64,000 nucleotides of DNA from Massilimicrobiota sp. An134 (lineage in GTDB: Bacteria; Bacillota_I; Bacilli_A; Erysipelotrichales; Coprobacillaceae). The translations under genes and the position numbers were made by a program. A model generated the notes under the pieces. It saw nothing but the letters and a program-made list of their open reading frames with translations, was not told where the DNA came from and made no database searches. Below are positions 1-64,000 of the stretch, piece by piece. Location of the stretch: NCBI RefSeq assembly GCF_002160815.1, contig NZ_NFLH01000008.1, forward strand, positions 1 through 64,000, read 5' to 3'. Numbering within the stretch: the first letter of the stretch is position 1; each line of letters begins with the position of its first letter.

Positions 1-25
1 GAGCCAGGATCAAACTCTCCATTGT
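1..25 (-). rRNA. rrs: 16S ribosomal RNA, 5' end only
   Basis: The first 18 bases are the reverse complement of the universal 16S start AGAGTTTGATCCTGGCTC. The mature 5' end should lie about seven bases further, near position 25, by analogy with E. coli. The rest of the gene lies left of the window. Transcription runs leftward from the promoter at 144-172. Confidence 0.95.
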
Positions 26-143
26 CCTTTTCTATCTTCAGACAATTTCATGTCTTCTTGACTCTTTCTTTTTTCCTATCTTTATTGACGTGTTTACTGT
101 TCAGTTTTCAATGTCCCTGCGCCCTCTCGTCGAGTGCTCATCT

Positions 144-172
144 ATAATACCATCTATCCTCTACCTTTGCAA
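144..172 (-). promoter_or_regulatory. rRNA operon promoter
   Basis: On the minus strand a -35 TTGCAA (167-172) is separated by 17 bases from a -10 TATTAT (144-149), placing the transcription start near 136. The sequence upstream (173-290) is very A/T rich with A and T tracts, as expected of an rRNA UP element. The leader between 136 and 25 contains TTGAAAACTGAAC, a motif common in Firmicutes rRNA leaders and spacers. Confidence 0.8.
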
Positions 173-295
173 GTCTTTTTTTTACTTTTTTTCGTTTTTT
201 TTATTCCTATTTTTACAAAATTCTATTTTTCATTGGATTTATCAATGTTTTTTTATTTGTAATTTTATAAAGATTCACTCATAAATTTAAAAAAT

Positions 296-337
296 AAAAC
301 CCCATTAACTGAGTTAATCCTCCGTCATTGGGGTTTT
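296..337 (-). terminator. Rho-independent terminator after the PTS IIA gene
   Basis: Arms AAAACCCCAATG and its complement flank a short loop; on the minus strand the second arm runs into a T-rich tract. It separates the IIA gene from the rRNA promoter. Confidence 0.85.
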
Positions 338-359
338 GCTTGAATCACTAATCTTTTAA

Positions 360-668
360 TTATTTGATTTTTTTATAAAGATCAATAAATTCTTGTGCTA
401 AATCAATAACAACTAATGCAGTCATTAAATGATCTTGAGCATGTACCATTAATAAGTTTAATGGAGCTTTTTCTCCTCTAATTTCAGCCTGAATTAATTC
501 AGTTTGTGCATGATGTGCTTCATTTACAGTTTCTTTTGCATTTTGTAATGATTCATCAGCCTTATCTAAATCACCAGCTTTTGCATATTGAATAGCTTCG
601 ATAGCAGAGCTACGTGCACTTCCACTGTTTACGATAAGGTTAATAACTACTTGTTCTTGTTCATCCAT
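360..668 (-). CDS. PTS system lactose/cellobiose-family IIA component
   Basis: A 102-residue cytoplasmic phosphocarrier that takes phosphate from HPr and passes it to a IIB protein during uptake of a beta-glucoside or lactose-type sugar. It is all-helical in style, and the family motif H-A-Q-D-H lies at residues 76-80: His76 is the expected phosphorylated residue and Asp79 the metal-binding Asp of the trimer. Length is normal for the family. A longer frame to 689 would need a TTG start; I chose the ATG at 668 because AAAGGAG precedes it at good spacing. It stands alone with its own promoter and terminator. No IIC is in the window; a matching IIB is at 45955. Substrate is not determinable from sequence. 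Confidence 0.9.
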   Translation of the reverse strand: MDEQEQVVINLIVNSGSARSSAIEAIQYAKAGDLDKADESLQNAKETVNEAHHAQTELIQAEIRGEKAPLNLLMVHAQDHLMTALVVIDLAQEFIDLYKKIK

Positions 669-716
669 TTTCAATTTCTCCTTTAACAAACAAATTCAGA
701 ATTACTCTGTATATTT

Positions 717-745
717 ATTTTATCAAATCAACTTTATAATTTCAA
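717..745 (-). promoter_or_regulatory. Promoter of the PTS IIA gene
   Basis: Minus-strand -35 TTGAAA (740-745), 17-base spacer, -10 TAAAAT (717-722). The transcription start would be near 710, giving a leader of about 40 bases. Confidence 0.7.
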
Positions 746-754
746 CTATAAACA

Positions 755-1546
755 CTAAAGAAAAGAAAAATGTTTAAGTGCTTTCAATATACCATCGCAA
801 TCAACATTATCCGTAATATAATCGGCAACTGCTTTTGTTTCATCAGCAGCATTACCCATGGCAATTCCTAATCCAACAAAAGAGATCATTTCAATATCAT
901 TTCGTCCATCTCCAAATGCAATCGTATCTTTAATATTTTTGCCTAAAGCTTCAACAAGCTTTTGAATTCCTTTTGCTTTAGATTCACCTTTTAAAGTTAA
1001 ATCAAAAGATAATCCACTTTGATGCTGTTGAATATCAAAATAAGGTGATAATGTTTGATACATTATTTCTCTATCATCAAGAGAATTTAAAACAATCATC
1101 CCAATATATGTTTCAATCTCATCAATTTGATATGAATCAATAATAATTTCATCTTTCATTCCCCAATTATTCTTAAACTCAATATGTTTAGGATTTTGTT
1201 TATTTAAAACATAAATATGATCATTGCCTTCAAAATAGTATGCCAGGTTTCTTTCAACACATAGCTGATGTGTTTTTTCAATAGCTTCTTTTGGAACAAC
1301 CTTTTTATATATTTCTTTCCCTTTATATTCTACATAAGCACCATTACAAGTTACATAACCACTAAAAGGATAATCCATAACTCCATCCACAATAAAGCAT
1401 TTACATCTTCCAGTCGCTAAAAAAACATCATGTCCCTGTTTCTTTAGTTGATCCATCCCATAGCGGACATCATTTGGGATACGATATATACCTTTATTAC
1501 ATTCAATAAGTGTTCCATCTATATCAAAGAAAAATAATTTTTCCAT
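755..1546 (-). CDS. Cof-type HAD-IIB phosphatase
   Basis: A 263-residue soluble haloacid-dehalogenase-superfamily phosphatase of the Cof/YidA type. Motif I is D-I-D-G-T at residues 8-12 (nucleophile Asp8, acid/base Asp10), with a Lys in the middle region and the late motif G-D-G-R-N-D-I-E binding Mg2+. The family dephosphorylates sugar phosphates, nucleotides or flavin precursors; the substrate of this one is unknown. The start is the ATG at 1546, with GGAGG six bases upstream; an in-frame TTG at 1552 overlaps that ribosome site and is less likely. It has its own promoter and is one of five such paralogues in the window. Confidence 0.85.
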   Translation of the reverse strand: MEKLFFFDIDGTLIECNKGIYRIPNDVRYGMDQLKKQGHDVFLATGRCKCFIVDGVMDYPFSGYVTCNGAYVEYKGKEIYKKVVPKEAIEKTHQLCVERNLAYYFEGNDHIYVLNKQNPKHIEFKNNWGMKDEIIIDSYQIDEIETYIGMIVLNSLDDREIMYQTLSPYFDIQQHQSGLSFDLTLKGESKAKGIQKLVEALGKNIKDTIAFGDGRNDIEMISFVGLGIAMGNAADETKAVADYITDNVDCDGILKALKHFSFL

Positions 1547-1567
1547 ACTCAACCTCCATACCTTAAC

Positions 1568-1596
1568 ATCATAACCTTTTTATAAAAAAGTGTAAA
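1568..1596 (-). promoter_or_regulatory. Promoter of the HAD phosphatase gene
   Basis: Minus-strand -35 TTTACA (1591-1596), 17-base spacer, -10 TATGAT (1568-1573). It starts immediately after the tuf terminator. Confidence 0.65.
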
Positions 1597-1597
1597 C

Positions 1598-1625
1598 AAA
1601 AAAGGTATCAATAAGATACCTTTTC
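1598..1625 (-). terminator. Terminator of the str/tuf operon
   Basis: GAAAAGGTATC and GATACCTTTT arms with a five-base loop, followed on the minus strand by a T tract, eight bases after the tuf stop codon. Confidence 0.85.
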
Positions 1626-1632
1626 ATGAAAA

Positions 1633-2817
1633 TTATTCAATAACTTCAGTAACTGTTCCAGAAGCAACAGTTCTTCCACCTTCACGAATTGAGAATTTAG
1701 TACCATTTTCAAGTGCGATAGCATGGATTAATTCAACTGTTAATTCTACGTTATCTCCTGGCATAACCATTTCTACACCATCTGGTAATTCGATAACACC
1801 AGTGATGTCAGTAGTTCTGAAATAGAATTGTGGTCTATAGTTAGAGAAGAATGGTGTATGACGTCCACCTTCATCTTTTGATAAAACGTAAACTTGGCAT
1901 ACGAATTTTTTGTGTGGATGTACTGATCCTGGTTTAGCTAATACTTGTCCACGTTGAATTTGATCTCTGTTGATACCTCTTAATAATACCCCTACGTTAT
2001 CTCCTGCTTCAGCGTAATCTAATAATTTACGGAACATTTCGATACCAGTAGCAACTGTATTTTGAGTTTCATGAATACCAACGATTTCGATTGGGTCATT
2101 TAATTTTAATTGTCCTCTTTCAACACGTCCTGTAGCAACTGTTCCACGTCCAGTGATTGTAAATACGTCTTCAACTGGCATTAAGAATGGTTTATCAGTA
2201 TCACGAGTTGGAGTTGGAATATAAGTATCTACAGCATCCATTAATTCATGAATAGCTGGTACCCATTTTGGATCTCCTTCTAATGCTTTTAAAGCTGATC
2301 CACGAATAATTGGAGTGTCATCTCCTGGGAATCCGTATTCATTTAATAATTCACGAACTTCCATTTCAACTAATTCGATTAATTCGTCATCATCAACCAT
2401 ATCACATTTATTTAAGAATACGATGATGTAAGGTACACCTACCTGACGAGATAATAAGATGTGTTCTCTTGTTTGTGGCATAGGTCCATCAGTAGCAGCT
2501 ACTACTAAGATAGCTCCATCCATTTGAGCAGCACCAGTGATCATGTTTTTGATGTAGTCAGCATGACCTGGACAGTCAACGTGTGCATAGTGACGAGTTG
2601 CTGTTTGATATTCAACGTGTGCAGTGTTGATTGTGATTCCACGTTCTTTTTCTTCAGGTGCAGCATCGATTGCAGCATAATCCATTGCTTGAGCATTTCC
2701 TTCTTGTGCTAAAACAGTAGTGATTGCTGCAGTTAAAGTTGTTTTACCATGGTCAACGTGACCAATTGTTCCAATATTAACATGCGCTTTAGAGCGGTCA
2801 AATTTTTCTTTAGCCAT
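1633..2817 (-). CDS. tuf: Elongation factor Tu
   Basis: The GTPase that delivers aminoacyl-tRNA to the ribosomal A site. At 394 residues it has the normal length. The G1 loop G-H-V-D-H-G-K-T is at residues 19-26, D-C-P-G-H near 81 and N-K-C-D near 136, followed by the two beta-barrel domains. It is the last gene of the rpsL-rpsG-fusA-tuf (str) operon, 86 bases after fusA; that gap holds an additional promoter, as is common for this highly expressed gene. A strong AGGAGG ribosome site precedes the ATG. Confidence 0.99.
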
Positions 2818-2861
2818 TTAAGCTTCCTCCTATATAAATTTCATTAAATTTTTACATATAC

Positions 2862-2890
2862 ATTCTAAATGATTTATCTCAAAAATGCAA
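2862..2890 (-). promoter_or_regulatory. Internal promoter for tuf
   Basis: In the fusA-tuf gap the minus strand shows -35 TTGCAT (2885-2890), 17-base spacer and -10 TAGAAT (2862-2867). It would let EF-Tu be made in excess of EF-G. Confidence 0.65.
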
Positions 2891-2903
2891 TACTTTTAGT
2901 GGA

Positions 2904-4979
2904 TTAATTATTTCCACCATTTTTCTTAATAATACTTTCTGCAATTGACTTAGGAACTGGTTCATAACGATCAAATTGCATAGTGTAATTTCCACGTCCT
3001 TGTGTAAATGATCTTAAATCAGTAACATATCCAAACATTTCAGATAAAGGTACACTTGCTTGTACTAAAACAGCGTTTCCTCTTTCTTCTTGTCCTTCAA
3101 TCATACCACGTCTAGAAGAGATATCTCCCATAACGCTTCCTAAGTATTCAGAAGGTGCAGTGACTTCTACAGCCATAATTGGTTCCAAGATAACTGGATC
3201 ACATTTTTTACCAGCTTCTTTTAATGCTAAACTTGCAGCTACCTTATATGCCATTTCTGATGAATCGACATCATGGTAAGACCCATCAAATAATGTTGCT
3301 TTAATATCTAATACTGGATATCCAGCAATCATACCATTATCTAATGCTTCTTCAAGACCAGCTTTAACAGAACCAATGTATTCTCTAGGGACAGTTCCAC
3401 CAACTACAGCATCAACGAATTCAAATCCTTTACCTTCATTTGGTTCGAATTTAATCCATACATGTCCGTATTGTCCACGTCCACCAGATTGACGTACGAA
3501 TTTACCTTCACAATCAGCAGTTTTTCTAATTGTTTCACGATAAGCAACTTGTGGTGCCCCAACATTAGCTTCAACTTTGTATTCTCTCTTTAAACGATCA
3601 ACGATAACGTCTAAGTGTAATTCCCCAACTCCGGCAATAATTGTATCACCAGTTTCAGGATTTGTAGTGACTCTAAATGTAGGGTCTTCTTCAGCTAATC
3701 TTGCTAAACCGTTACTTAATTTATCTTGGTCTTGTTTTGTTTTTGGTTCAATTGCTAATTCAATAACTGGTTCAGGGAATTCCATTTTTTCTAAGATAAT
3801 GAAATTCTTTTCATCACAGATAGTATCCCCAGTTGTTGTATTTTTAAATCCAACAGCTGCAGCAATATCTCCAGCGTAAACTTCGCTAATTTCTTTACGT
3901 GTATTAGCATGCATCTGTAAGATACGTCCTAAACGTTCTTTTTTATCTTTAGAAGAGTTTAAAACATATGATCCAGATTCAATATGTCCTGAATATACAC
4001 GGAAGAATGTTAATTTACCAACAAATGGGTCAGCCATAATCTTAAATGCTAATGCAGAGAATGGCTCATCATCACTTGCATGTCTTTCGATTTCGTTACC
4101 ATCTTCATCTTCACCTTTAATTGATGGAACATCAGTTGGTGCAGGTAAGAAGTCGATAACAGCATCTAACATTAACTGTACACCTTTGTCTTTATAAGCA
4201 GATCCACATAATACTGGGAATAATTCAACAGCTAATACTCCTTTACGGATTGCTGCTTTAATTTCTTCTTCAGTAACTGGTTCTTCTTCTAAGACTTTCA
4301 TCATTAAATCATCATCAAAAGATGCAGCTGAATCAATCATTTTTTGACGATATTCTTCTGCTTGAGCTTTCATATTTTCAGGAATTTCAGAATAAACAAC
4401 GTTTTCACCCTTAGCTCCTTCAAAATGAACAGCTTTCATTTTAATTAAGTCAATAACACCTTCAAATGTATCTTCGGCACCAATTGGTAATTGAATAGCT
4501 ACAGCGTTAGCATCTAATCTTTTTCCAATAGATTCAACAGACATTAAGAAATCTGCCCCAGTTGCATCCATTTTGTTACAGAAGACAATTCGAGGAACTC
4601 CATAAGTTGTTGCTTGACGCCAAACAGTTTCTGTTTGTGGTTCAACACCAGCTTTTGAGTCTAATACAGTAACAGCACCGTCAAGTACACGTAAAGAACG
4701 TTCTACTTCAACAGTGAAATCGACATGGCCTGGAGTATCAATGATGTTAACACGGTATCCATTCCATTGTGCAGTTGTTGCTGCTGAAGTGATTGTAATA
4801 CCACGTTCTTGCTCTTGTTCCATCCAGTCCATTTGTGAAGCACCATCATGTGTTTCACCAATTTTATGAATTTTTCCAGTGTAATAAAGAACACGTTCAG
4901 TTGTTGTTGTTTTACCAGCATCAATGTGAGCCATGATTCCAATATTACGAGTTTTTTCTAACGAAAATTCACGAGCCAT
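2904..4979 (-). CDS. fusA: Elongation factor G
   Basis: The translocation GTPase, 691 residues, normal length for bacterial EF-G. The N-terminus carries the P loop A-H-I-D-A-G-K-T-T at about residues 17-25, then D-T-P-G-H and N-K-M-D GTPase motifs, followed by domains II to V ending in a lysine-rich tail. It lies 37 bases after rpsG in the str operon, preceded by an AAGGAG ribosome site. Nothing odd is seen. Confidence 0.99.
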
Positions 4980-5016
4980 ATTTTTCTCCTTTCAAATATT
5001 TCCTCTAAATCATATA

Positions 5017-5487
5017 TTACCAACGGAAATGTGCAAATGCTTTATTAGCTTCAGCCATCTTATGAGTATCTTCTTTCTTTTTCACAGAAGCACCAGTTCC
5101 ATTAGAGGCATCAATAATTTCATTAGCAAGACGATCAATCATGCTTTTTTCGTTTCTTAAACGAGAATAGTTAACTAACCATCTTAATCCTAATGTCATT
5201 CTTCTTTCTGGAGATACTTCAACAGGTACTTGATAGTTAGCTCCTCCAATACGTCTTACTTTTAATTCAAGTACAGGCATGATATTGTTGATTGCTTGAT
5301 CAAATACTTCCATTGCAGGATTTCCAGTTTTTTCTTCAACTTTTTTAAATGCTTCATATAAGATGTTTTGAGCAACACCTTTTTTACCATCAAGCATGAT
5401 ATTGTTAATTAATTTTGTAACTACCTTAGAATTATAAATTGGATCAGGTAGTACATCTCTTTTTGCTACGCGTCCTCTTCTTGACAT
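5017..5487 (-). CDS. rpsG: Small ribosomal subunit protein S7
   Basis: A primary 16S rRNA-binding protein that nucleates assembly of the 30S head. The 156-residue length and the N-terminal M-S-R-R-G start are family-typical, with the conserved [10 protein letters not shown] block in the middle. It lies 19 bases after rpsL and 37 before fusA in the str operon, and starts with ATG after an AGGAGG site. Confidence 0.99.
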
Positions 5488-5506
5488 CAGTTTTTCCTCC
5501 TATCTC

Positions 5507-5920
5507 TTATTTTTTAGGTTTTTTAGCTCCATAACGAGAGCGTCCTTGCATACGATCTTTTACACCAGCACAGTCCATAGTACCACGAATAATATGATAA
5601 CGAACCCCTGGTAAGTCCTTAACACGTCCTCCACGAATTAACACAACGCTGTGTTCCTGTAAGTTGTGCCCAATTCCTGGAATATATGCAGTAACTTCCA
5701 TTCCGTTTGATAAACGAACACGGGCATATTTACGTAAAGCCGAGTTAGGTTTCTTTGGTGTCATAGTGGCAACACGAGTACAAACACCACGTTTTTGAGG
5801 TGAACTAATATTAGTTGGTTTCTTTAATAATGAGTTGTAACCTCTATTTAACGCAGGTGATTTTGATTTAGATGTTTTTTCACTACGTCCTTTTCTGACT
5901 AATTGATTAATTGTAGGCAT
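5507..5920 (-). CDS. rpsL: Small ribosomal subunit protein S12
   Basis: The decoding-centre protein of the 30S subunit, 137 residues from the ATG at 5920, which has AAGGAG at correct spacing; the longer frame to 5968 adds a non-homologous leader. The loop K-K-P-N-S-A-L-R-K is intact with the lysine whose mutation gives streptomycin resistance, so the allele looks streptomycin-sensitive. The second loop with V-R-Y-H is also normal. First gene of the str operon. Confidence 0.98.
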
Positions 5921-6012
5921 GTTTTTCTCCTTTCCTTTCTTCTTAACACACAATTCCGGGTGTTTCATTTTTTGATGAGATAAAATGCACTCTTAGTCGA
6001 GTACCGAAAGCA

Positions 6013-6041
6013 ATTATATACGACAAAATTTATAAAGTCAA
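6013..6041 (-). promoter_or_regulatory. Promoter of the str operon (rpsL-rpsG-fusA-tuf)
   Basis: Minus-strand -35 TTGACT (6036-6041), exact 17-base spacer, -10 TATAAT (6013-6018); start near 6006. The leader of about 85 bases to the rpsL ATG contains the pair ACACCC and a GTGTG-type complement and may fold for feedback control, but I cannot assign a known leader class. Confidence 0.85.
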
Positions 6042-6065
6042 CACTTTTTACTCTTTTTATCAAAG

Positions 6066-6095
6066 AAAAACAAGATCTTTTTTAAGACCTTGTTT
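6066..6095 (-). terminator. Terminator of rpoBC
   Basis: AAACAAGGTCTT and AAGATCTTGTTT arms followed by TTCTTT on the minus strand, directly after the rpoC stop. Confidence 0.8.
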
Positions 6096-6102
6096 CTTTA
6101 TT

Positions 6103-9100
6103 TTATTCTGTTGTTGAAAATTCTTCATCAATTTCAGTACTGCTTAACAAACTTTCTGATAAAGTTTCAGCTTGTAAATGTTCAGCTTCTTCTAATTCCT
6201 TTTCTTTGCGTGCTTCTTCTAACTCTCTAGCAATCGTTTCAGGTGATTTTAAAGGTCCTCTTAATCCTGTACCAGCAGGTAATAATTTACCAATAATAAC
6301 ATTTTCTTTTAGACCTTTTAATTCATCAATTTTTCCTTTAATTGCAGCATCCGTTAAGATTTTTGTTGTTTCCTGGAATGATGCAGCAGATAAGAATGAT
6401 TCTGTTTCAAGTGAAGCTTTTGTGATCCCTAACAAGATTGGTCTTGCAACAGCAGGATGTTTTCCAGCCTTTAAAACTTCCTTATTCAATTCTGTAAATC
6501 TTTGAACATTAATATGTGTTCCAGGCAATGCTCCAGTATCTCCACCTTCAACAATACGCATCTTTTTCAACATTTGATGAATAATAACTTCAATGTGTTT
6601 ATCTGAAATTTCAATACCTTGTAAACGATAAACTTTTTGAACTTCTTTCAAGATATAATTTTCTACAGCTTTGACATCAGCAACAGCTAATAATTCTTTT
6701 GGATCAATTGATCCTTCAGTAATTTTAGAACCAATACCAACTTCATCACCTACAGAAACTCTTAATTTTGCACCATAAGGTGTTAAATAACTCTTTGTTT
6801 CAAGTAAGTTAGAAACGACAACTTCAGCTCTACCATTGTTATCAATGATATTAGAAACTTCACCATCAATTTCAGAAATAATAGATTTTGCTTTTGGATT
6901 TCTTGCTTCAAATAACTCTTGAATACGAGGTAAACCTTGAGTGATATCGGCACCACCAGCAACTCCACCCATGTGGAATGTACGCATTGTTAACTGTGTA
7001 CCAGGTTCACCAATTGATTGAGCCGCCATAATACCAATAGCTTCTCCTAATTCAACTTGTTCACCAGTTGCTAGATTACGACCATAACATTTTCTACAAA
7101 TTCCATTTTTCGCTTTACATCCAAAAATAGAACGAATTTCAACTTCTTTAATACCTGCATCAGTAATATTCTTAGCAATCGCTTCATCAATCATTTCGCC
7201 AGCTTTAACAAGCGTTTCACCTGTTTCAGGATGAACAATATCCTTTTGAGAATAACGTCCCACTAGACGGTCATATAATGGCACAATAACCGAATTATCT
7301 GAAGTATTGTACAATTCTGTAACAACAAATCCCTGATCTGTACCACAATCATCTTCAGTAACAATGACTTCTTGAGCAACATCAACCAAACGTCTTGTCA
7401 AATATCCTGAATCGGCTGTTTTTAAGGCTGTATCAGTAGATCCTTTACGAGCACCATGTGTAGAGATGAAGAATTCAGATGCAGTTAAACCTTCTCTAAA
7501 TGAAGATTTGATAGGCAACTCAATTGTTTCACCTTTTGGATTAGACATCAATCCACGCATACCTACTAACTGTGTAAAGTTTGAGATATTACCACGGGCA
7601 CCTGAATCAGACATAATGAAGATTGGATTACGGTCATCAGCTTCAAACTCATCTTTAACGACAGCCTGAACCTGATCTTTAACAGATTCCCATAACTTAA
7701 TAACGATATTATGTCTTTCTTCATCAGTGATTTTCCCTTTACGATATAATTTCTTGATTACTTCAAGTTTTTCATCAGCTTCATCAAATAAAACGTATTT
7801 ACTTTGTGGAACCTGAATATCATAAACAGAAACTGTAATACCAGCAATTGTAGAATAATAGAATCCTTGATCTTTTAATTTATCCAACATCGCTGTTGTA
7901 TCACTAATTTTTGTAGGATCAAACATTTCATTGATAATGTTTCCTAAAGCTTTTTTACCCAATGGTTTAATTAAAGGTTGTGCTTTAATATGTGCTTTAA
8001 TATCAGTACCCATTGGTACGAAATATTTATCTGGTGTTGCAACTAAATTTTCTTTACTAGAATCATTGATAAATGGGAATGCCCCATCAAAAATCTGGTT
8101 AAAGATAATTTTACCAACACTTGTAATTAAATAGCTATTATTTTGTTTTTCAGTAAATGTCTTATTCTTTAAAGATTTTCCTCTAATTGCAATTCTTGTG
8201 TGTAAATGTACAGTTTTTGCATCATATGCCATTAAAACTTCATTCACATCTGCAAAAACAGTTCCTTCACCAACAGCCCCTTCATCTTCTAATGTTAAGT
8301 AATAGTTACCTAACACCATGTCCTGAGAAGGTGTAACGATAGGTTTTCCATCTTTTGGTCCAAGGATATTGTGAGAACCTAACATTAACTGTCTAGCTTC
8401 TTGAATAGCTTCTTCCCCTAATGGAACGTGAACTGCCATCTGGTCACCATCAAAGTCAGCGTTGAACGCTGGACATACTAATGGATGCAAACGAATAGCA
8501 CGTCCTTCAACCAATTTAGGTTCGAATGCCTGAATACCTAATCTATGCAATGTAGGCGCACGGTTTAATAAGACTGGATGTTCTTTGATGACTTCTTCAA
8601 CGATTGGCCAAATCACATCATCCATCTTATCAATTAATCTTTCAGCAGCTTTGATATTTGTTGCAATCTGCTCTCTCACTAATCCACTAATCACAAATGG
8701 TTTAAATAAATTCAATGCCATTTCACGTGGAATACCACATTGATACATTTTTAAGTCTGGACCAACAGCGATAACTGAACGTCCTGAATAGTCAACACGT
8801 TTCCCAAGTAAGTTTTGACGGAAACGTCCTTGTTTTCCTTTTAACGTATGGCTTAATGATTTTAATGGTCTTCCTCCAGCACCTGTAATTGGTTTAGAAC
8901 GACGTCCATTATCAATCAAAGCATCAACTGCTTCCTGTAACATACGTTTTTCATTTTGGACAATGATTGATGGTGTTCCAAGTTCTAATAATTTCTTTAA
9001 ACGATTATTACGTGTAATCACACGACGATACAAATCATTCAAATCACTTGTCGCAAAACGTCCACCATCCAACTGTAACATTGGTCTTAAATCAGGTGGA

Positions 9101-9801
9101 ATAACTGGAAGCACATCAAGAATCATCCATTCAGGCTGATTATGTGAAGTTCTGAAAGCTTCAATAGCTTCTAGTCTCTTCAATAATTTAGAACGTCTTT
9201 GTCCCTGTGCTTCTTTTAAATCTTTTGTTACTGATTCAAATTCTTCATCTAAATCAACTTTTTGAAGTAAGATTTTAATCGCTTCTGCCCCAGTTTTGGC
9301 TTCAAACTGATGACCAAATTTTTCATAACAGTTACGATAATCTCTTTCAGATAAAACTTGTTTATATTCTAAAGGTGTACTTCCTTTATCAGTGACAACA
9401 TAAGAAACGAAATAAATGATTTCTTCAAGTTGTTTTGGTGACATATCAAGAATAAGCCCCATTCTTGATGGAATACCTTTTAAATACCAGATATGTGCGA
9501 CTGGAGTCGCAAGCTCAATATGTCCCATACGTTCACGACGTACAGAAGATTTTGTGACTTCGACACCACAGCGATCACAGATTACGCCTTTATATCTGAC
9601 TTTCTTATATTTTCCACAGCTACATTCCCAATCCTTAGATGGTCCAAAGATTCTTTCACAGAATAGACCATCTTTTTCAGGTTTTTGAGAACGATAATTA
9701 ATAGTTTCAGGTTTTTTAACTTCACCATAAGACCATTCACGAATTTTTTCTGGAGAAGCTAATCCAATCTGGATTGCTGAAAAGTTATTGACATCTGCCA
9801 T
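6103..9801 (-). CDS. rpoC: DNA-directed RNA polymerase beta' subunit
   Basis: The largest RNA polymerase subunit, 1232 residues. The N-terminal zinc site uses Cys60, Cys62, Cys75 and Cys78. The catalytic Mg2+ loop N-A-D-F-D-G-D-Q-M is near residue 450. The second zinc region (C-x-A-K-N-G-I-C-x-x-C-Y-G) and trigger-loop region T[10 protein letters not shown] are present. The acidic, glutamate-rich C-terminus is normal for low-GC Gram positives. It follows rpoB by 13 bases, with an AGGAGG ribosome site inside the gap. Confidence 0.99.
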
Positions 9802-9814
9802 TCATTGTTTCCTC

Positions 9815-12800
9815 CTATTCTTCGTTACTTTCTTCTTCATCATCAGTGAAGAGTTCATCAATTACAGAATCCAAATCATCAAATGATTCTTCATCTTCAG
9901 AGAAATCACCTTCTACCTCAGCCACTTCTTCTTCAGTGACTTCTGGTTGTTCAGGAGTTGTATCAATTGAAGTTGGGAAACGACGTTCTTCATCTTCAAT
10001 CTTTCTTGCATCTATTTCTTGACCATCTTTATCTAACATACGAATATCTAAAGCTAATGCCTGTAATTCTTTTGTTAAAACTCTAAATGATTCTGGCAAA
10101 CCAGGTTCAGGTAATTTTTGACCTTTTACAATGGCTTCATAAGTTTTGACACGACCAACAACATCGTCAGATTTAACCGTTAAGATTTCTCTTAATGTAT
10201 AAGCTGCACCATATGCTTCAAGTGCCCAAACTTCCATTTCCCCAAATCTCTGTCCACCGTTTTGAGCCTTACCACCTAAAGGCTGTTGTGTAACTAATGA
10301 GTATGGACCTACTGATCTGGCATGTAATTTATCGTCAACCATGTGGGCTAATTTAATCATATACATAACCCCAACTGAAATATTAGAATCAAAATATTCT
10401 CCAGTCATACCAGAAATAACTGGTTGTTTTCCATCAACTGACATTCCAGCTTCTTTCATGATATTCTCAAGATCTTTTGAGTTAATACCATCAAATGCAG
10501 GAGTTGCAAAGTACATTCCTAACTCTCTAGCAGCATATCCTAAATGTAATTCCAATACCTGACCAATGTTCATACGTGATGGTACCCCTAATGGATTTAA
10601 CATGATATCAAGAATTGTACCATCTTCCAAATGTGGCATATCTTCGATAGGTAAGATCTTAGAGATAACCCCTTTGTTACCATGACGTCCGGCCATTTTA
10701 TCTCCTTCAGAAATCTTACGTTTTTGAACGATATACACTTTAACAACTTTATTAACACCTGGTTGTAATTCATCACCATTTTTTCTAGAGAAGATTTTAA
10801 TATCATGAACAATACCAGCACCACCATGAGGAACTCTTAATGAATTATCTTTGACTTCTCTTGATTTTTCACCAAAGATTGCTAGTAATAATTTTTCTTC
10901 AGCAGATAATTCTGCCTGTCCTTTAGGTGTTACTTTACCAACTAAGATATCCCCTTCTTTCACTTCAGCACCAATCATAATGATACCTTCGCTATTCAAG
11001 TTTTTACGGGCATCTTCCCCAACGTTTGGAATATCACGCGTAATTTCTTCAGGACCTAATTTTGTATCACGACATTCAATACTATATTCTTCAATATGAA
11101 TAGATGTATAAACATCTTCTTTCACTAATCTTTCAGACATGATAACAGCATCTTCGTAGTTATAACCATTCCATGTCATAAAACCAACCAATACGTTTTG
11201 TCCAAGGGCTAATTCACCTTGTTCCATAGATGGACCATCAGCTAAAATTTCCCCTTTGACAACTTTATCTCCAGCTTTTACGATTGGTCTATGATTAATG
11301 CAAGTTCCCGCATTGGAAATCGCAAATTTTGTTAAACGATACTTATGTGGACCTGTATCTTCTTCAACAATAATCTTTTTCGCATCAACATATGTGACAA
11401 TACCATCTTTTTTAGCCACAACTGCAGCTCCAGAATCTCTAGCAGCCTGATATTCCATACCAGTTCCTACAAGAGGTGTGTGTGGATTTAATAATGGTAC
11501 GGCCTGACGTTGCATGTTGGCACCCATCAAAGCACGAGTCGCATCGTCATTTTCTAGGAAAGGAATACATGAAGTGGCTACAGAAACGATCTGTTTTGGA
11601 GAAATATCAATAAAATCAATTTCTTCAGGCTTAGCCATAATATTTTCTCCCAAATGACGGGCAATAACTTGTTCATCCAAGATTTTTCCATTTTCATCAT
11701 GTTGAACTTTTGCTTGTGCAATGACATAATTCTTTTCTTCATCGGCTGTTAAATAACGCACATCATTTTCGTCAATCACACTATGATTCACTTTACGATA
11801 TGGTGTTTCAATAAATCCATATTTATTGATTTTTGCATAAGAAGCAAGTGTAGAAATTAACCCGATATTTGGACCTTCAGGTGTTTCAATTGGACAAATA
11901 CGACCATAGTGAGAGGCATGAACGTCACGGACTTCATAACCAGCACGATCTCTTGATAAACCACCTGGTCCTAATGCTGATAAACGACGTTTATTTGTTA
12001 ACTCGGCTAATGGATTAATCTGATCCATAAATTGAGATAACTGAGATGATGAGAAAAATTCTTTCATAGCGGCAGTTAATGGACGAATGTTAGTTAATGA
12101 CTGAGGAGTGACACTATCAATTTCAGATAATGACATTCTTTCTTTAACGACTCTCTCCATTCTTGATAAACCAATTCTAAATTGATTTTGAATTAATTCA
12201 CCAACAGAACGTACACGTCTATTTCCTAAATGATCAATATCATCTAATAAACCAATACGACTCATTAAGTTGACTCTATCGTCACTTGCTAAATCTAATG
12301 AATCATAAATATCAACAAGATTCAACATATATGAATAGGCAGCAATCATATCAGAAATTGTAATATATTTACAATCTAATGATAAATCTGTCCCAACAAC
12401 TCTCATTTTCTTTGATTTTGTTTCATCAACATAGACTTCAAGCACTTGAATACGTCCATGTGATTTTAAGAAATCATTTGTTTTAATGTCCATTGTATGA
12501 GCTCCAGCCTGGAAAACAGGAGCTAAAAGGTCAACTTTATCTTTTGTTAATAAAGTTCCTTCTTTCATGACAACATTTCCATCTATATCTATAACATCCT
12601 GAGCTAAAACACGGTTTGTAATTCTATCTAATAAACTCAATTTTTTGCCAAGTTTAAAACGTCCTGCACGCGCAAGATCATATCTTTTTGCATCAAAAAA
12701 TCTTGTATATAATAAAGTATTAGCACCTTCTAGCGTTGCAGGTTCTCCTGGTCTTAATTTATTGTAAATTTCAATTAAAGCTTCATCAGTATTGTGAGTT

Positions 12801-13495
12801 GTATCTTTGGCTAGAGTATTTCTAATAAACTCATGATCACCTAACACTTCAATAATATCTTCATCACTGCTTAAACCTAAAGCACGTAATAAAATTGTAC
12901 CAGGAATTTTACGTGTACGGTCAATACGTACATTTAAAATATCTTTTGCATCATTTTCAAATTCAAGCCATGTTCCTCTTGAAGGAATCATGCTTCCTGT
13001 AAAGACTGTCTTACCACTTTTATCCATGGCATCAGCAAAATATGCACCTGGTGAACGCACTAATTGTGAAACAATAACACGTTCAGCACCATTAATGATA
13101 AAAGTACCAGCATCAGTCATTAATGGAAAATCTCCCATAAAGACTTCGTTTTCTTTAATTTCGCCAGTTCCATTATTCACTAAACGTAAAGTAGCACGAA
13201 TAGGAGCAGAATAATTTGCATCTCTATCTTTAGCTTCATCTACTGAATATTTTGGCTCATCAAAACGGCAATCAACAAACTCTAAAGTTAAAGTTTCATT
13301 AAAATTGCTAATAGGATAAACATCGTTAAAAACTTCTTTGATACCTTCGTTCTTAAACCATTCATAAGAATTTGTTTGGATTTCTACTAAATTTGGTAAT
13401 TCTAAAGACCCACTAATTCTTGAATAATTACGACGATTAATACGACTTTTTGCCTGAGTTACATTTTTTTCCAAGCCCGCTTCACTCCTTATCAA
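9815..13495 (-). CDS. rpoB: DNA-directed RNA polymerase beta subunit
   Basis: The RNA polymerase subunit that forms the rifampicin pocket, about 1226 residues. The rifampicin region at 11975-12060 is intact but has Asn (codon 11993-11995) where E. coli has His526, and Ile where E. coli has Asn518; Asp516, Gln513 and Ser531 equivalents are unchanged. The C-terminus has an acidic tail. No ATG starts this frame near its N-terminus: TTG at 13495 and TTG at 13474 both have AAGGAG about ten bases upstream, so the first seven residues are uncertain. Followed directly by rpoC. Confidence 0.98.
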
Positions 13496-13560
13496 TTATC
13501 TCTATCTCCTTATTTAAAGCACGCAAAAAACACTGCTTTTTATATATGAGTAGGCATTTT

Positions 13561-13592
13561 ATTATACTAGCATAGAGGCCAGTTGAAGTCAA
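13561..13592 (-). promoter_or_regulatory. Probable rpoBC promoter
   Basis: Minus-strand TTGACT (13587-13592) lies 17 bases before TAGTAT, which overlaps a perfect TATAAT (13561-13566) at 20 bases. One of the two hexamers serves as -10. The roughly 50-base leader is A/T rich. Confidence 0.55.
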
Positions 13593-13641
13593 TACCAAAT
13601 CATAAATTTCAAAATAACTTTTGAAACAGTAAAAAACAGTG

Positions 13642-14235
13642 TTATTTTACAGATTTTAAAATAAAATATCCTTTATCACGTTTTATAATTTCACAATTCC
13701 CAAAAACATCTTCCATTTTTTTCTTAGCTGAAGGAGCGCCTTGTTTTTTTTGAATAACAATAAATAATTCTCCTTGATTATTTAAATGATCATAGGCTTT
13801 TTCTAATATTTCAAAAACAATCTTTTTCCCTGCACGAATAGGCGGATTAGAAACAATAATATCAAATGTATCTTTTACATTTTCATAAACCGAGCTTTTA
13901 TAAGCAATAATATCATTTTCCTGATTATATTCAATAGACTCATTAGCCAATGCAATAGCACGTTCATTCACATCAACCATTTCAACATGTAACCATGGAT
14001 AGACTTTCTTTAAAGAAATACCTAAAGTCCCATAACCACAACCAACATCTAATAATGTTTTTTGATGAGATTGTATATTCATGCTTTCCAATAAAACACG
14101 CGAACCATAATCAATACGTTCTTTTGAAAAAACGCCACTATCACTTATAAAAACCAGATGATGTCCTCTATATTGAAAAGAAATTTGTGTTTTTTGAGAT
14201 TTTAAATCAATATTATTTGTATAATAATGTGTCAT
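13642..14235 (-). CDS. RsmC-like SAM-dependent methyltransferase (YbxB family)
   Basis: A 197-residue class I methyltransferase. The SAM-binding motif D-V-G-C-G-Y-G is at residues 63-69, the acidic D-V-N-E motif follows, and the catalytic N-P-P-I motif near residue 130 is that of enzymes methylating exocyclic amino groups of guanine or adenine in RNA. Relatives sit in the same place, between rplL and rpoB, in Bacillus (YbxB). RNA methylation is therefore likely, but the target base is unknown. It follows the rplL terminator and has its own AGGAG ribosome site. Confidence 0.85.
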   Translation of the reverse strand: MTHYYTNNIDLKSQKTQISFQYRGHHLVFISDSGVFSKERIDYGSRVLLESMNIQSHQKTLLDVGCGYGTLGISLKKVYPWLHVEMVDVNERAIALANESIEYNQENDIIAYKSSVYENVKDTFDIIVSNPPIRAGKKIVFEILEKAYDHLNNQGELFIVIQKKQGAPSAKKKMEDVFGNCEIIKRDKGYFILKSVK

Positions 14236-14252
14236 CTTCTATTCTCCTAAGA

Positions 14253-14280
14253 TAAAAAGCCCTTTGACAAGGGCTTTTTT
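14253..14280 (-). terminator. Terminator after rplJ-rplL
   Basis: AAAAAAGCCCTTGTC pairs with CAAAGGGCTTTTT and runs into T residues on the minus strand, 12 bases after the rplL stop. It insulates or attenuates transcription into the methyltransferase and rpoBC. Confidence 0.9.
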
Positions 14281-14291
14281 ATTCCAAGAAA

Positions 14292-14663
14292 TTATTTAAC
14301 TTCTACAGTTGCACCAGCAGCTTCTAATTGTTCTTTAATCTTAGCTCCTTCTTCTGCAGGAATATCTTTCTTAATTTCAGCTGGAACTTTGTCTACTAAT
14401 CCTTTAGCATCAACTAATCCTAAACCAGTGATTTCTCTTACTGCTTTGATAACAGCAACTTTAGTAGCACCAACATCAGTTAATGTTACAGTTACGTTAG
14501 CAGGTGCAGCATCTGCAGCAGCTTCTCCACCAGCAACAACAGCTACAGGAGCAGCAGCAGTTACATCAAATTTTTCTTCGATTGCTTTTACTAAATCATT
14601 TAATTCTAAAATTGTAGCTTCTTCTAAATAAGCTAAGATATCTTCATGTGTTAATTTTGCCAT
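14292..14663 (-). CDS. rplL: Large ribosomal subunit protein L7/L12
   Basis: The stalk protein that recruits translation GTPases, 123 residues. The N-terminal dimerisation helix is followed by an alanine-rich hinge at about residues 38-55 and the compact C-terminal domain with [11 protein letters not shown]-x-x-A-K. Normal length. It is 25 bases after rplJ with AGGAGGAAAA before the ATG, consistent with multi-copy expression. Confidence 0.99.
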
Positions 14664-14688
14664 TTTATTTTCCTCCGTTCATTTTTAA

Positions 14689-15210
14689 CTATTCAGCAGC
14701 AGCTTCTTCAGCTGCATCTCCACCTTTTGCATCAGCAACAGCTTGAATAACTCTTGCCACTTTTGCAACAGGTTCTTTCATACATGCAAGTAACATTGAG
14801 TACATACCTTCACGATTAGGTAATTTTGCCACTGCCATAACTTCTTCTTTTGGTAAGAATTTACCTTCGATATAAGCAGCTTTAATTTGTAATGCTTCAT
14901 GGTCTTTTGCAAAATCAGCTAAGATTCTTGCAGGAGCCACTGCATCATCTTTACCAAACGCTAAAGCATTTGGACCAACAAGGTATTCTTCTAATTCGTT
15001 CATACCTTCTTGTTCAACAGCTCTTTGAACTAATGTGTTTTTATAAACTTTAAATCCCACATTTTCAGCTCTTAAAGCTCTACGTAATTCAGTAACTTCA
15101 GCCACTGTTAATCCACGATATTCTACAACAACTGTTGATTGTGAAGCTTTTAATTGTTCACTAATTTCAGCAACAACCTGTTGTTTCGCTTCTAAGATTT
15201 CTTTTGACAT
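14689..15210 (-). CDS. rplJ: Large ribosomal subunit protein L10
   Basis: The stalk base protein that anchors L7/L12 dimers to 23S rRNA, 173 residues from the ATG at 15210, which has AGGAGGTGT upstream. A longer frame to 15276 runs through the leader RNA and is not real. The C-terminus is the usual alanine/glutamate-rich helix that binds L12. It is preceded by an L10 leader with an attenuator, the standard site of autogenous control by the L10-L12 complex. Confidence 0.98.
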   Translation of the reverse strand: MSKEILEAKQQVVAEISEQLKASQSTVVVEYRGLTVAEVTELRRALRAENVGFKVYKNTLVQRAVEQEGMNELEEYLVGPNALAFGKDDAVAPARILADFAKDHEALQIKAAYIEGKFLPKEEVMAVAKLPNREGMYSMLLACMKEPVAKVARVIQAVADAKGGDAAEEAAAE

Positions 15211-15219
15211 TGTTACACC

Positions 15220-15360
15220 TCCTATTGATTTTATATATGCAACAATATATCCGTGAAAAACTCCCTCAGTAAACACGAGGGAGTTGTCAATTCTTTGACA
15301 ATATCACCTCGGCAACTTCATTAAGGTTTCCCCGTTGCTGTCTACGGTATATTGATTGCG
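15220..15360 (-). promoter_or_regulatory. L10 ribosomal protein leader with attenuator
   Basis: Between rplA and rplJ the minus strand reads ACAGCAACGGGG, TGCCGAGGTG and then an 8-bp GC-rich hairpin (ACTCCCTC / GAGGGAGT) followed by TTTTTC at about 15253-15285. This is the layout of the Firmicutes L10 leader: a binding region for L10-L12 followed by a terminator controlling rplJ-rplL. Confidence 0.8.
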
Positions 15361-15380
15361 TCTTTTTGTTATGATTTCAA

Positions 15381-16064
15381 TTACATTGAAGCAACTTTTA
15401 CTGAAGGACCCATAGTTGAAGAAACAACGATGTTCTTCATATAAGTTCCTTTTGCAGAAGATGGTTTAACTCTTAATAATAAGTCGTAAACTGTTTTAAA
15501 GTTTTCTGCAAGTTTTTCATCATCGAAAGATACTCTTCCGATTGGCATATGAACATTACCATCTTTATCAGTACGGTAAGTCACTTTACCAGCTTTTGTT
15601 TCTTGAACAGCTTTTGCTACATCCATAGTGACTGTTCCAGTTTTAGGGTTAGGCATTAATCCTTTAGGCCCTAAAATACGTCCTAATTTTCCTAATTCAG
15701 CCATCATATCAGGTGTTGCAATCATAACTTCGAAATCAAGCCATCCTTTTTGGATATCTTCAAGAATTTCTTTTCCACCTACAACATCTGCTCCAGCAGC
15801 TTTAGCTTCTTCAACTTTAGCTCCTTGAGTGACAACTAAAACTTTTTTAGTTTTTCCAGTTCCGTGTGGTAATACAACTGCACCACGTAATTGTTGATCA
15901 GCATGTCTTGTATCTAATCCTAATTTAAATACAACATCCACACTTGCATCAAAATTAACTTTACTTGTTTTCTTTACTAAAGCAACTGCTTCATCAATTG
16001 GGTAAGCTTTACCTTTTTCAATAAGAGCAGCGGCTTCTTGATATTTTTTACTTCTTTTAGCCAT
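15381..16064 (-). CDS. rplA: Large ribosomal subunit protein L1
   Basis: The mobile L1-stalk protein of the 50S subunit, 227 residues, normal length. The N-terminal M-A-K-R-S-K-K-Y and the conserved [14 protein letters not shown] block identify it. L1 is also the usual translational repressor of the rplK-rplA message, and a conserved leader lies upstream of rplK. It follows rplK by 23 bases with GGAG before the ATG. Confidence 0.98.
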
Positions 16065-16087
16065 TTTCTTATCTCCTCTTCATTAAA

Positions 16088-16507
16088 TTAAGCATCTAAG
16101 CCTTCAACTTTTACACCCATATTACGAGCAGTACCAGCTACGATTTTCATAGCTCCTTCTAAATCGTTAGCATTTAAATCAGGCATTTTGTATTCAGCGA
16201 TTTCTTTTAATTTTTCAGCTGATAAAGTTGCAACTGTTTGTTTAGAATCAGAAGCAGCTTTCTTAATTCCACATGCCTTTTTGATCATTTCTGCAGTTGG
16301 AGCAGTTTTTAATACGAAATCAAAACTTTTATCTTCATAGATTGTCAAAACAACTGGTACAGTTTCTCCCATACGATCTTTAGTTTGATCGTTGAAAGCA
16401 GTACAGAATTTTGGCATCTGAATTCCAGCACCTGCTAAAGCTGGCCCTGGTTTTGCTCCCCCAGCAGGGAATTGAATTTTCATAACTCTTGTGACTTTTT
16501 TACTCAC
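16088..16507 (-). CDS. rplK: Large ribosomal subunit protein L11
   Basis: The protein of the GTPase-associated centre that binds 23S rRNA, 139 residues. It has the proline-rich N-terminal domain (P-A-G-G-A-K-P-G-P-A) and the RNA-binding C-terminal domain ending with N-M-G-V-K-V. I place the start at the GTG at 16507, eight bases after GGAGG; the upstream GTG at 16516 overlaps the ribosome site itself. First gene of rplK-rplA. Confidence 0.96.
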   Translation of the reverse strand: MSKKVTRVMKIQFPAGGAKPGPALAGAGIQMPKFCTAFNDQTKDRMGETVPVVLTIYEDKSFDFVLKTAPTAEMIKKACGIKKAASDSKQTVATLSAEKLKEIAEYKMPDLNANDLEGAMKIVAGTARNMGVKVEGLDA

Positions 16508-16590
16508 GCGACACACCTCCTATAAAAATTTGTCCGTGCTGTGGTACAGGACAGTCAATCCTCCCACGCATAGTAACACATATTGCGTCG
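16508..16590 (-). promoter_or_regulatory. rplK leader, candidate L1-binding site
   Basis: The untranslated leader carries GTGGGAGG and ACCACAGCACGGAC on the minus strand, a pair of blocks I recognise as conserved upstream of rplK in Firmicutes; GTGG can pair with CCAC. Autoregulation by L1 at this leader is known in other bacteria. Assignment here is by resemblance only. Confidence 0.5.
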
Positions 16591-16597
16591 TTTAATT

Positions 16598-16625
16598 ATT
16601 ATACATAATCTATTAAGGAATGCAA
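16598..16625 (-). promoter_or_regulatory. Promoter of rplK-rplA
   Basis: Minus-strand -35 TTGCAT (16620-16625), 16-base spacer, -10 TATAAT (16598-16603), just downstream of the nusG terminator. Confidence 0.7.
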
Positions 16626-16660
16626 TAGTTTTTTATTGAATAAATCAACTTTTTTATCAA

Positions 16661-16685
16661 AAAAAGACCATATTTCAGGTCTTTT
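16661..16685 (-). terminator. Terminator after nusG
   Basis: AAAGACC / GGTCTTT hairpin followed by a run of T on the minus strand, immediately after the nusG stop. Confidence 0.8.
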
Positions 16686-16687
16686 CA

Positions 16688-17245
16688 TTATAATTCAACT
16701 TTTTCTAACTGAACAAGCCCAATTTCCATTAAATTTTGATTACCTAAGAAATCAATCAAAACAGAAGCTTCTTCTTTTTCATGATCAATAGATTCCACTT
16801 TTCCCTGTTTTCCAGCAAATGGACCAGAAACAACACGAACTTCATCACCAACACCAAAATCAACTTCAACTTGAGATGTTTTGATACCCATACTTTTTAA
16901 AATAGGATCAATTTCTTCCTTAGGTAATGGGAATGGTTTCGCTCCACCACCAGAAGATCCAATGAACCCAGTTACTCCTGATGTATTACGAACAATATAC
17001 CATGCTTCATCTGTCATGATCATTTCTACCAGTACATAACCAGGAAACATATTTTTCGTTTTATTAATTTTTTTACCATCTTTAATTTCAGTTTCTACGT
17101 GTTCAGGAATCACAATATTAAATAGACAGTCCTGTAATCCCATTGATTCAACACGTTTTTCTAAATTTTCTTTAACTTTATTTTCATGACCTGAATATGT
17201 ATTCACAACATACCAGCGTCTTCCTTCATCATTCATTCCAGACAT
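16688..17245 (-). CDS. nusG: Transcription termination/antitermination factor NusG
   Basis: A 185-residue NusG that bridges RNA polymerase and the ribosome or Rho. The NGN domain starts with W-Y-V-V-N-T-Y-S-G-H-E and contains M-F-P-G-Y-V-L-V, followed by a C-terminal KOW domain (V-R-V-V-S-G-P-F-A-G-K-Q-G). The ATG is one base after the secE stop, so translation is probably coupled. Confidence 0.98.
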   Translation of the reverse strand: MSGMNDEGRRWYVVNTYSGHENKVKENLEKRVESMGLQDCLFNIVIPEHVETEIKDGKKINKTKNMFPGYVLVEMIMTDEAWYIVRNTSGVTGFIGSSGGGAKPFPLPKEEIDPILKSMGIKTSQVEVDFGVGDEVRVVSGPFAGKQGKVESIDHEKEEASVLIDFLGNQNLMEIGLVQLEKVEL

Positions 17246-17246
17246 C

Positions 17247-17435
17247 TTAATTCAACCCCAATGCTTTTAAAATTAATGCAATAACTGCATCGCTACCATA
17301 AAAGTAAATTCCAAACAAAAAGCAAAAAACCAAAACAACAACTGAATTATAAGCCAATTCTTTTTTTGTTAACCAATGAATATTCTTGATTTCAGCACGA
17401 ATACCCTTTAGTGTACACCATTCTTTGATTTTCAT
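17247..17435 (-). CDS. secE: Preprotein translocase subunit SecE
   Basis: A 62-residue single-span SecE of the SecYEG channel. An amphipathic N-terminal helix (E-I-K-N-I-H-W-L-T-K-K-E) precedes one hydrophobic segment at about residues 31-58. Short form typical of Gram positives. It sits between rpmG and nusG, the universal arrangement, with AGGAGG upstream of the ATG. Confidence 0.95.
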   Translation of the reverse strand: MKIKEWCTLKGIRAEIKNIHWLTKKELAYNSVVVLVFCFLFGIYFYGSDAVIALILKALGLN

Positions 17436-17444
17436 GTCTACCTC

Positions 17445-17594
17445 CTATTTTGTTTCTTTATGGATTGTATGTTTTCCACATTTTTTACAATATTTTCTTA
17501 ACTCAAGTCTTTCTACATTTAATCTTTTATTTTTAGTGACTGAATAATTACGTGATAAACACTCACTACAAACCAAGATTACTTTTTGTTTCAT
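17445..17594 (-). CDS. rpmG: Large ribosomal subunit protein L33, zinc-binding type
   Basis: A 49-residue L33 with two C-x-x-C pairs (C-S-E-C and C-K-K-C) forming a zinc ribbon, thus the zinc-dependent version. The start is the ATG at 17594, eight bases after AAGGAG; upstream in-frame ATGs overlap the ribosome site. Position between sigH and secE matches other Firmicutes. Confidence 0.95.
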
Positions 17595-17632
17595 GTTCAT
17601 CACTCCTTTACCGTTAATATAATTTAACATAT

Positions 17633-18247
17633 TTATTTTAGCTCGTCAATGGCAACTATTTTCTTTGAATAGCGATAAACCGCATTATAGACACTTTTTA
17701 CTGAAATATGAAGCTTTTTTGCAATTTCTACTTCGTCATAACCAGCCTTTTTGTAATTCATAACCATCTTTTCACGTTGCGATGTTTTGGCATCAATCTG
17801 TAAAGCATAGTAAGTGGCTGTTTCTTTAACAATCAGATGAACTTCAGGCTGATAGCGCTCATGAATATCAGCGACCAGATCTATATAGCGTGTATCTTCA
17901 TCTTCACTCGTATAACTATCCAAGGAAAGAATTGTCATTCCTGCACGATAACAAACATCCTTATTCACACGCATTAAACTTAAAATGCGTTTGGTAATAG
18001 CAATCTTCATAAATGTCGATAAGCTTGCTTTTTGGTCATCACGATAACTATCCAGAATATCATGAAAACCCATCATAGCCATTTGAATAAAATCTTCATA
18101 TTCATAACCATTTATAAAATATTTTGTAAAAGCTAATACCCATTTTGAAACTCTGCGATAATAGCGTTTATAAAGTATATCTTGAGCTTCCTCACTGCCA
18201 CATCGCATTAAATAAACCAATTCATCATCATAATTGTAGCCTTGCAT
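17633..18247 (-). CDS. sigH: Sigma-70 family sigma factor, SigH-like
   Basis: A 204-residue alternative sigma factor. Region 2 is recognisable around [12 protein letters not shown] and the promoter-melting helix that follows; region 4 holds the helix-turn-helix [16 protein letters not shown]. The gene sits between rlmB and rpmG-secE-nusG exactly where Bacillus sigH lies, which supports the name; sigma-H drives early sporulation genes in spore formers. Sequence divergence from the Bacillus protein is large, so regulon conservation is inference. An AGGAGG site precedes the ATG. Confidence 0.85.
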
Positions 18248-18259
18248 GCTACCTCCTTT

Positions 18260-18991
18260 CTACTTTAAAGGATGACGTGAATTGTAAATCTGATAAAGTA
18301 TAATCGCTGAAGCAACAGAAGCATTTAAAGACGTAACATGTCCCGTCATAGGTAAAACAACATTCATATCACAATGCTTTTTAACCAGACGTGATATACC
18401 AAACCCCTCTGAGCCAATCACAACGACAAGAGGCATATTGTAATCAATGGCACGATAGTCCTGTGATTCATCTAAGTCACAACCAACGACCCAAAAACCT
18501 TTTTCCTTTAAATCGTCTAAAGTTCTTGATAAATTCGTCACTTGTGCAACTTTCACATAATCAATGGCTCCAGTAGATACTTTAGCTACGGTTGCAGATA
18601 ATCCTACACTCCTATTTTTACCAATAATAACACCATCGACTTCAATAGCATCACAAGTTCTTAAAATAGCTCCTAGATTATGTGGATCTTCCAAACCATC
18701 AAGCATCAGCAACAATGGTTGTTTCCCTTGTGGAATAGCATTGAAAATTTCTTCAAGCGTATAATAACGATAATCTTGTACTGCTGCCACAATACCTTGA
18801 TGAACAACAGATCCAACAAGTTGATTTAACTCATCTTTATGACGCACCATATGCACCTTCACATGTTTAGCTTTTGCAAGGGAAAGAACTTTATCATCTT
18901 TTGCATTTTTCATCAAATAAACCTCATAAACTGGTTTATTTCCCTTTAAAGATTCTATAACTGTGTTTTTTCCATAAATATATTGTGTCAT
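18260..18991 (-). CDS. rlmB: 23S rRNA (guanosine-2'-O)-methyltransferase RlmB (SpoU family)
   Basis: A 243-residue SpoU-family enzyme. The N-terminal substrate-binding domain (I-Y-G-K-N-T-V-I-E-S-L) is followed by the knotted SAM-binding domain with motif 1 L-E-D-P-H-N-L-G-A-I-L-R-T-C, motif 2 I-G-S-E-G-F-G-I and motif 3 L-N-A-S-V-A. Methylates 23S rRNA near G2251 (E. coli numbering) in characterised members. The ATG at 18991 has GGAG eight bases upstream; a GTG at 19000 would overlap that site. The yacP (rae1) gene that normally follows in Bacillus is missing. Confidence 0.93.
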   Translation of the reverse strand: MTQYIYGKNTVIESLKGNKPVYEVYLMKNAKDDKVLSLAKAKHVKVHMVRHKDELNQLVGSVVHQGIVAAVQDYRYYTLEEIFNAIPQGKQPLLLMLDGLEDPHNLGAILRTCDAIEVDGVIIGKNRSVGLSATVAKVSTGAIDYVKVAQVTNLSRTLDDLKEKGFWVVGCDLDESQDYRAIDYNMPLVVVIGSEGFGISRLVKKHCDMNVVLPMTGHVTSLNASVASAIILYQIYNSRHPLK

Positions 18992-19010
18992 ATTTTTCAC
19001 TCCATGCGTC

Positions 19011-19421
19011 TCAAATTTTTCTCATGTTTTTCTCATTTTCACAAACAAATAATTTAAATAACTCAAAAATTTCTGTTATTCTCTCTTGCTTTTTTAATAA
19101 ATACAAATGTCCTATTAACGCTTCAAAACCTGTCGACTGATTATAGATAAATACTGATGTATTTTTCGGTACATGTCGACTCTTTGCATTTCTCCCTCTT
19201 TTATAAATACTTATTTCTTCTTCACTTAACCATTGTTTCAAAATAGCTTCCTGCATAAATGCCGCCTGAGCTTTGGCACTGACAAATGACTTAGAGGCCT
19301 GCTGTAATAAATCTGGCTTCATGATGCCTTTTTCAACCAATAGATATTCTCTCACATAAACCTCAAAAACACTATCACCTAAATACGCTAAAGCTAATAC
19401 ATTTATTAATTCTGGTTTCAT
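19011..19421 (-). CDS. mrnC: Mini-ribonuclease III
   Basis: A 136-residue RNase III-like protein lacking the double-stranded RNA-binding domain. The catalytic signature A-Y-L-G-D-S-V-F-E is at residues 12-20, with Asp16 and Glu20 expected to bind metal. Mini-III matures the ends of 23S rRNA in Bacillus. Its ATG shares the A of the cysS TAA stop, so translation is coupled, and this cysS-mrnC-rlmB order is conserved in Firmicutes. Confidence 0.93.
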   Translation of the reverse strand: MKPELINVLALAYLGDSVFEVYVREYLLVEKGIMKPDLLQQASKSFVSAKAQAAFMQEAILKQWLSEEEISIYKRGRNAKSRHVPKNTSVFIYNQSTGFEALIGHLYLLKKQERITEIFELFKLFVCENEKNMRKI

Positions 19422-20758
19422 TATAAAATTCCTTTATTCTGTAATTCTTGTCTTAATAAATCTGCCTGTTCAAAATTCTTTGCACTTTTTTCTTTTTGCC
19501 ATTGCTGATATAAAGCAATTTCACTATCACTTAACTGTTTTGGATTATAAACAAATCCCATTGTATCTAACATACAAAGCAACGTCTGATAATTCTTTGA
19601 TATTTCTAAATCATCTTTTTCTTTGACTCTCATCAATTGATTCAAAACTTTCACTTGTCCTAAAATTTGTGACAATGCTAATGAAGTATTCAAATCATCA
19701 CTCAATGCTTCCACCATTTGATCCACAATATTTTTATAATAATCTTTATGATCAATATGTTGAATCTGTAAATATAAAGACACTTGTTTAATAATATTTT
19801 CTACTTTTTCAACTTCTTTTTTCACATTATTCAAAACTTCATCTGTAAAATTCAATGGATTACGATAATGTGTAGAAAGCATGAGCCATTTATAAACATT
19901 GCAGCCAAGCTGTTCTAATAAATCTTTAGCCCATAAAACATTTCCTAAAGATTTTGACATTTTCTGATTATTAATGTTAATCATCTGATTATGCATCCAG
20001 ATATGTGCAATCGGATGATGATGACATGCCATAGACTGTGCAATTTCATTTTCATGATGTGGGAATTTTAAATCCTGTCCACCACCATGAATATCAATGC
20101 GTCCATTTTCAAAGATATCATTAATCATAACAACACATTCTGTATGCCATCCTGGTCTTCCTTTAGACCATGGACTATCAAATTGAATTCCTTCATCTGT
20201 TTTTTTCCATAATGCAAAATCTGTTGAGCTTTCTTTTTTATCATTATCATCCACACGTTCACTTGCTCCAGCAATCAAATCTTCAATTTTAATCCCTGAT
20301 AACATCCCATATTCATGAATTTTTGTAACTCTAAAATAAACGTCACCATCAACTTCATATGCATATCCCTGTTCAACAAGACCAGCAATAAAATCAATAA
20401 TAGGCTGCATCGTTTCAGTTACACGTGGAGCATAAGTTGGAAACAACAAATTTAAACCTCTACGAACATCTTCATAGGCTTTAATATATTTATCTGTTAA
20501 TTCTTTTTCACTGACACCTTCTTCTTTAGCAGCTTTTATGATTTTATCATCTACATCCGTAAAATTAGAAACAAATGTCACCTTATAACCTAAATATTCA
20601 AAAGTTCTTCTCAATATGTCAAACACAATCATTGGACGTGTATTACCAATATGCACATAATTGTAAACCGTTGGTCCACAAACATAAATACTGACTTCTC
20701 CCTTTTTAATTGGAACAAACTCTTCCTTTTGATTTGTGAGTGAATTAAACAGCTTCAT
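19421..20758 (-). CDS. cysS: Cysteinyl-tRNA synthetase
   Basis: A class I aminoacyl-tRNA synthetase, 445 residues. Cys27 begins the zinc/cysteine site, the H-I-G-N signature is at residues 36-39, and K-M-S-K-S lies near residue 265, within N-Q-K-M-S-K-S-L-G-N. The anticodon-binding DALR-type domain forms the C-terminus, slightly shorter than in E. coli. No T-box element is visible upstream. First gene of the block running through nusG. Confidence 0.98.
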   Translation of the reverse strand: MKLFNSLTNQKEEFVPIKKGEVSIYVCGPTVYNYVHIGNTRPMIVFDILRRTFEYLGYKVTFVSNFTDVDDKIIKAAKEEGVSEKELTDKYIKAYEDVRRGLNLLFPTYAPRVTETMQPIIDFIAGLVEQGYAYEVDGDVYFRVTKIHEYGMLSGIKIEDLIAGASERVDDNDKKESSTDFALWKKTDEGIQFDSPWSKGRPGWHTECVVMINDIFENGRIDIHGGGQDLKFPHHENEIAQSMACHHHPIAHIWMHNQMININNQKMSKSLGNVLWAKDLLEQLGCNVYKWLMLSTHYRNPLNFTDEVLNNVKKEVEKVENIIKQVSLYLQIQHIDHKDYYKNIVDQMVEALSDDLNTSLALSQILGQVKVLNQLMRVKEKDDLEISKNYQTLLCMLDTMGFVYNPKQLSDSEIALYQQWQKEKSAKNFEQADLLRQELQNKGIL

Positions 20759-20776
20759 TCCCTTTCCTCCTTAAAT

Positions 20777-20828
20777 AAAAAAGCATATGATAAAGATTTC
20801 ACTTCTATTAACCTTATCAAATGCTTTA
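20777..20828 (-). terminator. Terminator between the lipoprotein gene and cysS
   Basis: AAAGCATTTGATAAGG pairs imperfectly with CTTTATCATATGCTTT and is followed by TTTATTT on the minus strand. It could end the lipoprotein transcript or attenuate cysS. Confidence 0.65.
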
Positions 20829-20879
20829 TTAACTCTTTATCTATCAATACTATAACAAATTCATATGAGTTAATCAAGA

Positions 20880-21395
20880 TTAATGATGAACTGTCAAAGA
20901 TTCTAAATACTGTAAAGCCACACCACTTTGTTCATCATATACATTTTCTGGAGCTTGATAACTATAAATATAACTTGCTTCCTCAGTAAAATATACCATT
21001 TGTACAAATTTCATACCCGAAGCCTGATAAGTCCCTGTAAACCGATAACACTCGATACCACTTGGAATAACTTCCTTATAATAATAAACATCAATGGCAC
21101 CTTCTTCTTCCAATTGTCCTCCATATAATTGAGGCAATTCATTTAAAACATTATCCGTATCATCAATGATTGTTGCGTAAATATACATTTCATCATTTTT
21201 TGTAAATCGAACATCTTTTTGATTTTCATTGTTCACATTTAATTGAAAATCTTTAGGGTAATAGAAGGAAACCTGATCAGCGACTTCATAAAGAGTTCCA
21301 TCTCTTTCTAAAGATATATCTGTTTTCTCTTTTTCACATGCAAAAAGAGTCACAACCAATAATAAAACCGCCAAAATTTTGATTGAGATCTTCAT
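20880..21395 (-). CDS. Putative lipoprotein of unknown function
   Basis: A 171-residue protein with a lipoprotein signal: Lys-containing start, hydrophobic stretch of about 15 residues and lipobox L-F-A-C with the modified Cys at residue 20. The mature part is acidic, beta-rich in appearance, and ends with a helix. No family recognised. It stands alone between glgA and cysS, with an AGGAGG-like site before the ATG. Membrane-anchored on the outer face by inference. Confidence 0.7.
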   Translation of the reverse strand: MKISIKILAVLLLVVTLFACEKEKTDISLERDGTLYEVADQVSFYYPKDFQLNVNNENQKDVRFTKNDEMYIYATIIDDTDNVLNELPQLYGGQLEEEGAIDVYYYKEVIPSGIECYRFTGTYQASGMKFVQMVYFTEEASYIYSYQAPENVYDEQSGVALQYLESLTVHH

Positions 21396-21466
21396 TTTCC
21401 TCCCTCCTTATGGAAACATTGTACTAAACTCAACTCTGAAAATCAAATAAAATTTCTTTATCAAAC

Positions 21467-21494
21467 AAAAGAGATAGGTTTCCCTATCCCCTTT
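21467..21494 (-). terminator. Terminator of the glgC-glgD-glgA operon
   Basis: AAAGGGGATAGG / CCTATCTCTTT hairpin with GAAA loop and a following T-rich stretch on the minus strand, directly after glgA. Confidence 0.8.
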
Positions 21495-21495
21495 A

Positions 21496-22923
21496 TTAAT
21501 CTAACAATGAATTAAAAACTTTCAAATAGGCATCAGCACTTTTATCCCAATCAAGTTTCGCTTCCATTGCACGATGAACCAATCCTTGCCATTTTTCTTT
21601 ATCCTGATAAACCTTTAATGCATAGTCAATAATGTCCATCATTTCATGTGCATTATAATTTTTAAAGCTGAATCCATCACCTGTATTTTCATACTCATTA
21701 TATGGTTCCACGCTATCCTTTAATCCACCTGTTTCTCTGACAATTGGTATTGTTCCATAACGAAGTGACATCATTTGTGATAAACCACAAGGTTCAAATA
21801 ATGATGGCATCAAGAACATATCACAACCAGCATAGATACGACAAGATAAACCAAAGTCATATTTAAGATTTAATGATAACTTTTGATTATGATAAGCTGC
21901 TATTCCTTTAAGTGGTTCTTCATATTTTTGATCACCAGCACCTAAAATCACAACTTGAACATCACGTTTCATCAATTCTTCCATACGATTAATAATTAAA
22001 TCTAATCCCTTTTGCCAAGTCAATCTTGTGACAATACCAATTAATGGGACATCTTTATTTTCTGGCAATCCACATTCTTTTTGTAAAGCTAATTTATTAA
22101 TAACTTTCTTTTCATCAACATTTGTAATGTCAAAATGTTCTACAATTTCAGGATCTGTGGCAGGATTGATTGTTTCATAATCAATACCATTTAAAATACC
22201 ATACAAATCATGACGACGCATTTGTAAGATATTCTGTAATCCTTCACCAAAGCTATCTGTTAATATTTCTTTAGCATAAGTTGGTGATACAGTCGTAATA
22301 ATATCACTATAATAAATAGCTGCTTTCATCATATTGAAACATCCATCATTACGGCAGTTACCATTATAATAGAGATAATTATCTAATCCAAAATGATCAC
22401 TTAACAATGCAGGATCACATTTTCCCTGATATGCAATATTATGGATTGTGAAAACAATTTTAATACCTTGATAATATTCATAATATGCATATCTTTCTTT
22501 ATATAATGTGGCAATCATAGCCGTTTGCCAATCATGTAAATGTAAGATGTCTGGTTTAATATCAATGTGTGATAACAATTCTAAAACTGCAAAGTCAAAA
22601 AATGCAAATCTTTCATTATCATCATCATAACCATATAAACCAGGTCTTCTAAAGTATTGTTCATTATCAATGAAATAATAAGTGACACCATCATATTCAG
22701 CTTTAAAAACACCACAATAGCATTTTCTCCAACCAACCCAGATATCATAGTTTGTCACATATTCAATTGTATCTGCCAATTTCATATCCTGATATTTAGG
22801 CAAAACAACAATACATTCATGTCCTTTTTGAACAAGTGCTTTTGGAAGTGATCCTAAAACATCTGCTAAACCACCTGATTTAATATAGGGATTCGCTTCA
22901 CTTGTTGCAAATACGATTTTCAT
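21496..22923 (-). CDS. glgA: Glycogen synthase (ADP-glucose)
   Basis: A GT5 glycosyltransferase of 475 residues that extends alpha-1,4-glucan from ADP-glucose. The N-terminal K-S-G-G-L motif (residues 15-19) binds ADP-glucose and the C-terminal domain has the E-P-C-G-L-S-Q motif containing the conserved Glu. Its ATG overlaps the glgD stop by one base (TAATG), so it is translated as part of glgC-glgD-glgA. No branching enzyme or phosphorylase gene is in the window. Confidence 0.97.
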   Translation of the reverse strand: MKIVFATSEANPYIKSGGLADVLGSLPKALVQKGHECIVVLPKYQDMKLADTIEYVTNYDIWVGWRKCYCGVFKAEYDGVTYYFIDNEQYFRRPGLYGYDDDNERFAFFDFAVLELLSHIDIKPDILHLHDWQTAMIATLYKERYAYYEYYQGIKIVFTIHNIAYQGKCDPALLSDHFGLDNYLYYNGNCRNDGCFNMMKAAIYYSDIITTVSPTYAKEILTDSFGEGLQNILQMRRHDLYGILNGIDYETINPATDPEIVEHFDITNVDEKKVINKLALQKECGLPENKDVPLIGIVTRLTWQKGLDLIINRMEELMKRDVQVVILGAGDQKYEEPLKGIAAYHNQKLSLNLKYDFGLSCRIYAGCDMFLMPSLFEPCGLSQMMSLRYGTIPIVRETGGLKDSVEPYNEYENTGDGFSFKNYNAHEMMDIIDYALKVYQDKEKWQGLVHRAMEAKLDWDKSADAYLKVFNSLLD

Positions 22924-24029
22924 TATACAACATCCCCTTCTTTAACATAAAGTGGTTCTCCTTCACCAATAAGCTCTGTTTTCTTTTCTACACGAGCATC
23001 TTTATCAATAACTACATTTTCCAAATGAGCTCCTGCGCAAACTTTAGAACCATTTAATATAATACAATTTTTCACAACGGCATTTTTACCAATTGTAACA
23101 TTTCGTGATAAAATACATCCATCAACTTCACCGTCAATGATAGCCCCATTAGCCACAAATGATTTTTTAACAATGGCATTCTTTAAATATTTTGTAGGTG
23201 GTGTATCATTTGTATTGGTAAAGATTGGCCAAGTACTCTTAAAGACTTGTGTTGAAACATCCATATCCAAGAATTCCATGCTCACTTTATAATAAGCTTC
23301 ATAAGAATCAATGCATCTTGCAAATCCTTTATATTCATAAGCCATGATTTTTCTTTCATCACATAAGTAAGCAAGTGTATCTCTTAAATTAAAGAATGAA
23401 CTAATCTTTTGAGCATAGCTAATTAATTTTAATAATGTCTTTTTATTAATAACATATGTTTCTAAAGAAATATTTCTCTCTTTTCTATTTCCTTTATTAT
23501 TCTTGATTTCCATAACTTGTTTACCTTTTAAACGTAAGAAATCAGAACCAACAAATGTTTCATCAGCATTATCGATTTTTTGATAAACCATTGTAATTTC
23601 AGCACCAGATTTTGCATGTGCATCAACAACATCAGCATAATTCATTGTTGTAATAATATGAGCTGGTGCAATCACAACATAATCTGCTTTTGATTTTTCA
23701 AGAAAAGCAATATTTTCCACAATATTATTAATATCATGATTATACATTGAACTATTTGCATATTTTTCATTATATAAAAGTGAAACTCCTCCAGATTTAG
23801 AGTTAAAATTCCAAGAGTTTCCATTTCCTAAATGTTTAAACAATGATCTTGGTTTTTCTTTAATAAGAATACCCACTGTATCCACATTAGAATTTGACAT
23901 ATTTGATAAAACAAAATCAATAATTCCATAACGACCTAAAAAGCTTACTGAAGCTACTGGCCTTTTTTCTGTTAAACCTTTATATGAAACATCAGAGTGT
24001 AAATTTATATATCCAACTACTTTTGCCAT
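22923..24029 (-). CDS. glgD: GlgD, regulatory-type ADP-glucose pyrophosphorylase subunit
   Basis: A 368-residue paralogue of GlgC with the nucleotidyltransferase fold followed by a left-handed beta-helix of hexapeptide repeats (residues about 285-355). The N-terminal pyrophosphorylase loop (G-G-x-G-T-R-L in GlgC) is degenerate here, as expected for GlgD, which in Bacillus and Clostridium forms hetero-oligomers with GlgC and modulates its activity. It lies 18 bases after glgC and overlaps glgA. Confidence 0.93.
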   Translation of the reverse strand: MAKVVGYINLHSDVSYKGLTEKRPVASVSFLGRYGIIDFVLSNMSNSNVDTVGILIKEKPRSLFKHLGNGNSWNFNSKSGGVSLLYNEKYANSSMYNHDINNIVENIAFLEKSKADYVVIAPAHIITTMNYADVVDAHAKSGAEITMVYQKIDNADETFVGSDFLRLKGKQVMEIKNNKGNRKERNISLETYVINKKTLLKLISYAQKISSFFNLRDTLAYLCDERKIMAYEYKGFARCIDSYEAYYKVSMEFLDMDVSTQVFKSTWPIFTNTNDTPPTKYLKNAIVKKSFVANGAIIDGEVDGCILSRNVTIGKNAVVKNCIILNGSKVCAGAHLENVVIDKDARVEKKTELIGEGEPLYVKEGDVV

Positions 24030-24047
24030 CTCGTTAACCCCCTCTTA

Positions 24048-25172
24048 TTATGCATTGTCACTGACAAGTTCCACTTCTTTAGCTTCTTTATTGATGACGT
24101 CAGTTGATTTAATGACAACACCTTCATCAACAATAGCTTTGTAGATTTCTGCACCCTCTTCTACCAATACACCTGGCATTAAGACAGAATCAACAACCTT
24201 TGCACCTTCACCGATATATACATTGTTGAATAAGACAGAACCTTCTACATCACCATTAACGATACAACCTTGAGTAACAAGTGAATGCTTAATTGATGCT
24301 TCTTCACCAATAATTTGAGGTTTACTCAATGTATCTTCAGTATAGATTTTCCAATCCTTTTTCACATTATAAAGATCTAACTCTTTATCATCTAACAAGT
24401 CCATATTGGCTTGCCATAAACTTTCCACAGTTCCAACATCTTTCCAATAACCAGAGAATTCATAAGCATATAATTTTTTCTTATCTTCTAACATCATTGG
24501 AATGATATTCATACCAAAATCATGTTTACTATTGTCATCTTTTGCATCTTCAATCAAATATTTTCTTAATTCTTTATAAGTAAAGATATAAATACCCATA
24601 GATGCCAAAGTTGATTTTGGTTTTTCAGGTTTTTCTTCAAATTCATAAATTGAACCATCTTTATTTGTATTCATAATACCAAAACGACTTGCTTCTTTTA
24701 AAGAAACATTTAAAACAGCCACTGTTAAATCAGCACCTTTTTCTTTATGTGCTGCCAACATTTCAGCATAATCCATCTTATAAATATGGTCTCCTGATAA
24801 AATCAAAACATATTCAGGATCATATTGATCTAAGAAACTGATATTCTGATAAATGGCATCAGCTGTTCCTGCATACCATGTTGCTCCAACTCCACCTCTT
24901 TCACGAGCTGGCAAGATAGCAGCTAATGAGTTATTTCCATCAAGTCCCCACTTAGTTCCAGCACCTACATATGTTCCAAGCAAGACTGATTCGTATTGTG
25001 TCAAAACTCCAACAACATCAATTCCAGAGTTCGCACAATTACTTAAAGGAAAGTCTATAATTCTATACTTTCCTCCAAAATGTACAGCAGGTTTCGCTAC
25101 TTTTGCAGTTAATGCTTCAAGACGTGTTCCACGTCCTCCAGCTAAAATCATCGCAACAATTTCTTTTCCCAT
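24048..25172 (-). CDS. glgC: Glucose-1-phosphate adenylyltransferase
   Basis: Makes ADP-glucose for glycogen, 374 residues. The catalytic loop G-G-R-G-T-R-L is at 12-18, the F-E-E-K-P motif near residue 160 binds glucose-1-phosphate, and the C-terminus is a hexapeptide beta-helix. First gene of glgC-glgD-glgA, with GAGGAGG upstream. A catabolite-response-like sequence lies in its leader at 25198-25211. Confidence 0.97.
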
Positions 25173-25197
25173 AATTTTTCCTCCTCAATTGTGATTG

Positions 25198-25211
25198 TGA
25201 AAGTGCTTACC
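25198..25211. promoter_or_regulatory. CRE-like sequence in the glgC leader
   Basis: TGAAAGTGCTTACC matches 12 of 14 positions of the CcpA operator consensus TGWAARCGYTWNCW; the misses are T for the first base of the central CG and the last base. It lies 26 bases upstream of the glgC ATG. Glycogen synthesis under carbon catabolite control would be plausible; the core mismatch keeps confidence low. Confidence 0.35.
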
Positions 25212-25350
25212 TATACCTCTATTTTATCACAATCTTTTTTAAAAAAATACTATTTCATGTCAATTTTAATTAAAAATTTTTATCAAATTTTTATCAATTT
25301 CATTCTGTTTTTAAATAATATTGAACTCATCAATATTTTTTTATTTTTAG

Positions 25351-25377
25351 CAACTTTTCTAAATTTTTTCATATAGT
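25351..25377 (+). promoter_or_regulatory. Possible sporulation-sigma promoter of cwlJ-gerQ
   Basis: CATATAGT (25370-25377) resembles the CATAnnnT -10 box of sigma-E/sigma-K promoters, with GCAAC about 15 bases upstream. No sigma-A-type box is seen at suitable spacing. The short leader would start near 25385, just ahead of the ribosome site. Confidence 0.3.
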
Positions 25378-25394
25378 GAATAGAGGTGATTAGA

Positions 25395-25817
25395 ATGTCT
25401 CCTAGAATCTTATACAACGATTCTGATGTTGATTTACTGGCACGCATTATGAAAGCTGAAGCATTAGGCGAAGGTGAAGAAGGTATGTTGATGGTCGGTA
25501 ATGTTGTCGTAAATCGTGTCGTAGCTAACTGCGATGTTTTTAAAGATACACGCACAATTTCTGAAGTTGTTTATCAAAAAAATGCTTTTTCTGGGGTCGG
25601 ACAACCATTATTCAATCAACCTGTTAACGCCAAAGAAAAAGAACTGGCTTTACGCAATATTGATGGTTATCGTATTGAACCAGCTACAAATGCCTTATGG
25701 TTTAAAAATCCTGGCAGCAATGTCTCATGCCCCCAACAATTTTATGGCGAACTCAGCGGACGTTACAAAAATCACTGTTTCTATGCACCTGGTGCTAAAT
25801 TAAATTGCGACTTATAG
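25395..25817 (+). CDS. cwlJ: Spore cortex-lytic enzyme CwlJ-like cell wall hydrolase
   Basis: A 140-residue Hydrolase_2 (SleB/CwlJ) domain protein. The conserved start L-L-A-R-I-M-K-A-E-A-x-G-E with the likely catalytic Glu, followed by G-x-V-V-V-N-R-V, identifies the domain. There is no signal peptide, as in CwlJ and unlike SleB, which is exported. The next gene is gerQ, and CwlJ needs GerQ for placement in the spore coat in Bacillus, so the pairing strongly supports CwlJ. ATG at 25395 follows GAGGTG; a GTG at 25386 is less likely. It hydrolyses cortex peptidoglycan during germination. Confidence 0.88.
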   Translation: MSPRILYNDSDVDLLARIMKAEALGEGEEGMLMVGNVVVNRVVANCDVFKDTRTISEVVYQKNAFSGVGQPLFNQPVNAKEKELALRNIDGYRIEPATNALWFKNPGSNVSCPQQFYGELSGRYKNHCFYAPGAKLNCDL

Positions 25818-25825
25818 GAGGATAT

Positions 25826-26128
25826 ATGGATACAAACAATCAAACAATCGTTCCCGGATCTCAAACTTCATCTCTACCAACTCCCATTTCTGAACAGACT
25901 TATTTAGAAAATATTTTACGTTTAAATATCGGAAAACTTGGTACTTTTTACTTCACATATACTGGCAGTGAAGACTGGCGCGATCGTGTATACAAAGGTA
26001 TTATCGAAGAAGTAGGACGTGACCATTTTGTCGTACGTGACCCCAAAAATCAAAAATATTATATTTTTCAGTTTGTCTATTTCGTTTGGGCCGAATTTGA
26101 TGAACCTATCAATTTTAATACACGATAG
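25826..26128 (+). CDS. gerQ: Spore coat protein GerQ
   Basis: A 100-residue protein matching the GerQ family: a Q/S/P-rich N-terminus followed by the core Y-L-E-N-I-L-R-L-N-x-G-K, then G-R-D-H-x-V-x-x-D-P and the ending F-D-E-P-I. In Bacillus GerQ is cross-linked into the coat and needed to localise CwlJ. The ATG at 25826 has AGGAGG just upstream; cwlJ ends nine bases earlier, so the two are co-transcribed. The N-terminal extension is shorter than in Bacillus. Confidence 0.88.
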   Translation: MDTNNQTIVPGSQTSSLPTPISEQTYLENILRLNIGKLGTFYFTYTGSEDWRDRVYKGIIEEVGRDHFVVRDPKNQKYYIFQFVYFVWAEFDEPINFNTR

Positions 26129-26132
26129 CAAT

Positions 26133-26170
26133 TAAAAAAACCAATAAAGTTTCGTTCTTTATTGGTTTTT
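26133..26170. terminator. Bidirectional terminator between gerQ and folC
   Basis: AAAACCAATAAAG / CTTTATTGGTTTT hairpin with A tract on one side and T tract on the other, lying between convergent genes. Confidence 0.9.
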
Positions 26171-27398
26171 ATTCACTTACTTTCTTTAATTCCTGATTTT
26201 TTAATTCAATCAGATATTTTCTCACTTTCGAGATAAAATGCAATGACCCCGTTACCACAATATGCTGTTTTTTTATATAAGCTGTCTGCATAGCCTCAAT
26301 ATAACTTTTAACAATTGTTAATTGAGGACGTGGTTCTATGGTCGATAAATCAATAGCTCTTTCATCCTGAAACGTTGTCACATAGACAGGATAACCTGCT
26401 TTTAACATTTCATCAATCATCTCATCAACATCACGATCATTCAAACAAGAAAAGATAATCGCTACATCCTTTTCTTTTTTGACTCTTAATGTCTGCAACA
26501 AAGCTTGGATTCCAGGCATATTATGTGCTCCATCAATATCAACCTGTACATCATGATAAGATAATGTTTCATAACGCCCTTTCCATGAAGCCTGTTCAAT
26601 CGCTGGTTGTGTAACAACAGGATCAAACTTAATAAGTTTTGAAGCAATAGTTAAAGCAAGTCTGGCATTTGTCACCTGATAGATTCCTTGATTTTCCAAG
26701 GTAAATGCCATATCACGATATCTAAAATGAAATGGATAACGTGACACCTGATATTCTGGAACGACATACATCACTGCTCCCATAGCATCACATTGTTCTT
26801 GAAATCTTGCTAGAATTGTTCCCTTTGTTTCACTGGTAATAAACATCTGATTCGGTTTTATGATACCCATTTTTTCATTAATAATATCATAAATATCCCC
26901 TAATTGTTTTTGATGATCAAGCCCTATATTCGTAATAGCACTGACAATAGGATCAATGACATTCGTTTTATCATTCAAACCACCAATACCCGTTTCAATG
27001 ATACGATAATCCAAATCCAAAGATTGAAAATAAGCCAACATGATTAAGACATCAATTTCAAACATAGATAACTGATCTTCTTCAATGATGCGATAATATT
27101 GATTCACGTATTTCAATAAATCTTCATCACTTATAGGAACATCATCAACACGAATACGATCATTATGACTGATCAAATAAGGTGATGTAAAAGTTCCAAC
27201 TTTATACCCATGAGCATTTAAGATACTTCTTAAATAATTCACAGTTGAACCTTTTCCATTGGTTCCAGCAATATGTATCATATTTTTTTGTTTCATTAAA
27301 ATGTGACATTTATTTAAGGTTTCTCGAAATTGATCAATTGTTCTTTTACTTCTTTTTGATTCTATATATGCAATGGCATCATTCACATGAGTAAACAT
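26169..27398 (-). CDS. folC: Bifunctional folylpolyglutamate/dihydrofolate synthase
   Basis: A Mur-ligase-type enzyme of about 409 residues that adds glutamate to folates. The ATP loop A-G-T-N-G-K-G-S is at residues 44-51 and the family motif G-G-L-N-D-K-T-N-V near residue 144. The ATG at 27398 shares its A with the ung TAA stop (TAATG) and has GGAGG eight bases upstream; a TTG at 27413 is inside ung and unlikely. Last gene of a five-gene run starting at 30475. Confidence 0.92.
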   Translation of the reverse strand: MFTHVNDAIAYIESKRSKRTIDQFRETLNKCHILMKQKNMIHIAGTNGKGSTVNYLRSILNAHGYKVGTFTSPYLISHNDRIRVDDVPISDEDLLKYVNQYYRIIEEDQLSMFEIDVLIMLAYFQSLDLDYRIIETGIGGLNDKTNVIDPIVSAITNIGLDHQKQLGDIYDIINEKMGIIKPNQMFITSETKGTILARFQEQCDAMGAVMYVVPEYQVSRYPFHFRYRDMAFTLENQGIYQVTNARLALTIASKLIKFDPVVTQPAIEQASWKGRYETLSYHDVQVDIDGAHNMPGIQALLQTLRVKKEKDVAIIFSCLNDRDVDEMIDEMLKAGYPVYVTTFQDERAIDLSTIEPRPQLTIVKSYIEAMQTAYIKKQHIVVTGSLHFISKVRKYLIELKNQELKKVSE

Positions 27399-28051
27399 TA
27401 ACGAATCCTCCAATCTATCGGTTCTATCCCTTGACTTATTAAAAACTGATTCGTTTTAGAAAAAGGTTTCGAACCAAAAAAACCACGATAAGCTGATAAA
27501 GGTGAAGGATGAGGGCTAGTAATGACACAGTGTTTTGTCTGATCAATCATTTTCGCTTTATCAATAGCCTGTCTTCCCCACAATATAAATACTAATGGCT
27601 TCTCTCTTTGATTCATAGCCTCAATAATATGATTGGTGAAAATTTCCCATCCTTTTTCTTTATGAGAATTAGCACGATGAGCTTGTACTGTCAAAACAGT
27701 ATTTAATAATAACACACCCTGATGTGCCCACGCAGATAAATCACCATGACGAGGAATATCAATTCCAACATCATCATGTGCTTCTTTATAAATATTAACC
27801 AGACTCGGTGGAATTTGCACACCCTTTGCGACACTAAAAGCCAAGCCATTAGCCTGATGTTCTTCATGATAAGGATCCTGCCCAATAATGACAACTTTAA
27901 TATCGTCATAATCTTTAAAATTAAAGCAATGAAAAATACGATTGCGAGGTGGATAAACCGTATGTATCTGATATTCATGATTCACAAAAGCTTCTAACTG
28001 CTGATAATAAGGCTGTTGACGTTCATGATCAATAATTGTTTTAAAATCCAT
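27398..28051 (-). CDS. ung: Uracil-DNA glycosylase
   Basis: Family 1 uracil-DNA glycosylase, 217 residues, that removes uracil from DNA. The catalytic motif G-Q-D-P-Y-H is at 57-62 (Asp59) and the DNA-intercalation motif H-P-S-P-L-S-A near 181-187. Its ATG overlaps the stop of the preceding HAD gene as TAATG, and its stop overlaps folC, so the three are translationally coupled. Confidence 0.97.
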   Translation of the reverse strand: MDFKTIIDHERQQPYYQQLEAFVNHEYQIHTVYPPRNRIFHCFNFKDYDDIKVVIIGQDPYHEEHQANGLAFSVAKGVQIPPSLVNIYKEAHDDVGIDIPRHGDLSAWAHQGVLLLNTVLTVQAHRANSHKEKGWEIFTNHIIEAMNQREKPLVFILWGRQAIDKAKMIDQTKHCVITSPHPSPLSAYRGFFGSKPFSKTNQFLISQGIEPIDWRIR

Positions 28052-28869
28052 TAAAGAATAAACCTTTCTACAATTTCAGCAATGACACCTTCATTATTGT
28101 CTGCTTTTGTGACAACATCACAAACTTTTTTCACATCTTCCACAGCATTACCAGCTGCAACTGATAAACCAGCAACTTCTAACATTGGTAAATCATTATA
28201 ATTATCCCCTACAGCAATGCATTCAGATAAATCAACACCAATGATTTGAGCTAAATGTTTTAATCCCTGTCCTTTATCCACACCAATCTTATTAAATTCC
28301 ATATAACGATTAGAAGAATAGCTTACTGCACACATTCCCTCAGTGATAGCTTTCATTTGAGGTTCCAGACTCATTAAATAAGGCACATCTGTATTTTGGA
28401 AAAGGATTTTTGAGATAGGCTCATCTTTTAGAAAATCCATTGTATTTTCAGTCATGATTTCACATTCAACCTGTTGTTCACGAATACGCTTCGCTTCAGA
28501 TTCAGATAAATTATAAACATAGACTTTATCCTTTGTATAAATATGCTGGCAGACATCTTGCTGTAAACCAAATTCAAAGATTTCTTTTGTCTTTTCAAAA
28601 GAAAGTCCTTCAAAATATAAAAGCTTATTATCTTTGTTTTCTGTTAAAGCTCCACCATTGAAAGATAAGACATATTCTTGTGGTATATCATACAATCCTA
28701 ATAATTTTAAATCACGTTGAATAGACATGAAACCACGCCCAGTTGCTGGGACAAATTTCACTCCTTTTTCTTTCGCCATTCGTATAAAATCAATATTTCT
28801 CTGACAGATCTTATGTTGATCATTCAACAATGTTTCATCCATATCACTTGCGATCACTTTATATTTCAC
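28051..28869 (-). CDS. Cof-type HAD-IIB phosphatase
   Basis: A 272-residue HAD phosphatase with motif I D-M-D-E-T-L-L (residues 9-15) and late motif G-D-N-Y-N-D-L-P-M. The D-x-D-E-T form, Glu instead of Gly, is seen in the Cof subgroup. It starts with GTG at 28869, two bases after the neighbour's stop. It is a tandem paralogue of the gene at 28872-29690, probably from local duplication. Substrate unknown. Confidence 0.82.
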   Translation of the reverse strand: MKYKVIASDMDETLLNDQHKICQRNIDFIRMAKEKGVKFVPATGRGFMSIQRDLKLLGLYDIPQEYVLSFNGGALTENKDNKLLYFEGLSFEKTKEIFEFGLQQDVCQHIYTKDKVYVYNLSESEAKRIREQQVECEIMTENTMDFLKDEPISKILFQNTDVPYLMSLEPQMKAITEGMCAVSYSSNRYMEFNKIGVDKGQGLKHLAQIIGVDLSECIAVGDNYNDLPMLEVAGLSVAAGNAVEDVKKVCDVVTKADNNEGVIAEIVERFIL

Positions 28870-28871
28870 TT

Positions 28872-29690
28872 TTATTTTTCCCCCTTTAAAATAAATTTTT
28901 CAATCACTTCTTTAACAGCTCCCTGATCATAGTCCACCGTTGTAACATAATCACTGATGGCTTGAATATCTTGAGCTCCTCCAGCCACACAAACACCTAA
29001 ACCAGCTTCCTGAATCATCGAAACATCATTATAATTATCACCAATCGCAATCACATTTTGTTTATCTATATGGAGATAATTAGCTAACCATTTCAATGCT
29101 GCCCCTTTACTGACACCTAAAGGATTAAATTCTAGATAACGATATGATGAATAACTGATTGAAAACTGTTTTTTGATATCCTCTGGTAAATCTTGTTCAA
29201 CACTCTTTAAATAATCCATATCAGGTTTGACATATAAAAATTTCGCAATCTTTTCATTTTTTAAAAAATCCATATGATAATCATCTATAACCGTAAACGC
29301 TGCTTTTTGAGCTTTTTTTCTTGCAATCTCCGTTGGATCTGGTTTAAATAAATAACAATGATTTAATGTAAAAATCATAATACATACATCATAATTTTCT
29401 CCTAAGTCAAAAAGTTGTTTAGCCTGATCAAAAGTTAATCCCTGAAAAGACAATATTTGAGCATTTTGATTTTCTACAATCAGCCCACCATTAAAACAAA
29501 TAGAATATTCATGGGCCTGCTTGGCTGTTCCAATTTCTTCAAGAATATCTTCAATCATTGAAAATGAGCGTCCCGTCGCTGGCACAAACTTAACATCCTT
29601 AAGCTGTCTGATAGCTTCCTGATTAAACTTAGGAACATGATGATTGACTAACAATGTTTCATCTAAATCAGATAAAATCATTTGATACAT
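28872..29690 (-). CDS. Cof-type HAD-IIB phosphatase
   Basis: A 272-residue HAD phosphatase with motif I D-L-D-E-T-L-L and late motif G-D-N-Y-N-D-V-S-M. It shares layout and many residues with the next gene, including S-x-S-Y-R-Y-L-E-F-N-x-L-G-V, so they are tandem duplicates. The ATG at 29690 is seven bases after AGGAGG and is preferred to the ATG at 29696. The esterase stop lies just upstream, indicating co-transcription. Substrate unknown. Confidence 0.82.
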   Translation of the reverse strand: MYQMILSDLDETLLVNHHVPKFNQEAIRQLKDVKFVPATGRSFSMIEDILEEIGTAKQAHEYSICFNGGLIVENQNAQILSFQGLTFDQAKQLFDLGENYDVCIMIFTLNHCYLFKPDPTEIARKKAQKAAFTVIDDYHMDFLKNEKIAKFLYVKPDMDYLKSVEQDLPEDIKKQFSISYSSYRYLEFNPLGVSKGAALKWLANYLHIDKQNVIAIGDNYNDVSMIQEAGLGVCVAGGAQDIQAISDYVTTVDYDQGAVKEVIEKFILKGEK

Positions 29691-29692
29691 GA

Positions 29693-30475
29693 TCATTCCT
29701 CCTCATATAAAAACGCCATGAATAGAGGCACTCTTTGACGCCATTCGCTTTCATTATGTCCAGCCCCTTCAAAATAATGGGCTTCCAGATGTTCTATTCG
29801 AGATTGTAATTGCTCGTAAATGATTTGATTGCTTTCTATGTACCATTGATTAATCTTTTGATCATCACCACTTTCAAATTCACCCAAGTCCAAATAAAAA
29901 CGATTATCCTGACTATATTGTTGATGCCTGATCACATCTAAAAATTCATCAACATAAAACCAGAAAGCGGTAGATAAAGCCGCACACTTTTTAAAAACAT
30001 CAGGATAACGAAGAGCCCCATAAGCACTAATGACTGCCCCCATAGAGCTACCCACAATACCAGTATTTTCTTTTTGGGTACGAAAACGTTGATCAATATA
30101 AGGTTTAAGCTCATCTTTTAACCAGTCAATATAAGCTTTTCCTTCTCCACCAATAATCATACCTTTTTGACCCGTTTCCTGATAAGACAATGCTTCATTA
30201 ATCTTCCATGGACCATACTCATCCATACGTTTAAAACCTGTTTCATTGCATGGAATGGCGACAAGGATGATTTCCATTCCTGTTTGTTTGACATACTCTA
30301 AAAATCCCCAACTTATACCACAATAAGAGGAATAATCAAAGAAAGCATTTTGTCCATCTTGAATATAAAGAACAGGATAATCTTTATTTTGTTGATAATA
30401 ATCATCTGGTAAATATACAATAATTTCACGTTCTCGCTGTAATGTTTTCATGGGAAAACAAAAAGATACAAACAT
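29693..30475 (-). CDS. Putative esterase (esterase D / enterochelin esterase-like)
   Basis: A 260-residue alpha/beta-hydrolase of the PF00756 type. The nucleophile elbow G-S-S-M-G lies near residue 143, a G-E-F-E-S-G-D acidic turn follows, and G-A-G-H-N-E-S-E-W supplies the catalytic His. No signal peptide, so it acts in the cytoplasm. Family members cleave acyl or feruloyl esters or siderophores; substrate not determinable. AAAGGAGG precedes the ATG. First gene of the esterase-HAD-HAD-ung-folC run. Confidence 0.78.
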   Translation of the reverse strand: MFVSFCFPMKTLQREREIIVYLPDDYYQQNKDYPVLYIQDGQNAFFDYSSYCGISWGFLEYVKQTGMEIILVAIPCNETGFKRMDEYGPWKINEALSYQETGQKGMIIGGEGKAYIDWLKDELKPYIDQRFRTQKENTGIVGSSMGAVISAYGALRYPDVFKKCAALSTAFWFYVDEFLDVIRHQQYSQDNRFYLDLGEFESGDDQKINQWYIESNQIIYEQLQSRIEHLEAHYFEGAGHNESEWRQRVPLFMAFLYEEE

Positions 30476-30498
30476 TTCACAACCTCCTTTGATAAGAC

Positions 30499-30528
30499 AA
30501 AAAAATAAGCCCGAGCTTATTTTTTTGT
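30499..30528 (-). terminator. Terminator after divIC
   Basis: AAAAATAAGC / GCTTATTTTT hairpin with a T tract on the minus strand. It overlaps the last codons of divIC and ends the spoVT-divIC run before the esterase gene. Confidence 0.85.
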
Positions 30529-30810
30529 TTCTGGTAATTTAATAACCTCTTCTCCATCATCAGGAAAAATATATTGCTCTCTGGCATATCTGGCAACATA
30601 ATCATCATCCGCTAAAAGTTCCACTTCTTCAGATAATTCTTTCTTTTCCTTTTCTAATTCTGCCTTTCTTTCTTCTAGTTGTGCGAGCTGCTGCTTTTGA
30701 CCTATGACACGATAAGCATTCACTCCTAGGGTATAAATCAGCAAAGCAGAAATACCAATATAGACAAAGCCTAAGAGTTTTTTATATCTTGGTGTTTTCT
30801 TTTTTGCCAT
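30517..30810 (-). CDS. divIC: Septum formation initiator DivIC/FtsB family
   Basis: A 97-residue bitopic division protein: basic cytoplasmic N-terminus, one membrane span at about residues 13-29, then a Q/E/K-rich coiled coil (about 36-68) and the family ending A-R-Y-A-R-E-Q-Y. It bridges FtsL and FtsQ/DivIB at the septum. The start lies inside the end of yabQ (40-base overlap). The yabP-yabQ-divIC order is the same as in Bacillus. Confidence 0.9.
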   Translation of the reverse strand: MAKKKTPRYKKLLGFVYIGISALLIYTLGVNAYRVIGQKQQLAQLEERKAELEKEKKELSEEVELLADDDYVARYAREQYIFPDDGEEVIKLPETKK

Positions 30811-31193
30811 TTTCTCTTCATCCTTCCTATTCTTTTTTGTATTATACCATTAATATAACGAAAAAAGAAGATAAAAGGTGAGAATATTCTTTTGAAAATA
30901 GATACAATCTTTTCTAAAAAGTACAAAAGATAATACGCATAATAATGACTATATAACAAATATCCCATCAACATAAAAATAAAAAAATAAAGTCTTAAAA
31001 TTCCTTCATTCAAGAACACCAAACCATAGAAATAAAGCATTCCAAAACAGATACCTATCAGACATTGACAAATGTATCTTAAAAACATGGGAACACCATA
31101 CAACAAACGATTCATGATATGATAAACACCCGTCATGATAAAACCAAATAAAAAGGAATAAAACAGACATTGAAACTGTACAATTAAAGACAT
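30771..31193 (-). CDS. yabQ: Spore cortex biosynthesis protein YabQ
   Basis: A 140-residue membrane protein with four or so hydrophobic segments up to about residue 110 and a strongly basic tail. Sequence similarity to YabQ is weak by eye, but the N-terminal layout and its place between yabP and divIC are those of YabQ, which in Bacillus localises to the outer forespore membrane and is required for cortex formation. Its ATG overlaps the yabP stop. Confidence 0.82.
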   Translation of the reverse strand: MSLIVQFQCLFYSFLFGFIMTGVYHIMNRLLYGVPMFLRYICQCLIGICFGMLYFYGLVFLNEGILRLYFFIFMLMGYLLYSHYYAYYLLYFLEKIVSIFKRIFSPFIFFFRYINGIIQKRIGRMKRKWQKRKHQDIKNS

Positions 31194-31492
31194 TATTTCA
31201 AGAGTTTATTAAACATTTTTTCTTTAGGATGTTGCTTTTTCTTATCTGAAACATAACTGATACTATCAATATTGCCACGAATACTGACTTCATTTTGATC
31301 TTGATCTAAACGCACTAACGTCAGTTCACTTCCTGTAATATTTAAATAACCTAGGGATGTTTCAATCAAAAATTCATATGCATCAAAACTTTCTATTTTT
31401 TTAACTCCTGTTAACTCTAAACTTTTACGATCTTTTAAACATACATGATGATAAGGCGTCTGTTCAAAATGTAAACTATTATCCATATTCAA
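31193..31492 (-). CDS. yabP: Sporulation protein YabP
   Basis: A 99-residue protein of the YabP/YqfC family: H-x-V-x-L-x-D-R-K-x-L-x-L-T-G-V, followed by the block T-S-L-G-Y-L-N-I-T-G-S-E-L and I-R-G-x-I-D-S-I-S-Y. Required for cortex formation with YabQ in Bacillus, where it is made under sigma-E. A GGAGGG-type site precedes the ATG, and the gene overlaps yabQ by the shared A of TAATG. Confidence 0.9.
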   Translation of the reverse strand: MNMDNSLHFEQTPYHHVCLKDRKSLELTGVKKIESFDAYEFLIETSLGYLNITGSELTLVRLDQDQNEVSIRGNIDSISYVSDKKKQHPKEKMFNKLLK

Positions 31493-31543
31493 CCCTCCTA
31501 CATCAACATATGTATATCAAAAAGAATTATGCTAAAAAGAGGT

Positions 31544-31816
31544 CTACAAAATTGTAACCTCTGGCTTTTTCTTCTCTTCTATAATTTCATATAACATATG
31601 ACTATCATCTTTTAAAACATGTTCTCTTAATTCTTTGACTTTCACCACAAGAATACTACGTCCAAATTCTACTTCAATGATGTCATCTATCTTTAATTGA
31701 GTGGAAGGTTTTGCGACCTTTCCATTCACTTTAACACGTGAAGCTTCACTCATTTCTTTGGACAAAGTTCTTCTTTTAATAATTCTTGATACTTTTAAAA
31801 ATTTATCTAAACGCAC
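31544..31816 (-). CDS. rqcP: RqcP (YabO), S4-domain ribosome quality control factor
   Basis: A 90-residue S4 RNA-binding protein beginning M-R-L-D-K-F-L-K-V-S-R-I-I-K-R-R-T. RqcP works with RqcH to add C-terminal alanine tails to nascent chains on stalled 50S subunits. It starts with GTG at 31816, overlapping the spoVT end by ten bases, with GAGGAGG nine bases upstream. Its position before yabP is as in Bacillus; the C-terminal 12 residues are extended relative to the Bacillus protein. Confidence 0.9.
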   Translation of the reverse strand: MRLDKFLKVSRIIKRRTLSKEMSEASRVKVNGKVAKPSTQLKIDDIIEVEFGRSILVVKVKELREHVLKDDSHMLYEIIEEKKKPEVTIL

Positions 31817-32325
31817 GATTCTATTTCCTCCTCAATAATATCTTTCACAAAATCCAGCAAAGTCTGATCCATTAAATAATAAGGTGTCTGATGACTTAAC
31901 ATAATCAAAGCCCCTTGTATTTCCTGTTCACAAAGCAATGGATAAATAGTCACTTGTTCCTGCTTACCATAAAATTCCATCGTCGTTTCAATATGCTGTT
32001 CTTTTTGATCTAATAATAATAGAAAATCTTTTGTTAAATCACGTCTTTGATATTTAGCCAGTCCATCTGATGAACAGACCACAATACATCTTTTATCACA
32101 CAGTAAAAATGTATTATGATACTTACTATAAAGACGTTCTAATAAGATTTGAATTGTGGGACTTAATTTATGCAAGATAGAAAATTTTGTTAAAACAATG
32201 TGATTATGTTCTACTGCAAACGAAACACTTTCTCCTTCTTTCAACATTAACTGTTTTCTAATTTCTTTAGGAATAACAATTCTTCCCAAATCATCAATTC
32301 TTCTAACCATTCCAGTTGTTTTCAT
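31807..32325 (-). CDS. spoVT: Stage V sporulation protein T-like transcription factor
   Basis: A 172-residue regulator. Residues 1-45 are an AbrB-type swapped-hairpin DNA-binding domain (T-G-M-V-R-R-I-D-D-L-G-R-I-V-I-P-K-E-I-R), and the rest is a GAF-like domain with L-L-C-D-K-R and V-V-C-S-S-D-G. In Bacillus SpoVT adjusts sigma-G-dependent genes in the forespore. It is eight bases after the GDPD gene and overlaps rqcP. The intervening yabM and mazG (yabN) genes of Bacillus are absent. Confidence 0.9.
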   Translation of the reverse strand: MKTTGMVRRIDDLGRIVIPKEIRKQLMLKEGESVSFAVEHNHIVLTKFSILHKLSPTIQILLERLYSKYHNTFLLCDKRCIVVCSSDGLAKYQRRDLTKDFLLLLDQKEQHIETTMEFYGKQEQVTIYPLLCEQEIQGALIMLSHQTPYYLMDQTLLDFVKDIIEEEIESCV

Positions 32326-32332
32326 GACTCTT

Positions 32333-33022
32333 TCACCTCAAATATTCATTTGATATTAGTATATCCACTCCCAATTCTTTTAATCTTTGATATTCTTTAA
32401 AATCAGGAATTGTCCATGAAGCAACAAGAATATTGTGTTGTTTTAATTGTTTGATTCTTTGGCTATTTAAAAAATCATAACGTGGATGAAAAGCACCAAT
32501 ATGATATTTGAGAAGCTCCTGATATTTTTTATCATAATTTTCTTCCATTAAATATCCTACATATCCTTGTGGATAAAGACTTTTCATTTTTAATACTGAT
32601 GGTAAATAAAATGATGAATAATAAATTTTCTTTTCAACACCTAACTGACAGACCAGCTGATGCACTTTTTCTTCAAGCTCAGTATAATGAATAACATCTG
32701 TCTTAAGTTCAATATTGACTAAAAAATCTTTATCTTGAATAAAAGTCAGCAAATCTTTTAATAATGGTAAAGGATAATAACCAGCAGATCCATGAGAAAA
32801 TGAAAATCTTTTTAATTCATCATATGTGTAGTCTTGAATATATCCTTTTCCATCACTTGTTCGATCAATGGTTTCATCATGAATCAAAACCAGTTGACCA
32901 TCCTTGGTCATATGAACATCTGTTTCCACGCCATCAAAGCCTTTTTGGTAAGCTTGAACAAAAGCTTCCATGGTATTTTCTGGATACTGAGCACTATATC
33001 CTCTATGAGCGAATAATTTCAT
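32333..33022 (-). CDS. Glycerophosphodiester phosphodiesterase
   Basis: A 229-residue GDPD-family TIM barrel without signal peptide, so cytoplasmic. The N-terminal A-H-R-G-Y-S and P-E-N-T-M motifs and E-T-D-V-H-M-T-K-D-G-Q-L-V-x-I-H-D carry the catalytic His residues and Ca/Mg ligands. It releases glycerol-3-phosphate from glycerophosphodiesters. Lying eight bases upstream of spoVT it heads a sporulation/division run, which may be incidental. Starts with ATG at 33022. Confidence 0.92.
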   Translation of the reverse strand: MKLFAHRGYSAQYPENTMEAFVQAYQKGFDGVETDVHMTKDGQLVLIHDETIDRTSDGKGYIQDYTYDELKRFSFSHGSAGYYPLPLLKDLLTFIQDKDFLVNIELKTDVIHYTELEEKVHQLVCQLGVEKKIYYSSFYLPSVLKMKSLYPQGYVGYLMEENYDKKYQELLKYHIGAFHPRYDFLNSQRIKQLKQHNILVASWTIPDFKEYQRLKELGVDILISNEYLR

Positions 33023-33050
33023 ATCTTTATCACCTGCACTATGCTATAAT

Positions 33051-33078
33051 ATTATACTATAAATGTGAGGTGTTACAA
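33051..33078 (-). promoter_or_regulatory. Promoter of the GDPD-spoVT run
   Basis: Minus-strand -35 TTGTAA (33073-33078), 16-base spacer, -10 TATAAT (33051-33056). The 56-base divergent gap also holds TATAAT (33045-33050) and TATACT (33053-33058) usable in the plus direction for the HAD gene, though with poor -35 boxes. Confidence 0.5.
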
Positions 33079-33858
33079 ATGATTAAAGCTATATTTTTTG
33101 ATATTGATGGAACTCTTTTATCACACTCAACACAAAGTGTTCCTGAATCTACCAAATTAGCTCTGCAACTATTAAAAGAAAAAGGAATTTATACTTTTAT
33201 CGCAACAGGAAGACATATTTCTGAAATCAGGGATTTACCTTTAGATGATTTAGAATTTGAAGGATATATTACACTTAATGGTCAATACTGTTACAACAAA
33301 AACAAAGTGATTTATGATTTACCAATTGATCCACAAGATATTCAACAAATTCTTTCTTTCATTGATCAAAAACCATTTCCATGTATTTTTGTTGAAGATG
33401 ATAAAATGTATATCAATTACCACAATCAAGCTGTTGAAACGGTTCAAAAGGCCATTTCTACTCCTTTACCTGAATTAGGTGATTTAAAACGTGGTTTGAC
33501 TTATCCTATTTATCAAGTCATTCCTTATGATATTACAGTTGAACAAGAACAAGAAATTCTCCAACAGATGCCCCACTGCCAATATACACGTTGGCATGAT
33601 TTAGCCATTGATATCATTCCAAAAAAAGGTGGTAAACAAAATGGCATCTTAGAAGTTTTAAAAAGCTATCATATCTCACTTGAAGAAACAATGGCATTTG
33701 GTGATGGGCATAATGATATAGACATGTTAAAGTTAGTTAACATTGGTGCTGCAATGGGAAATGCAAAGGATGAAGTCAAAGAAGCCGCTGATGAAGTCAC
33801 TGATGATATTGATCATGATGGTATTTATCAGGCACTCAAAAGACATCATATCATCTAA
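33079..33858 (+). CDS. Cof-type HAD-IIB phosphatase
   Basis: A 259-residue HAD phosphatase: motif I D-I-D-G-T-L-L at residues 8-14, late motif G-D-G-H-N-D-I-D-M. The ATG at 33079 follows GAGGTG by six bases; the open frame extends upstream on this strand only as the antisense of the GDPD gene. It resembles the HAD proteins at 755 and 44292 (shared A-A-x-x-V-T-D-x-I-D-x-D-G-I ending). Substrate unknown. Confidence 0.85.
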   Translation: MIKAIFFDIDGTLLSHSTQSVPESTKLALQLLKEKGIYTFIATGRHISEIRDLPLDDLEFEGYITLNGQYCYNKNKVIYDLPIDPQDIQQILSFIDQKPFPCIFVEDDKMYINYHNQAVETVQKAISTPLPELGDLKRGLTYPIYQVIPYDITVEQEQEILQQMPHCQYTRWHDLAIDIIPKKGGKQNGILEVLKSYHISLEETMAFGDGHNDIDMLKLVNIGAAMGNAKDEVKEAADEVTDDIDHDGIYQALKRHHII

Positions 33859-33880
33859 ATATTCATTTATCATTTTTGAT

Positions 33881-33912
33881 AAAAGGACAAGGCATGAAAA
33901 CCTTGTCCTTTG
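33881..33912. terminator. Bidirectional terminator between HAD gene and ppaC
   Basis: AAAGGACAAGG / CCTTGTCCTTT, 11 perfect pairs around an eight-base loop, between convergent genes. Confidence 0.9.
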
Positions 33913-33914
33913 AT

Positions 33915-35555
33915 TTATTGTGTTAAAACTTCAGTAATCACAGGTACAACTTGTTTCTTTCTTGAAATAACACCAGGTAAACTTGCCTGCTGATCAACAA
34001 GTTCAACATGGAAAGCTGTTTCCACATAATCTTTACGAGGCCCTGCGACTAAAACTTCACTTGTCGCATTAATAACATCAGTTAAAAGCAACATTGTAAA
34101 TTCCATATGATTATCTTTTGCAACCTGTTCCATATAATCAAGCATATCTTTTTTATATGGAGCAAATCCTTCAATATCCATTGTATTGACTTGTGCAACA
34201 CCTGCTGATAAATCACCAAATGTAAACTTCTTATAATCCTGATTGAAGATTTCTTCAACAGTTTTACCAACCAATGAAGTTCCTGCTTTAAACATACTCA
34301 TACCAAATTCTTGAATATCTACTCCAGCTATAGCTGCAAGTTCTTTAGCCATTTTGGTATCGGTTGGTGTACATGTCGGAGATTTAAATAACAATGTATC
34401 ACTGATAATAGCCCCTAACATTAAACCAGCCATATCTTGAGGAATCTCAACACCAGATTCTTTATAGCATTTTGCTACAATTGTTGCAGTACATCCAACT
34501 GGTTCAGCTCTAAATAATACTGGTCCAACTGTTTGAATATCAGCAACTCTATGATGGTCAATGATTTCTAAAATTTCAGCTTCTTCAATGCCATCAATAG
34601 CCTGACTTCTTTCATTGTGATCGACTTGAATGACTTTCTTCTTCATTCCATTTAACACCTGATAACGTGAAATAGATCCAACAACTCTACCCATAAAATC
34701 AATAACTGGGTAACTACGATAACGTGTTTCACTCATGACTTCTTTAACATAATCGACTGTATCATCAGTTGAAAAAGTTGTTAAACCACCTTTTTGCATC
34801 ACATATTCTACTGGCACAGCCTGAATAATTTGTTGTGATGCCATGAATGTATTAAATGGTGTTGAAATGACACTCATATGTGCATCTGCACAACGCTGTA
34901 ATAATTCTTTAGAGATAGAAAGTGATCCAGTTAAAATAATCAATGATATCTTTTTATTCATTAAATGTTCAATCGCTTCATCACGATCTCCACCTACAAT
35001 GACAACATCATTTTCATGCACACGTTTACTAGCTTCTTCGCCAGTCATAGCGGCAATATGAATTTCGCCTTTGATTGTCTTTAACTGTTTATCCAAATAA
35101 AGAATACTTGCATCCAATGTATCAATCACATTTTCAATTGGTGTATTTGCTTCTTTTAGAATTTGACTGTCCCATTGATCCATATATCCTTCAATAATAT
35201 TAGAAGTTGATAATAATCCCAATAACTGACTATGATCATCTAATACTGGAGCACTTTTTAAATTCTGCTGTTTCATTAATGACCATGCTGTTTTTAATGT
35301 TAATTCTTTTGAAAAGACTGTCACTTTATCATATTCTAAGTCTTCAACTGTCTGTTTAACAGTTTTTAATAAAACTGGAATCTCTGTATGGAATCTTTTT
35401 AAAATATATTCCGTTTCCTTATTAATTTCTCCTAATCTGACTGGTACCGCATTATAACGTCCAATTGTAAATAAATAATTGGCATAAGCAATCGCACTAC
35501 AAATAGAATCACTATCTGGATTTTTATGCCCACTGACAAAAACAATATCTTTCAT
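33915..35555 (-). CDS. ppaC: Manganese-dependent inorganic pyrophosphatase with CBS and DRTGG domains
   Basis: A 546-residue family II pyrophosphatase. The DHH domain starts with G-H-K-N-P-D-S-D-S (His10, Asp14, Asp16) and has D-H-H-R near residue 330; a regulatory insert of two CBS motifs and a DRTGG domain separates the DHH elements at about residues 70-300. In clostridial relatives the CBS insert binds AMP/ADP (inhibitory) or Ap4A (activating), tying hydrolysis to energy state. The C-terminal DHHA2 domain carries S-R-K-K-Q. Monocistronic; the start follows a GGGGAT-type site. Confidence 0.93.
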   Translation of the reverse strand: MKDIVFVSGHKNPDSDSICSAIAYANYLFTIGRYNAVPVRLGEINKETEYILKRFHTEIPVLLKTVKQTVEDLEYDKVTVFSKELTLKTAWSLMKQQNLKSAPVLDDHSQLLGLLSTSNIIEGYMDQWDSQILKEANTPIENVIDTLDASILYLDKQLKTIKGEIHIAAMTGEEASKRVHENDVVIVGGDRDEAIEHLMNKKISLIILTGSLSISKELLQRCADAHMSVISTPFNTFMASQQIIQAVPVEYVMQKGGLTTFSTDDTVDYVKEVMSETRYRSYPVIDFMGRVVGSISRYQVLNGMKKKVIQVDHNERSQAIDGIEEAEILEIIDHHRVADIQTVGPVLFRAEPVGCTATIVAKCYKESGVEIPQDMAGLMLGAIISDTLLFKSPTCTPTDTKMAKELAAIAGVDIQEFGMSMFKAGTSLVGKTVEEIFNQDYKKFTFGDLSAGVAQVNTMDIEGFAPYKKDMLDYMEQVAKDNHMEFTMLLLTDVINATSEVLVAGPRKDYVETAFHVELVDQQASLPGVISRKKQVVPVITEVLTQ

Positions 35556-35570
35556 GTCTATCCCCTTTCT

Positions 35571-36230
35571 CTACATTTTCTTTAAATAACGATAAATTGT
35601 CGGTTCACTAACAGCCAATTTTTCAGCAACAAGTACAATTGCACCCTTGACTTTAAATGTTCCTTTTTCCTGTAAGTATTTGACAACCTTGATCTTTTCT
35701 TCAACATTTAATCTTTCAACTAGAAAATAACTTGGAAAGCCCATTTTTTCCAGGCATTCTTTAATATATTTATCAATCATTTCATCCAATGGTGATGATA
35801 AAATCTCAATTGGATTATCAAGCTTAAATTCTACGTCTTTACGTTCTTTAATACCAAGAATTCTTTTTAATGTCGTTTCTATATATTCATAATCAGAAAT
35901 ATTGACATTGACACAAAGCATTCCTACAGGCATTTCCTGCCCATCTTCTTTGATAAAGTATGTTGCTGAACGAAGTAATTTTCCATCACTACCTGTTGTT
36001 TTATAATTCATGACATAATCATGATCTTTATATTGTTTTGTTTTTAAGTAATGAATAGATAAATTAGATAATTTAGCACCTATTTCTCTACCAGAAATAT
36101 GACTATTCGCAATCGCAACAATTTCCTGTTCTTTGGAAGTGAGATCATGAAGCGCTACTTCCACATTATCACCTAAAGCCTCCCCTAAAAAATCAACTAA
36201 CTTTGCATAGGGTTCTAATAATTTATACAT
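35571..36230 (-). CDS. YheO/DauR-type transcriptional regulator
   Basis: A 219-residue regulator: N-terminal YheO-like PAS domain (V-E-V-A-L-H-D-L, I-A-N-S-H-I-S-G-R-x-I-G) and C-terminal HTH_22 domain with the helix-turn-helix V-A-E-K-L-A-V-S-E-P-T-I-Y-R-Y-L-K. Relatives control amino-acid metabolism genes such as dau in Pseudomonas; the ligand is unknown here. The ATG at 36230 has GGAGG eight bases upstream. It is 15 bases upstream of ppaC and may be co-transcribed with it. Confidence 0.82.
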   Translation of the reverse strand: MYKLLEPYAKLVDFLGEALGDNVEVALHDLTSKEQEIVAIANSHISGREIGAKLSNLSIHYLKTKQYKDHDYVMNYKTTGSDGKLLRSATYFIKEDGQEMPVGMLCVNVNISDYEYIETTLKRILGIKERKDVEFKLDNPIEILSSPLDEMIDKYIKECLEKMGFPSYFLVERLNVEEKIKVVKYLQEKGTFKVKGAIVLVAEKLAVSEPTIYRYLKKM

Positions 36231-36329
36231 GAATTTCGCCTCCAATGTGATTATACACTATATTTTCAAAAAGAGATAGCTTTTTTATCATGATAAAAAC
36301 TAATTATGAAATTTCTATAGATGCATCAA

Positions 36330-36641
36330 TCATATATTGATCATCACTCCCATTATATTCTGTGAAAGATAGCTCCTCAAAAAGATTGTGACAAGAATTT
36401 CTGCAATGATGCCACATATCATACCATTCATACAGGACTTCGCTTTTTGAGGAAAGTCTTTACGCCAAATGATATATAAAACCAATCCTGCAAGTGGCGC
36501 AAAAAAGGAGATCAGAGAAAATAAAAAACTAGGTGCATCTGTTTCATGATAGACATATGGTGAATTTTGTAAGGGATAGCCACAATTTGGACAATACTGC
36601 ATATCCTCCTGAACCTCTTTTCCACAATAATGACAATACAC
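36330..36641 (-). CDS. Small zinc-ribbon membrane protein
   Basis: About 103 residues: an N-terminal zinc ribbon with C-H-Y-C and C-P-N-C pairs, a short linker and two hydrophobic segments (about residues 38-58 and 72-95). Such zinc-ribbon plus transmembrane proteins are common in Firmicutes and uncharacterised. The start is probably the GTG at 36641, since the GTG at 36650 abuts the AAGGAA ribosome site. Flanked by unrelated genes. Confidence 0.65.
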   Translation of the reverse strand: MYCHYCGKEVQEDMQYCPNCGYPLQNSPYVYHETDAPSFLFSLISFFAPLAGLVLYIIWRKDFPQKAKSCMNGMICGIIAEILVTIFLRSYLSQNIMGVMINI

Positions 36642-36776
36642 AAAAACCACTTCCTTTTCTACAATCTTTTTATGACATCATTATCATATTCAATTTTTTA
36701 AAATAACTCTTCTTCATATTATTATATCATTTTAAATTCAATAACAAAACAAACATAATCCAAACTATAAAACAAA

Positions 36777-36810
36777 AGACTTAACTTCTTTTATAGAAAT
36801 TAAGTCTCCT
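36777..36810 (-). terminator. Terminator of the galT-galM-galK operon
   Basis: AGACTTAATTTC / GAAGTTAAGTCT hairpin then TTTTGTTTT on the minus strand, directly after galK. Confidence 0.88.
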
Positions 36811-36816
36811 ATCATT

Positions 36817-38097
36817 TTAATCAATAACTTTCATACCACCATATTTTCTGATTTTTAAAATATGACAGCTTCCTTCACCAAAATATTTTTCAATTCCCTG
36901 TTTATATGCTTCAACATAATCATCTTCTACAAAAGCTTGAATTGTTCCAGCAAAACCACCACCATGAACACGACATACTCCATGTGCTCCTAATAAATTT
37001 TCAGACAATGCGAGAGCTAAAGAAACAGCCTGTTGTCCAACATAATGATTAGAATAAATATTTTGAAGATATTTAAACGAACTTTCTCCTGAAGCTTTGA
37101 CAATTGTCTTAAAAGTATCAAAGTCTTCCTGTTTTAATGACTGAACAGCCTGTTGAACACGTTTATTTTCTTTAAAGACATGAATGGCTCTTAAAACAGC
37201 ACGGTCATTGACTGCTTCTCTGACTTCAGTTAAATGTTCATAAAATTCTTTTTCGTCCACATCTCTTAAGTATTCCTGATGGAAGAAATGATCGACTTCT
37301 TTCAATTCTTCAGGAATAGACGCATAATCTTCTGTTAAATCAGCGTGTGAAGCATGGACATCAACAATACACAAACTATGATGGAAACGTGGAAAATCAA
37401 CATTTATTTTTTCTACAATAGGATTTTCATTATCCTTGAAATCAATATGAATCAAACTTCCCACTGAGCAGGCACATTGATCCATTAATCCACATGGTTT
37501 TCCAAAATAAACATTTTCACTATATTGACCAATTTTCGCAATTGTGACAGGATCTACTTTCATATCATTATACATACCTGATAATATTGTTCCAATCATC
37601 ACTTCAAAGGCAGCTGATGAAGATAATCCAGATCCTTGTAAAACATCACTTGTCATATATCCCACAAAGCCACCAATTTTATGTTGAAGTTGTTGGAATC
37701 TAGCAAGAATACCACGAATCAATCCTTCTGATGACTCTTTTTCATTTTCTCTTAATGTCAAATCATCAATGTGAATAGCTTCAATATCATAATCATCAGA
37801 TAAAATTTTAATCTTTGTATCATCTTTTGCAACGACTGCAATGATATCTAAATTAATAGCTGCAGCTAAAACTTCACCATGTTGATGATCAGTATGATTT
37901 CCACAAACCTCGCTTCTTCCAGGTGTGCTATAAATGCTGACTTCCTGATCACCATATAAATCAATGAATTTTTCAATAGCTTGAACATATCTTAATTTTT
38001 GATGTTCTAATTGTTCTTGATCAACATAAATATCTAAAAATGTATCATTATAAACATTGTTTTGAATATCTTGAATAATTAAACTTGCTTTTTTCAT
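36817..38097 (-). CDS. galK: Galactokinase
   Basis: A GHMP-family kinase of 426 residues phosphorylating galactose. The galactokinase signature G-R-S-E-V-C-G-N-H-T-D-H-Q-H-G is near residue 60, with Val-Cys replacing the commoner N-L-I-G text. The ATP motif G-S-G-L-S-S-S-A-A-F is near 155 and the C-terminal G-G-G-F-A-G-T follows. Last gene of galT-galM-galK; its ATG overlaps the galM stop as TAATG. Confidence 0.95.
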   Translation of the reverse strand: MKKASLIIQDIQNNVYNDTFLDIYVDQEQLEHQKLRYVQAIEKFIDLYGDQEVSIYSTPGRSEVCGNHTDHQHGEVLAAAINLDIIAVVAKDDTKIKILSDDYDIEAIHIDDLTLRENEKESSEGLIRGILARFQQLQHKIGGFVGYMTSDVLQGSGLSSSAAFEVMIGTILSGMYNDMKVDPVTIAKIGQYSENVYFGKPCGLMDQCACSVGSLIHIDFKDNENPIVEKINVDFPRFHHSLCIVDVHASHADLTEDYASIPEELKEVDHFFHQEYLRDVDEKEFYEHLTEVREAVNDRAVLRAIHVFKENKRVQQAVQSLKQEDFDTFKTIVKASGESSFKYLQNIYSNHYVGQQAVSLALALSENLLGAHGVCRVHGGGFAGTIQAFVEDDYVEAYKQGIEKYFGEGSCHILKIRKYGGMKVID

Positions 38098-39110
38098 TAT
38101 TGAATAACTTTAAACTGATATGATGTTATTTCATCATATGTTTCTCCTTTCTTTAATAGTGTTGTTGGATGTTCTTCTAAATGAATCGCATCAGGCATAT
38201 TCTGTGTTTCAATACATACAGCATCTCTTGCATAATAGCGTTCTCCATATTTTCCTAATCTTCCATCCAAATAATTAGCTGTATAAATCTGAGCTTGTGG
38301 TAAAGTCGTTGACACAATCAATTGTCTTCCTGTTGGCTCATGAGTTAAAATCACCTGATTGCTTTGCGTATCAAAAAGAAATGGATGATCAAATCCTTTA
38401 CCAATTTTTAACTGTTCATCATCCTGTTCTACTCTTTCACCAATAAGTGCAGGTTGTCTGAAATCAAATGGTGTTCCTTCAACATCTTTCAATTCACCAG
38501 TTGTTAAACCATCAGAGTCAACGCAGGCAAATTGGGATGCATGAATCTGTAAAGTATGCTGATAGATGTTTTCTTTGTGTCCTGACAAATTAAAATATGA
38601 ATGATTTGTAATATTAATAAGTGTATCTGCTGATGATGTTGCCTGATAATGAGCTGTTAAAGTATCATCTTTTAATGTATATATGACTGTTAAATCTAAA
38701 TCACCTGGATAACCTTCTTCTCCATCTTTTGATAAATAGTGAAGTTTTAATGTGTGTTCATCTTCAATTGTATAATCAAAAACCTGATAACTAAATCCTT
38801 TGATCCCACCATGTAAATGGTTAGGACCGTTATTAACAGCCAAATGGTAATCTTGACCATTTAAACTAAATTGTCCTGCTTTAATTCTATTAGCAACTCT
38901 TCCTACCAACGCTCCTAAATAAGCATCTAATGTCTGGTATTGTGTAAAATCATCATAACCTAAAACGACATCATCTTTATGTCCATTTTTATCTGCCATG
39001 ATAACTTTGATAATTGTACATCCATAATTGGATACAACAACTTCTAATTGTTCATTTTTCATAGAAATCAAATCAATTTGATCATCTATATGTTTGATCA
39101 CTTCAATCAT
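38097..39110 (-). CDS. galM: Aldose 1-epimerase (mutarotase)
   Basis: A 337-residue mutarotase that converts beta- to alpha-D-galactose for galactokinase. Family marks are G-R-V-A-N-R-I, N-x-G-P-N-H-L-H-G-G near residue 88 and N-H-S-Y-F-N-L with the catalytic His, plus the Glu near the end (C-I-E-T-Q). It overlaps the galT end by eight bases and galK by one. Confidence 0.95.
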   Translation of the reverse strand: MIEVIKHIDDQIDLISMKNEQLEVVVSNYGCTIIKVIMADKNGHKDDVVLGYDDFTQYQTLDAYLGALVGRVANRIKAGQFSLNGQDYHLAVNNGPNHLHGGIKGFSYQVFDYTIEDEHTLKLHYLSKDGEEGYPGDLDLTVIYTLKDDTLTAHYQATSSADTLINITNHSYFNLSGHKENIYQHTLQIHASQFACVDSDGLTTGELKDVEGTPFDFRQPALIGERVEQDDEQLKIGKGFDHPFLFDTQSNQVILTHEPTGRQLIVSTTLPQAQIYTANYLDGRLGKYGERYYARDAVCIETQNMPDAIHLEEHPTTLLKKGETYDEITSYQFKVIQ

Positions 39111-40611
39111 TATTATCCTCCTCCTTACATAATGACTCTACAAAACTACAAAACGCTTCAATACCTTCATCATTCATTTTAAAAACACCAGCATCTTCTA
39201 AAACTTCTACAAACTTTATTGTGAGAGCTGTTTTCAAAACATCATCAACCGTATCTTCTTGAATCTGATAGTTTTCTTTGATTTCATTATACCATAATTC
39301 ATGTTTCTGTAATTCAGGATATTCACTGATTTCTTTTTTTCCTAATAGACAGTCTTTTAATAATTCCAATTCCACTTTCAAACGTGCTGGTAAAACTGCT
39401 AAGCCCATCACTTCTATTAAACCAATATTTTCTTTTTTAATATGATGCAATGAAGCATGAGGATGAAAAATACCATCAGGATGTTCTTGAGAAGTTCGAT
39501 TATTTCTTAAGACAAGATCCATTTGATAGTCATGATTTTTCATTCTTGCGATTGGAGTGATGGTATTATGTGGTGTTTGATCACTGTGTGAAAGAATATC
39601 TAGAGATGGATTAGAATAATTCTTCCATGCTTTTAATGTTTTTGTCGCAAATTCAACAATTTTTTGTGAATCTTGGCAAGTTACTCTGATTGTTGAAAGT
39701 GGCCATTTTAATATTTCAATCTTTAAATCAGGATATTTATCCCATGACATTGTTTTAATAACATCTGCATTATTCATTGGAAACTCATAACATCCACCCT
39801 GATAATGATCATGTGTTAAAATTGATCCTCCTACAATTGGTAAATCTGCATTAGAACCTAACATATAATGAGGAAACTGTTCAACAAAGGATAACAGATG
39901 TTGAAACGTATCTTGATTAATCACCATAGGAATATGTTCCTTATTTAAAACAATACAGTGTTCATTATAATAAACATAAGGTGAGTATTGTAAATAATAA
40001 TCTGTATCATTTAATTTCAATGGAATAATACGGTGGTTTTGTCTGGCAGGACGATTAAAATCACCGCTAAAACCTACATTTTCTTTGCATAGTAAACATT
40101 GAGGATATCCACTTGTTTTGACTAACTTTGCTTTTGCAATATCTTTAGGATCTTTCTCTGGTTTAGACAGATTAATCGTAATATCTATATTGCCATATTT
40201 ATAATATTTTTGAAATTTAATATTCTGGTCCGTTCTGTTTTTACGAATATAATGAGAATCAATAGAAAGCTGATAAAAATACTTTGTCGCATCCTGAGGA
40301 GAATGAGTATAGCGTTGACGAAATTCTCGAATCACCTCACTAGGTCTAGGCATCAGACAATTCATAATGCGTGTATCAAATAAATCTTTTTCCACAATAC
40401 TATCTTCAATAATTCCCTTATCCACTGCATAGTCTAACATCTTTTCTAAAATACCTGTACTGTCACTAATCGTTTCATGAATATCTTCTTTATAAAATTC
40501 ATTCATTTTTAATAAATCCAACAGTAAATTGACTGTATAGTCCACATCTTCCTCTTGAATCAGATGATGATCTAACCCAAATTGTATTAACTGATTAATC
40601 TCATGGTTCAT
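39103..40611 (-). CDS. galT: UDP-glucose--hexose-1-phosphate uridylyltransferase, class II
   Basis: A 502-residue GalT of the Gram-positive class II type, unrelated in length to the 350-residue class I enzyme. It transfers UMP to galactose-1-phosphate. The core contains H-R-I-I-P-L, G-S-I-L-T-H-D-H-Y-Q-G-G and P-H-N-T-I-T-P. Its start is the ATG at 40611 with GGGAGG eight bases upstream; the frame upstream to 40671 lacks support. First gene of the gal operon, divergent from a LacI-type regulator. No galE was found in the window. Confidence 0.93.
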   Translation of the reverse strand: MNHEINQLIQFGLDHHLIQEEDVDYTVNLLLDLLKMNEFYKEDIHETISDSTGILEKMLDYAVDKGIIEDSIVEKDLFDTRIMNCLMPRPSEVIREFRQRYTHSPQDATKYFYQLSIDSHYIRKNRTDQNIKFQKYYKYGNIDITINLSKPEKDPKDIAKAKLVKTSGYPQCLLCKENVGFSGDFNRPARQNHRIIPLKLNDTDYYLQYSPYVYYNEHCIVLNKEHIPMVINQDTFQHLLSFVEQFPHYMLGSNADLPIVGGSILTHDHYQGGCYEFPMNNADVIKTMSWDKYPDLKIEILKWPLSTIRVTCQDSQKIVEFATKTLKAWKNYSNPSLDILSHSDQTPHNTITPIARMKNHDYQMDLVLRNNRTSQEHPDGIFHPHASLHHIKKENIGLIEVMGLAVLPARLKVELELLKDCLLGKKEISEYPELQKHELWYNEIKENYQIQEDTVDDVLKTALTIKFVEVLEDAGVFKMNDEGIEAFCSFVESLCKEEDNND

Positions 40612-40671
40612 ATTTTGATCCTCCCTTTTCTTACCTATACCATACCACGCTTTTAACAAAACTTCAAACAT

Positions 40672-40703
40672 TATTTACTTATTTTTAAGTAAAATTTTAC
40701 TTA
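40672..40703. promoter_or_regulatory. Operator region of the divergent gal locus
   Basis: An 18-bp perfect palindrome, TAAGTAAAATTTTACTTA, is at 40686-40703, and a further inverted half TTTACTT lies at 40674-40680, giving three alternating half-sites. It sits between galT and the LacI-type regulator. A galT promoter candidate on the minus strand is TTGAAG (40660-40665), 17-base spacer, TATGGT (40637-40642); the regulator has TATAAT at 40749-40754. Confidence 0.65.
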
Positions 40704-40706
40704 TAA

Positions 40707-41768
<1,062 letters not shown>

Positions 41769-41850
41769 TTTCTAACAAAAATCATATGATAAACTTCGTG
41801 TTTATCAACTGAAATAATCAATTTTTTAAAAAAATATATATTGGATAAAT

Positions 41851-41932
41851 AAAAAAACAGGACTGATGAAGCAACCCTTATGATTTGGATAATCCGATCA
41901 TAAAGATCACTTCATTTCCCTGTTTTATTTTT
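41851..41932. terminator. Long nested terminator hairpin between galR and nfnB
   Basis: Three paired segments nest: AAAACAGG with CCTGTTTT, ATGAAG with CTTCAT, and CTTATGAT with ATCATAAG, separated by small internal loops, about 75 bases in all. T tracts follow on both strands, fitting a shared terminator for the convergent galR and nfnAB transcripts. Confidence 0.7.
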
Positions 41933-43313
41933 GTTTTAATGCTTCATCAATCGCTTGAGCTGCTTTTTTACCAGCGCCCATAGCCAAAATAACTGTAGCT
42001 GCTCCAGTGACAACATCGCCACCAGCATAAACACCATCTTTAGATGTTTTCATTGTTTCTTCATCCACAATGATTCCACCCCATTTTTGAGTATCTAAAC
42101 CAGGTGTTGTCTGTCTGATTAATGGATTAGGACTTTGACCAATAGAAACAATCACTGTTCCCGTTTCAATAACAAAGTTAGAACCTTCCTTAACAACTGG
42201 TCTTCTTCTACCACTTTCATCAGGTTCACCAAGTTCCATTTCTACACATTCCATAGATTTAACCCAACCATCTTTGCCTTCAATTTTGACTGGATTTGTA
42301 AGTAACTTGAAAATAATGCCTTCTTCTTTAGCATGATGTACTTCTTCAGCTCTGGCTGGAATTTCTTGTTCACCACGACGATAAACAATATATACATTTT
42401 TTGCTCCTAAACGTTTTGCAGTTCTTGCAGCATCCATTGCGACATTTCCAGCCCCAATAACACAAACTGTTTCAGTAATTTTCACTGGTGTCGGATGATT
42501 TGGGAATTCATAACCTTTCATCAAATTGACACGTGTTAAAAATTCATTAGCTGCATAAACACCATTTAAATTTTCACCAGGAATACCTTGGAAACGAGGA
42601 AGTCCAGCGCCACTTCCAACAAAGATAGCTTCATAACCTTCTTCTTGTAATTCATCAATTGTTATAGAACGTCCAACAACAACGTTTGTTTCAAATTTGA
42701 CACCTAAATCAGCGACCCCATCAATTTCCTTTTGAACCAAATCTTTAGGTAAACGGAATTCAGGGATTCCATATGATAAAACGCCACCTGTTTTATGCAA
42801 AGCTTCAAAAACAGTCACATCATATCCTTTTTTCGCTAATTCTCCTGCACAAGTCATACCTGCAGGGCCACTTCCGACAACGGCGACCTTTTTTCCATTC
42901 TTTTCAATATGATTGTCTTTCTTTTGACCATGATCTCGATGATAATCAGCAACAAATCTTTCTAATCGTCCAATTCCTACTGATTCTCCTTTGATGCCAC
43001 GAACACATTTCCCTTCACATTGATTTTCTTGAGGACAGACACGTCCACAAATAGCTGGAAGAGCATTTTCCTGTGTAATAATGTCATATGCTTCTTCAAA
43101 GTTTCCTTTTGCAACTTCGGCAATAAATTCAGGAATAGGTACACCGACTGGACAACCATTCTTACATGGACTATGTTTACAATTTAAACATCTTGTAGCT
43201 TCTTCCATAGCCTGTTCTTTTGTATATCCTAATGCAACTTCCTTAAAGTTCTGATTTCTAATCTGAGGTTCCTGTTCAGGCATTTTCACCTTTTCTAATG
43301 ACATATTAGGCAT
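41925..43313 (-). CDS. nfnB: NADH-dependent ferredoxin:NADP+ oxidoreductase subunit B (GltD-like)
   Basis: A 462-residue GltD-type flavoprotein. The N-terminus has clustered cysteines for two [4Fe-4S] clusters (C-L-N-C-x3-P-C-x3-C-P and C-G-R-V-C-P), then an FAD Rossmann motif (G-S-G-P-A-G-M) and an NADP-binding motif (G-A-G-N-V-A-M-D-A-A). Such proteins are glutamate synthase small subunits or NfnB; the partner upstream (nfnA) and absence of gltB argue for NfnAB, which couples NADH and reduced ferredoxin to make NADPH by electron bifurcation. The start overlaps the nfnA stop. Confidence 0.88.
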   Translation of the reverse strand: MPNMSLEKVKMPEQEPQIRNQNFKEVALGYTKEQAMEEATRCLNCKHSPCKNGCPVGVPIPEFIAEVAKGNFEEAYDIITQENALPAICGRVCPQENQCEGKCVRGIKGESVGIGRLERFVADYHRDHGQKKDNHIEKNGKKVAVVGSGPAGMTCAGELAKKGYDVTVFEALHKTGGVLSYGIPEFRLPKDLVQKEIDGVADLGVKFETNVVVGRSITIDELQEEGYEAIFVGSGAGLPRFQGIPGENLNGVYAANEFLTRVNLMKGYEFPNHPTPVKITETVCVIGAGNVAMDAARTAKRLGAKNVYIVYRRGEQEIPARAEEVHHAKEEGIIFKLLTNPVKIEGKDGWVKSMECVEMELGEPDESGRRRPVVKEGSNFVIETGTVIVSIGQSPNPLIRQTTPGLDTQKWGGIIVDEETMKTSKDGVYAGGDVVTGAATVILAMGAGKKAAQAIDEALKQK

Positions 43314-44170
43314 TATTGAACACCTCCCATTAAATTACACATACGATTTGCTTTTTCATCCATTTGATGTTCTTCTTCTTTAAACATTCTTTGACGTGCC
43401 ATCAGTTCATCGAAATCAACTTGTAACCCGTCAAAATCTGGTCCATCAACACAAGCAAACTTAATTTTACCATCAACAGTTACACGACAACATCCACACA
43501 TACCTGTTCCATCAATCATAATTGGATTTAAAGAAACTGATGTTTTTATATTATGGGGTTTTGTAACAGCAACAACTGCTTTCATCATTGGCACTGGTCC
43601 AATCGCAATCACTTCATCAATCTCTTCACCTTGTTCAATCAAATCAGCTAACACTTGAGTTACAAAGCCTTTTCTACCAAGTGAGCCATTATCTGTTGTT
43701 ATATAAACATTTTTACAGAACTTTCTAAATTCATCAGCCCATAAAACATATTGTGCTTCTCTTCCACCAATAATCACATCAACCTCAACACCCATTTGTG
43801 CTAAAGCTCTTAACTGTGGATAAAGTGGTGCACTTCCTACACCACCAGCAACACCAATAACATGTTTTGAAGCATGTAATTTTGTTGGTTCTCCTAAAGG
43901 TCCTACAAAATCTGTAATTTCATCACCTTCATTTAATAAAGATAATGCTTTTGTAGAATATCCAACAATTTGATAAATAATTGTAATTGTTTCTTTTTTT
44001 CTATCATAATCAGCAATTGTCAATGGGATTCTTTCTCCATCATCACCCACTCTTAAAATGATAAACTGTCCTGGTTCACATTTTCTCGCAACATGGGGTG
44101 CATGAACAACCATTAACTCTACAACATCATTTAATTTTTCTTTGTGTAAAATCTTATACATTTCGATCAA
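43313..44170 (-). CDS. nfnA: NADH-dependent ferredoxin:NADP+ oxidoreductase subunit A
   Basis: A 285-residue ferredoxin-NADP reductase-like subunit. It has an FAD-binding barrel, the NAD(P) motif G-V-A-G-G-V-G-S-A-P, and a C-terminal [2Fe-2S] cysteine set in G-M-C-G-C-C-R-V and F-A-C-V-D-G-P-D-F. The same fold occurs in PyrK and sulfide dehydrogenase subunit B; the adjacent GltD-like gene indicates NfnA. The two form the electron-bifurcating transhydrogenase. Confidence 0.88.
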   Translation of the reverse strand: MIEMYKILHKEKLNDVVELMVVHAPHVARKCEPGQFIILRVGDDGERIPLTIADYDRKKETITIIYQIVGYSTKALSLLNEGDEITDFVGPLGEPTKLHASKHVIGVAGGVGSAPLYPQLRALAQMGVEVDVIIGGREAQYVLWADEFRKFCKNVYITTDNGSLGRKGFVTQVLADLIEQGEEIDEVIAIGPVPMMKAVVAVTKPHNIKTSVSLNPIMIDGTGMCGCCRVTVDGKIKFACVDGPDFDGLQVDFDELMARQRMFKEEEHQMDEKANRMCNLMGGVQ

Positions 44171-44190
44171 CCCCTCTCGTAGTTTAAAAA

Positions 44191-44219
44191 ATTATATCAC
44201 AGGGATAATTTTTTCGCAA
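44191..44219 (-). promoter_or_regulatory. Promoter of nfnAB
   Basis: Minus-strand -35 TTGCGA (44214-44219), 17-base spacer, -10 TATAAT (44191-44196), 21 bases before the ATG. Confidence 0.7.
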
Positions 44220-44239
44220 TACAACATCATCATTATCTC

Positions 44240-44269
44240 TTGACCACTATAGGATTCATAGCTTATGAT
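44240..44269 (+). promoter_or_regulatory. Promoter of the HAD phosphatase gene at 44292
   Basis: TTGACC (44240-44245), 18-base spacer, TATGAT (44264-44269); the leader would be about 15 bases and contain only the AAGGAG ribosome site. Confidence 0.6.
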
Positions 44270-44291
44270 ATGAAAAAAGGAGAAATGTTTT

Positions 44292-45080
44292 ATGAATAAA
44301 AAACTTATATTTTTTGATATAGATGGGACTTTGTTGGATGAACAGAGTGGATCTGTGCCAGCTTCTACAATTGAAGCTATTGAAAAAGCTCAAAAAAATG
44401 GTCATCTTTGTTTTATTAATACCGGTCGTCCTATTTCTACAATTGATAAGATCATCACTGATCTTCCTTTTGATGGATATGTCTGTGGTTGTGGAACCTA
44501 TATCGAATATCAACAAAAAATATTATTTCATACTGAATTAGATTTTGAACTAAGAAAAAAAGTGATTCAAAGCATTGATCAATATCAGGTCGATGCAATG
44601 TTAGAAGGAAAAAATGGTGTTTATTTTTCACAACATTTAAAGCACCCTTTTATTCAAGCTATTAAAAAGAAATATCAGGATCTTCATTTTCAAGTTCACA
44701 GTTTTTCTAGTCATGAGGATGTTCCTTTTGATAAACTCACTGTCTGGTATCAACCTGACACACCAATTGAAGCCTTTAAAAAAGCATTAGAAAACGACTT
44801 TCTTATTATACAAAGAGATATTGATTTCTTAGAAATTGTGCCTCTTCCATATTCTAAAGCAACTGGTATTCAATACTTGATTGATCATCTTGGATATACC
44901 TTAAAAGACACTATAAGTATGGGTGATTCCCTTAATGATTTACCTATGTTAACTTATACACATGAATCAGTTGCTATGGGAAATAGTCATCCTCTTTTAT
45001 TGGACCAAGTCACTTACATAACAACCCCTGTTAACCAGGATGGTATTCAACATGCTTTAGAACATTTTCATCTTATATAA
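44292..45080 (+). CDS. Cof-type HAD-IIB phosphatase
   Basis: A 262-residue HAD phosphatase. Motif I D-I-D-G-T-L-L is at residues 9-15; the late motif is G-D-S-L-N-D-L-P-M. Closely similar in layout to the proteins at 755 and 33079, ending V-x-Q-D-G-I-x-x-A-L-E-H-F. An AAGGAG site precedes the ATG. Its 3' end runs into the terminator hairpin shared with the antisense small-RNA candidate. Substrate unknown. Confidence 0.85.
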   Translation: MNKKLIFFDIDGTLLDEQSGSVPASTIEAIEKAQKNGHLCFINTGRPISTIDKIITDLPFDGYVCGCGTYIEYQQKILFHTELDFELRKKVIQSIDQYQVDAMLEGKNGVYFSQHLKHPFIQAIKKKYQDLHFQVHSFSSHEDVPFDKLTVWYQPDTPIEAFKKALENDFLIIQRDIDFLEIVPLPYSKATGIQYLIDHLGYTLKDTISMGDSLNDLPMLTYTHESVAMGNSHPLLLDQVTYITTPVNQDGIQHALEHFHLI

Positions 45081-45082
45081 AA

Positions 45083-45163
45083 GTAAAAAGAACGTGGGGA
45101 AACGTTCTTTTTGCTTTTATAGACGAATTTGATATATAGGGAGAGGGGTCGTCTATATTTTAT
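45083..45163 (-). ncRNA. Putative C-rich small RNA, copy 1
   Basis: Read leftward, a perfect TATAAT (45167-45172) precedes an about 80-nt unit: stem ATAGACGA / TCGTCTAT closing a loop with CCCCTCTCCC, a short A-rich linker, then the terminator AAAAAGAACGT-TTCCCC-ACGTTCTTTTT. The TATAAT box and the terminator suggest an independent transcript; the -35 is weak (TATAAG at 17 bases), with an alternative pair TTAAGA-17-TAAAAT slightly downstream. C-rich loops able to pair with Shine-Dalgarno sequences are the hallmark of RsaE/RoxS-type regulators. No expression evidence. The hairpin also serves as terminator for the plus-strand HAD gene. Confidence 0.5.
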
Positions 45164-45390
45164 CATATTATATGTCTTTTCTTAAGACACTTATATATTA
45201 ACCCAGCCATATGAATTCATTGTGAATTTCATAAGAACTTTATGTGAACTTTTTTAAATATTGCCATTTTAAACACAAAAAAAGAACGTGGGGAAACGTT
45301 CTTTTTACTTTTATAGACGAATTGGTATATAGGGAGAGGGATCGTCTATATTTTATCATATTATATGTCTTGTCTTAAGACACTTATATA
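45085..45390. repeat. Direct repeat of a 113-bp structured unit
   Basis: Copies at 45085-45197 and 45279-45390 match except for about five substitutions and one single-base deletion. Spacer 45198-45278 and the flank 45391-45430 share weaker similarity (ATGAATTC blocks), so the original duplicated unit was probably near 190 bases. Substitutions avoid the stems. Confidence 0.9.
45277..45356 (-). ncRNA. Putative C-rich small RNA, copy 2
   Basis: A second copy of the unit at 45083-45163, about 194 bases away, with few changes. It keeps TATAAT (45361-45366), the stem ATAGACGA / TCGTCTAT, the loop TCCCTCTCCC and the terminator with the UUUCCCC loop. A change in the promoter makes a perfect palindrome TGTCTTAAGACA between the -35 and -10 regions. 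The loop has U for one C, so the two RNAs could differ in targets. Confidence 0.5.
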
Positions 45391-45447
45391 CTACCGAGAA
45401 CTTATGAATTCTCTATGAACAATTTCTTAATTCACAGTTTTTCTTGA

Positions 45448-45798
45448 TTAGTATTGTGCTTCTACATTTGCTTGTACAACATAAATCTGATTTGGTACAC
45501 ATATAATACTTTTTGAACTTCCTTCTTTAACCCAACCAACTTTTTCACAATCATGATTAGGACAATCAACATTGACTGCACGATATTGATGATCTTGCAC
45601 TTCTAAATGAAATTCACCATAATCTCCTTCAAAAGTATATGTCTGATTCTTTGATATATCTATTGTTTCAATAATTTCATCATGATAATGGATTTCTATA
45701 ATACCACCTTTTTTATCTTGAGTCAGTTGATAAATAAAATAGATTGCGCCAATCACAATACATAAGCCAATAATAAAAATAATGTCTTTCTTTTTCAT
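45448..45798 (-). CDS. Membrane-anchored NusG domain II protein
   Basis: A 116-residue protein with one N-terminal membrane span (residues 5-24) and an extracellular NusG_II domain. Three cysteines are seen in V-D-C-P-N-H-D-C and I-I-C-V-P-N, as in the family. Function of these small secreted NusG_II proteins is unknown; elsewhere some sit beside heptaprenyl synthesis or electron-transfer genes, but no such partner is seen here. Own transcription unit. Confidence 0.75.
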   Translation of the reverse strand: MKKKDIIFIIGLCIVIGAIYFIYQLTQDKKGGIIEIHYHDEIIETIDISKNQTYTFEGDYGEFHLEVQDHQYRAVNVDCPNHDCEKVGWVKEGSSKSIICVPNQIYVVQANVEAQY

Positions 45799-45864
45799 AT
45801 ATGATTTCCTTTACTTTTATTTTCTTTATTATGGTAATCAAGAGTGACACATAAGTCAATAATT

Positions 45865-45915
45865 TTATGAAATTTAATCTTTGTTATTTCATAATTGATA
45901 AGATAGGTGTATAAT
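45865..45915 (+). promoter_or_regulatory. Promoter and operator-like inverted repeat of the PTS IIB gene
   Basis: Perfect 9-bp arms TTATGAAAT (45865-45873) and ATTTCATAA (45886-45894) have centres 21 bases apart, two helical turns. The -10 TATAAT is at 45910-45915 and no good -35 is present at 17 bases, so the repeat covers the -35 region. This layout suits an activator or repressor site; the regulator is not in the window. Confidence 0.55.
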
Positions 45916-45954
45916 ATTTATATAGAAATATTATAAATAAGGAGGAATCTTGAT

Positions 45955-46275
45955 ATGGTTAAAATCATGTTAGCATGTAGCGCTGGTATGTCAACTAGCT
46001 TACTTGTCACAAGAATGCAAAAAGCTGCAAAAGAAAGAGGTTTAGAAGCTAAAATTTGGGCTGTTAGTGAAACTGCTCTTACAACAGAATATGCTGCTGA
46101 TCCATGTGATGTTTTACTTATTGGACCTCAAGTTCGTTTCCGTTTAAATTCTATCAAAGAACAAGTTAAAAACGCTATCCCTGTTGATGTTATTGACATG
46201 CGTACTTATGGTATGATGGACGGTGAAAAAGTTTTAGACCAAGCTTTAAAAATGCTAGAAGATTGGAAAAAATAA
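45955..46275 (+). CDS. PTS system lactose/cellobiose-family IIB component
   Basis: A 106-residue IIB protein. Cys8 in M-L-A-C-S-A-G-M-S-T-S is the phosphorylated residue of the P-loop-like motif. It accepts phosphate from IIA and passes it to the sugar bound by IIC. Convergent with a 6-phospho-beta-glucosidase gene, which would cleave the product. IIA is 45 kb away at 360 and IIC is not in the window. GGAGG precedes the ATG. Confidence 0.93.
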   Translation: MVKIMLACSAGMSTSLLVTRMQKAAKERGLEAKIWAVSETALTTEYAADPCDVLLIGPQVRFRLNSIKEQVKNAIPVDVIDMRTYGMMDGEKVLDQALKMLEDWKK

Positions 46276-46306
46276 GCGTTAAACATTCGCTAACATATGA
46301 ATACTT

Positions 46307-46336
46307 AAAAAGGACATTTCTAAATGTCCTTTTTTT
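46307..46336. terminator. Bidirectional terminator between PTS IIB and 6-phospho-beta-glucosidase
   Basis: AAAAGGACATTT / AAATGTCCTTTT hairpin with flanking A and T tracts, between convergent genes. Confidence 0.9.
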
Positions 46337-46338
46337 AT

Positions 46339-47811
<1,473 letters not shown>

Positions 47812-47867
47812 TTATTACCTCCATTTCCTTATAACTTTATTATACAATATTTTTTTCTATTTGTAAG

Positions 47868-47897
47868 AAAAAAGAGCATAGCCATAAGGTTATGCTC
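47868..47897 (-). terminator. Terminator of adhE
   Basis: GAGCATAACC / GGCTATGCTC hairpin followed by TTTTTT on the minus strand. Confidence 0.9.
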
Positions 47898-47905
47898 GAT
47901 TTATA

Positions 47906-50581
47906 TTATTTTGCATCTTTAGGTGCAAATTTTGATTCATAATCGTAAATAGTACGTAAGATTTCTTCCATATCTTTTACGATTGGCATTCTTGGGTTAG
48001 CTGGAGTACATTGATCTTCATATGCGTTCATAGCAATTCTATGAATTGATTCTTCCCAAGCAGCTTTATCAATACCTTGAGATTTAACGTTAGTTGCAAC
48101 ACCAACTTTAACACATAATTCTTCACATGCATCAGCGAACATTTGAACACCTTCTTCAGGAGTTTTTGGTTTTAATCCAATTAATTGTGCTAATTCCATG
48201 TATTTAATATCAGCTTTATAGTTTTCAATTTTTGGCCAGATATTTAATTTAGTTGGAACTGTACCATTGTATCTAATAACATGTGGTAATAAGATACCAT
48301 TTGTACGTCCATGAGGAATATGCCATTCTCCACCAATCTTATGAGCTAATGAGTGGTTCATTCCTAAGAATGCGTTAGCGAATGCCATACCTGCGATAGT
48401 TGCAGCATTGTGCATTTTTTCTCTAGCGATTGGAGTTCCTTTTGTAACTGATTCTTCTAAGTAATCAAATACCATCTTAACAGCTTGTTTAGCCCATCCA
48501 TCAGTAAAGTCAGAAGCTAAGATTGAAACATAAGCTTCAACAGCATGAGTTAATACGTCAATACCAGTATCAGCAGCAATTGCTGGTGGTAAACTCATAA
48601 CGAATTCTGGATCTACGATAGCTACAGTTGGAGTTAATGCGTAGTCAGTTAATGGATATTTCTTATTAGCTTTCTTATCAGTAATAACTGCGAATGGTGT
48701 AACTTCTGAACCTGTTCCTGAAGTTGTTGGGATACAGATTAATCTTGCTTTCTTACCTAATTCAGGGAATTTGAATGCACGTTTTCTGATATCCATGAAT
48801 TTTTGTTTGATATCATCGAAGTTAACTTCTGGATGTTCATACATTAACCACATAACTTTTGCAGCATCCATTGATGATCCACCACCTAATGCAATGATAA
48901 CATCAGGTTGGAATTTTCTCATTAATTCAACACCTTCGTTAACTGTATCAATACTTGGATCTGGTTCTACATCGAAGTATAATTCTAAGTCAACTTTATT
49001 ACGTCTTCTTCTGATAACGTCTTCAATCTTTTCAACATATCCAAGATTGTACATACCTCTATCAGTAATAATCATGGCTTTTTCCATGTATTTCATATCT
49101 CTTAAATATCTAATTGAATTTCTTTCAAAGTAGATTTTTGGAGGAAGTTTAACCCATTGCATATTGTTGTTACGTCTCCCTATTCTCTTAATATTTAATA
49201 AATTTACAGCACTAACGTTATTAGATACTGAGTTGTGACCATAAGATCCACATCCTAATGTTAATGATGGAATGAAGGCATTGTAAACTGAACCAATTCC
49301 ACCGAATGTAGATGGAGCATTTTCGATAACACGAATTGCTTTACATTTTAAACCAAATTCTACTGAAATATCATGATTTTGTGTATGAATAGCAGCAGAG
49401 TGTCCTAAACCGTTGAATGCTACCATAGCAGCAGATTTAGCAATACCATCTTCAGTTGAAGTTGCTTTTAATACAGCTAATACTGGAGATAATTTTTCTC
49501 TTGTTAATGGTTCATTTGGACCAACTTCTTTACATTCAGCAAGTAAGATTTGAGTATCTTCTGGTACTTTAAATCCAGCTTGTTCAGCGATCCAAGTTGC
49601 TGCTTTACCAACAACCGCAGCATTAACAGTTCCAACTTCGTTAACTTTATCACTGTATGCTTCAGCACCAAACATATATTTTTCAAGTTTAGCTTTTTCT
49701 TCAGCATTTACCCAATATACTTTAAAACGAGAAATTTCTTCTTTAAATTCATTATAAATTTCTTGGTCAACGATTGCAGCTTGTTCAGAAGCACAAATCA
49801 TACCATTATCAAATGATTTTGATAATACGATATCATTAACTGCTCTTTTTAAGATACAAGATTTTTCAACATATGCAGGTACGTTACCAGCACCAACACC
49901 TAAAGCAGGTTTACCACAAGAGTAAGCAGCTTTAACCATTGCGTTACCACCAGTTGCTAAGATTGTTGCAACACCTGGATGGTTCATTAATGCGCTAGTT
50001 GCATACATTGATCCACGTACACCAATCCATTGAATACAATCTTCTGGAGCTCCAGCAGCAATTGCAGCATCTCTCACTACTTTTGCAGCTTGAACTGAAC
50101 ATTCATATGCAGATGGATGGAATGAGAAGATGATTGGGTTTCTTGTCTTTAATGAAATTAATGATTTGAAGATAACTGTTGAAGTTGGGTTTGTTGTTGG
50201 AACAATACCACAGATAACACCAACTGGTTCAGCAATTTCAGTAATTCCAGTTAAAGGATCTTCGTTGATAATTCCTACAGTTTTCAAGTGACGAAGATTA
50301 CTTGTTACATATTCGCAGGCGAATAAGTTTTTAACAGCTTTATCTTCAAAGACACCTCTTCCAGTTTCTTTAACAGCTGCTTCTGCTAAAACACCATGTT
50401 GATCTAATCCAGCAACAGAGCATTTAGCAACGATGTAATCTACAGCATCTTGATCAAAAGATTCAAATTTGTCTAATGCAACTAATGCTTTTTGTACTAA
50501 CTCATCAATATGAGCATCAACTTGTTCATTAGTCCATTCAGCCTTTGGGGCTTCTTTTTTTACAGCTTTTTTTTCTGCCAT
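47906..50581 (-). CDS. adhE: Bifunctional acetaldehyde/alcohol dehydrogenase AdhE
   Basis: A 891-residue fusion converting acetyl-CoA to ethanol with two NADH. The N-terminal aldehyde dehydrogenase domain has the catalytic Cys in G-M-I-C-A-S-E-Q; the C-terminal iron-dependent alcohol dehydrogenase has G-G-G-S-S-M-D-A-A-K for NAD and the metal ligands in H-A-V-E-A-Y and G-M-N-H-S-L-A-H-K-I-G. Its N-terminus carries an extra Lys/Ala-rich stretch of about 14 residues. AdhE forms spirosomes in other bacteria. Monocistronic with its own promoter and terminator. Confidence 0.97.
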   Translation of the reverse strand: MAEKKAVKKEAPKAEWTNEQVDAHIDELVQKALVALDKFESFDQDAVDYIVAKCSVAGLDQHGVLAEAAVKETGRGVFEDKAVKNLFACEYVTSNLRHLKTVGIINEDPLTGITEIAEPVGVICGIVPTTNPTSTVIFKSLISLKTRNPIIFSFHPSAYECSVQAAKVVRDAAIAAGAPEDCIQWIGVRGSMYATSALMNHPGVATILATGGNAMVKAAYSCGKPALGVGAGNVPAYVEKSCILKRAVNDIVLSKSFDNGMICASEQAAIVDQEIYNEFKEEISRFKVYWVNAEEKAKLEKYMFGAEAYSDKVNEVGTVNAAVVGKAATWIAEQAGFKVPEDTQILLAECKEVGPNEPLTREKLSPVLAVLKATSTEDGIAKSAAMVAFNGLGHSAAIHTQNHDISVEFGLKCKAIRVIENAPSTFGGIGSVYNAFIPSLTLGCGSYGHNSVSNNVSAVNLLNIKRIGRRNNNMQWVKLPPKIYFERNSIRYLRDMKYMEKAMIITDRGMYNLGYVEKIEDVIRRRRNKVDLELYFDVEPDPSIDTVNEGVELMRKFQPDVIIALGGGSSMDAAKVMWLMYEHPEVNFDDIKQKFMDIRKRAFKFPELGKKARLICIPTTSGTGSEVTPFAVITDKKANKKYPLTDYALTPTVAIVDPEFVMSLPPAIAADTGIDVLTHAVEAYVSILASDFTDGWAKQAVKMVFDYLEESVTKGTPIAREKMHNAATIAGMAFANAFLGMNHSLAHKIGGEWHIPHGRTNGILLPHVIRYNGTVPTKLNIWPKIENYKADIKYMELAQLIGLKPKTPEEGVQMFADACEELCVKVGVATNVKSQGIDKAAWEESIHRIAMNAYEDQCTPANPRMPIVKDMEEILRTIYDYESKFAPKDAK

Positions 50582-50619
50582 AACATTTCCTCCGACATCA
50601 TAAAATTATTTACACGTCT

Positions 50620-50648
50620 AATATACTATATTCCTTGTGAAAAAACAA
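50620..50648 (-). promoter_or_regulatory. Probable adhE promoter
   Basis: Minus-strand TTGTTT (50643-50648), 17-base spacer, TATATT (50620-50625). A CTTGT / ACAAG pair with six bases between spans the -35 and spacer; it recalls a Rex box but the spacing is four bases too short. Confidence 0.5.
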
Positions 50649-50769
50649 GCAAGAGTATATATTTTTCATAATAAAAAAAGCGAAAAAACAATGTAAACCT
50701 TTTCAATTTATAAAATTATTTTTCCCAATAAAAATCAATATTTTCCATATCTTTTCTTTTCATTTTCAA

Positions 50770-50804
50770 AAAAGTCAACCCATATTTATAGGTTGACTTT
50801 TCAA
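50770..50804 (-). terminator. Terminator of pgk-tpiA
   Basis: AAAGTCAACC / GGGTTGACTTT hairpin with T tract on the minus strand, directly after tpiA. The stretch 50649-50769 between it and the adhE promoter holds only A/T-rich sequence. Confidence 0.9.
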
Positions 50805-50811
50805 TGAACAA

Positions 50812-51555
50812 TTAGTCTAATGCAGCAATCATAGCTTTATATGAATCTTCTTGTAAAGAAGCTCCACCTACTAATGCTCCATCAATATCAGGTTGTTCTA
50901 ATAAAGCTTTTAATCCTTCTGGTTTTACAGATCCACCATATTGGATTCTCACTTGATCAGCAACTTCCTGACCATATAATTCAGCAACAACACTTCTAAT
51001 ATATGCACAAACATCTTGAGCAATTTCATTAGTTGCAGTTTTTCCAGTACCAATAGCCCATACTGGTTCATAAGCAATAACAACACGACTTGCACAGTTT
51101 GGACATACATCTTTAAATGCAGCTACTGTTTGAGTTTTCACAACATCTTTAGTTGTTCCTGCTTCATATTCTTCTAATGTTTCACCAACACATACAATTG
51201 GAGTTAAATCATTTGATAAAACTTGACGCATTTTTGCATTCACTGTTTCATCAGTTTCACCAAAATATTGTCTTCTTTCAGAGTGACCTAAAATAACCCA
51301 TTCTACTCCAATTTCTTTTAACATGCTTACACTCACTTCTCCAGTATAAGCACCACTATCTTTAAAATGACAGTTTTGAGCAGCAACAATTAAGTTTTTA
51401 GCTGCACCTTTAGCAGTCTGTAAAGCTAAATATGGAGTTGCAATTCCCCAATCAGCTTTATCAGTGCATGCTCCATCAACCGCTTCAACAAAAGCTTTTG
51501 TTTGGGCAATTGTTTTATTCATTTTCCAGTTTCCTACGATAATTGGTTTTCTCAT
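50812..51555 (-). CDS. tpiA: Triosephosphate isomerase
   Basis: A 247-residue TIM barrel interconverting DHAP and glyceraldehyde-3-phosphate. G-N-W-K-M-N at 8-13 contains the catalytic Lys11; G-H-S-E-R-R carries His and Y-E-P-V-W-A-I-G-T-G-K the base Glu. The ATG at 51555 has AAGGGGA upstream; earlier in-frame Mets lie in the pgk-tpiA gap. Sixteen bases after pgk, co-transcribed with it. Confidence 0.98.
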   Translation of the reverse strand: MRKPIIVGNWKMNKTIAQTKAFVEAVDGACTDKADWGIATPYLALQTAKGAAKNLIVAAQNCHFKDSGAYTGEVSVSMLKEIGVEWVILGHSERRQYFGETDETVNAKMRQVLSNDLTPIVCVGETLEEYEAGTTKDVVKTQTVAAFKDVCPNCASRVVIAYEPVWAIGTGKTATNEIAQDVCAYIRSVVAELYGQEVADQVRIQYGGSVKPEGLKALLEQPDIDGALVGGASLQEDSYKAMIAALD

Positions 51556-51571
51556 CTTTATAATCCCCTTA

Positions 51572-52756
51572 TTATTTATCATCAATTGCAGCAATACCAG
51601 GTAATACTTTACCTTCCATATATTCTAATGAAGCTCCTCCACCAGTTGAGATATGAGAAACTTTATCAGCATATCCAAGTTGCATAACAGCAGCAGCACT
51701 ATCTCCACCACCGATAATTGTATTAGCATCTGGTAAGTTTGCTAAAGCTTCGCATACTGCGATAGTTCCTTTAGCGAATGGTTCCATTTCAAATACACCC
51801 ATTGGACCATTCCATACAACAGTTTTAGCTCCTTCTAAAGCAGCTTTGATATTTTCAACTGATTTAGGTCCAATATCTAATCCCATGTATCCTTCTGGAA
51901 TATCTTCACCACATACTTTGATATCACCTTCAGCAGCAAATGCATTATTGATTACTGAATCAACAGGTAAGATTAATTTATCTCCACCTTTTTCAATAAT
52001 TTCTTTAGCAACATCAATACGATCATCTTCAACTAAAGAATTACCAATTTCATGTCCCATAGCTTTCATGAAAGTATAAGTCATACCTCCACCAACGATA
52101 ACTTTATCAGCAATCTTTAATAAGTTTTCAATAACTAAGATCTTATCAGAAACTTTAGCTCCACCTAAAATAGCAACCATTGGTCTTTCAGGATCACTAA
52201 CAGCTTTTCCAATATAAGCAATTTCTTTTTCAACTAAGAATCCAGCAGCAGATGGTAAATGAGCAGGAATTCCAGCAGTAGAAGCATGTGCTCTATGTAC
52301 TGAACCGAATGCATCTTCAACGAATACATCTCCAAGTGATGCCCAATATTGACCTAATTCAGGATCATTTTTGCTTTCACCTTTTTCATAACGTGTATTT
52401 TGTACTAAGATGACTTGAGCATTATCAGCTTCTTTAACAGCATTTTCAAGTTCAGGTCCTCTTGTACAGTTTACAAATTTCACATCTACTCCTAATAATT
52501 CAGATAATCTAGGAGCTACAACAGATAAATCATTTTTAGCTTTATCTTCTTCAGTTTTTACTTTACCTAAATGTGAGAACAATACGATAGCTTTTGGTTT
52601 TTGTTCTAACAAATATTTTAAAGTAGGTAATGCGGCAACAATTCTGTTGTCATTTGTAATTTCTCCTGTTTCTTTGTTTCTAGGTACGTTGAAGTCAACA
52701 CGAACTAAGACAGTTTTTCCAGCGACTTCAATATCTTTAATTGTTTTTTTGTCCAT
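51572..52756 (-). CDS. pgk: Phosphoglycerate kinase
   Basis: A 394-residue glycolytic kinase making ATP from 1,3-bisphosphoglycerate. R-V-D-F-N-V-P near residue 21 and the hinge and nucleotide motifs G-G-A-K-V-S-D-K and G-G-G-D-S-A-A-A are all present. The ATG at 52756 is nine bases after GGAGGG; a TTG at 52765 overlaps that site. First gene of pgk-tpiA; gap is not adjacent. Confidence 0.98.
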
Positions 52757-52779
52757 TTTTCTCAACCCTCCATGTGCAA

Positions 52780-52808
52780 ATTATAACATTCTTACAACTG
52801 ATTTTCAA
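52780..52808 (-). promoter_or_regulatory. Promoter of pgk-tpiA
   Basis: Minus-strand -35 TTGAAA (52803-52808), 17-base spacer, -10 TATAAT (52780-52785), about 23 bases before the ATG. Confidence 0.8.
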
Positions 52809-52833
52809 TTGCTTTTATAGTTGTTAAAGCAAT
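52808..52833. promoter_or_regulatory. Inverted repeat abutting the pgk promoter
   Basis: Perfect 8-bp arms ATTGCTTT (52808-52815) and AAAGCAAT (52826-52833) with a 10-base spacer, touching the -35 box. Centre spacing of 18 bases suits a dimeric regulator. No regulator gene adjacent. Confidence 0.5.
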
Positions 52834-52986
52834 AAGAATTGTCATTTTTTGTAAAAATAGAAAAAGCTGTTTTTATATTTTATGTGAACTCAAAATAATC
52901 TCCGTATAATCGTCATTTATTGACTCATTCTATAAAAACACTTTCACCAACACATGATATTGACATATATTAATAGTGGTGATTTT

Positions 52987-53280
52987 ATGTATGATGATAT
53001 CCTTCAACATATCTATAATCCACAAACTCTCATTATTGATTTACGTGATGAATTTTCTTTTCGTCAACTTCATTTAAAAAATGCTATCAATATTCCTGGG
53101 GATGATTTAAAAAGTCAAATTCCTTATTTACCTCATGATAAACTTCTATATTTTATCTGTGATACTGGAAAAACTGCTAAAAAGATGGCAGAACAATGCC
53201 AACAATTAGGTTTTCAATGTCAATATTTTCCACATAGCTTTCAATCCTTACTGATTTTAAAAAATGAACAATATTTTTAA
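52987..53280 (+). CDS. Rhodanese-like domain protein
   Basis: A 97-residue single-domain rhodanese. I-I-D-L-R-D-E-F-S-F-R starts the fold and the active-site loop is C-D-T-G-K-T with Cys58; this loop has Thr where sulfurtransferases often have Arg. Likely a sulfur carrier or persulfide transferase. The ATG at 52987 follows GTGGTGA; a frame upstream to 52954 lacks a ribosome site. Isolated gene, convergent with eno. Confidence 0.82.
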   Translation: MYDDILQHIYNPQTLIIDLRDEFSFRQLHLKNAINIPGDDLKSQIPYLPHDKLLYFICDTGKTAKKMAEQCQQLGFQCQYFPHSFQSLLILKNEQYF

Positions 53281-53281
53281 T

Positions 53282-53333
53282 AGATAAAAAAAGGAAAGAC
53301 TTATGATTGATACTCAAGTCTTTCCTTTTTATC
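53282..53333. terminator. Bidirectional terminator between the rhodanese gene and eno
   Basis: AGATAAAAA plus AGGAAAGACTT on one side pairs with AAGTCTTTCCT plus TTTTTATCT on the other, a stem of nearly 19 pairs. Confidence 0.9.
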
Positions 53334-53349
53334 TATGACCAATAAAATA

Positions 53350-54654
<1,305 letters not shown>

Positions 54655-54690
54655 CTAATAAGTTTCATTGTATGATCTATATCACATATA

Positions 54691-54708
54691 AGTTAGTTAT
54701 AACTAACT
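54691..54708. promoter_or_regulatory. Perfect palindrome upstream of eno
   Basis: AGTTAGTTATAACTAACT is an 18-bp perfect palindrome, 49 bases upstream of the eno ATG and overlapping the probable -35 region; a TACAAT -10 candidate lies at 54669-54674. Such symmetric A/T-rich sites are typical of MarR- or PadR-type operators. Regulator not identified. Confidence 0.55.
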
Positions 54709-54831
54709 ATTAATAGAATAACACATTTTCTGATCTTGTGCAATCTTTATACTTTCAAAATCACTTATCACTCATAGTATTTACATATCTTCATTGTTCT
54801 ATACAAGTTAAAAAAGACAACCCATTATTTT

Positions 54832-56421
54832 TTAAAACGTATTGTTAATCTTTCCTCCTGGTCCAGCATTGATAATCATTTCTGGGAAATTTGTATATTG
54901 TTTAAAGTTTTCCTGGAACATTTCAACAAGCTTTTGAGCTGTCATATCATAAGCATCTTTACTAACCCATGTTGTTCGAGGGTTTAATAATTCATGAGGA
55001 ACTCCCGGACAAAAGAGTGGAATGTTTAAATTAAAGAATGGATCAACTTCATAGCTAACATAATCTAATTCTCCATTAATGGCCGCTTCAATCATTGCTC
55101 TAGTATATTTTAATGGAATTCGACGTCCTATACCATAAGAACCGCCAACCCATCCAGTATTAATCAAAAAGACATTAGATCCTGCTTTGGTCATGCGTTT
55201 TTGAAATTGTTTCGCATAAAGTAGTGGATCCATTGGTAAAAATGGTTCTCCAAAACATGTAGAGAATGTTGCCTGTGGCTCAGTAATACCATTTTCCGTA
55301 CCAGCCAGTTTACTTGTATAACCTGATACAAAGTGGTAAACAGCTGAATTTTGATCCAATTTAGAAATAGGTGGCAAAACACCAAAAGCATCAGCAGCTA
55401 AAAAGAATATTGTCTTAGGGATAGGTCCCATACCACTTGGTTCAATATTTTTAATAAATTCAAGTGGGTACCCCACACGTGTATTTTCTGTAATAGAATC
55501 ATCATCAAAATCAATAATTCTTGTATCTTCAAATAAACAGACATTTTCTGCCATAGCTCCAAATCTAACAGCATCCCAAATATCTGGCTCATTTTTTTGT
55601 GAAAGATTGATACATTTTGCATAACATCCACCTTCAAAATTAAAAACAGAAGTTCGTGACCAACCATGTTCATCATCACCTATCAATTGACGATGAGGAT
55701 CTGTTGATAACGTTGTTTTTCCTGTTCCTGACAATCCAAAAAATAATGCCGTATTTCCATCTTCCCCAATATTAGCTGAACAATGCATTGTAAAAACATT
55801 GCGTTGAGGTAACATATAATTCATGACACAGAAAATACTCTTTTTGATTTCTCCAGAATATCCAGTTCCTGCAATCAAAACAATCTGTTTTTCATAATCA
55901 ATCATAACAGCCACATCACTATTTAAACCAACTGATGCATCAACATGACAATCAGGAGCAACCAATACTAAATAATCCTCTTGAAAATGTTGTAATTCAC
56001 GTGGTGTTGGTTTAATTAATAAATTAGAAATAAAAAGATTTTGACTTGCTTTTTCATTAATAATTCTAAAACCATAAGAATACTTTGGATTTGCGCCAGC
56101 ATAACCATCAAAAATATATAAATCCTTATCTTGAAAATGTTGAATAATTGCCTGATAAACTTTTTCAAACTGTTCTCTAGATGCAGGTTGATTCACTTTT
56201 CCCCAAGCAATTTTATCATGAACAGCTGGTGTATCTACAACATATTTATCATGAGGTGAACGTCCCGTTCTTTGACCTGTTTCCACACATAAACATCCAG
56301 CTCGACTTAAACGTCCTTCTTTTTTAATTAAAGCTTTTTCAATCAATGATCCCGCTGGAATATTTCTAAAAACATTTCCTGTCGTACTAATCCCATATTT
56401 TTTAATTCCATAATCATCCAT
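54832..56421 (-). CDS. pckA: Phosphoenolpyruvate carboxykinase (ATP)
   Basis: A 529-residue ATP-type PEPCK. The P-loop G-L-S-G-T-G-K-T-T-L-S and the kinase-2-like L-I-G-D-D-E-H-G-W are in the middle; R-T-G-R-S-P-H-D-K binds substrate near residue 50. In fermentative gut bacteria the enzyme often runs toward oxaloacetate, fixing CO2 and making ATP from PEP; direction here is inference. Monocistronic with an AGGAG ribosome site; no clear terminator hairpin was found in the 180-base gap to eno. Confidence 0.97.
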   Translation of the reverse strand: MDDYGIKKYGISTTGNVFRNIPAGSLIEKALIKKEGRLSRAGCLCVETGQRTGRSPHDKYVVDTPAVHDKIAWGKVNQPASREQFEKVYQAIIQHFQDKDLYIFDGYAGANPKYSYGFRIINEKASQNLFISNLLIKPTPRELQHFQEDYLVLVAPDCHVDASVGLNSDVAVMIDYEKQIVLIAGTGYSGEIKKSIFCVMNYMLPQRNVFTMHCSANIGEDGNTALFFGLSGTGKTTLSTDPHRQLIGDDEHGWSRTSVFNFEGGCYAKCINLSQKNEPDIWDAVRFGAMAENVCLFEDTRIIDFDDDSITENTRVGYPLEFIKNIEPSGMGPIPKTIFFLAADAFGVLPPISKLDQNSAVYHFVSGYTSKLAGTENGITEPQATFSTCFGEPFLPMDPLLYAKQFQKRMTKAGSNVFLINTGWVGGSYGIGRRIPLKYTRAMIEAAINGELDYVSYEVDPFFNLNIPLFCPGVPHELLNPRTTWVSKDAYDMTAQKLVEMFQENFKQYTNFPEMIINAGPGGKINNTF

Positions 56422-56508
56422 ACAAACACTCCTTTCTTTTTTAAGACTTCTTTCTTTTATTTTATAAAAAATAATTTCTCACCACAAGAAAACTCGTTTT
56501 TTCAAATA

Positions 56509-56537
56509 AAAAAATAGGACTCTTTCGAATCCTATCT
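56509..56537 (-). terminator. Terminator after the TIM-barrel-like gene
   Basis: ATAGGA / TCCTAT stem with additional pairs and a T tract on the minus strand, overlapping the stop codon of the gene ending at 56532. Confidence 0.75.
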
Positions 56538-57425
56538 ATTCACTGAAGATGCAATTTTATGATATGTCCAACGTTTACCTCTAATCGCAATTGATAATGC
56601 CATAATATTTTCAGGTAAAGCAATACCACACCAACCAGCATCACCAATATGTTGGATATCAATACCACAACGTTTATTGACTAATGCAATTTGTCGAATT
56701 GTTCCTTCATCACTACCTTCTTGAGATGTTCCAATAGAACTTAATGATAAAGCTCCTTTAGATTTAATTAATTTACAAGCAGCAGTCACTTCTTCTTCTG
56801 ATAAACCAGGCACTGTATAAACAGCAGGCATTAAAATAATATCAGCACCTGCATCAATAAATCTTTCAATACTATCTAAATCAACTAATGCTTCATCAAT
56901 TCCTGAAGAATGCATTTTACCTGCAATAATCATTCCACCAAAGTATTCTTTTGCAAGTTTAATAGCATTTTCAATAGATGCATTACTTACACCTGTTCCA
57001 GGATTTCCTGTTAAACAGATAAAATCAAATCCCAATTCTTTAGCTTTTATAAATGTTTCTTTTGTCGCATGACGACCACTAGAAATTTCTAATCTGTTTT
57101 CCATCATTTTGGCATTTTCATCAATTGGTTCAAGATTACACCCTACTGGTCTACCTACTAATTTCTTTAATAATTTCACAGGTTCATCTGTTTCAGGTAA
57201 TCCATTAATATGAGGATTATTGCAATCAAATACATTTAATAAAACCATATCACTTCCAAAAGAAACAGCTAATTCAGCATTTGTTAAATCACCAAGTAAA
57301 GGTGGACAAGCCACAACTGTTTCAGTCATAATTGTTCTTCCTTCACTGGCTAGAATAGATTGTTTCAATTCATCTTTGTTCATTGATAACATTTCACTTG
57401 TTGTACAATTTAATAATCTTTTCAT
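56532..57425 (-). CDS. Conserved protein of unknown function, TIM-barrel-like
   Basis: A 297-residue soluble protein. It recalls a set of gut Firmicutes proteins that are sometimes labelled HAD-like or phosphonomutase-like (now a DUF), starting M-K-R-L-L-N-C-T and containing L-G-D-L-T-N-A-E-L-A-V-S-F-G-A/S-D. No HAD motif is present, so the HAD label would be wrong. The alternating beta/alpha pattern with F-I-C-L-T-G-N-P-G-T-G-V, I-I-A-G-K-M-H-S and H-I-G-D-A-G-W suggests a barrel binding a phosphorylated or dicarboxylate ligand. Start ATG follows AGGAGG. Stands alone between pckA and a P-type ATPase. Confidence 0.65.
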   Translation of the reverse strand: MKRLLNCTTSEMLSMNKDELKQSILASEGRTIMTETVVACPPLLGDLTNAELAVSFGSDMVLLNVFDCNNPHINGLPETDEPVKLLKKLVGRPVGCNLEPIDENAKMMENRLEISSGRHATKETFIKAKELGFDFICLTGNPGTGVSNASIENAIKLAKEYFGGMIIAGKMHSSGIDEALVDLDSIERFIDAGADIILMPAVYTVPGLSEEEVTAACKLIKSKGALSLSSIGTSQEGSDEGTIRQIALVNKRCGIDIQHIGDAGWCGIALPENIMALSIAIRGKRWTYHKIASSVNR

Positions 57426-57627
57426 TTCCCGTATCCTCCTGACACATATTATATCGCTTTATCAAAACGCTTTCAACTTAATTTCTCAAGACTTTTTCAG
57501 GATTCAAAAATATCATAAAATATCTCAACATGATTATGATACCAATTCCATTGAAAATCATTATGATCCATCAATAAACATCTTTAAAATAGATATTATA
57601 TTTGATTATCAAAAAACTAGGCTAAGC

Positions 57628-59949
57628 CTAGTCTTGAGGATATGTATCTAAATAATGGACAACTATTTTTGATAAACATGTTGACACAATCAAACCAAAA
57701 AGAAGTGTCATGATAAGATACTGAAACAACAGTGAAGTCACTGGCGCAAGTTGCAATAAATCATATGTGATATAAGAAACAAGCACAAAAGCTACAATAT
57801 CAACAATTAAAACGACTGTTCGATAAAGATTAATAGGACTATAAATACGATAAATCATATGAATGGATAAAATAGCTGTTGTATAGTAGAGAATTGTAAA
57901 AGCCTGATTTAAAGATAATGATAATGTCGGTGCTAATAGTTTTAAAGCAATGACACATAAAACAATCGCAATAGCATTTGGAAATGAATAGCGCATTGTA
58001 TACCTACCAATAGATTCTTTTTGTTTAGAGATATTCTTTTCAAATAAAATCATAAATGATGGGAATCCCTCTACAAAGTTATCCAGTAATGTCATTTGAA
58101 AAGGAATAAATGGATAAGGCATATTTAAAAGAATACATGTGATAGATATCAAAATTGTATAGATTGTTTTTAAATAATACATCGAAGCAGAACGTGTCAC
58201 ATTATTAATATCTAGTCTTCCCTCTTTCACAACATCTACCATTGTTGATAGTTCACCATTGATGACAACAAATTGTGAAATTTGTTTAGCGGCATCTGAT
58301 CCAGAACCCATAGCAATAGATACATCAGCATCTTTTAAAGCCAAAACATCATTCACGCCATCACCAGTCATCGCAACCTTTTGTTTATGTTTTTGTAAAC
58401 ATAAAATCATCTCATGTTTCTGTGATGGTGAGGCACGTCCTATCACATGATAATTTAAAATGGCATCTTCTAATTCTTGTGGCGTTGATAATGTAGAGGC
58501 ATCAATATAATTTTGAGCATTTTCAATACCAGCCTGACTCGCTAAAGCACTAACAGTGACAGGATTATCCCCAGATATAACTTTCACATCAACATCATTA
58601 TCTTTAAAAAACTGTATTGTTTCTTTAGCATCTTCTCTTAATGGATCTAAAATAACAATCACTGCCAATGGAACACTATGCATCATATCTTCCTGAAAAG
58701 TATCAAAATCATGATGTCTAGCAATCAATAAAATTCTAGCACCTTGATGTTTAGCCTCTTCAATTTGGGTTGGCAAAACAAAATCAGGCAAGATGATTTC
58801 AGGTGCTCCAACAATAATCGTTCCTATATTTTCTAATTCTAGTGCACTCCATTTTCTTGCTGAAGAAAAAGAGACTCTTCTTAATGTGGAATAAGGGGCT
58901 TCACCTTGAAAATAATCCTGTAAAGTCAAAGACGTTGCATTATTATCAAGAGTTCCTTTCACAAATGAATTCATAATCAAAGAAAATTGATGACTCCATT
59001 GTGTATCAAAAGTATAAACATCTTGAACTTGCATTTTTCCCTGTGTTAATGTTCCCGTTTTATCCAAACATAACACATCGACATGGGATAATGTTTCAAT
59101 ACTGAACATTTCCTGAACTAACACTTTTCTTTTTCCTAGTCTTACAACGCTAGTAGCCAGAGATACACTTGTTAATAAAACCAGACCAATTGGTAACATA
59201 CCTAATAATGCTGTTGACGTATTGACAATGGTTGTATTCAAAGTTTCATTTCTGATACCCATAGCCTGATAAAGCAAGCAAATACTGATTGGTAATACAA
59301 GCATACTTGTAAAACGTGTGACTTTCTTAAAAGTTTTCACCAACTCTGATGTCACTGGCTTACGTTTACGTGCTTCACTGGCAATCTTTGTTGCATAGTT
59401 ATCCATACCCACATGTTCAACACAAGCATGACATGCTCCAGAAATAATAAAACTTCCTGATAAAAGATGATCACCGATATCCTTTAAAACCGGATCAGCC
59501 TCACCAGTTAATAATGACTCATCAACTTCTACCTGCGTATCTAGCACAATGCAATCTGATGATATCTGCATTCCTGTTTCCAAGAAAACAACATCATTCA
59601 AAACAATCTCTTCATTATCTATTTCCTGAATACAGCCATCACGTAAAACTTTTGTCTTTGGTGAAATAATTAAATTTAAACGTGCCACCATATTACGTGA
59701 ACGAATATCCTGATAAATATGAATCACTGTATTCATTGTGACAATCAATACAAAAAATAAACTTGACCATGCTTTAACATAAATCAAAGCACAGGCAATC
59801 ACAAAATTATAAACATTAAAAAGTGTAAACACATGTTCACAAAAAATCTGTCTATTTGTCTTAACTAAAGGTTTTGGTGAAACATTCACATGTCCTAACT
59901 GAACTTGTTCTTTCACCTGCTGACTTGTTAATCCCTTCACTTCACTCAT
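57628..59949 (-). CDS. P-type cation-transporting ATPase
   Basis: About 773 residues. The actuator T-G-E-A loop lies near residue 150, the phosphorylation site D-K-T-G-T-L-T near 288 and the hinge G-D-G-V-N-D-V-L-A-L-K-D-A-D near 580, with eight or more membrane spans. The M4 motif is P-I-G-L, unlike the C-P-C of heavy-metal pumps, and no N-terminal metal domain is present, so Ca2+, Mg2+ or Mn2+ is likelier; specificity is not certain. I chose the ATG at 59949 after GGGTGAT; the frame continues upstream to 60012. Its neighbours give no clue. Confidence 0.85.
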   Translation of the reverse strand: MSEVKGLTSQQVKEQVQLGHVNVSPKPLVKTNRQIFCEHVFTLFNVYNFVIACALIYVKAWSSLFFVLIVTMNTVIHIYQDIRSRNMVARLNLIISPKTKVLRDGCIQEIDNEEIVLNDVVFLETGMQISSDCIVLDTQVEVDESLLTGEADPVLKDIGDHLLSGSFIISGACHACVEHVGMDNYATKIASEARKRKPVTSELVKTFKKVTRFTSMLVLPISICLLYQAMGIRNETLNTTIVNTSTALLGMLPIGLVLLTSVSLATSVVRLGKRKVLVQEMFSIETLSHVDVLCLDKTGTLTQGKMQVQDVYTFDTQWSHQFSLIMNSFVKGTLDNNATSLTLQDYFQGEAPYSTLRRVSFSSARKWSALELENIGTIIVGAPEIILPDFVLPTQIEEAKHQGARILLIARHHDFDTFQEDMMHSVPLAVIVILDPLREDAKETIQFFKDNDVDVKVISGDNPVTVSALASQAGIENAQNYIDASTLSTPQELEDAILNYHVIGRASPSQKHEMILCLQKHKQKVAMTGDGVNDVLALKDADVSIAMGSGSDAAKQISQFVVINGELSTMVDVVKEGRLDINNVTRSASMYYLKTIYTILISITCILLNMPYPFIPFQMTLLDNFVEGFPSFMILFEKNISKQKESIGRYTMRYSFPNAIAIVLCVIALKLLAPTLSLSLNQAFTILYYTTAILSIHMIYRIYSPINLYRTVVLIVDIVAFVLVSYITYDLLQLAPVTSLLFQYLIMTLLFGLIVSTCLSKIVVHYLDTYPQD

Positions 59950-60012
59950 AATATCACCCATTTTTAATATATAACTATTTCTAATCTTATCATATTTATA
60001 TGGAAAAGCCAT

Positions 60013-60528
60013 GTATTTTTTCTAAAGTTTTTCTAAATAAACTTCATTGACCATTTAAATCAGTTGGTTTATATAAGCAATTCTTAGTTTTGTGTTTTAA
60101 TAAAATTATTTGAAAGAATAAACTCAGATATTTTCAACAAAAGTGTCAGATTATCTATAAAAAATAAATAATAAAGTTATAGAAGAACCTGTATCAGCAA
60201 TATAGTATGAAGTATCTTTTCAAAAGTAGAAAAAGAAATAGAAATACTTATAAGCACATGACATAATGCGATTAAAGACAAATTATTTTTCCATTTTTGT
60301 ATGTGAGAAAAAGCCAATTTTTATCCAACACTTAAAAATATAACAATTAATTTTCAAATCAGTCTATCTAAATTAAAAAAATAAAGGTATATTTGTCCTA
60401 TGATAAATAGGAACAAAAAATAATGAGATAGAAATATTTTACAAATTCTTATTTATCTATTCAATCCTCTATAAACCCTGTATTTTCAAGGCATATCGCC
60501 TATTAAATGTTCAAACCTTATGTATTTT
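60013..60528. other. A/T-rich intergenic stretch beside the mobile remnant
   Basis: About 500 bases with no credible gene. A weak inverted pair TTTGTCCTAT / ATAGGAACAAA occurs at 60392-60417. The sequence is of host-like composition and ends where GC-richer mobile DNA begins at 60529. I see nothing else in it. Confidence 0.6.
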
Positions 60529-60562
60529 CCCTTGTTTTTGCCCTTATGAGCCGAAACAAGGG
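60529..60562. mobile_element. Left att-like repeat of the mobile remnant
   Basis: CCCTTG and CAAGGG flank TTTTGCCCTTATGA (60536-60549). The same 14-mer with the same flanking arms recurs at 63933-63969 in direct orientation. It abuts the integrase tail, where the recombination site of tyrosine-integrase elements normally lies. Confidence 0.65.
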
Positions 60563-60569
60563 AAATTTT

Positions 60570-60960
60570 TTATTCTCCGCCGATTACCTTATCCAGCAGT
60601 CTTGCGGAAGTACGCTTCGCTTCCCTTGTAGCGTGAGCGTAAATGTTCATTGTGGTACTGACATCAGCGTGTCCGAGAAGTTCCTGCACATCTTTCGGGG
60701 CAGCTCCATTTGAAAGCAGATTGCTTGTATAGGTGTGTCTGAGCATATGGAAGTGGAAATCCTCCAATCCCTCCACCTTTTTTCTCGCTGTCCTGCGCAT
60801 AATCCCCACCGTACTCGGTGCTTCAAATGCTCCGTCAGGTCTAAGGCAGACAAAGGATAGTTCCTTGTACCCTGCTGGGACCTCCTCCGACCTCGGCAGA
60901 CTGTAAACCTCATAATAGGTGCGGTCTTTTTCTTTAACCTCCAGCAGGACAAAGTTCTGC
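60570..60960 (-). pseudogene. Tyrosine recombinase (integrase), C-terminal fragment
   Basis: The last 130 or so residues of a phage/ICE-type integrase: [12 protein letters not shown] carries the second catalytic Arg, L-G-H-A-D-V-S-T-T the His and I-Y-A-H-A the nucleophile Tyr. The N-terminal arm, core-binding domain and first catalytic Arg are missing; the frame upstream of about 60960 is the antisense of a relaxase tail. GC content is clearly above the host. Non-functional as it stands. Confidence 0.85.
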
Positions 60961-61349
60961 CGCAGTTGAAACAGCAGCTTGCCGATACAAAGGGGCTTTT
61001 CAAAGTCAAAGAGCGAAAAGCGTTGGAAGTAAAAATCAAAGAAACCGAAGCAGAGATTGCCGACAGGCTGGATAAAATCCCCGACACGCTCAAAGAGGAC
61101 GGTTATCCCGATGTTCAGATATTTATGCGTACTTTCCGAGAAATGGAAAGCGTTGTGGAACAATACAACCGTGACCTTGCCGAATGGGGACGCCAAGTCA
61201 GCAGGAAACCGACAGCCACCGCTAAAGAACAGCTTAGACAGCCCGAAAAGCAGAGCGTGCTAAAACATTTGCGTGAGATACAGGAACGCAACAAGCAGAA
61301 CCCACCGCAAAGAAAGCGTAAAAAATCCATTGACAGAGATAGCCGATAG
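60961..61349 (+). pseudogene. Relaxase (MobA/MobL-type), C-terminal fragment
   Basis: About 128 residues of helical, charged sequence beginning [14 protein letters not shown] and ending in a Lys/Arg-rich tail (R-K-R-K-K-S-I-D-R-D-S). It resembles the C-terminus of mobilisation relaxases in Lachnospiraceae elements. The catalytic N-terminus with its His triad and Tyr is absent; the first codon lies at the junction with the integrase fragment and no ribosome site precedes it. Intact stop at 61347. Confidence 0.7.
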
Positions 61350-61417
61350 GCATTGAAAAACCGCCGTTATGGTTTTACCCATAGTGGCGGATTACATAAT
61401 CATTTGCAGCTACTAAA

Positions 61418-62314
61418 TTAACAGTTATATTTTTTTGATTTGTTTAACAAAATATAAATTCCAATCAATACCAAAATAGTGATACCAAGTATCATATACA
61501 TCATTCCAATATTTACTTGACTTCCAAAAAAATAAATATTGCAATCAAGGGAATCTTTTATTTTTTCAATAACCTCTGTTGGAATACCTTGATTTTGCAT
61601 TTCGGCAAGCGCCCCTTGCATTGTATGATTTCGGATAAGTGATGTACCATAAGTGCCTGGCAAAAATGAGATTATTTTTTGCAGCCCTTCTCCAAATGAA
61701 GAAATAGGCATATATGCACCACAAATGAAACCATATCCCGCACTGATGATTGTGCCTACCGCTGAAATTTGTCCTTGTGTTGATAAGAAAAAATTAATAA
61801 TCGAAGATAATGCTGTTCCAAACAAAACAAGAAGTAAAATATCAAGAAACAAAAAGAATATATCTGCGAGTGACATATACCAACCGACAATAGCTACATA
61901 AGTAAGACAGATACCCGTTGCAGCAAAGCAAATAATAAGTGTTGAAAGCAAGGTTGCAACATAATAACTCAGCGAAAGTGTAGCTGACTTCACAGGAGAT
62001 ATTCTTAAATCTCTTATCGTACCATTTGCTTTATCTTGCACCATTAAAAAATTAGAACAAAAAGCAACCGTTACACACGAAACAGCAAGAATAGAGGAGA
62101 TAAGTTGACCGCCTACCAGTCCCTCTATTATACTTTCTGATAGTTTTAATGAATTAGGTAAATTAGATGTAAAACTATCCCGATACACATTCCCAAGAAA
62201 AGTTACATAGAGTACAAGCAATATAGCAGGCGTTATCAAAGAGGTAAAGAACATTCCCTTATCTTTGAAAAACAATTTGATATTCCTTTTGATAAGAATG
62301 AAAGCCATACTCAT
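61418..62314 (-). CDS. ABC-2 type transporter permease, drug-export type
   Basis: A 298-residue membrane protein with about six hydrophobic segments (near residues 22-42, 70-95, 110-135, 145-170, 180-200 and 265-290), the ABC-2 layout of DrrB-like exporters. It overlaps the ATPase stop as ATGA, with GGGAGG nine bases upstream of the ATG, so both are coupled. Located inside the mobile remnant, codon use differs little from host genes. Substrate unknown; antibiotic or peptide export is plausible. Confidence 0.88.
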   Translation of the reverse strand: MSMAFILIKRNIKLFFKDKGMFFTSLITPAILLVLYVTFLGNVYRDSFTSNLPNSLKLSESIIEGLVGGQLISSILAVSCVTVAFCSNFLMVQDKANGTIRDLRISPVKSATLSLSYYVATLLSTLIICFAATGICLTYVAIVGWYMSLADIFFLFLDILLLVLFGTALSSIINFFLSTQGQISAVGTIISAGYGFICGAYMPISSFGEGLQKIISFLPGTYGTSLIRNHTMQGALAEMQNQGIPTEVIEKIKDSLDCNIYFFGSQVNIGMMYMILGITILVLIGIYILLNKSKKYNC

Positions 62315-63225
62315 TTTTCAGCACCTCCCACTAATGTTTTTCCTGTAACAGCAAGAAAAACATCGTCCATTTTTCCTTTTGTTATTTCGTAATCATTAAA
62401 CAACTGTGGATTACGAATAATCAATTCAGTTGCAGCCTTTGTATTCGGTACAGAAAGGCGATAACCGTTTCGGATTTGCTCATATTCCACATCAAGTGCT
62501 TTAATATCCTTTTCATCTACATCATAAATTGTGATGTAATCCCCAGTATAAATATTTTTTAATTCAAGCGGAGTACCCTCTGCGGATATTTTTCCATTAT
62601 CAATGATTACAACATAATCAGCTTCCGCAGCTTCTTCCATATAGTGCGTAGTTAAAAATACAGTCATATTTTCATCTTTGCGAAAACTTGATATAACATT
62701 CCAAATAAGTCGGCGTGTCTGCGGATCAAGCCCTGTTGTCGGCTCATCAAGAATAAGAATTTTAGGCTTATGAAACAAAGCCCTTGCAATATCAATTCTT
62801 CGGCGTTGTCCTCCTGATAATTTACCAACGGTGCGTTTCAATAAATTTTCAAAATCTAATATTTTCGCCAGTTCCTCAAGTCGTTTCTTAAACTCCATTC
62901 CAGTAATGCCATATAAAGCGGCACGACTTTCCAAATTATCATAAACAGAAAGGGCAGAATCCAAGACAGATGATTGAAAAACTACGCCCAGTTCACGCTT
63001 AATATAGTCCATATCCTTATCTAAATCGTGTTTATCAATAAAAACGCTTCCACTGTCTTTCGACAGTTGTCCACACATAATATTGATTGTAGTTGATTTT
63101 CCTGCCCCATTGATACCAAGAAAGGCAAACAACTCTCCTTTTTTCACACGAAAACTCAAATTCTGAACAGCGTTTACACTTCCAAAACTTTTATTAAGAT
63201 TATTGATTTGAATAATATTGCTCAT
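62311..63225 (-). CDS. ABC transporter ATP-binding protein, DrrA-like
   Basis: A 304-residue ATPase. Walker A G-I-N-G-A-G-K-S-T is at 37-45, the signature L-S-G-G-Q-R-R-R near 139, Walker B L-I-L-D-E-P-T near 157 and the His of the switch in T-T-H-Y-M-E-E-A-A. The C-terminal 90 residues form the extra domain of DrrA-type exporters. Partner of the permease downstream; expressed from a promoter at 63344-63372 that overlaps an inverted repeat. No regulator gene adjacent. Confidence 0.92.
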   Translation of the reverse strand: MSNIIQINNLNKSFGSVNAVQNLSFRVKKGELFAFLGINGAGKSTTINIMCGQLSKDSGSVFIDKHDLDKDMDYIKRELGVVFQSSVLDSALSVYDNLESRAALYGITGMEFKKRLEELAKILDFENLLKRTVGKLSGGQRRRIDIARALFHKPKILILDEPTTGLDPQTRRLIWNVISSFRKDENMTVFLTTHYMEEAAEADYVVIIDNGKISAEGTPLELKNIYTGDYITIYDVDEKDIKALDVEYEQIRNGYRLSVPNTKAATELIIRNPQLFNDYEITKGKMDDVFLAVTGKTLVGGAEK

Positions 63226-63338
63226 TCAATTTCCTCCTGTATAATCGGTTTTAATCTCGCATAGAGAGCAATCAATATAATCTTTTCCTGTTCTAATCAA
63301 ACTCCAAATTAGTAGATGCAGTGCGATACCGTAAATTA

Positions 63339-63372
63339 AATTCATTATAGCATAATGAATTACCAAAGTCAT
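63339..63372 (-). promoter_or_regulatory. Promoter and operator of the ABC exporter
   Basis: Minus-strand -35 ATGACT (63367-63372), 17-base spacer, -10 TATAAT (63344-63349). A perfect inverted repeat with 10-bp arms, AATTCATTAT (63339-63348) and ATAATGAATT (63352-63361), three bases apart, covers the -10 and most of the spacer. A bound repressor would block transcription. Confidence 0.7.
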
Positions 63373-63397
63373 TATGAAAGAAAACACATCGAATCAT

Positions 63398-63438
63398 AAT
63401 TGTGGCAGGCAAAGTTTTAATTTTTGACTGCCACAATT
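63398..63438. terminator. Hairpin between tnpV and the ABC promoter
   Basis: AATTGTGGCAG and CTGCCACAATT form 11 perfect pairs around a 19-base loop, after the tnpV stop. The following bases are not a strong T tract in the minus direction, so termination is uncertain. Confidence 0.45.
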
Positions 63439-63462
63439 TTAATATTCTATATATTACATTTT

Positions 63463-63843
63463 TTACTTATAGATAATATCGGCATATACAATTTCTCGTG
63501 CTCTTGCCTGTATCTCATTCATTCGACCAACCCACAACATCGGGTTTTCTACTTTAAGTTGTTCGGTCACGCCCTCCTTGTCAGCCATTTGCTCAACCAA
63601 TCGAAACATCATTTCCGTTGCTTGTTCGTCAATGTCGGCAAGGTAATTATTCAATTTGCCGCTTGTGAGCAGCGAAATATAAACCGTCCGTTTATGTTCT
63701 TGTAAGTAGTGTTTGTGTCGCTGCCCCCACAAACTGATAGGTTTGTTTTCTTTTTCGGCTGGTAAAGTAAGGCAAGGAATATAATAATCCCCCTGCAACT
63801 CATACCATAAACCATTGCTTGCATCATAAATATACTTGTCCAT
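63463..63843 (-). CDS. tnpV: Transposon-encoded protein TnpV
   Basis: A 126-residue protein matching the TnpV family of Tn4451-like and related clostridial elements: Y-E-x-Q-G-D-Y-Y-I-P-C-L near residue 20, then W-G-Q-R-H-K-x-Y-L-x-E-H and a helical tail. Function unknown; always on mobile elements. The ATG at 63843 has GGAGG eight bases upstream. It may be the only intact backbone gene of the remnant. Confidence 0.82.
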   Translation of the reverse strand: MDKYIYDASNGLWYELQGDYYIPCLTLPAEKENKPISLWGQRHKHYLQEHKRTVYISLLTSGKLNNYLADIDEQATEMMFRLVEQMADKEGVTEQLKVENPMLWVGRMNEIQARAREIVYADIIYK

Positions 63844-63932
63844 TAAAAAATCCTCCGTTATAATATATTCGCACATATGTCACAGTTCTCCGATTGCCAC
63901 ACTCTGTTATATGTTGTTATGAGATTTTCTTG

Positions 63933-63969
63933 CCCTTGATTTTGCCCTTATGATTGTGCAGAACAAGGG
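63933..63969. mobile_element. Right att-like repeat of the mobile remnant
   Basis: CCCTTG and CAAGGG arms flank TTTTGCCCTTATGA (63940-63953), repeating the left site 3404 bases away in the same orientation. It probably marks the other end, or the junction with a second element beyond the window. Confidence 0.6.
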
Positions 63970-64000
63970 TAACATTGTGTGAAACCATATAAAGAGATAA

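Follow-up and report, generated by a model that had tools for sequence, protein, structure and literature searches.

Tandem copies of a probable Shine-Dalgarno-pairing small RNA family with a response-regulator-type promoter in Massilimicrobiota and its relatives

The closest described counterparts of the locus analyzed here come from Listeria and streptococci. LhrC1-5, Rli22 and Rli33-1 of Listeria monocytogenes are multicopy, partly tandem sRNAs of 105-121 nt, whose stem-loop, linker and terminator hold CU-rich (UCCC) motifs binding Shine-Dalgarno (SD) regions, and whose expression is induced via the LisRK two-component system upon cell-envelope stress (PMC4132741, PMC8079631). The streptococcal csRNAs of the CiaRH regulon are likewise several sRNAs controlled by an OmpR-type regulator, with the direct repeat NTTAAG-N5-TTTAAG positioned ~10 nt before the -10 box (PMC3091779). 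Both systems, being multicopy and two-component-controlled, are better functional analogues of our locus than RsaE/RoxS, the model chosen in an earlier note on this DNA. A literature search returned no sRNA study of the bacterial group to which the locus belongs.

The locus is located in a 64,000-nt stretch of Massilimicrobiota sp. An134 (the window), where the same ~140 bp block occurs twice (45085-45226 and 45279-45419; 193-194 bp apart, 86-98% identity). The earlier note had recognized the duplication but underestimated its size (113 bp). It is quite probable that the block specifies two tandem copies of a trans-acting, regulator-induced, SD-blocking sRNA of ~110 nt, which supports the original proposal of tandem C-rich, probably SD-pairing sRNAs. 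Copy A (predicted ~109 nt; 45273..45381, minus strand) is delineated by a covariance-model match of 97.4 bits, by promoter geometry and by a three-hairpin fold, with a predicted start at 45381 and an end in the U tract at ~45273. Copy B (predicted ~110 nt; 45079..45188, minus strand) matches the model with 98.7 bits. These lengths supersede the ~80 nt expected at first, the predicted transcript including an extra 5' mini-hairpin. The two minus-strand hairpins noticed earlier (SL2 and the terminator) are present in both copies, the folds of which are stabler than 200 out of 200 dinucleotide shuffles (z -4.9 and -6.2).

In copy A, the 5' mini-hairpin (SL1, GUCUU-AAGAC-AAGAC; 45367..45381, minus strand) extends from the predicted +1, and a mini-hairpin at or beside the start is found in 53 of 53 family members when folded from six bases past either type of -10. 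The underlying dyad, TGTCTTAAGANAAGACA, was considered as a protein operator, being almost confined to sRNA loci, and is better read as this hairpin. SL2 (45312..45350 in copy A, with the stem UAUAGACGA / UCGUCUAUA; 45118..45157 in copy B; both on the minus strand and supported by fold and covariation) consists in the window copies of a stem of 8-9 bp, AUAGACGA/UCGUCUAU, closing a long loop that begins C/UCCCUCUCCC. This loop in copy A contains the CU-rich seed UCCCUCUCCCU (45331..45341, minus strand), the core of which is nearly invariant across copies; its counterpart within SL2 of copy B is CCCCUCUCCCU (45138-45148). Within the family, conservation is highest in the CU-rich SL2 loop, which mostly reads CCCCUCUCCC. 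The intrinsic terminators (45279..45306 in copy A, supported by fold and covariation, and 45085..45112 in copy B; both minus strand) share an 11-bp stem around a UUCCCC loop, and terminator loops without C-rich sequence occur in the TTGACA copies of g4 (see below) and in g12. Predicted transcript lengths range from 85 to 141 nt across the family (109-110 nt in the window). A longer class of 131-141 nt is seen in g4 (L106, L108, L109, L112, L113, L118); it has an extra hairpin with UAAUCCCCUC in the loop (UGAUCCCCUC in L113), and its members adjoin a HAD-type gene in several genomes.

Upstream of the sRNA copies, TTCAYA-N5-TTCATA forms a direct repeat with a period of 11 bp, followed after exactly nine bases by a -10 box, TAnnAT; this family-wide pattern likely constitutes the sRNA promoter. 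In copy A it reads TTCATA-N5-TTCATA-N9-TAGTAT (45388..45419, minus strand), a response-regulator-type direct repeat with its -10, and in copy B it is extended to an array of TTCACA/TTCTTA/TTCACA/TTCATA at 11-bp spacing, followed by N9 and TAATAT (45195..45248, minus strand; core promoter box at 45195-45226). All 53 copies carry either a TTCATA-box or a TTGACA promoter: the last half-site together with the -10 is present in 46/53 and the double box in 42/53, and TTGACA with a housekeeping -10 in 9/53, including all seven without the TTCATA box (shuffle rates of 2.9%, 0.1% and 0.9%, respectively). Both promoter types place the start at the 5' mini-hairpin. The TATAAT box that had been taken for the promoter (45360..45365, minus strand, in copy A, with a counterpart in copy B) comes after the predicted +1 and belongs to the transcript itself; moreover, no -35 element accompanies it across copies, and the spacing between it and SL2 is variable. 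A PhoP (phosphate) promoter, suggested by TTAACA in the b copies, was rejected, as the pst operon has TTTACA-TAATC-TTAACA and the TTCATA box occurs at envelope genes.

A DNA search of relatives revealed copies in 15 of 98 genomes, the carriers by pattern scan being Massilimicrobiota timonensis, Candidatus Stoquefichus, Longibaculum muris and Erysipelotrichaceae metagenome bins. The first covariance model, built from 12 Massilimicrobiota-type copies, has matches in 29 of the 43 genomes from the window's family, with 1-5 copies in each; the match in G012 (L063) resembles an ordinary terminator. With the second model, matches were obtained in 38/295 genomes of the order and 10/296 of the class, nearly all of them from the same family. 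The sole strong match outside the family (G262) is likely a contamination, because it is near-identical to a g4 copy and comes from an incomplete metagenome bin; the other outside-family matches inspected (L198-L201, E ~1e-4) miss the seed and were rejected as members. Another candidate RNA, distinct from these sRNAs, was observed at L199 ~1395-1590 (G327, same class, other family); it spans ~190 nt and folds into four hairpins, its loops are C-rich (CCCCCC, CUCCCCCC, AUCCCCCCC and UUCCCCC), its z-score is -9.65, and it has no Rfam match. Within the family, tandem copies occur in g1 and g4, and copies are found near adhE (g1, g4, g8, g12, g14), upstream of pyrG (g4, g12) and, in several genera, near an nfnA-like gene. 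In g8 (L114, L115, L116, L120) sRNA copies stand on both sides of a two-component operon (response regulator and histidine kinase), for whose regulator close homologues were found in g8 only.

Among the 53 aligned copies, standard pairs occupy 97.0% of stem cells as compared to 41-56% with the partner slid by 1-3 columns, the absolute figure leaning upward as the alignment was fitted to the model structure. Changes on both sides are seen in 17 of the 20 pairs (230 cells vs 53 in shuffles), and stems with very different letters can be picked out by eye, such as GCAUAGGUGA/UCACCUAUGC and GUAUAAGUGA/UCACUUAUAC; the earlier suggestion that structure is under selection is thus borne out overwhelmingly. 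The minus-strand reading yields 24 G-U cells vs 2 A-C cells, which identifies the minus strand as the RNA. By comparative analysis, the block is a true family of small RNAs, confined for the most part to the bacterial family that includes Massilimicrobiota, Stoquefichus and Longibaculum. What the comparison shows is a conserved minus-strand RNA with its fold, promoter and terminator, the conservation of its seed and the number of its copies; transcription itself we infer.

The same data bear on other readings of the block. The terminator of copy B, with its symmetric stem beginning 5 bp past the stop codon of a convergent HAD gene (44292-45080, plus strand), could also end this gene, and in the extreme case the block would be only a duplicated bidirectional terminator involving no regulatory RNA. 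Such a reading is highly unlikely, as conservation and covariation extend to SL2, the seed, the 5' hairpin and the promoter in copies from other surroundings, for example between same-direction adhE-linked genes and pyrG; the outcome that the earlier note had named as refuting, a block occurring in relatives merely as a convergent terminator and lacking a conserved promoter, is contradicted by the conserved promoters in varied contexts. Equally unlikely is a small peptide encoded by the RNA: an AUG inside AUAAUAUGAUAAAA does open a frame through SL2 in copies A and B, but it is missing in many copies (e.g. G004a, G034a, G009), and what the variation preserves is pairing, not codons. A functional plus-strand RNA, which would act as a trap for a CsrA-type protein through hairpin loops of GGGGA and AGGGAGAGGGG, draws on the good folding of hairpins with G-rich GGA loops; it is extremely improbable in view of the G-U over A-C excess in the minus-strand reading (24 vs 2 cells), the orientation of all promoters toward the minus strand, and the failure to find CsrA in the genome.

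In the preferred reading of the block as trans-acting sRNAs, an OmpR-type response regulator would bind TTCAYA-N5-TTCATA and switch on the individual promoter of each copy, the signal presumably being envelope stress. The 5' mini-hairpin probably plays a protective role, and SL2 would present the CU-rich seed CCCCUCUCCC in a single-stranded form, with the UUCCCC terminator loop as a second C-rich site in the window's genus. The seed is expected to pair with ribosome-binding sites rich in G, such as GGGAG or AGAGGGG, and to block translation initiation of selected mRNAs, the most likely mode of action by precedent of LhrC (PMC4132741) and csRNAs (PMC3091779). An alternative is that the main partner of the same sRNA family is a protein or a sponge sRNA, not mRNA ribosome sites. 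A single set of targets would not require a seed so strongly conserved, and RoxS is an example of a C-rich sRNA that sponge RNAs can bind (PMC8216469). On the other hand, among low-GC Gram-positive bacteria a loop complementary to SD-like sequence is the known signature of sRNAs that block the SD (PMC4132741), and no G-rich partner RNA was identified; overall, we consider this alternative unlikely.

To the box pattern, the window's genome has 66 matches at ≤2 mismatches vs 14 for the reversed control. One-mismatch boxes are located upstream of an operon of an OmpR-type regulator and a kinase (C15), DltB/DltA-like genes (C22), an LCP protein (C31), a RodZ-like gene (C8), a P-type ATPase (C4), a YjbM-like gene (C12) and a C89 gene that we take to be mreB. 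The C15 operon (G000:C15:20092; L121:3093-5657) encodes the OmpR-type response regulator together with a 631-aa kinase, its box recurring at envelope genes, and orthologues of the regulator keep an upstream TTCAYA-N5-TTCACA-N9-TATAAT. The C15 response regulator is probably autoregulated, and the shared box suggests that this envelope-type system also drives the sRNAs. An OmpR regulon of the C15 type was not found described in the literature searched. Another conserved response regulator (G000:C11) was rejected as the box-bearing regulator, as no TTCATA box is present upstream of it, and the two-component operon between the g8 copies was likewise set aside, its close homologues being limited to g8. 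Orthologues of the C15 regulator (73-91%) were found only in g1, g6, g7, g8, g13 and g19. The sRNA promoters nonetheless keep the box in g4 and g12, having C15 relatives of only 56-60%, in G007 and G017, with no C15 relative above ~35%, and in g14, with no clear C15 orthologue; therefore, another regulator may act there.

The pairing potential of the seed was assessed in a sample of 226 genes from the available stretches. Seed duplexes of ≤-14 kcal/mol were obtained at 50/226 ribosome sites vs 9/225 coding windows, several of the stretches having been chosen for GGGAGAG sites, which favours high counts. Shuffled C-rich loops reach the same level at a mean of 30.6 (maximum 81) of the 226 ribosome sites. 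Owing to the good matching of shuffled loops and to the choice of part of the sample, target specificity is modest. Good seed matches include an FMN reductase-like gene (C34:44684), PTS EIIC and nfnA, as well as genes named as a LytTR-type regulator and an AEC-type transporter (C67), as we presume them to be. A candidate target near the sRNA locus is the SD sequence GAGAGGGG (44171..44178, minus strand) of the nfnA-like gene 43313-44161, with a predicted duplex of -23.3 kcal/mol with the SL2 loop, and AGAGGGG at the nfnA ribosome site is kept in seven genomes (g1, g6, g19). The nfnA match is missing in several sRNA carriers, and scores of -16 or better occur in two genomes lacking the sRNA; because of this uneven conservation, the predicted targets are only leads. 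The nfnAB ribosome site is a plausible sRNA target, and the nearby metabolic targets foreseen in the earlier note have in nfnA a plausible candidate rather than a proven case.

A broader interpretation, which we put forward tentatively and consider possible rather than probable, is that the new multicopy family, having arisen independently of LhrC and csRNAs, serves an envelope-type OmpR regulon as its post-transcriptional arm, that its copies have changed inputs and a constant CU-rich seed, and that it ties envelope signals to fermentative redox via nfnAB. After duplication, inputs would have changed between a response-regulator box and a housekeeping TTGACA promoter, and g4 would have gained a C-rich hairpin, with the seed remaining constant. 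The tandem copies, with their swapped promoters and fixed seed, offer a clean system for studying how sRNA paralogues split inputs and share outputs.

The sRNA block has no Rfam family, i.e. it is a previously unlisted one. At the gathering score nothing in the block is matched, and no RsaE/RoxS, LhrC or FsrA is found at threshold; the only window match at that score is an ordinary ribosomal protein L10 leader (RF00557, 58 bits) at 15246-15365 (minus strand). FsrA, an iron-sparing RNA of Bacillus, resembles the family in directing unpaired C-rich stretches (CCCCUCU) at SD sites; it was rejected, as its model (RF02273) scores 17.3 bits vs a threshold of 80 and its C-rich part is not aligned to the SL2 loop. 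The Bacillus sRNA ncr1015 (RF02449) gives a weak full-length match, to which AU-rich letters and the terminator stem AAAGAAC contribute most; it was likewise rejected, with scores of 29.2 and 25.0 bits vs a threshold of 60 and with the seed outside the match. RsaE/RoxS share low-GC Gram-positive hosts and C-rich loops able to pair with SD sequences (the CCCCUCUCCC loop in our case). They differ by the lack of a covariance-model match, RsaE being absent at gathering and relaxed thresholds alike, as the earlier note anticipated in proposing a separate family, and by the multicopy nature, other promoter box and other contexts of the family described here. The csRNAs have in common with it a regulator driving related sRNAs, the repeat spacing to the -10, SD-complementary sequence and a two-stem design; in contrast, their SD-complementary sequence is unpaired between the stems and covers also the AUG, the repeat is NTTAAG-N5-TTTAAG rather than TTCAYA-N5-TTCATA, and no csRNA family was matched in Rfam. 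As for LhrC, it contains three repeated CUCCC..UUUU motifs instead of the seed CCCCUCUCCC and has LisR-responsive positions at ~-55 to -75 instead of a box abutting the -10; the block has an extra 5' mini-hairpin at +1 and no Rfam or covariance-model match to LhrC, and the envelope-stress induction of LhrC has here its sole counterpart in an OmpR-type box common to envelope genes. On the other hand, both families have several homologous copies per genome (1-5 in our case), some of them in tandem, and a CU-rich motif in loop A as well as in the terminator loop (UCCCUCUCCC and UUUCCCC in the window copies, albeit not in all relatives). A multicopy, SD-targeting sRNA in this group, probably under two-component control, would be a third lineage with an LhrC- or csRNA-like design, suggesting a recurrent solution for linking envelope signals to translation.
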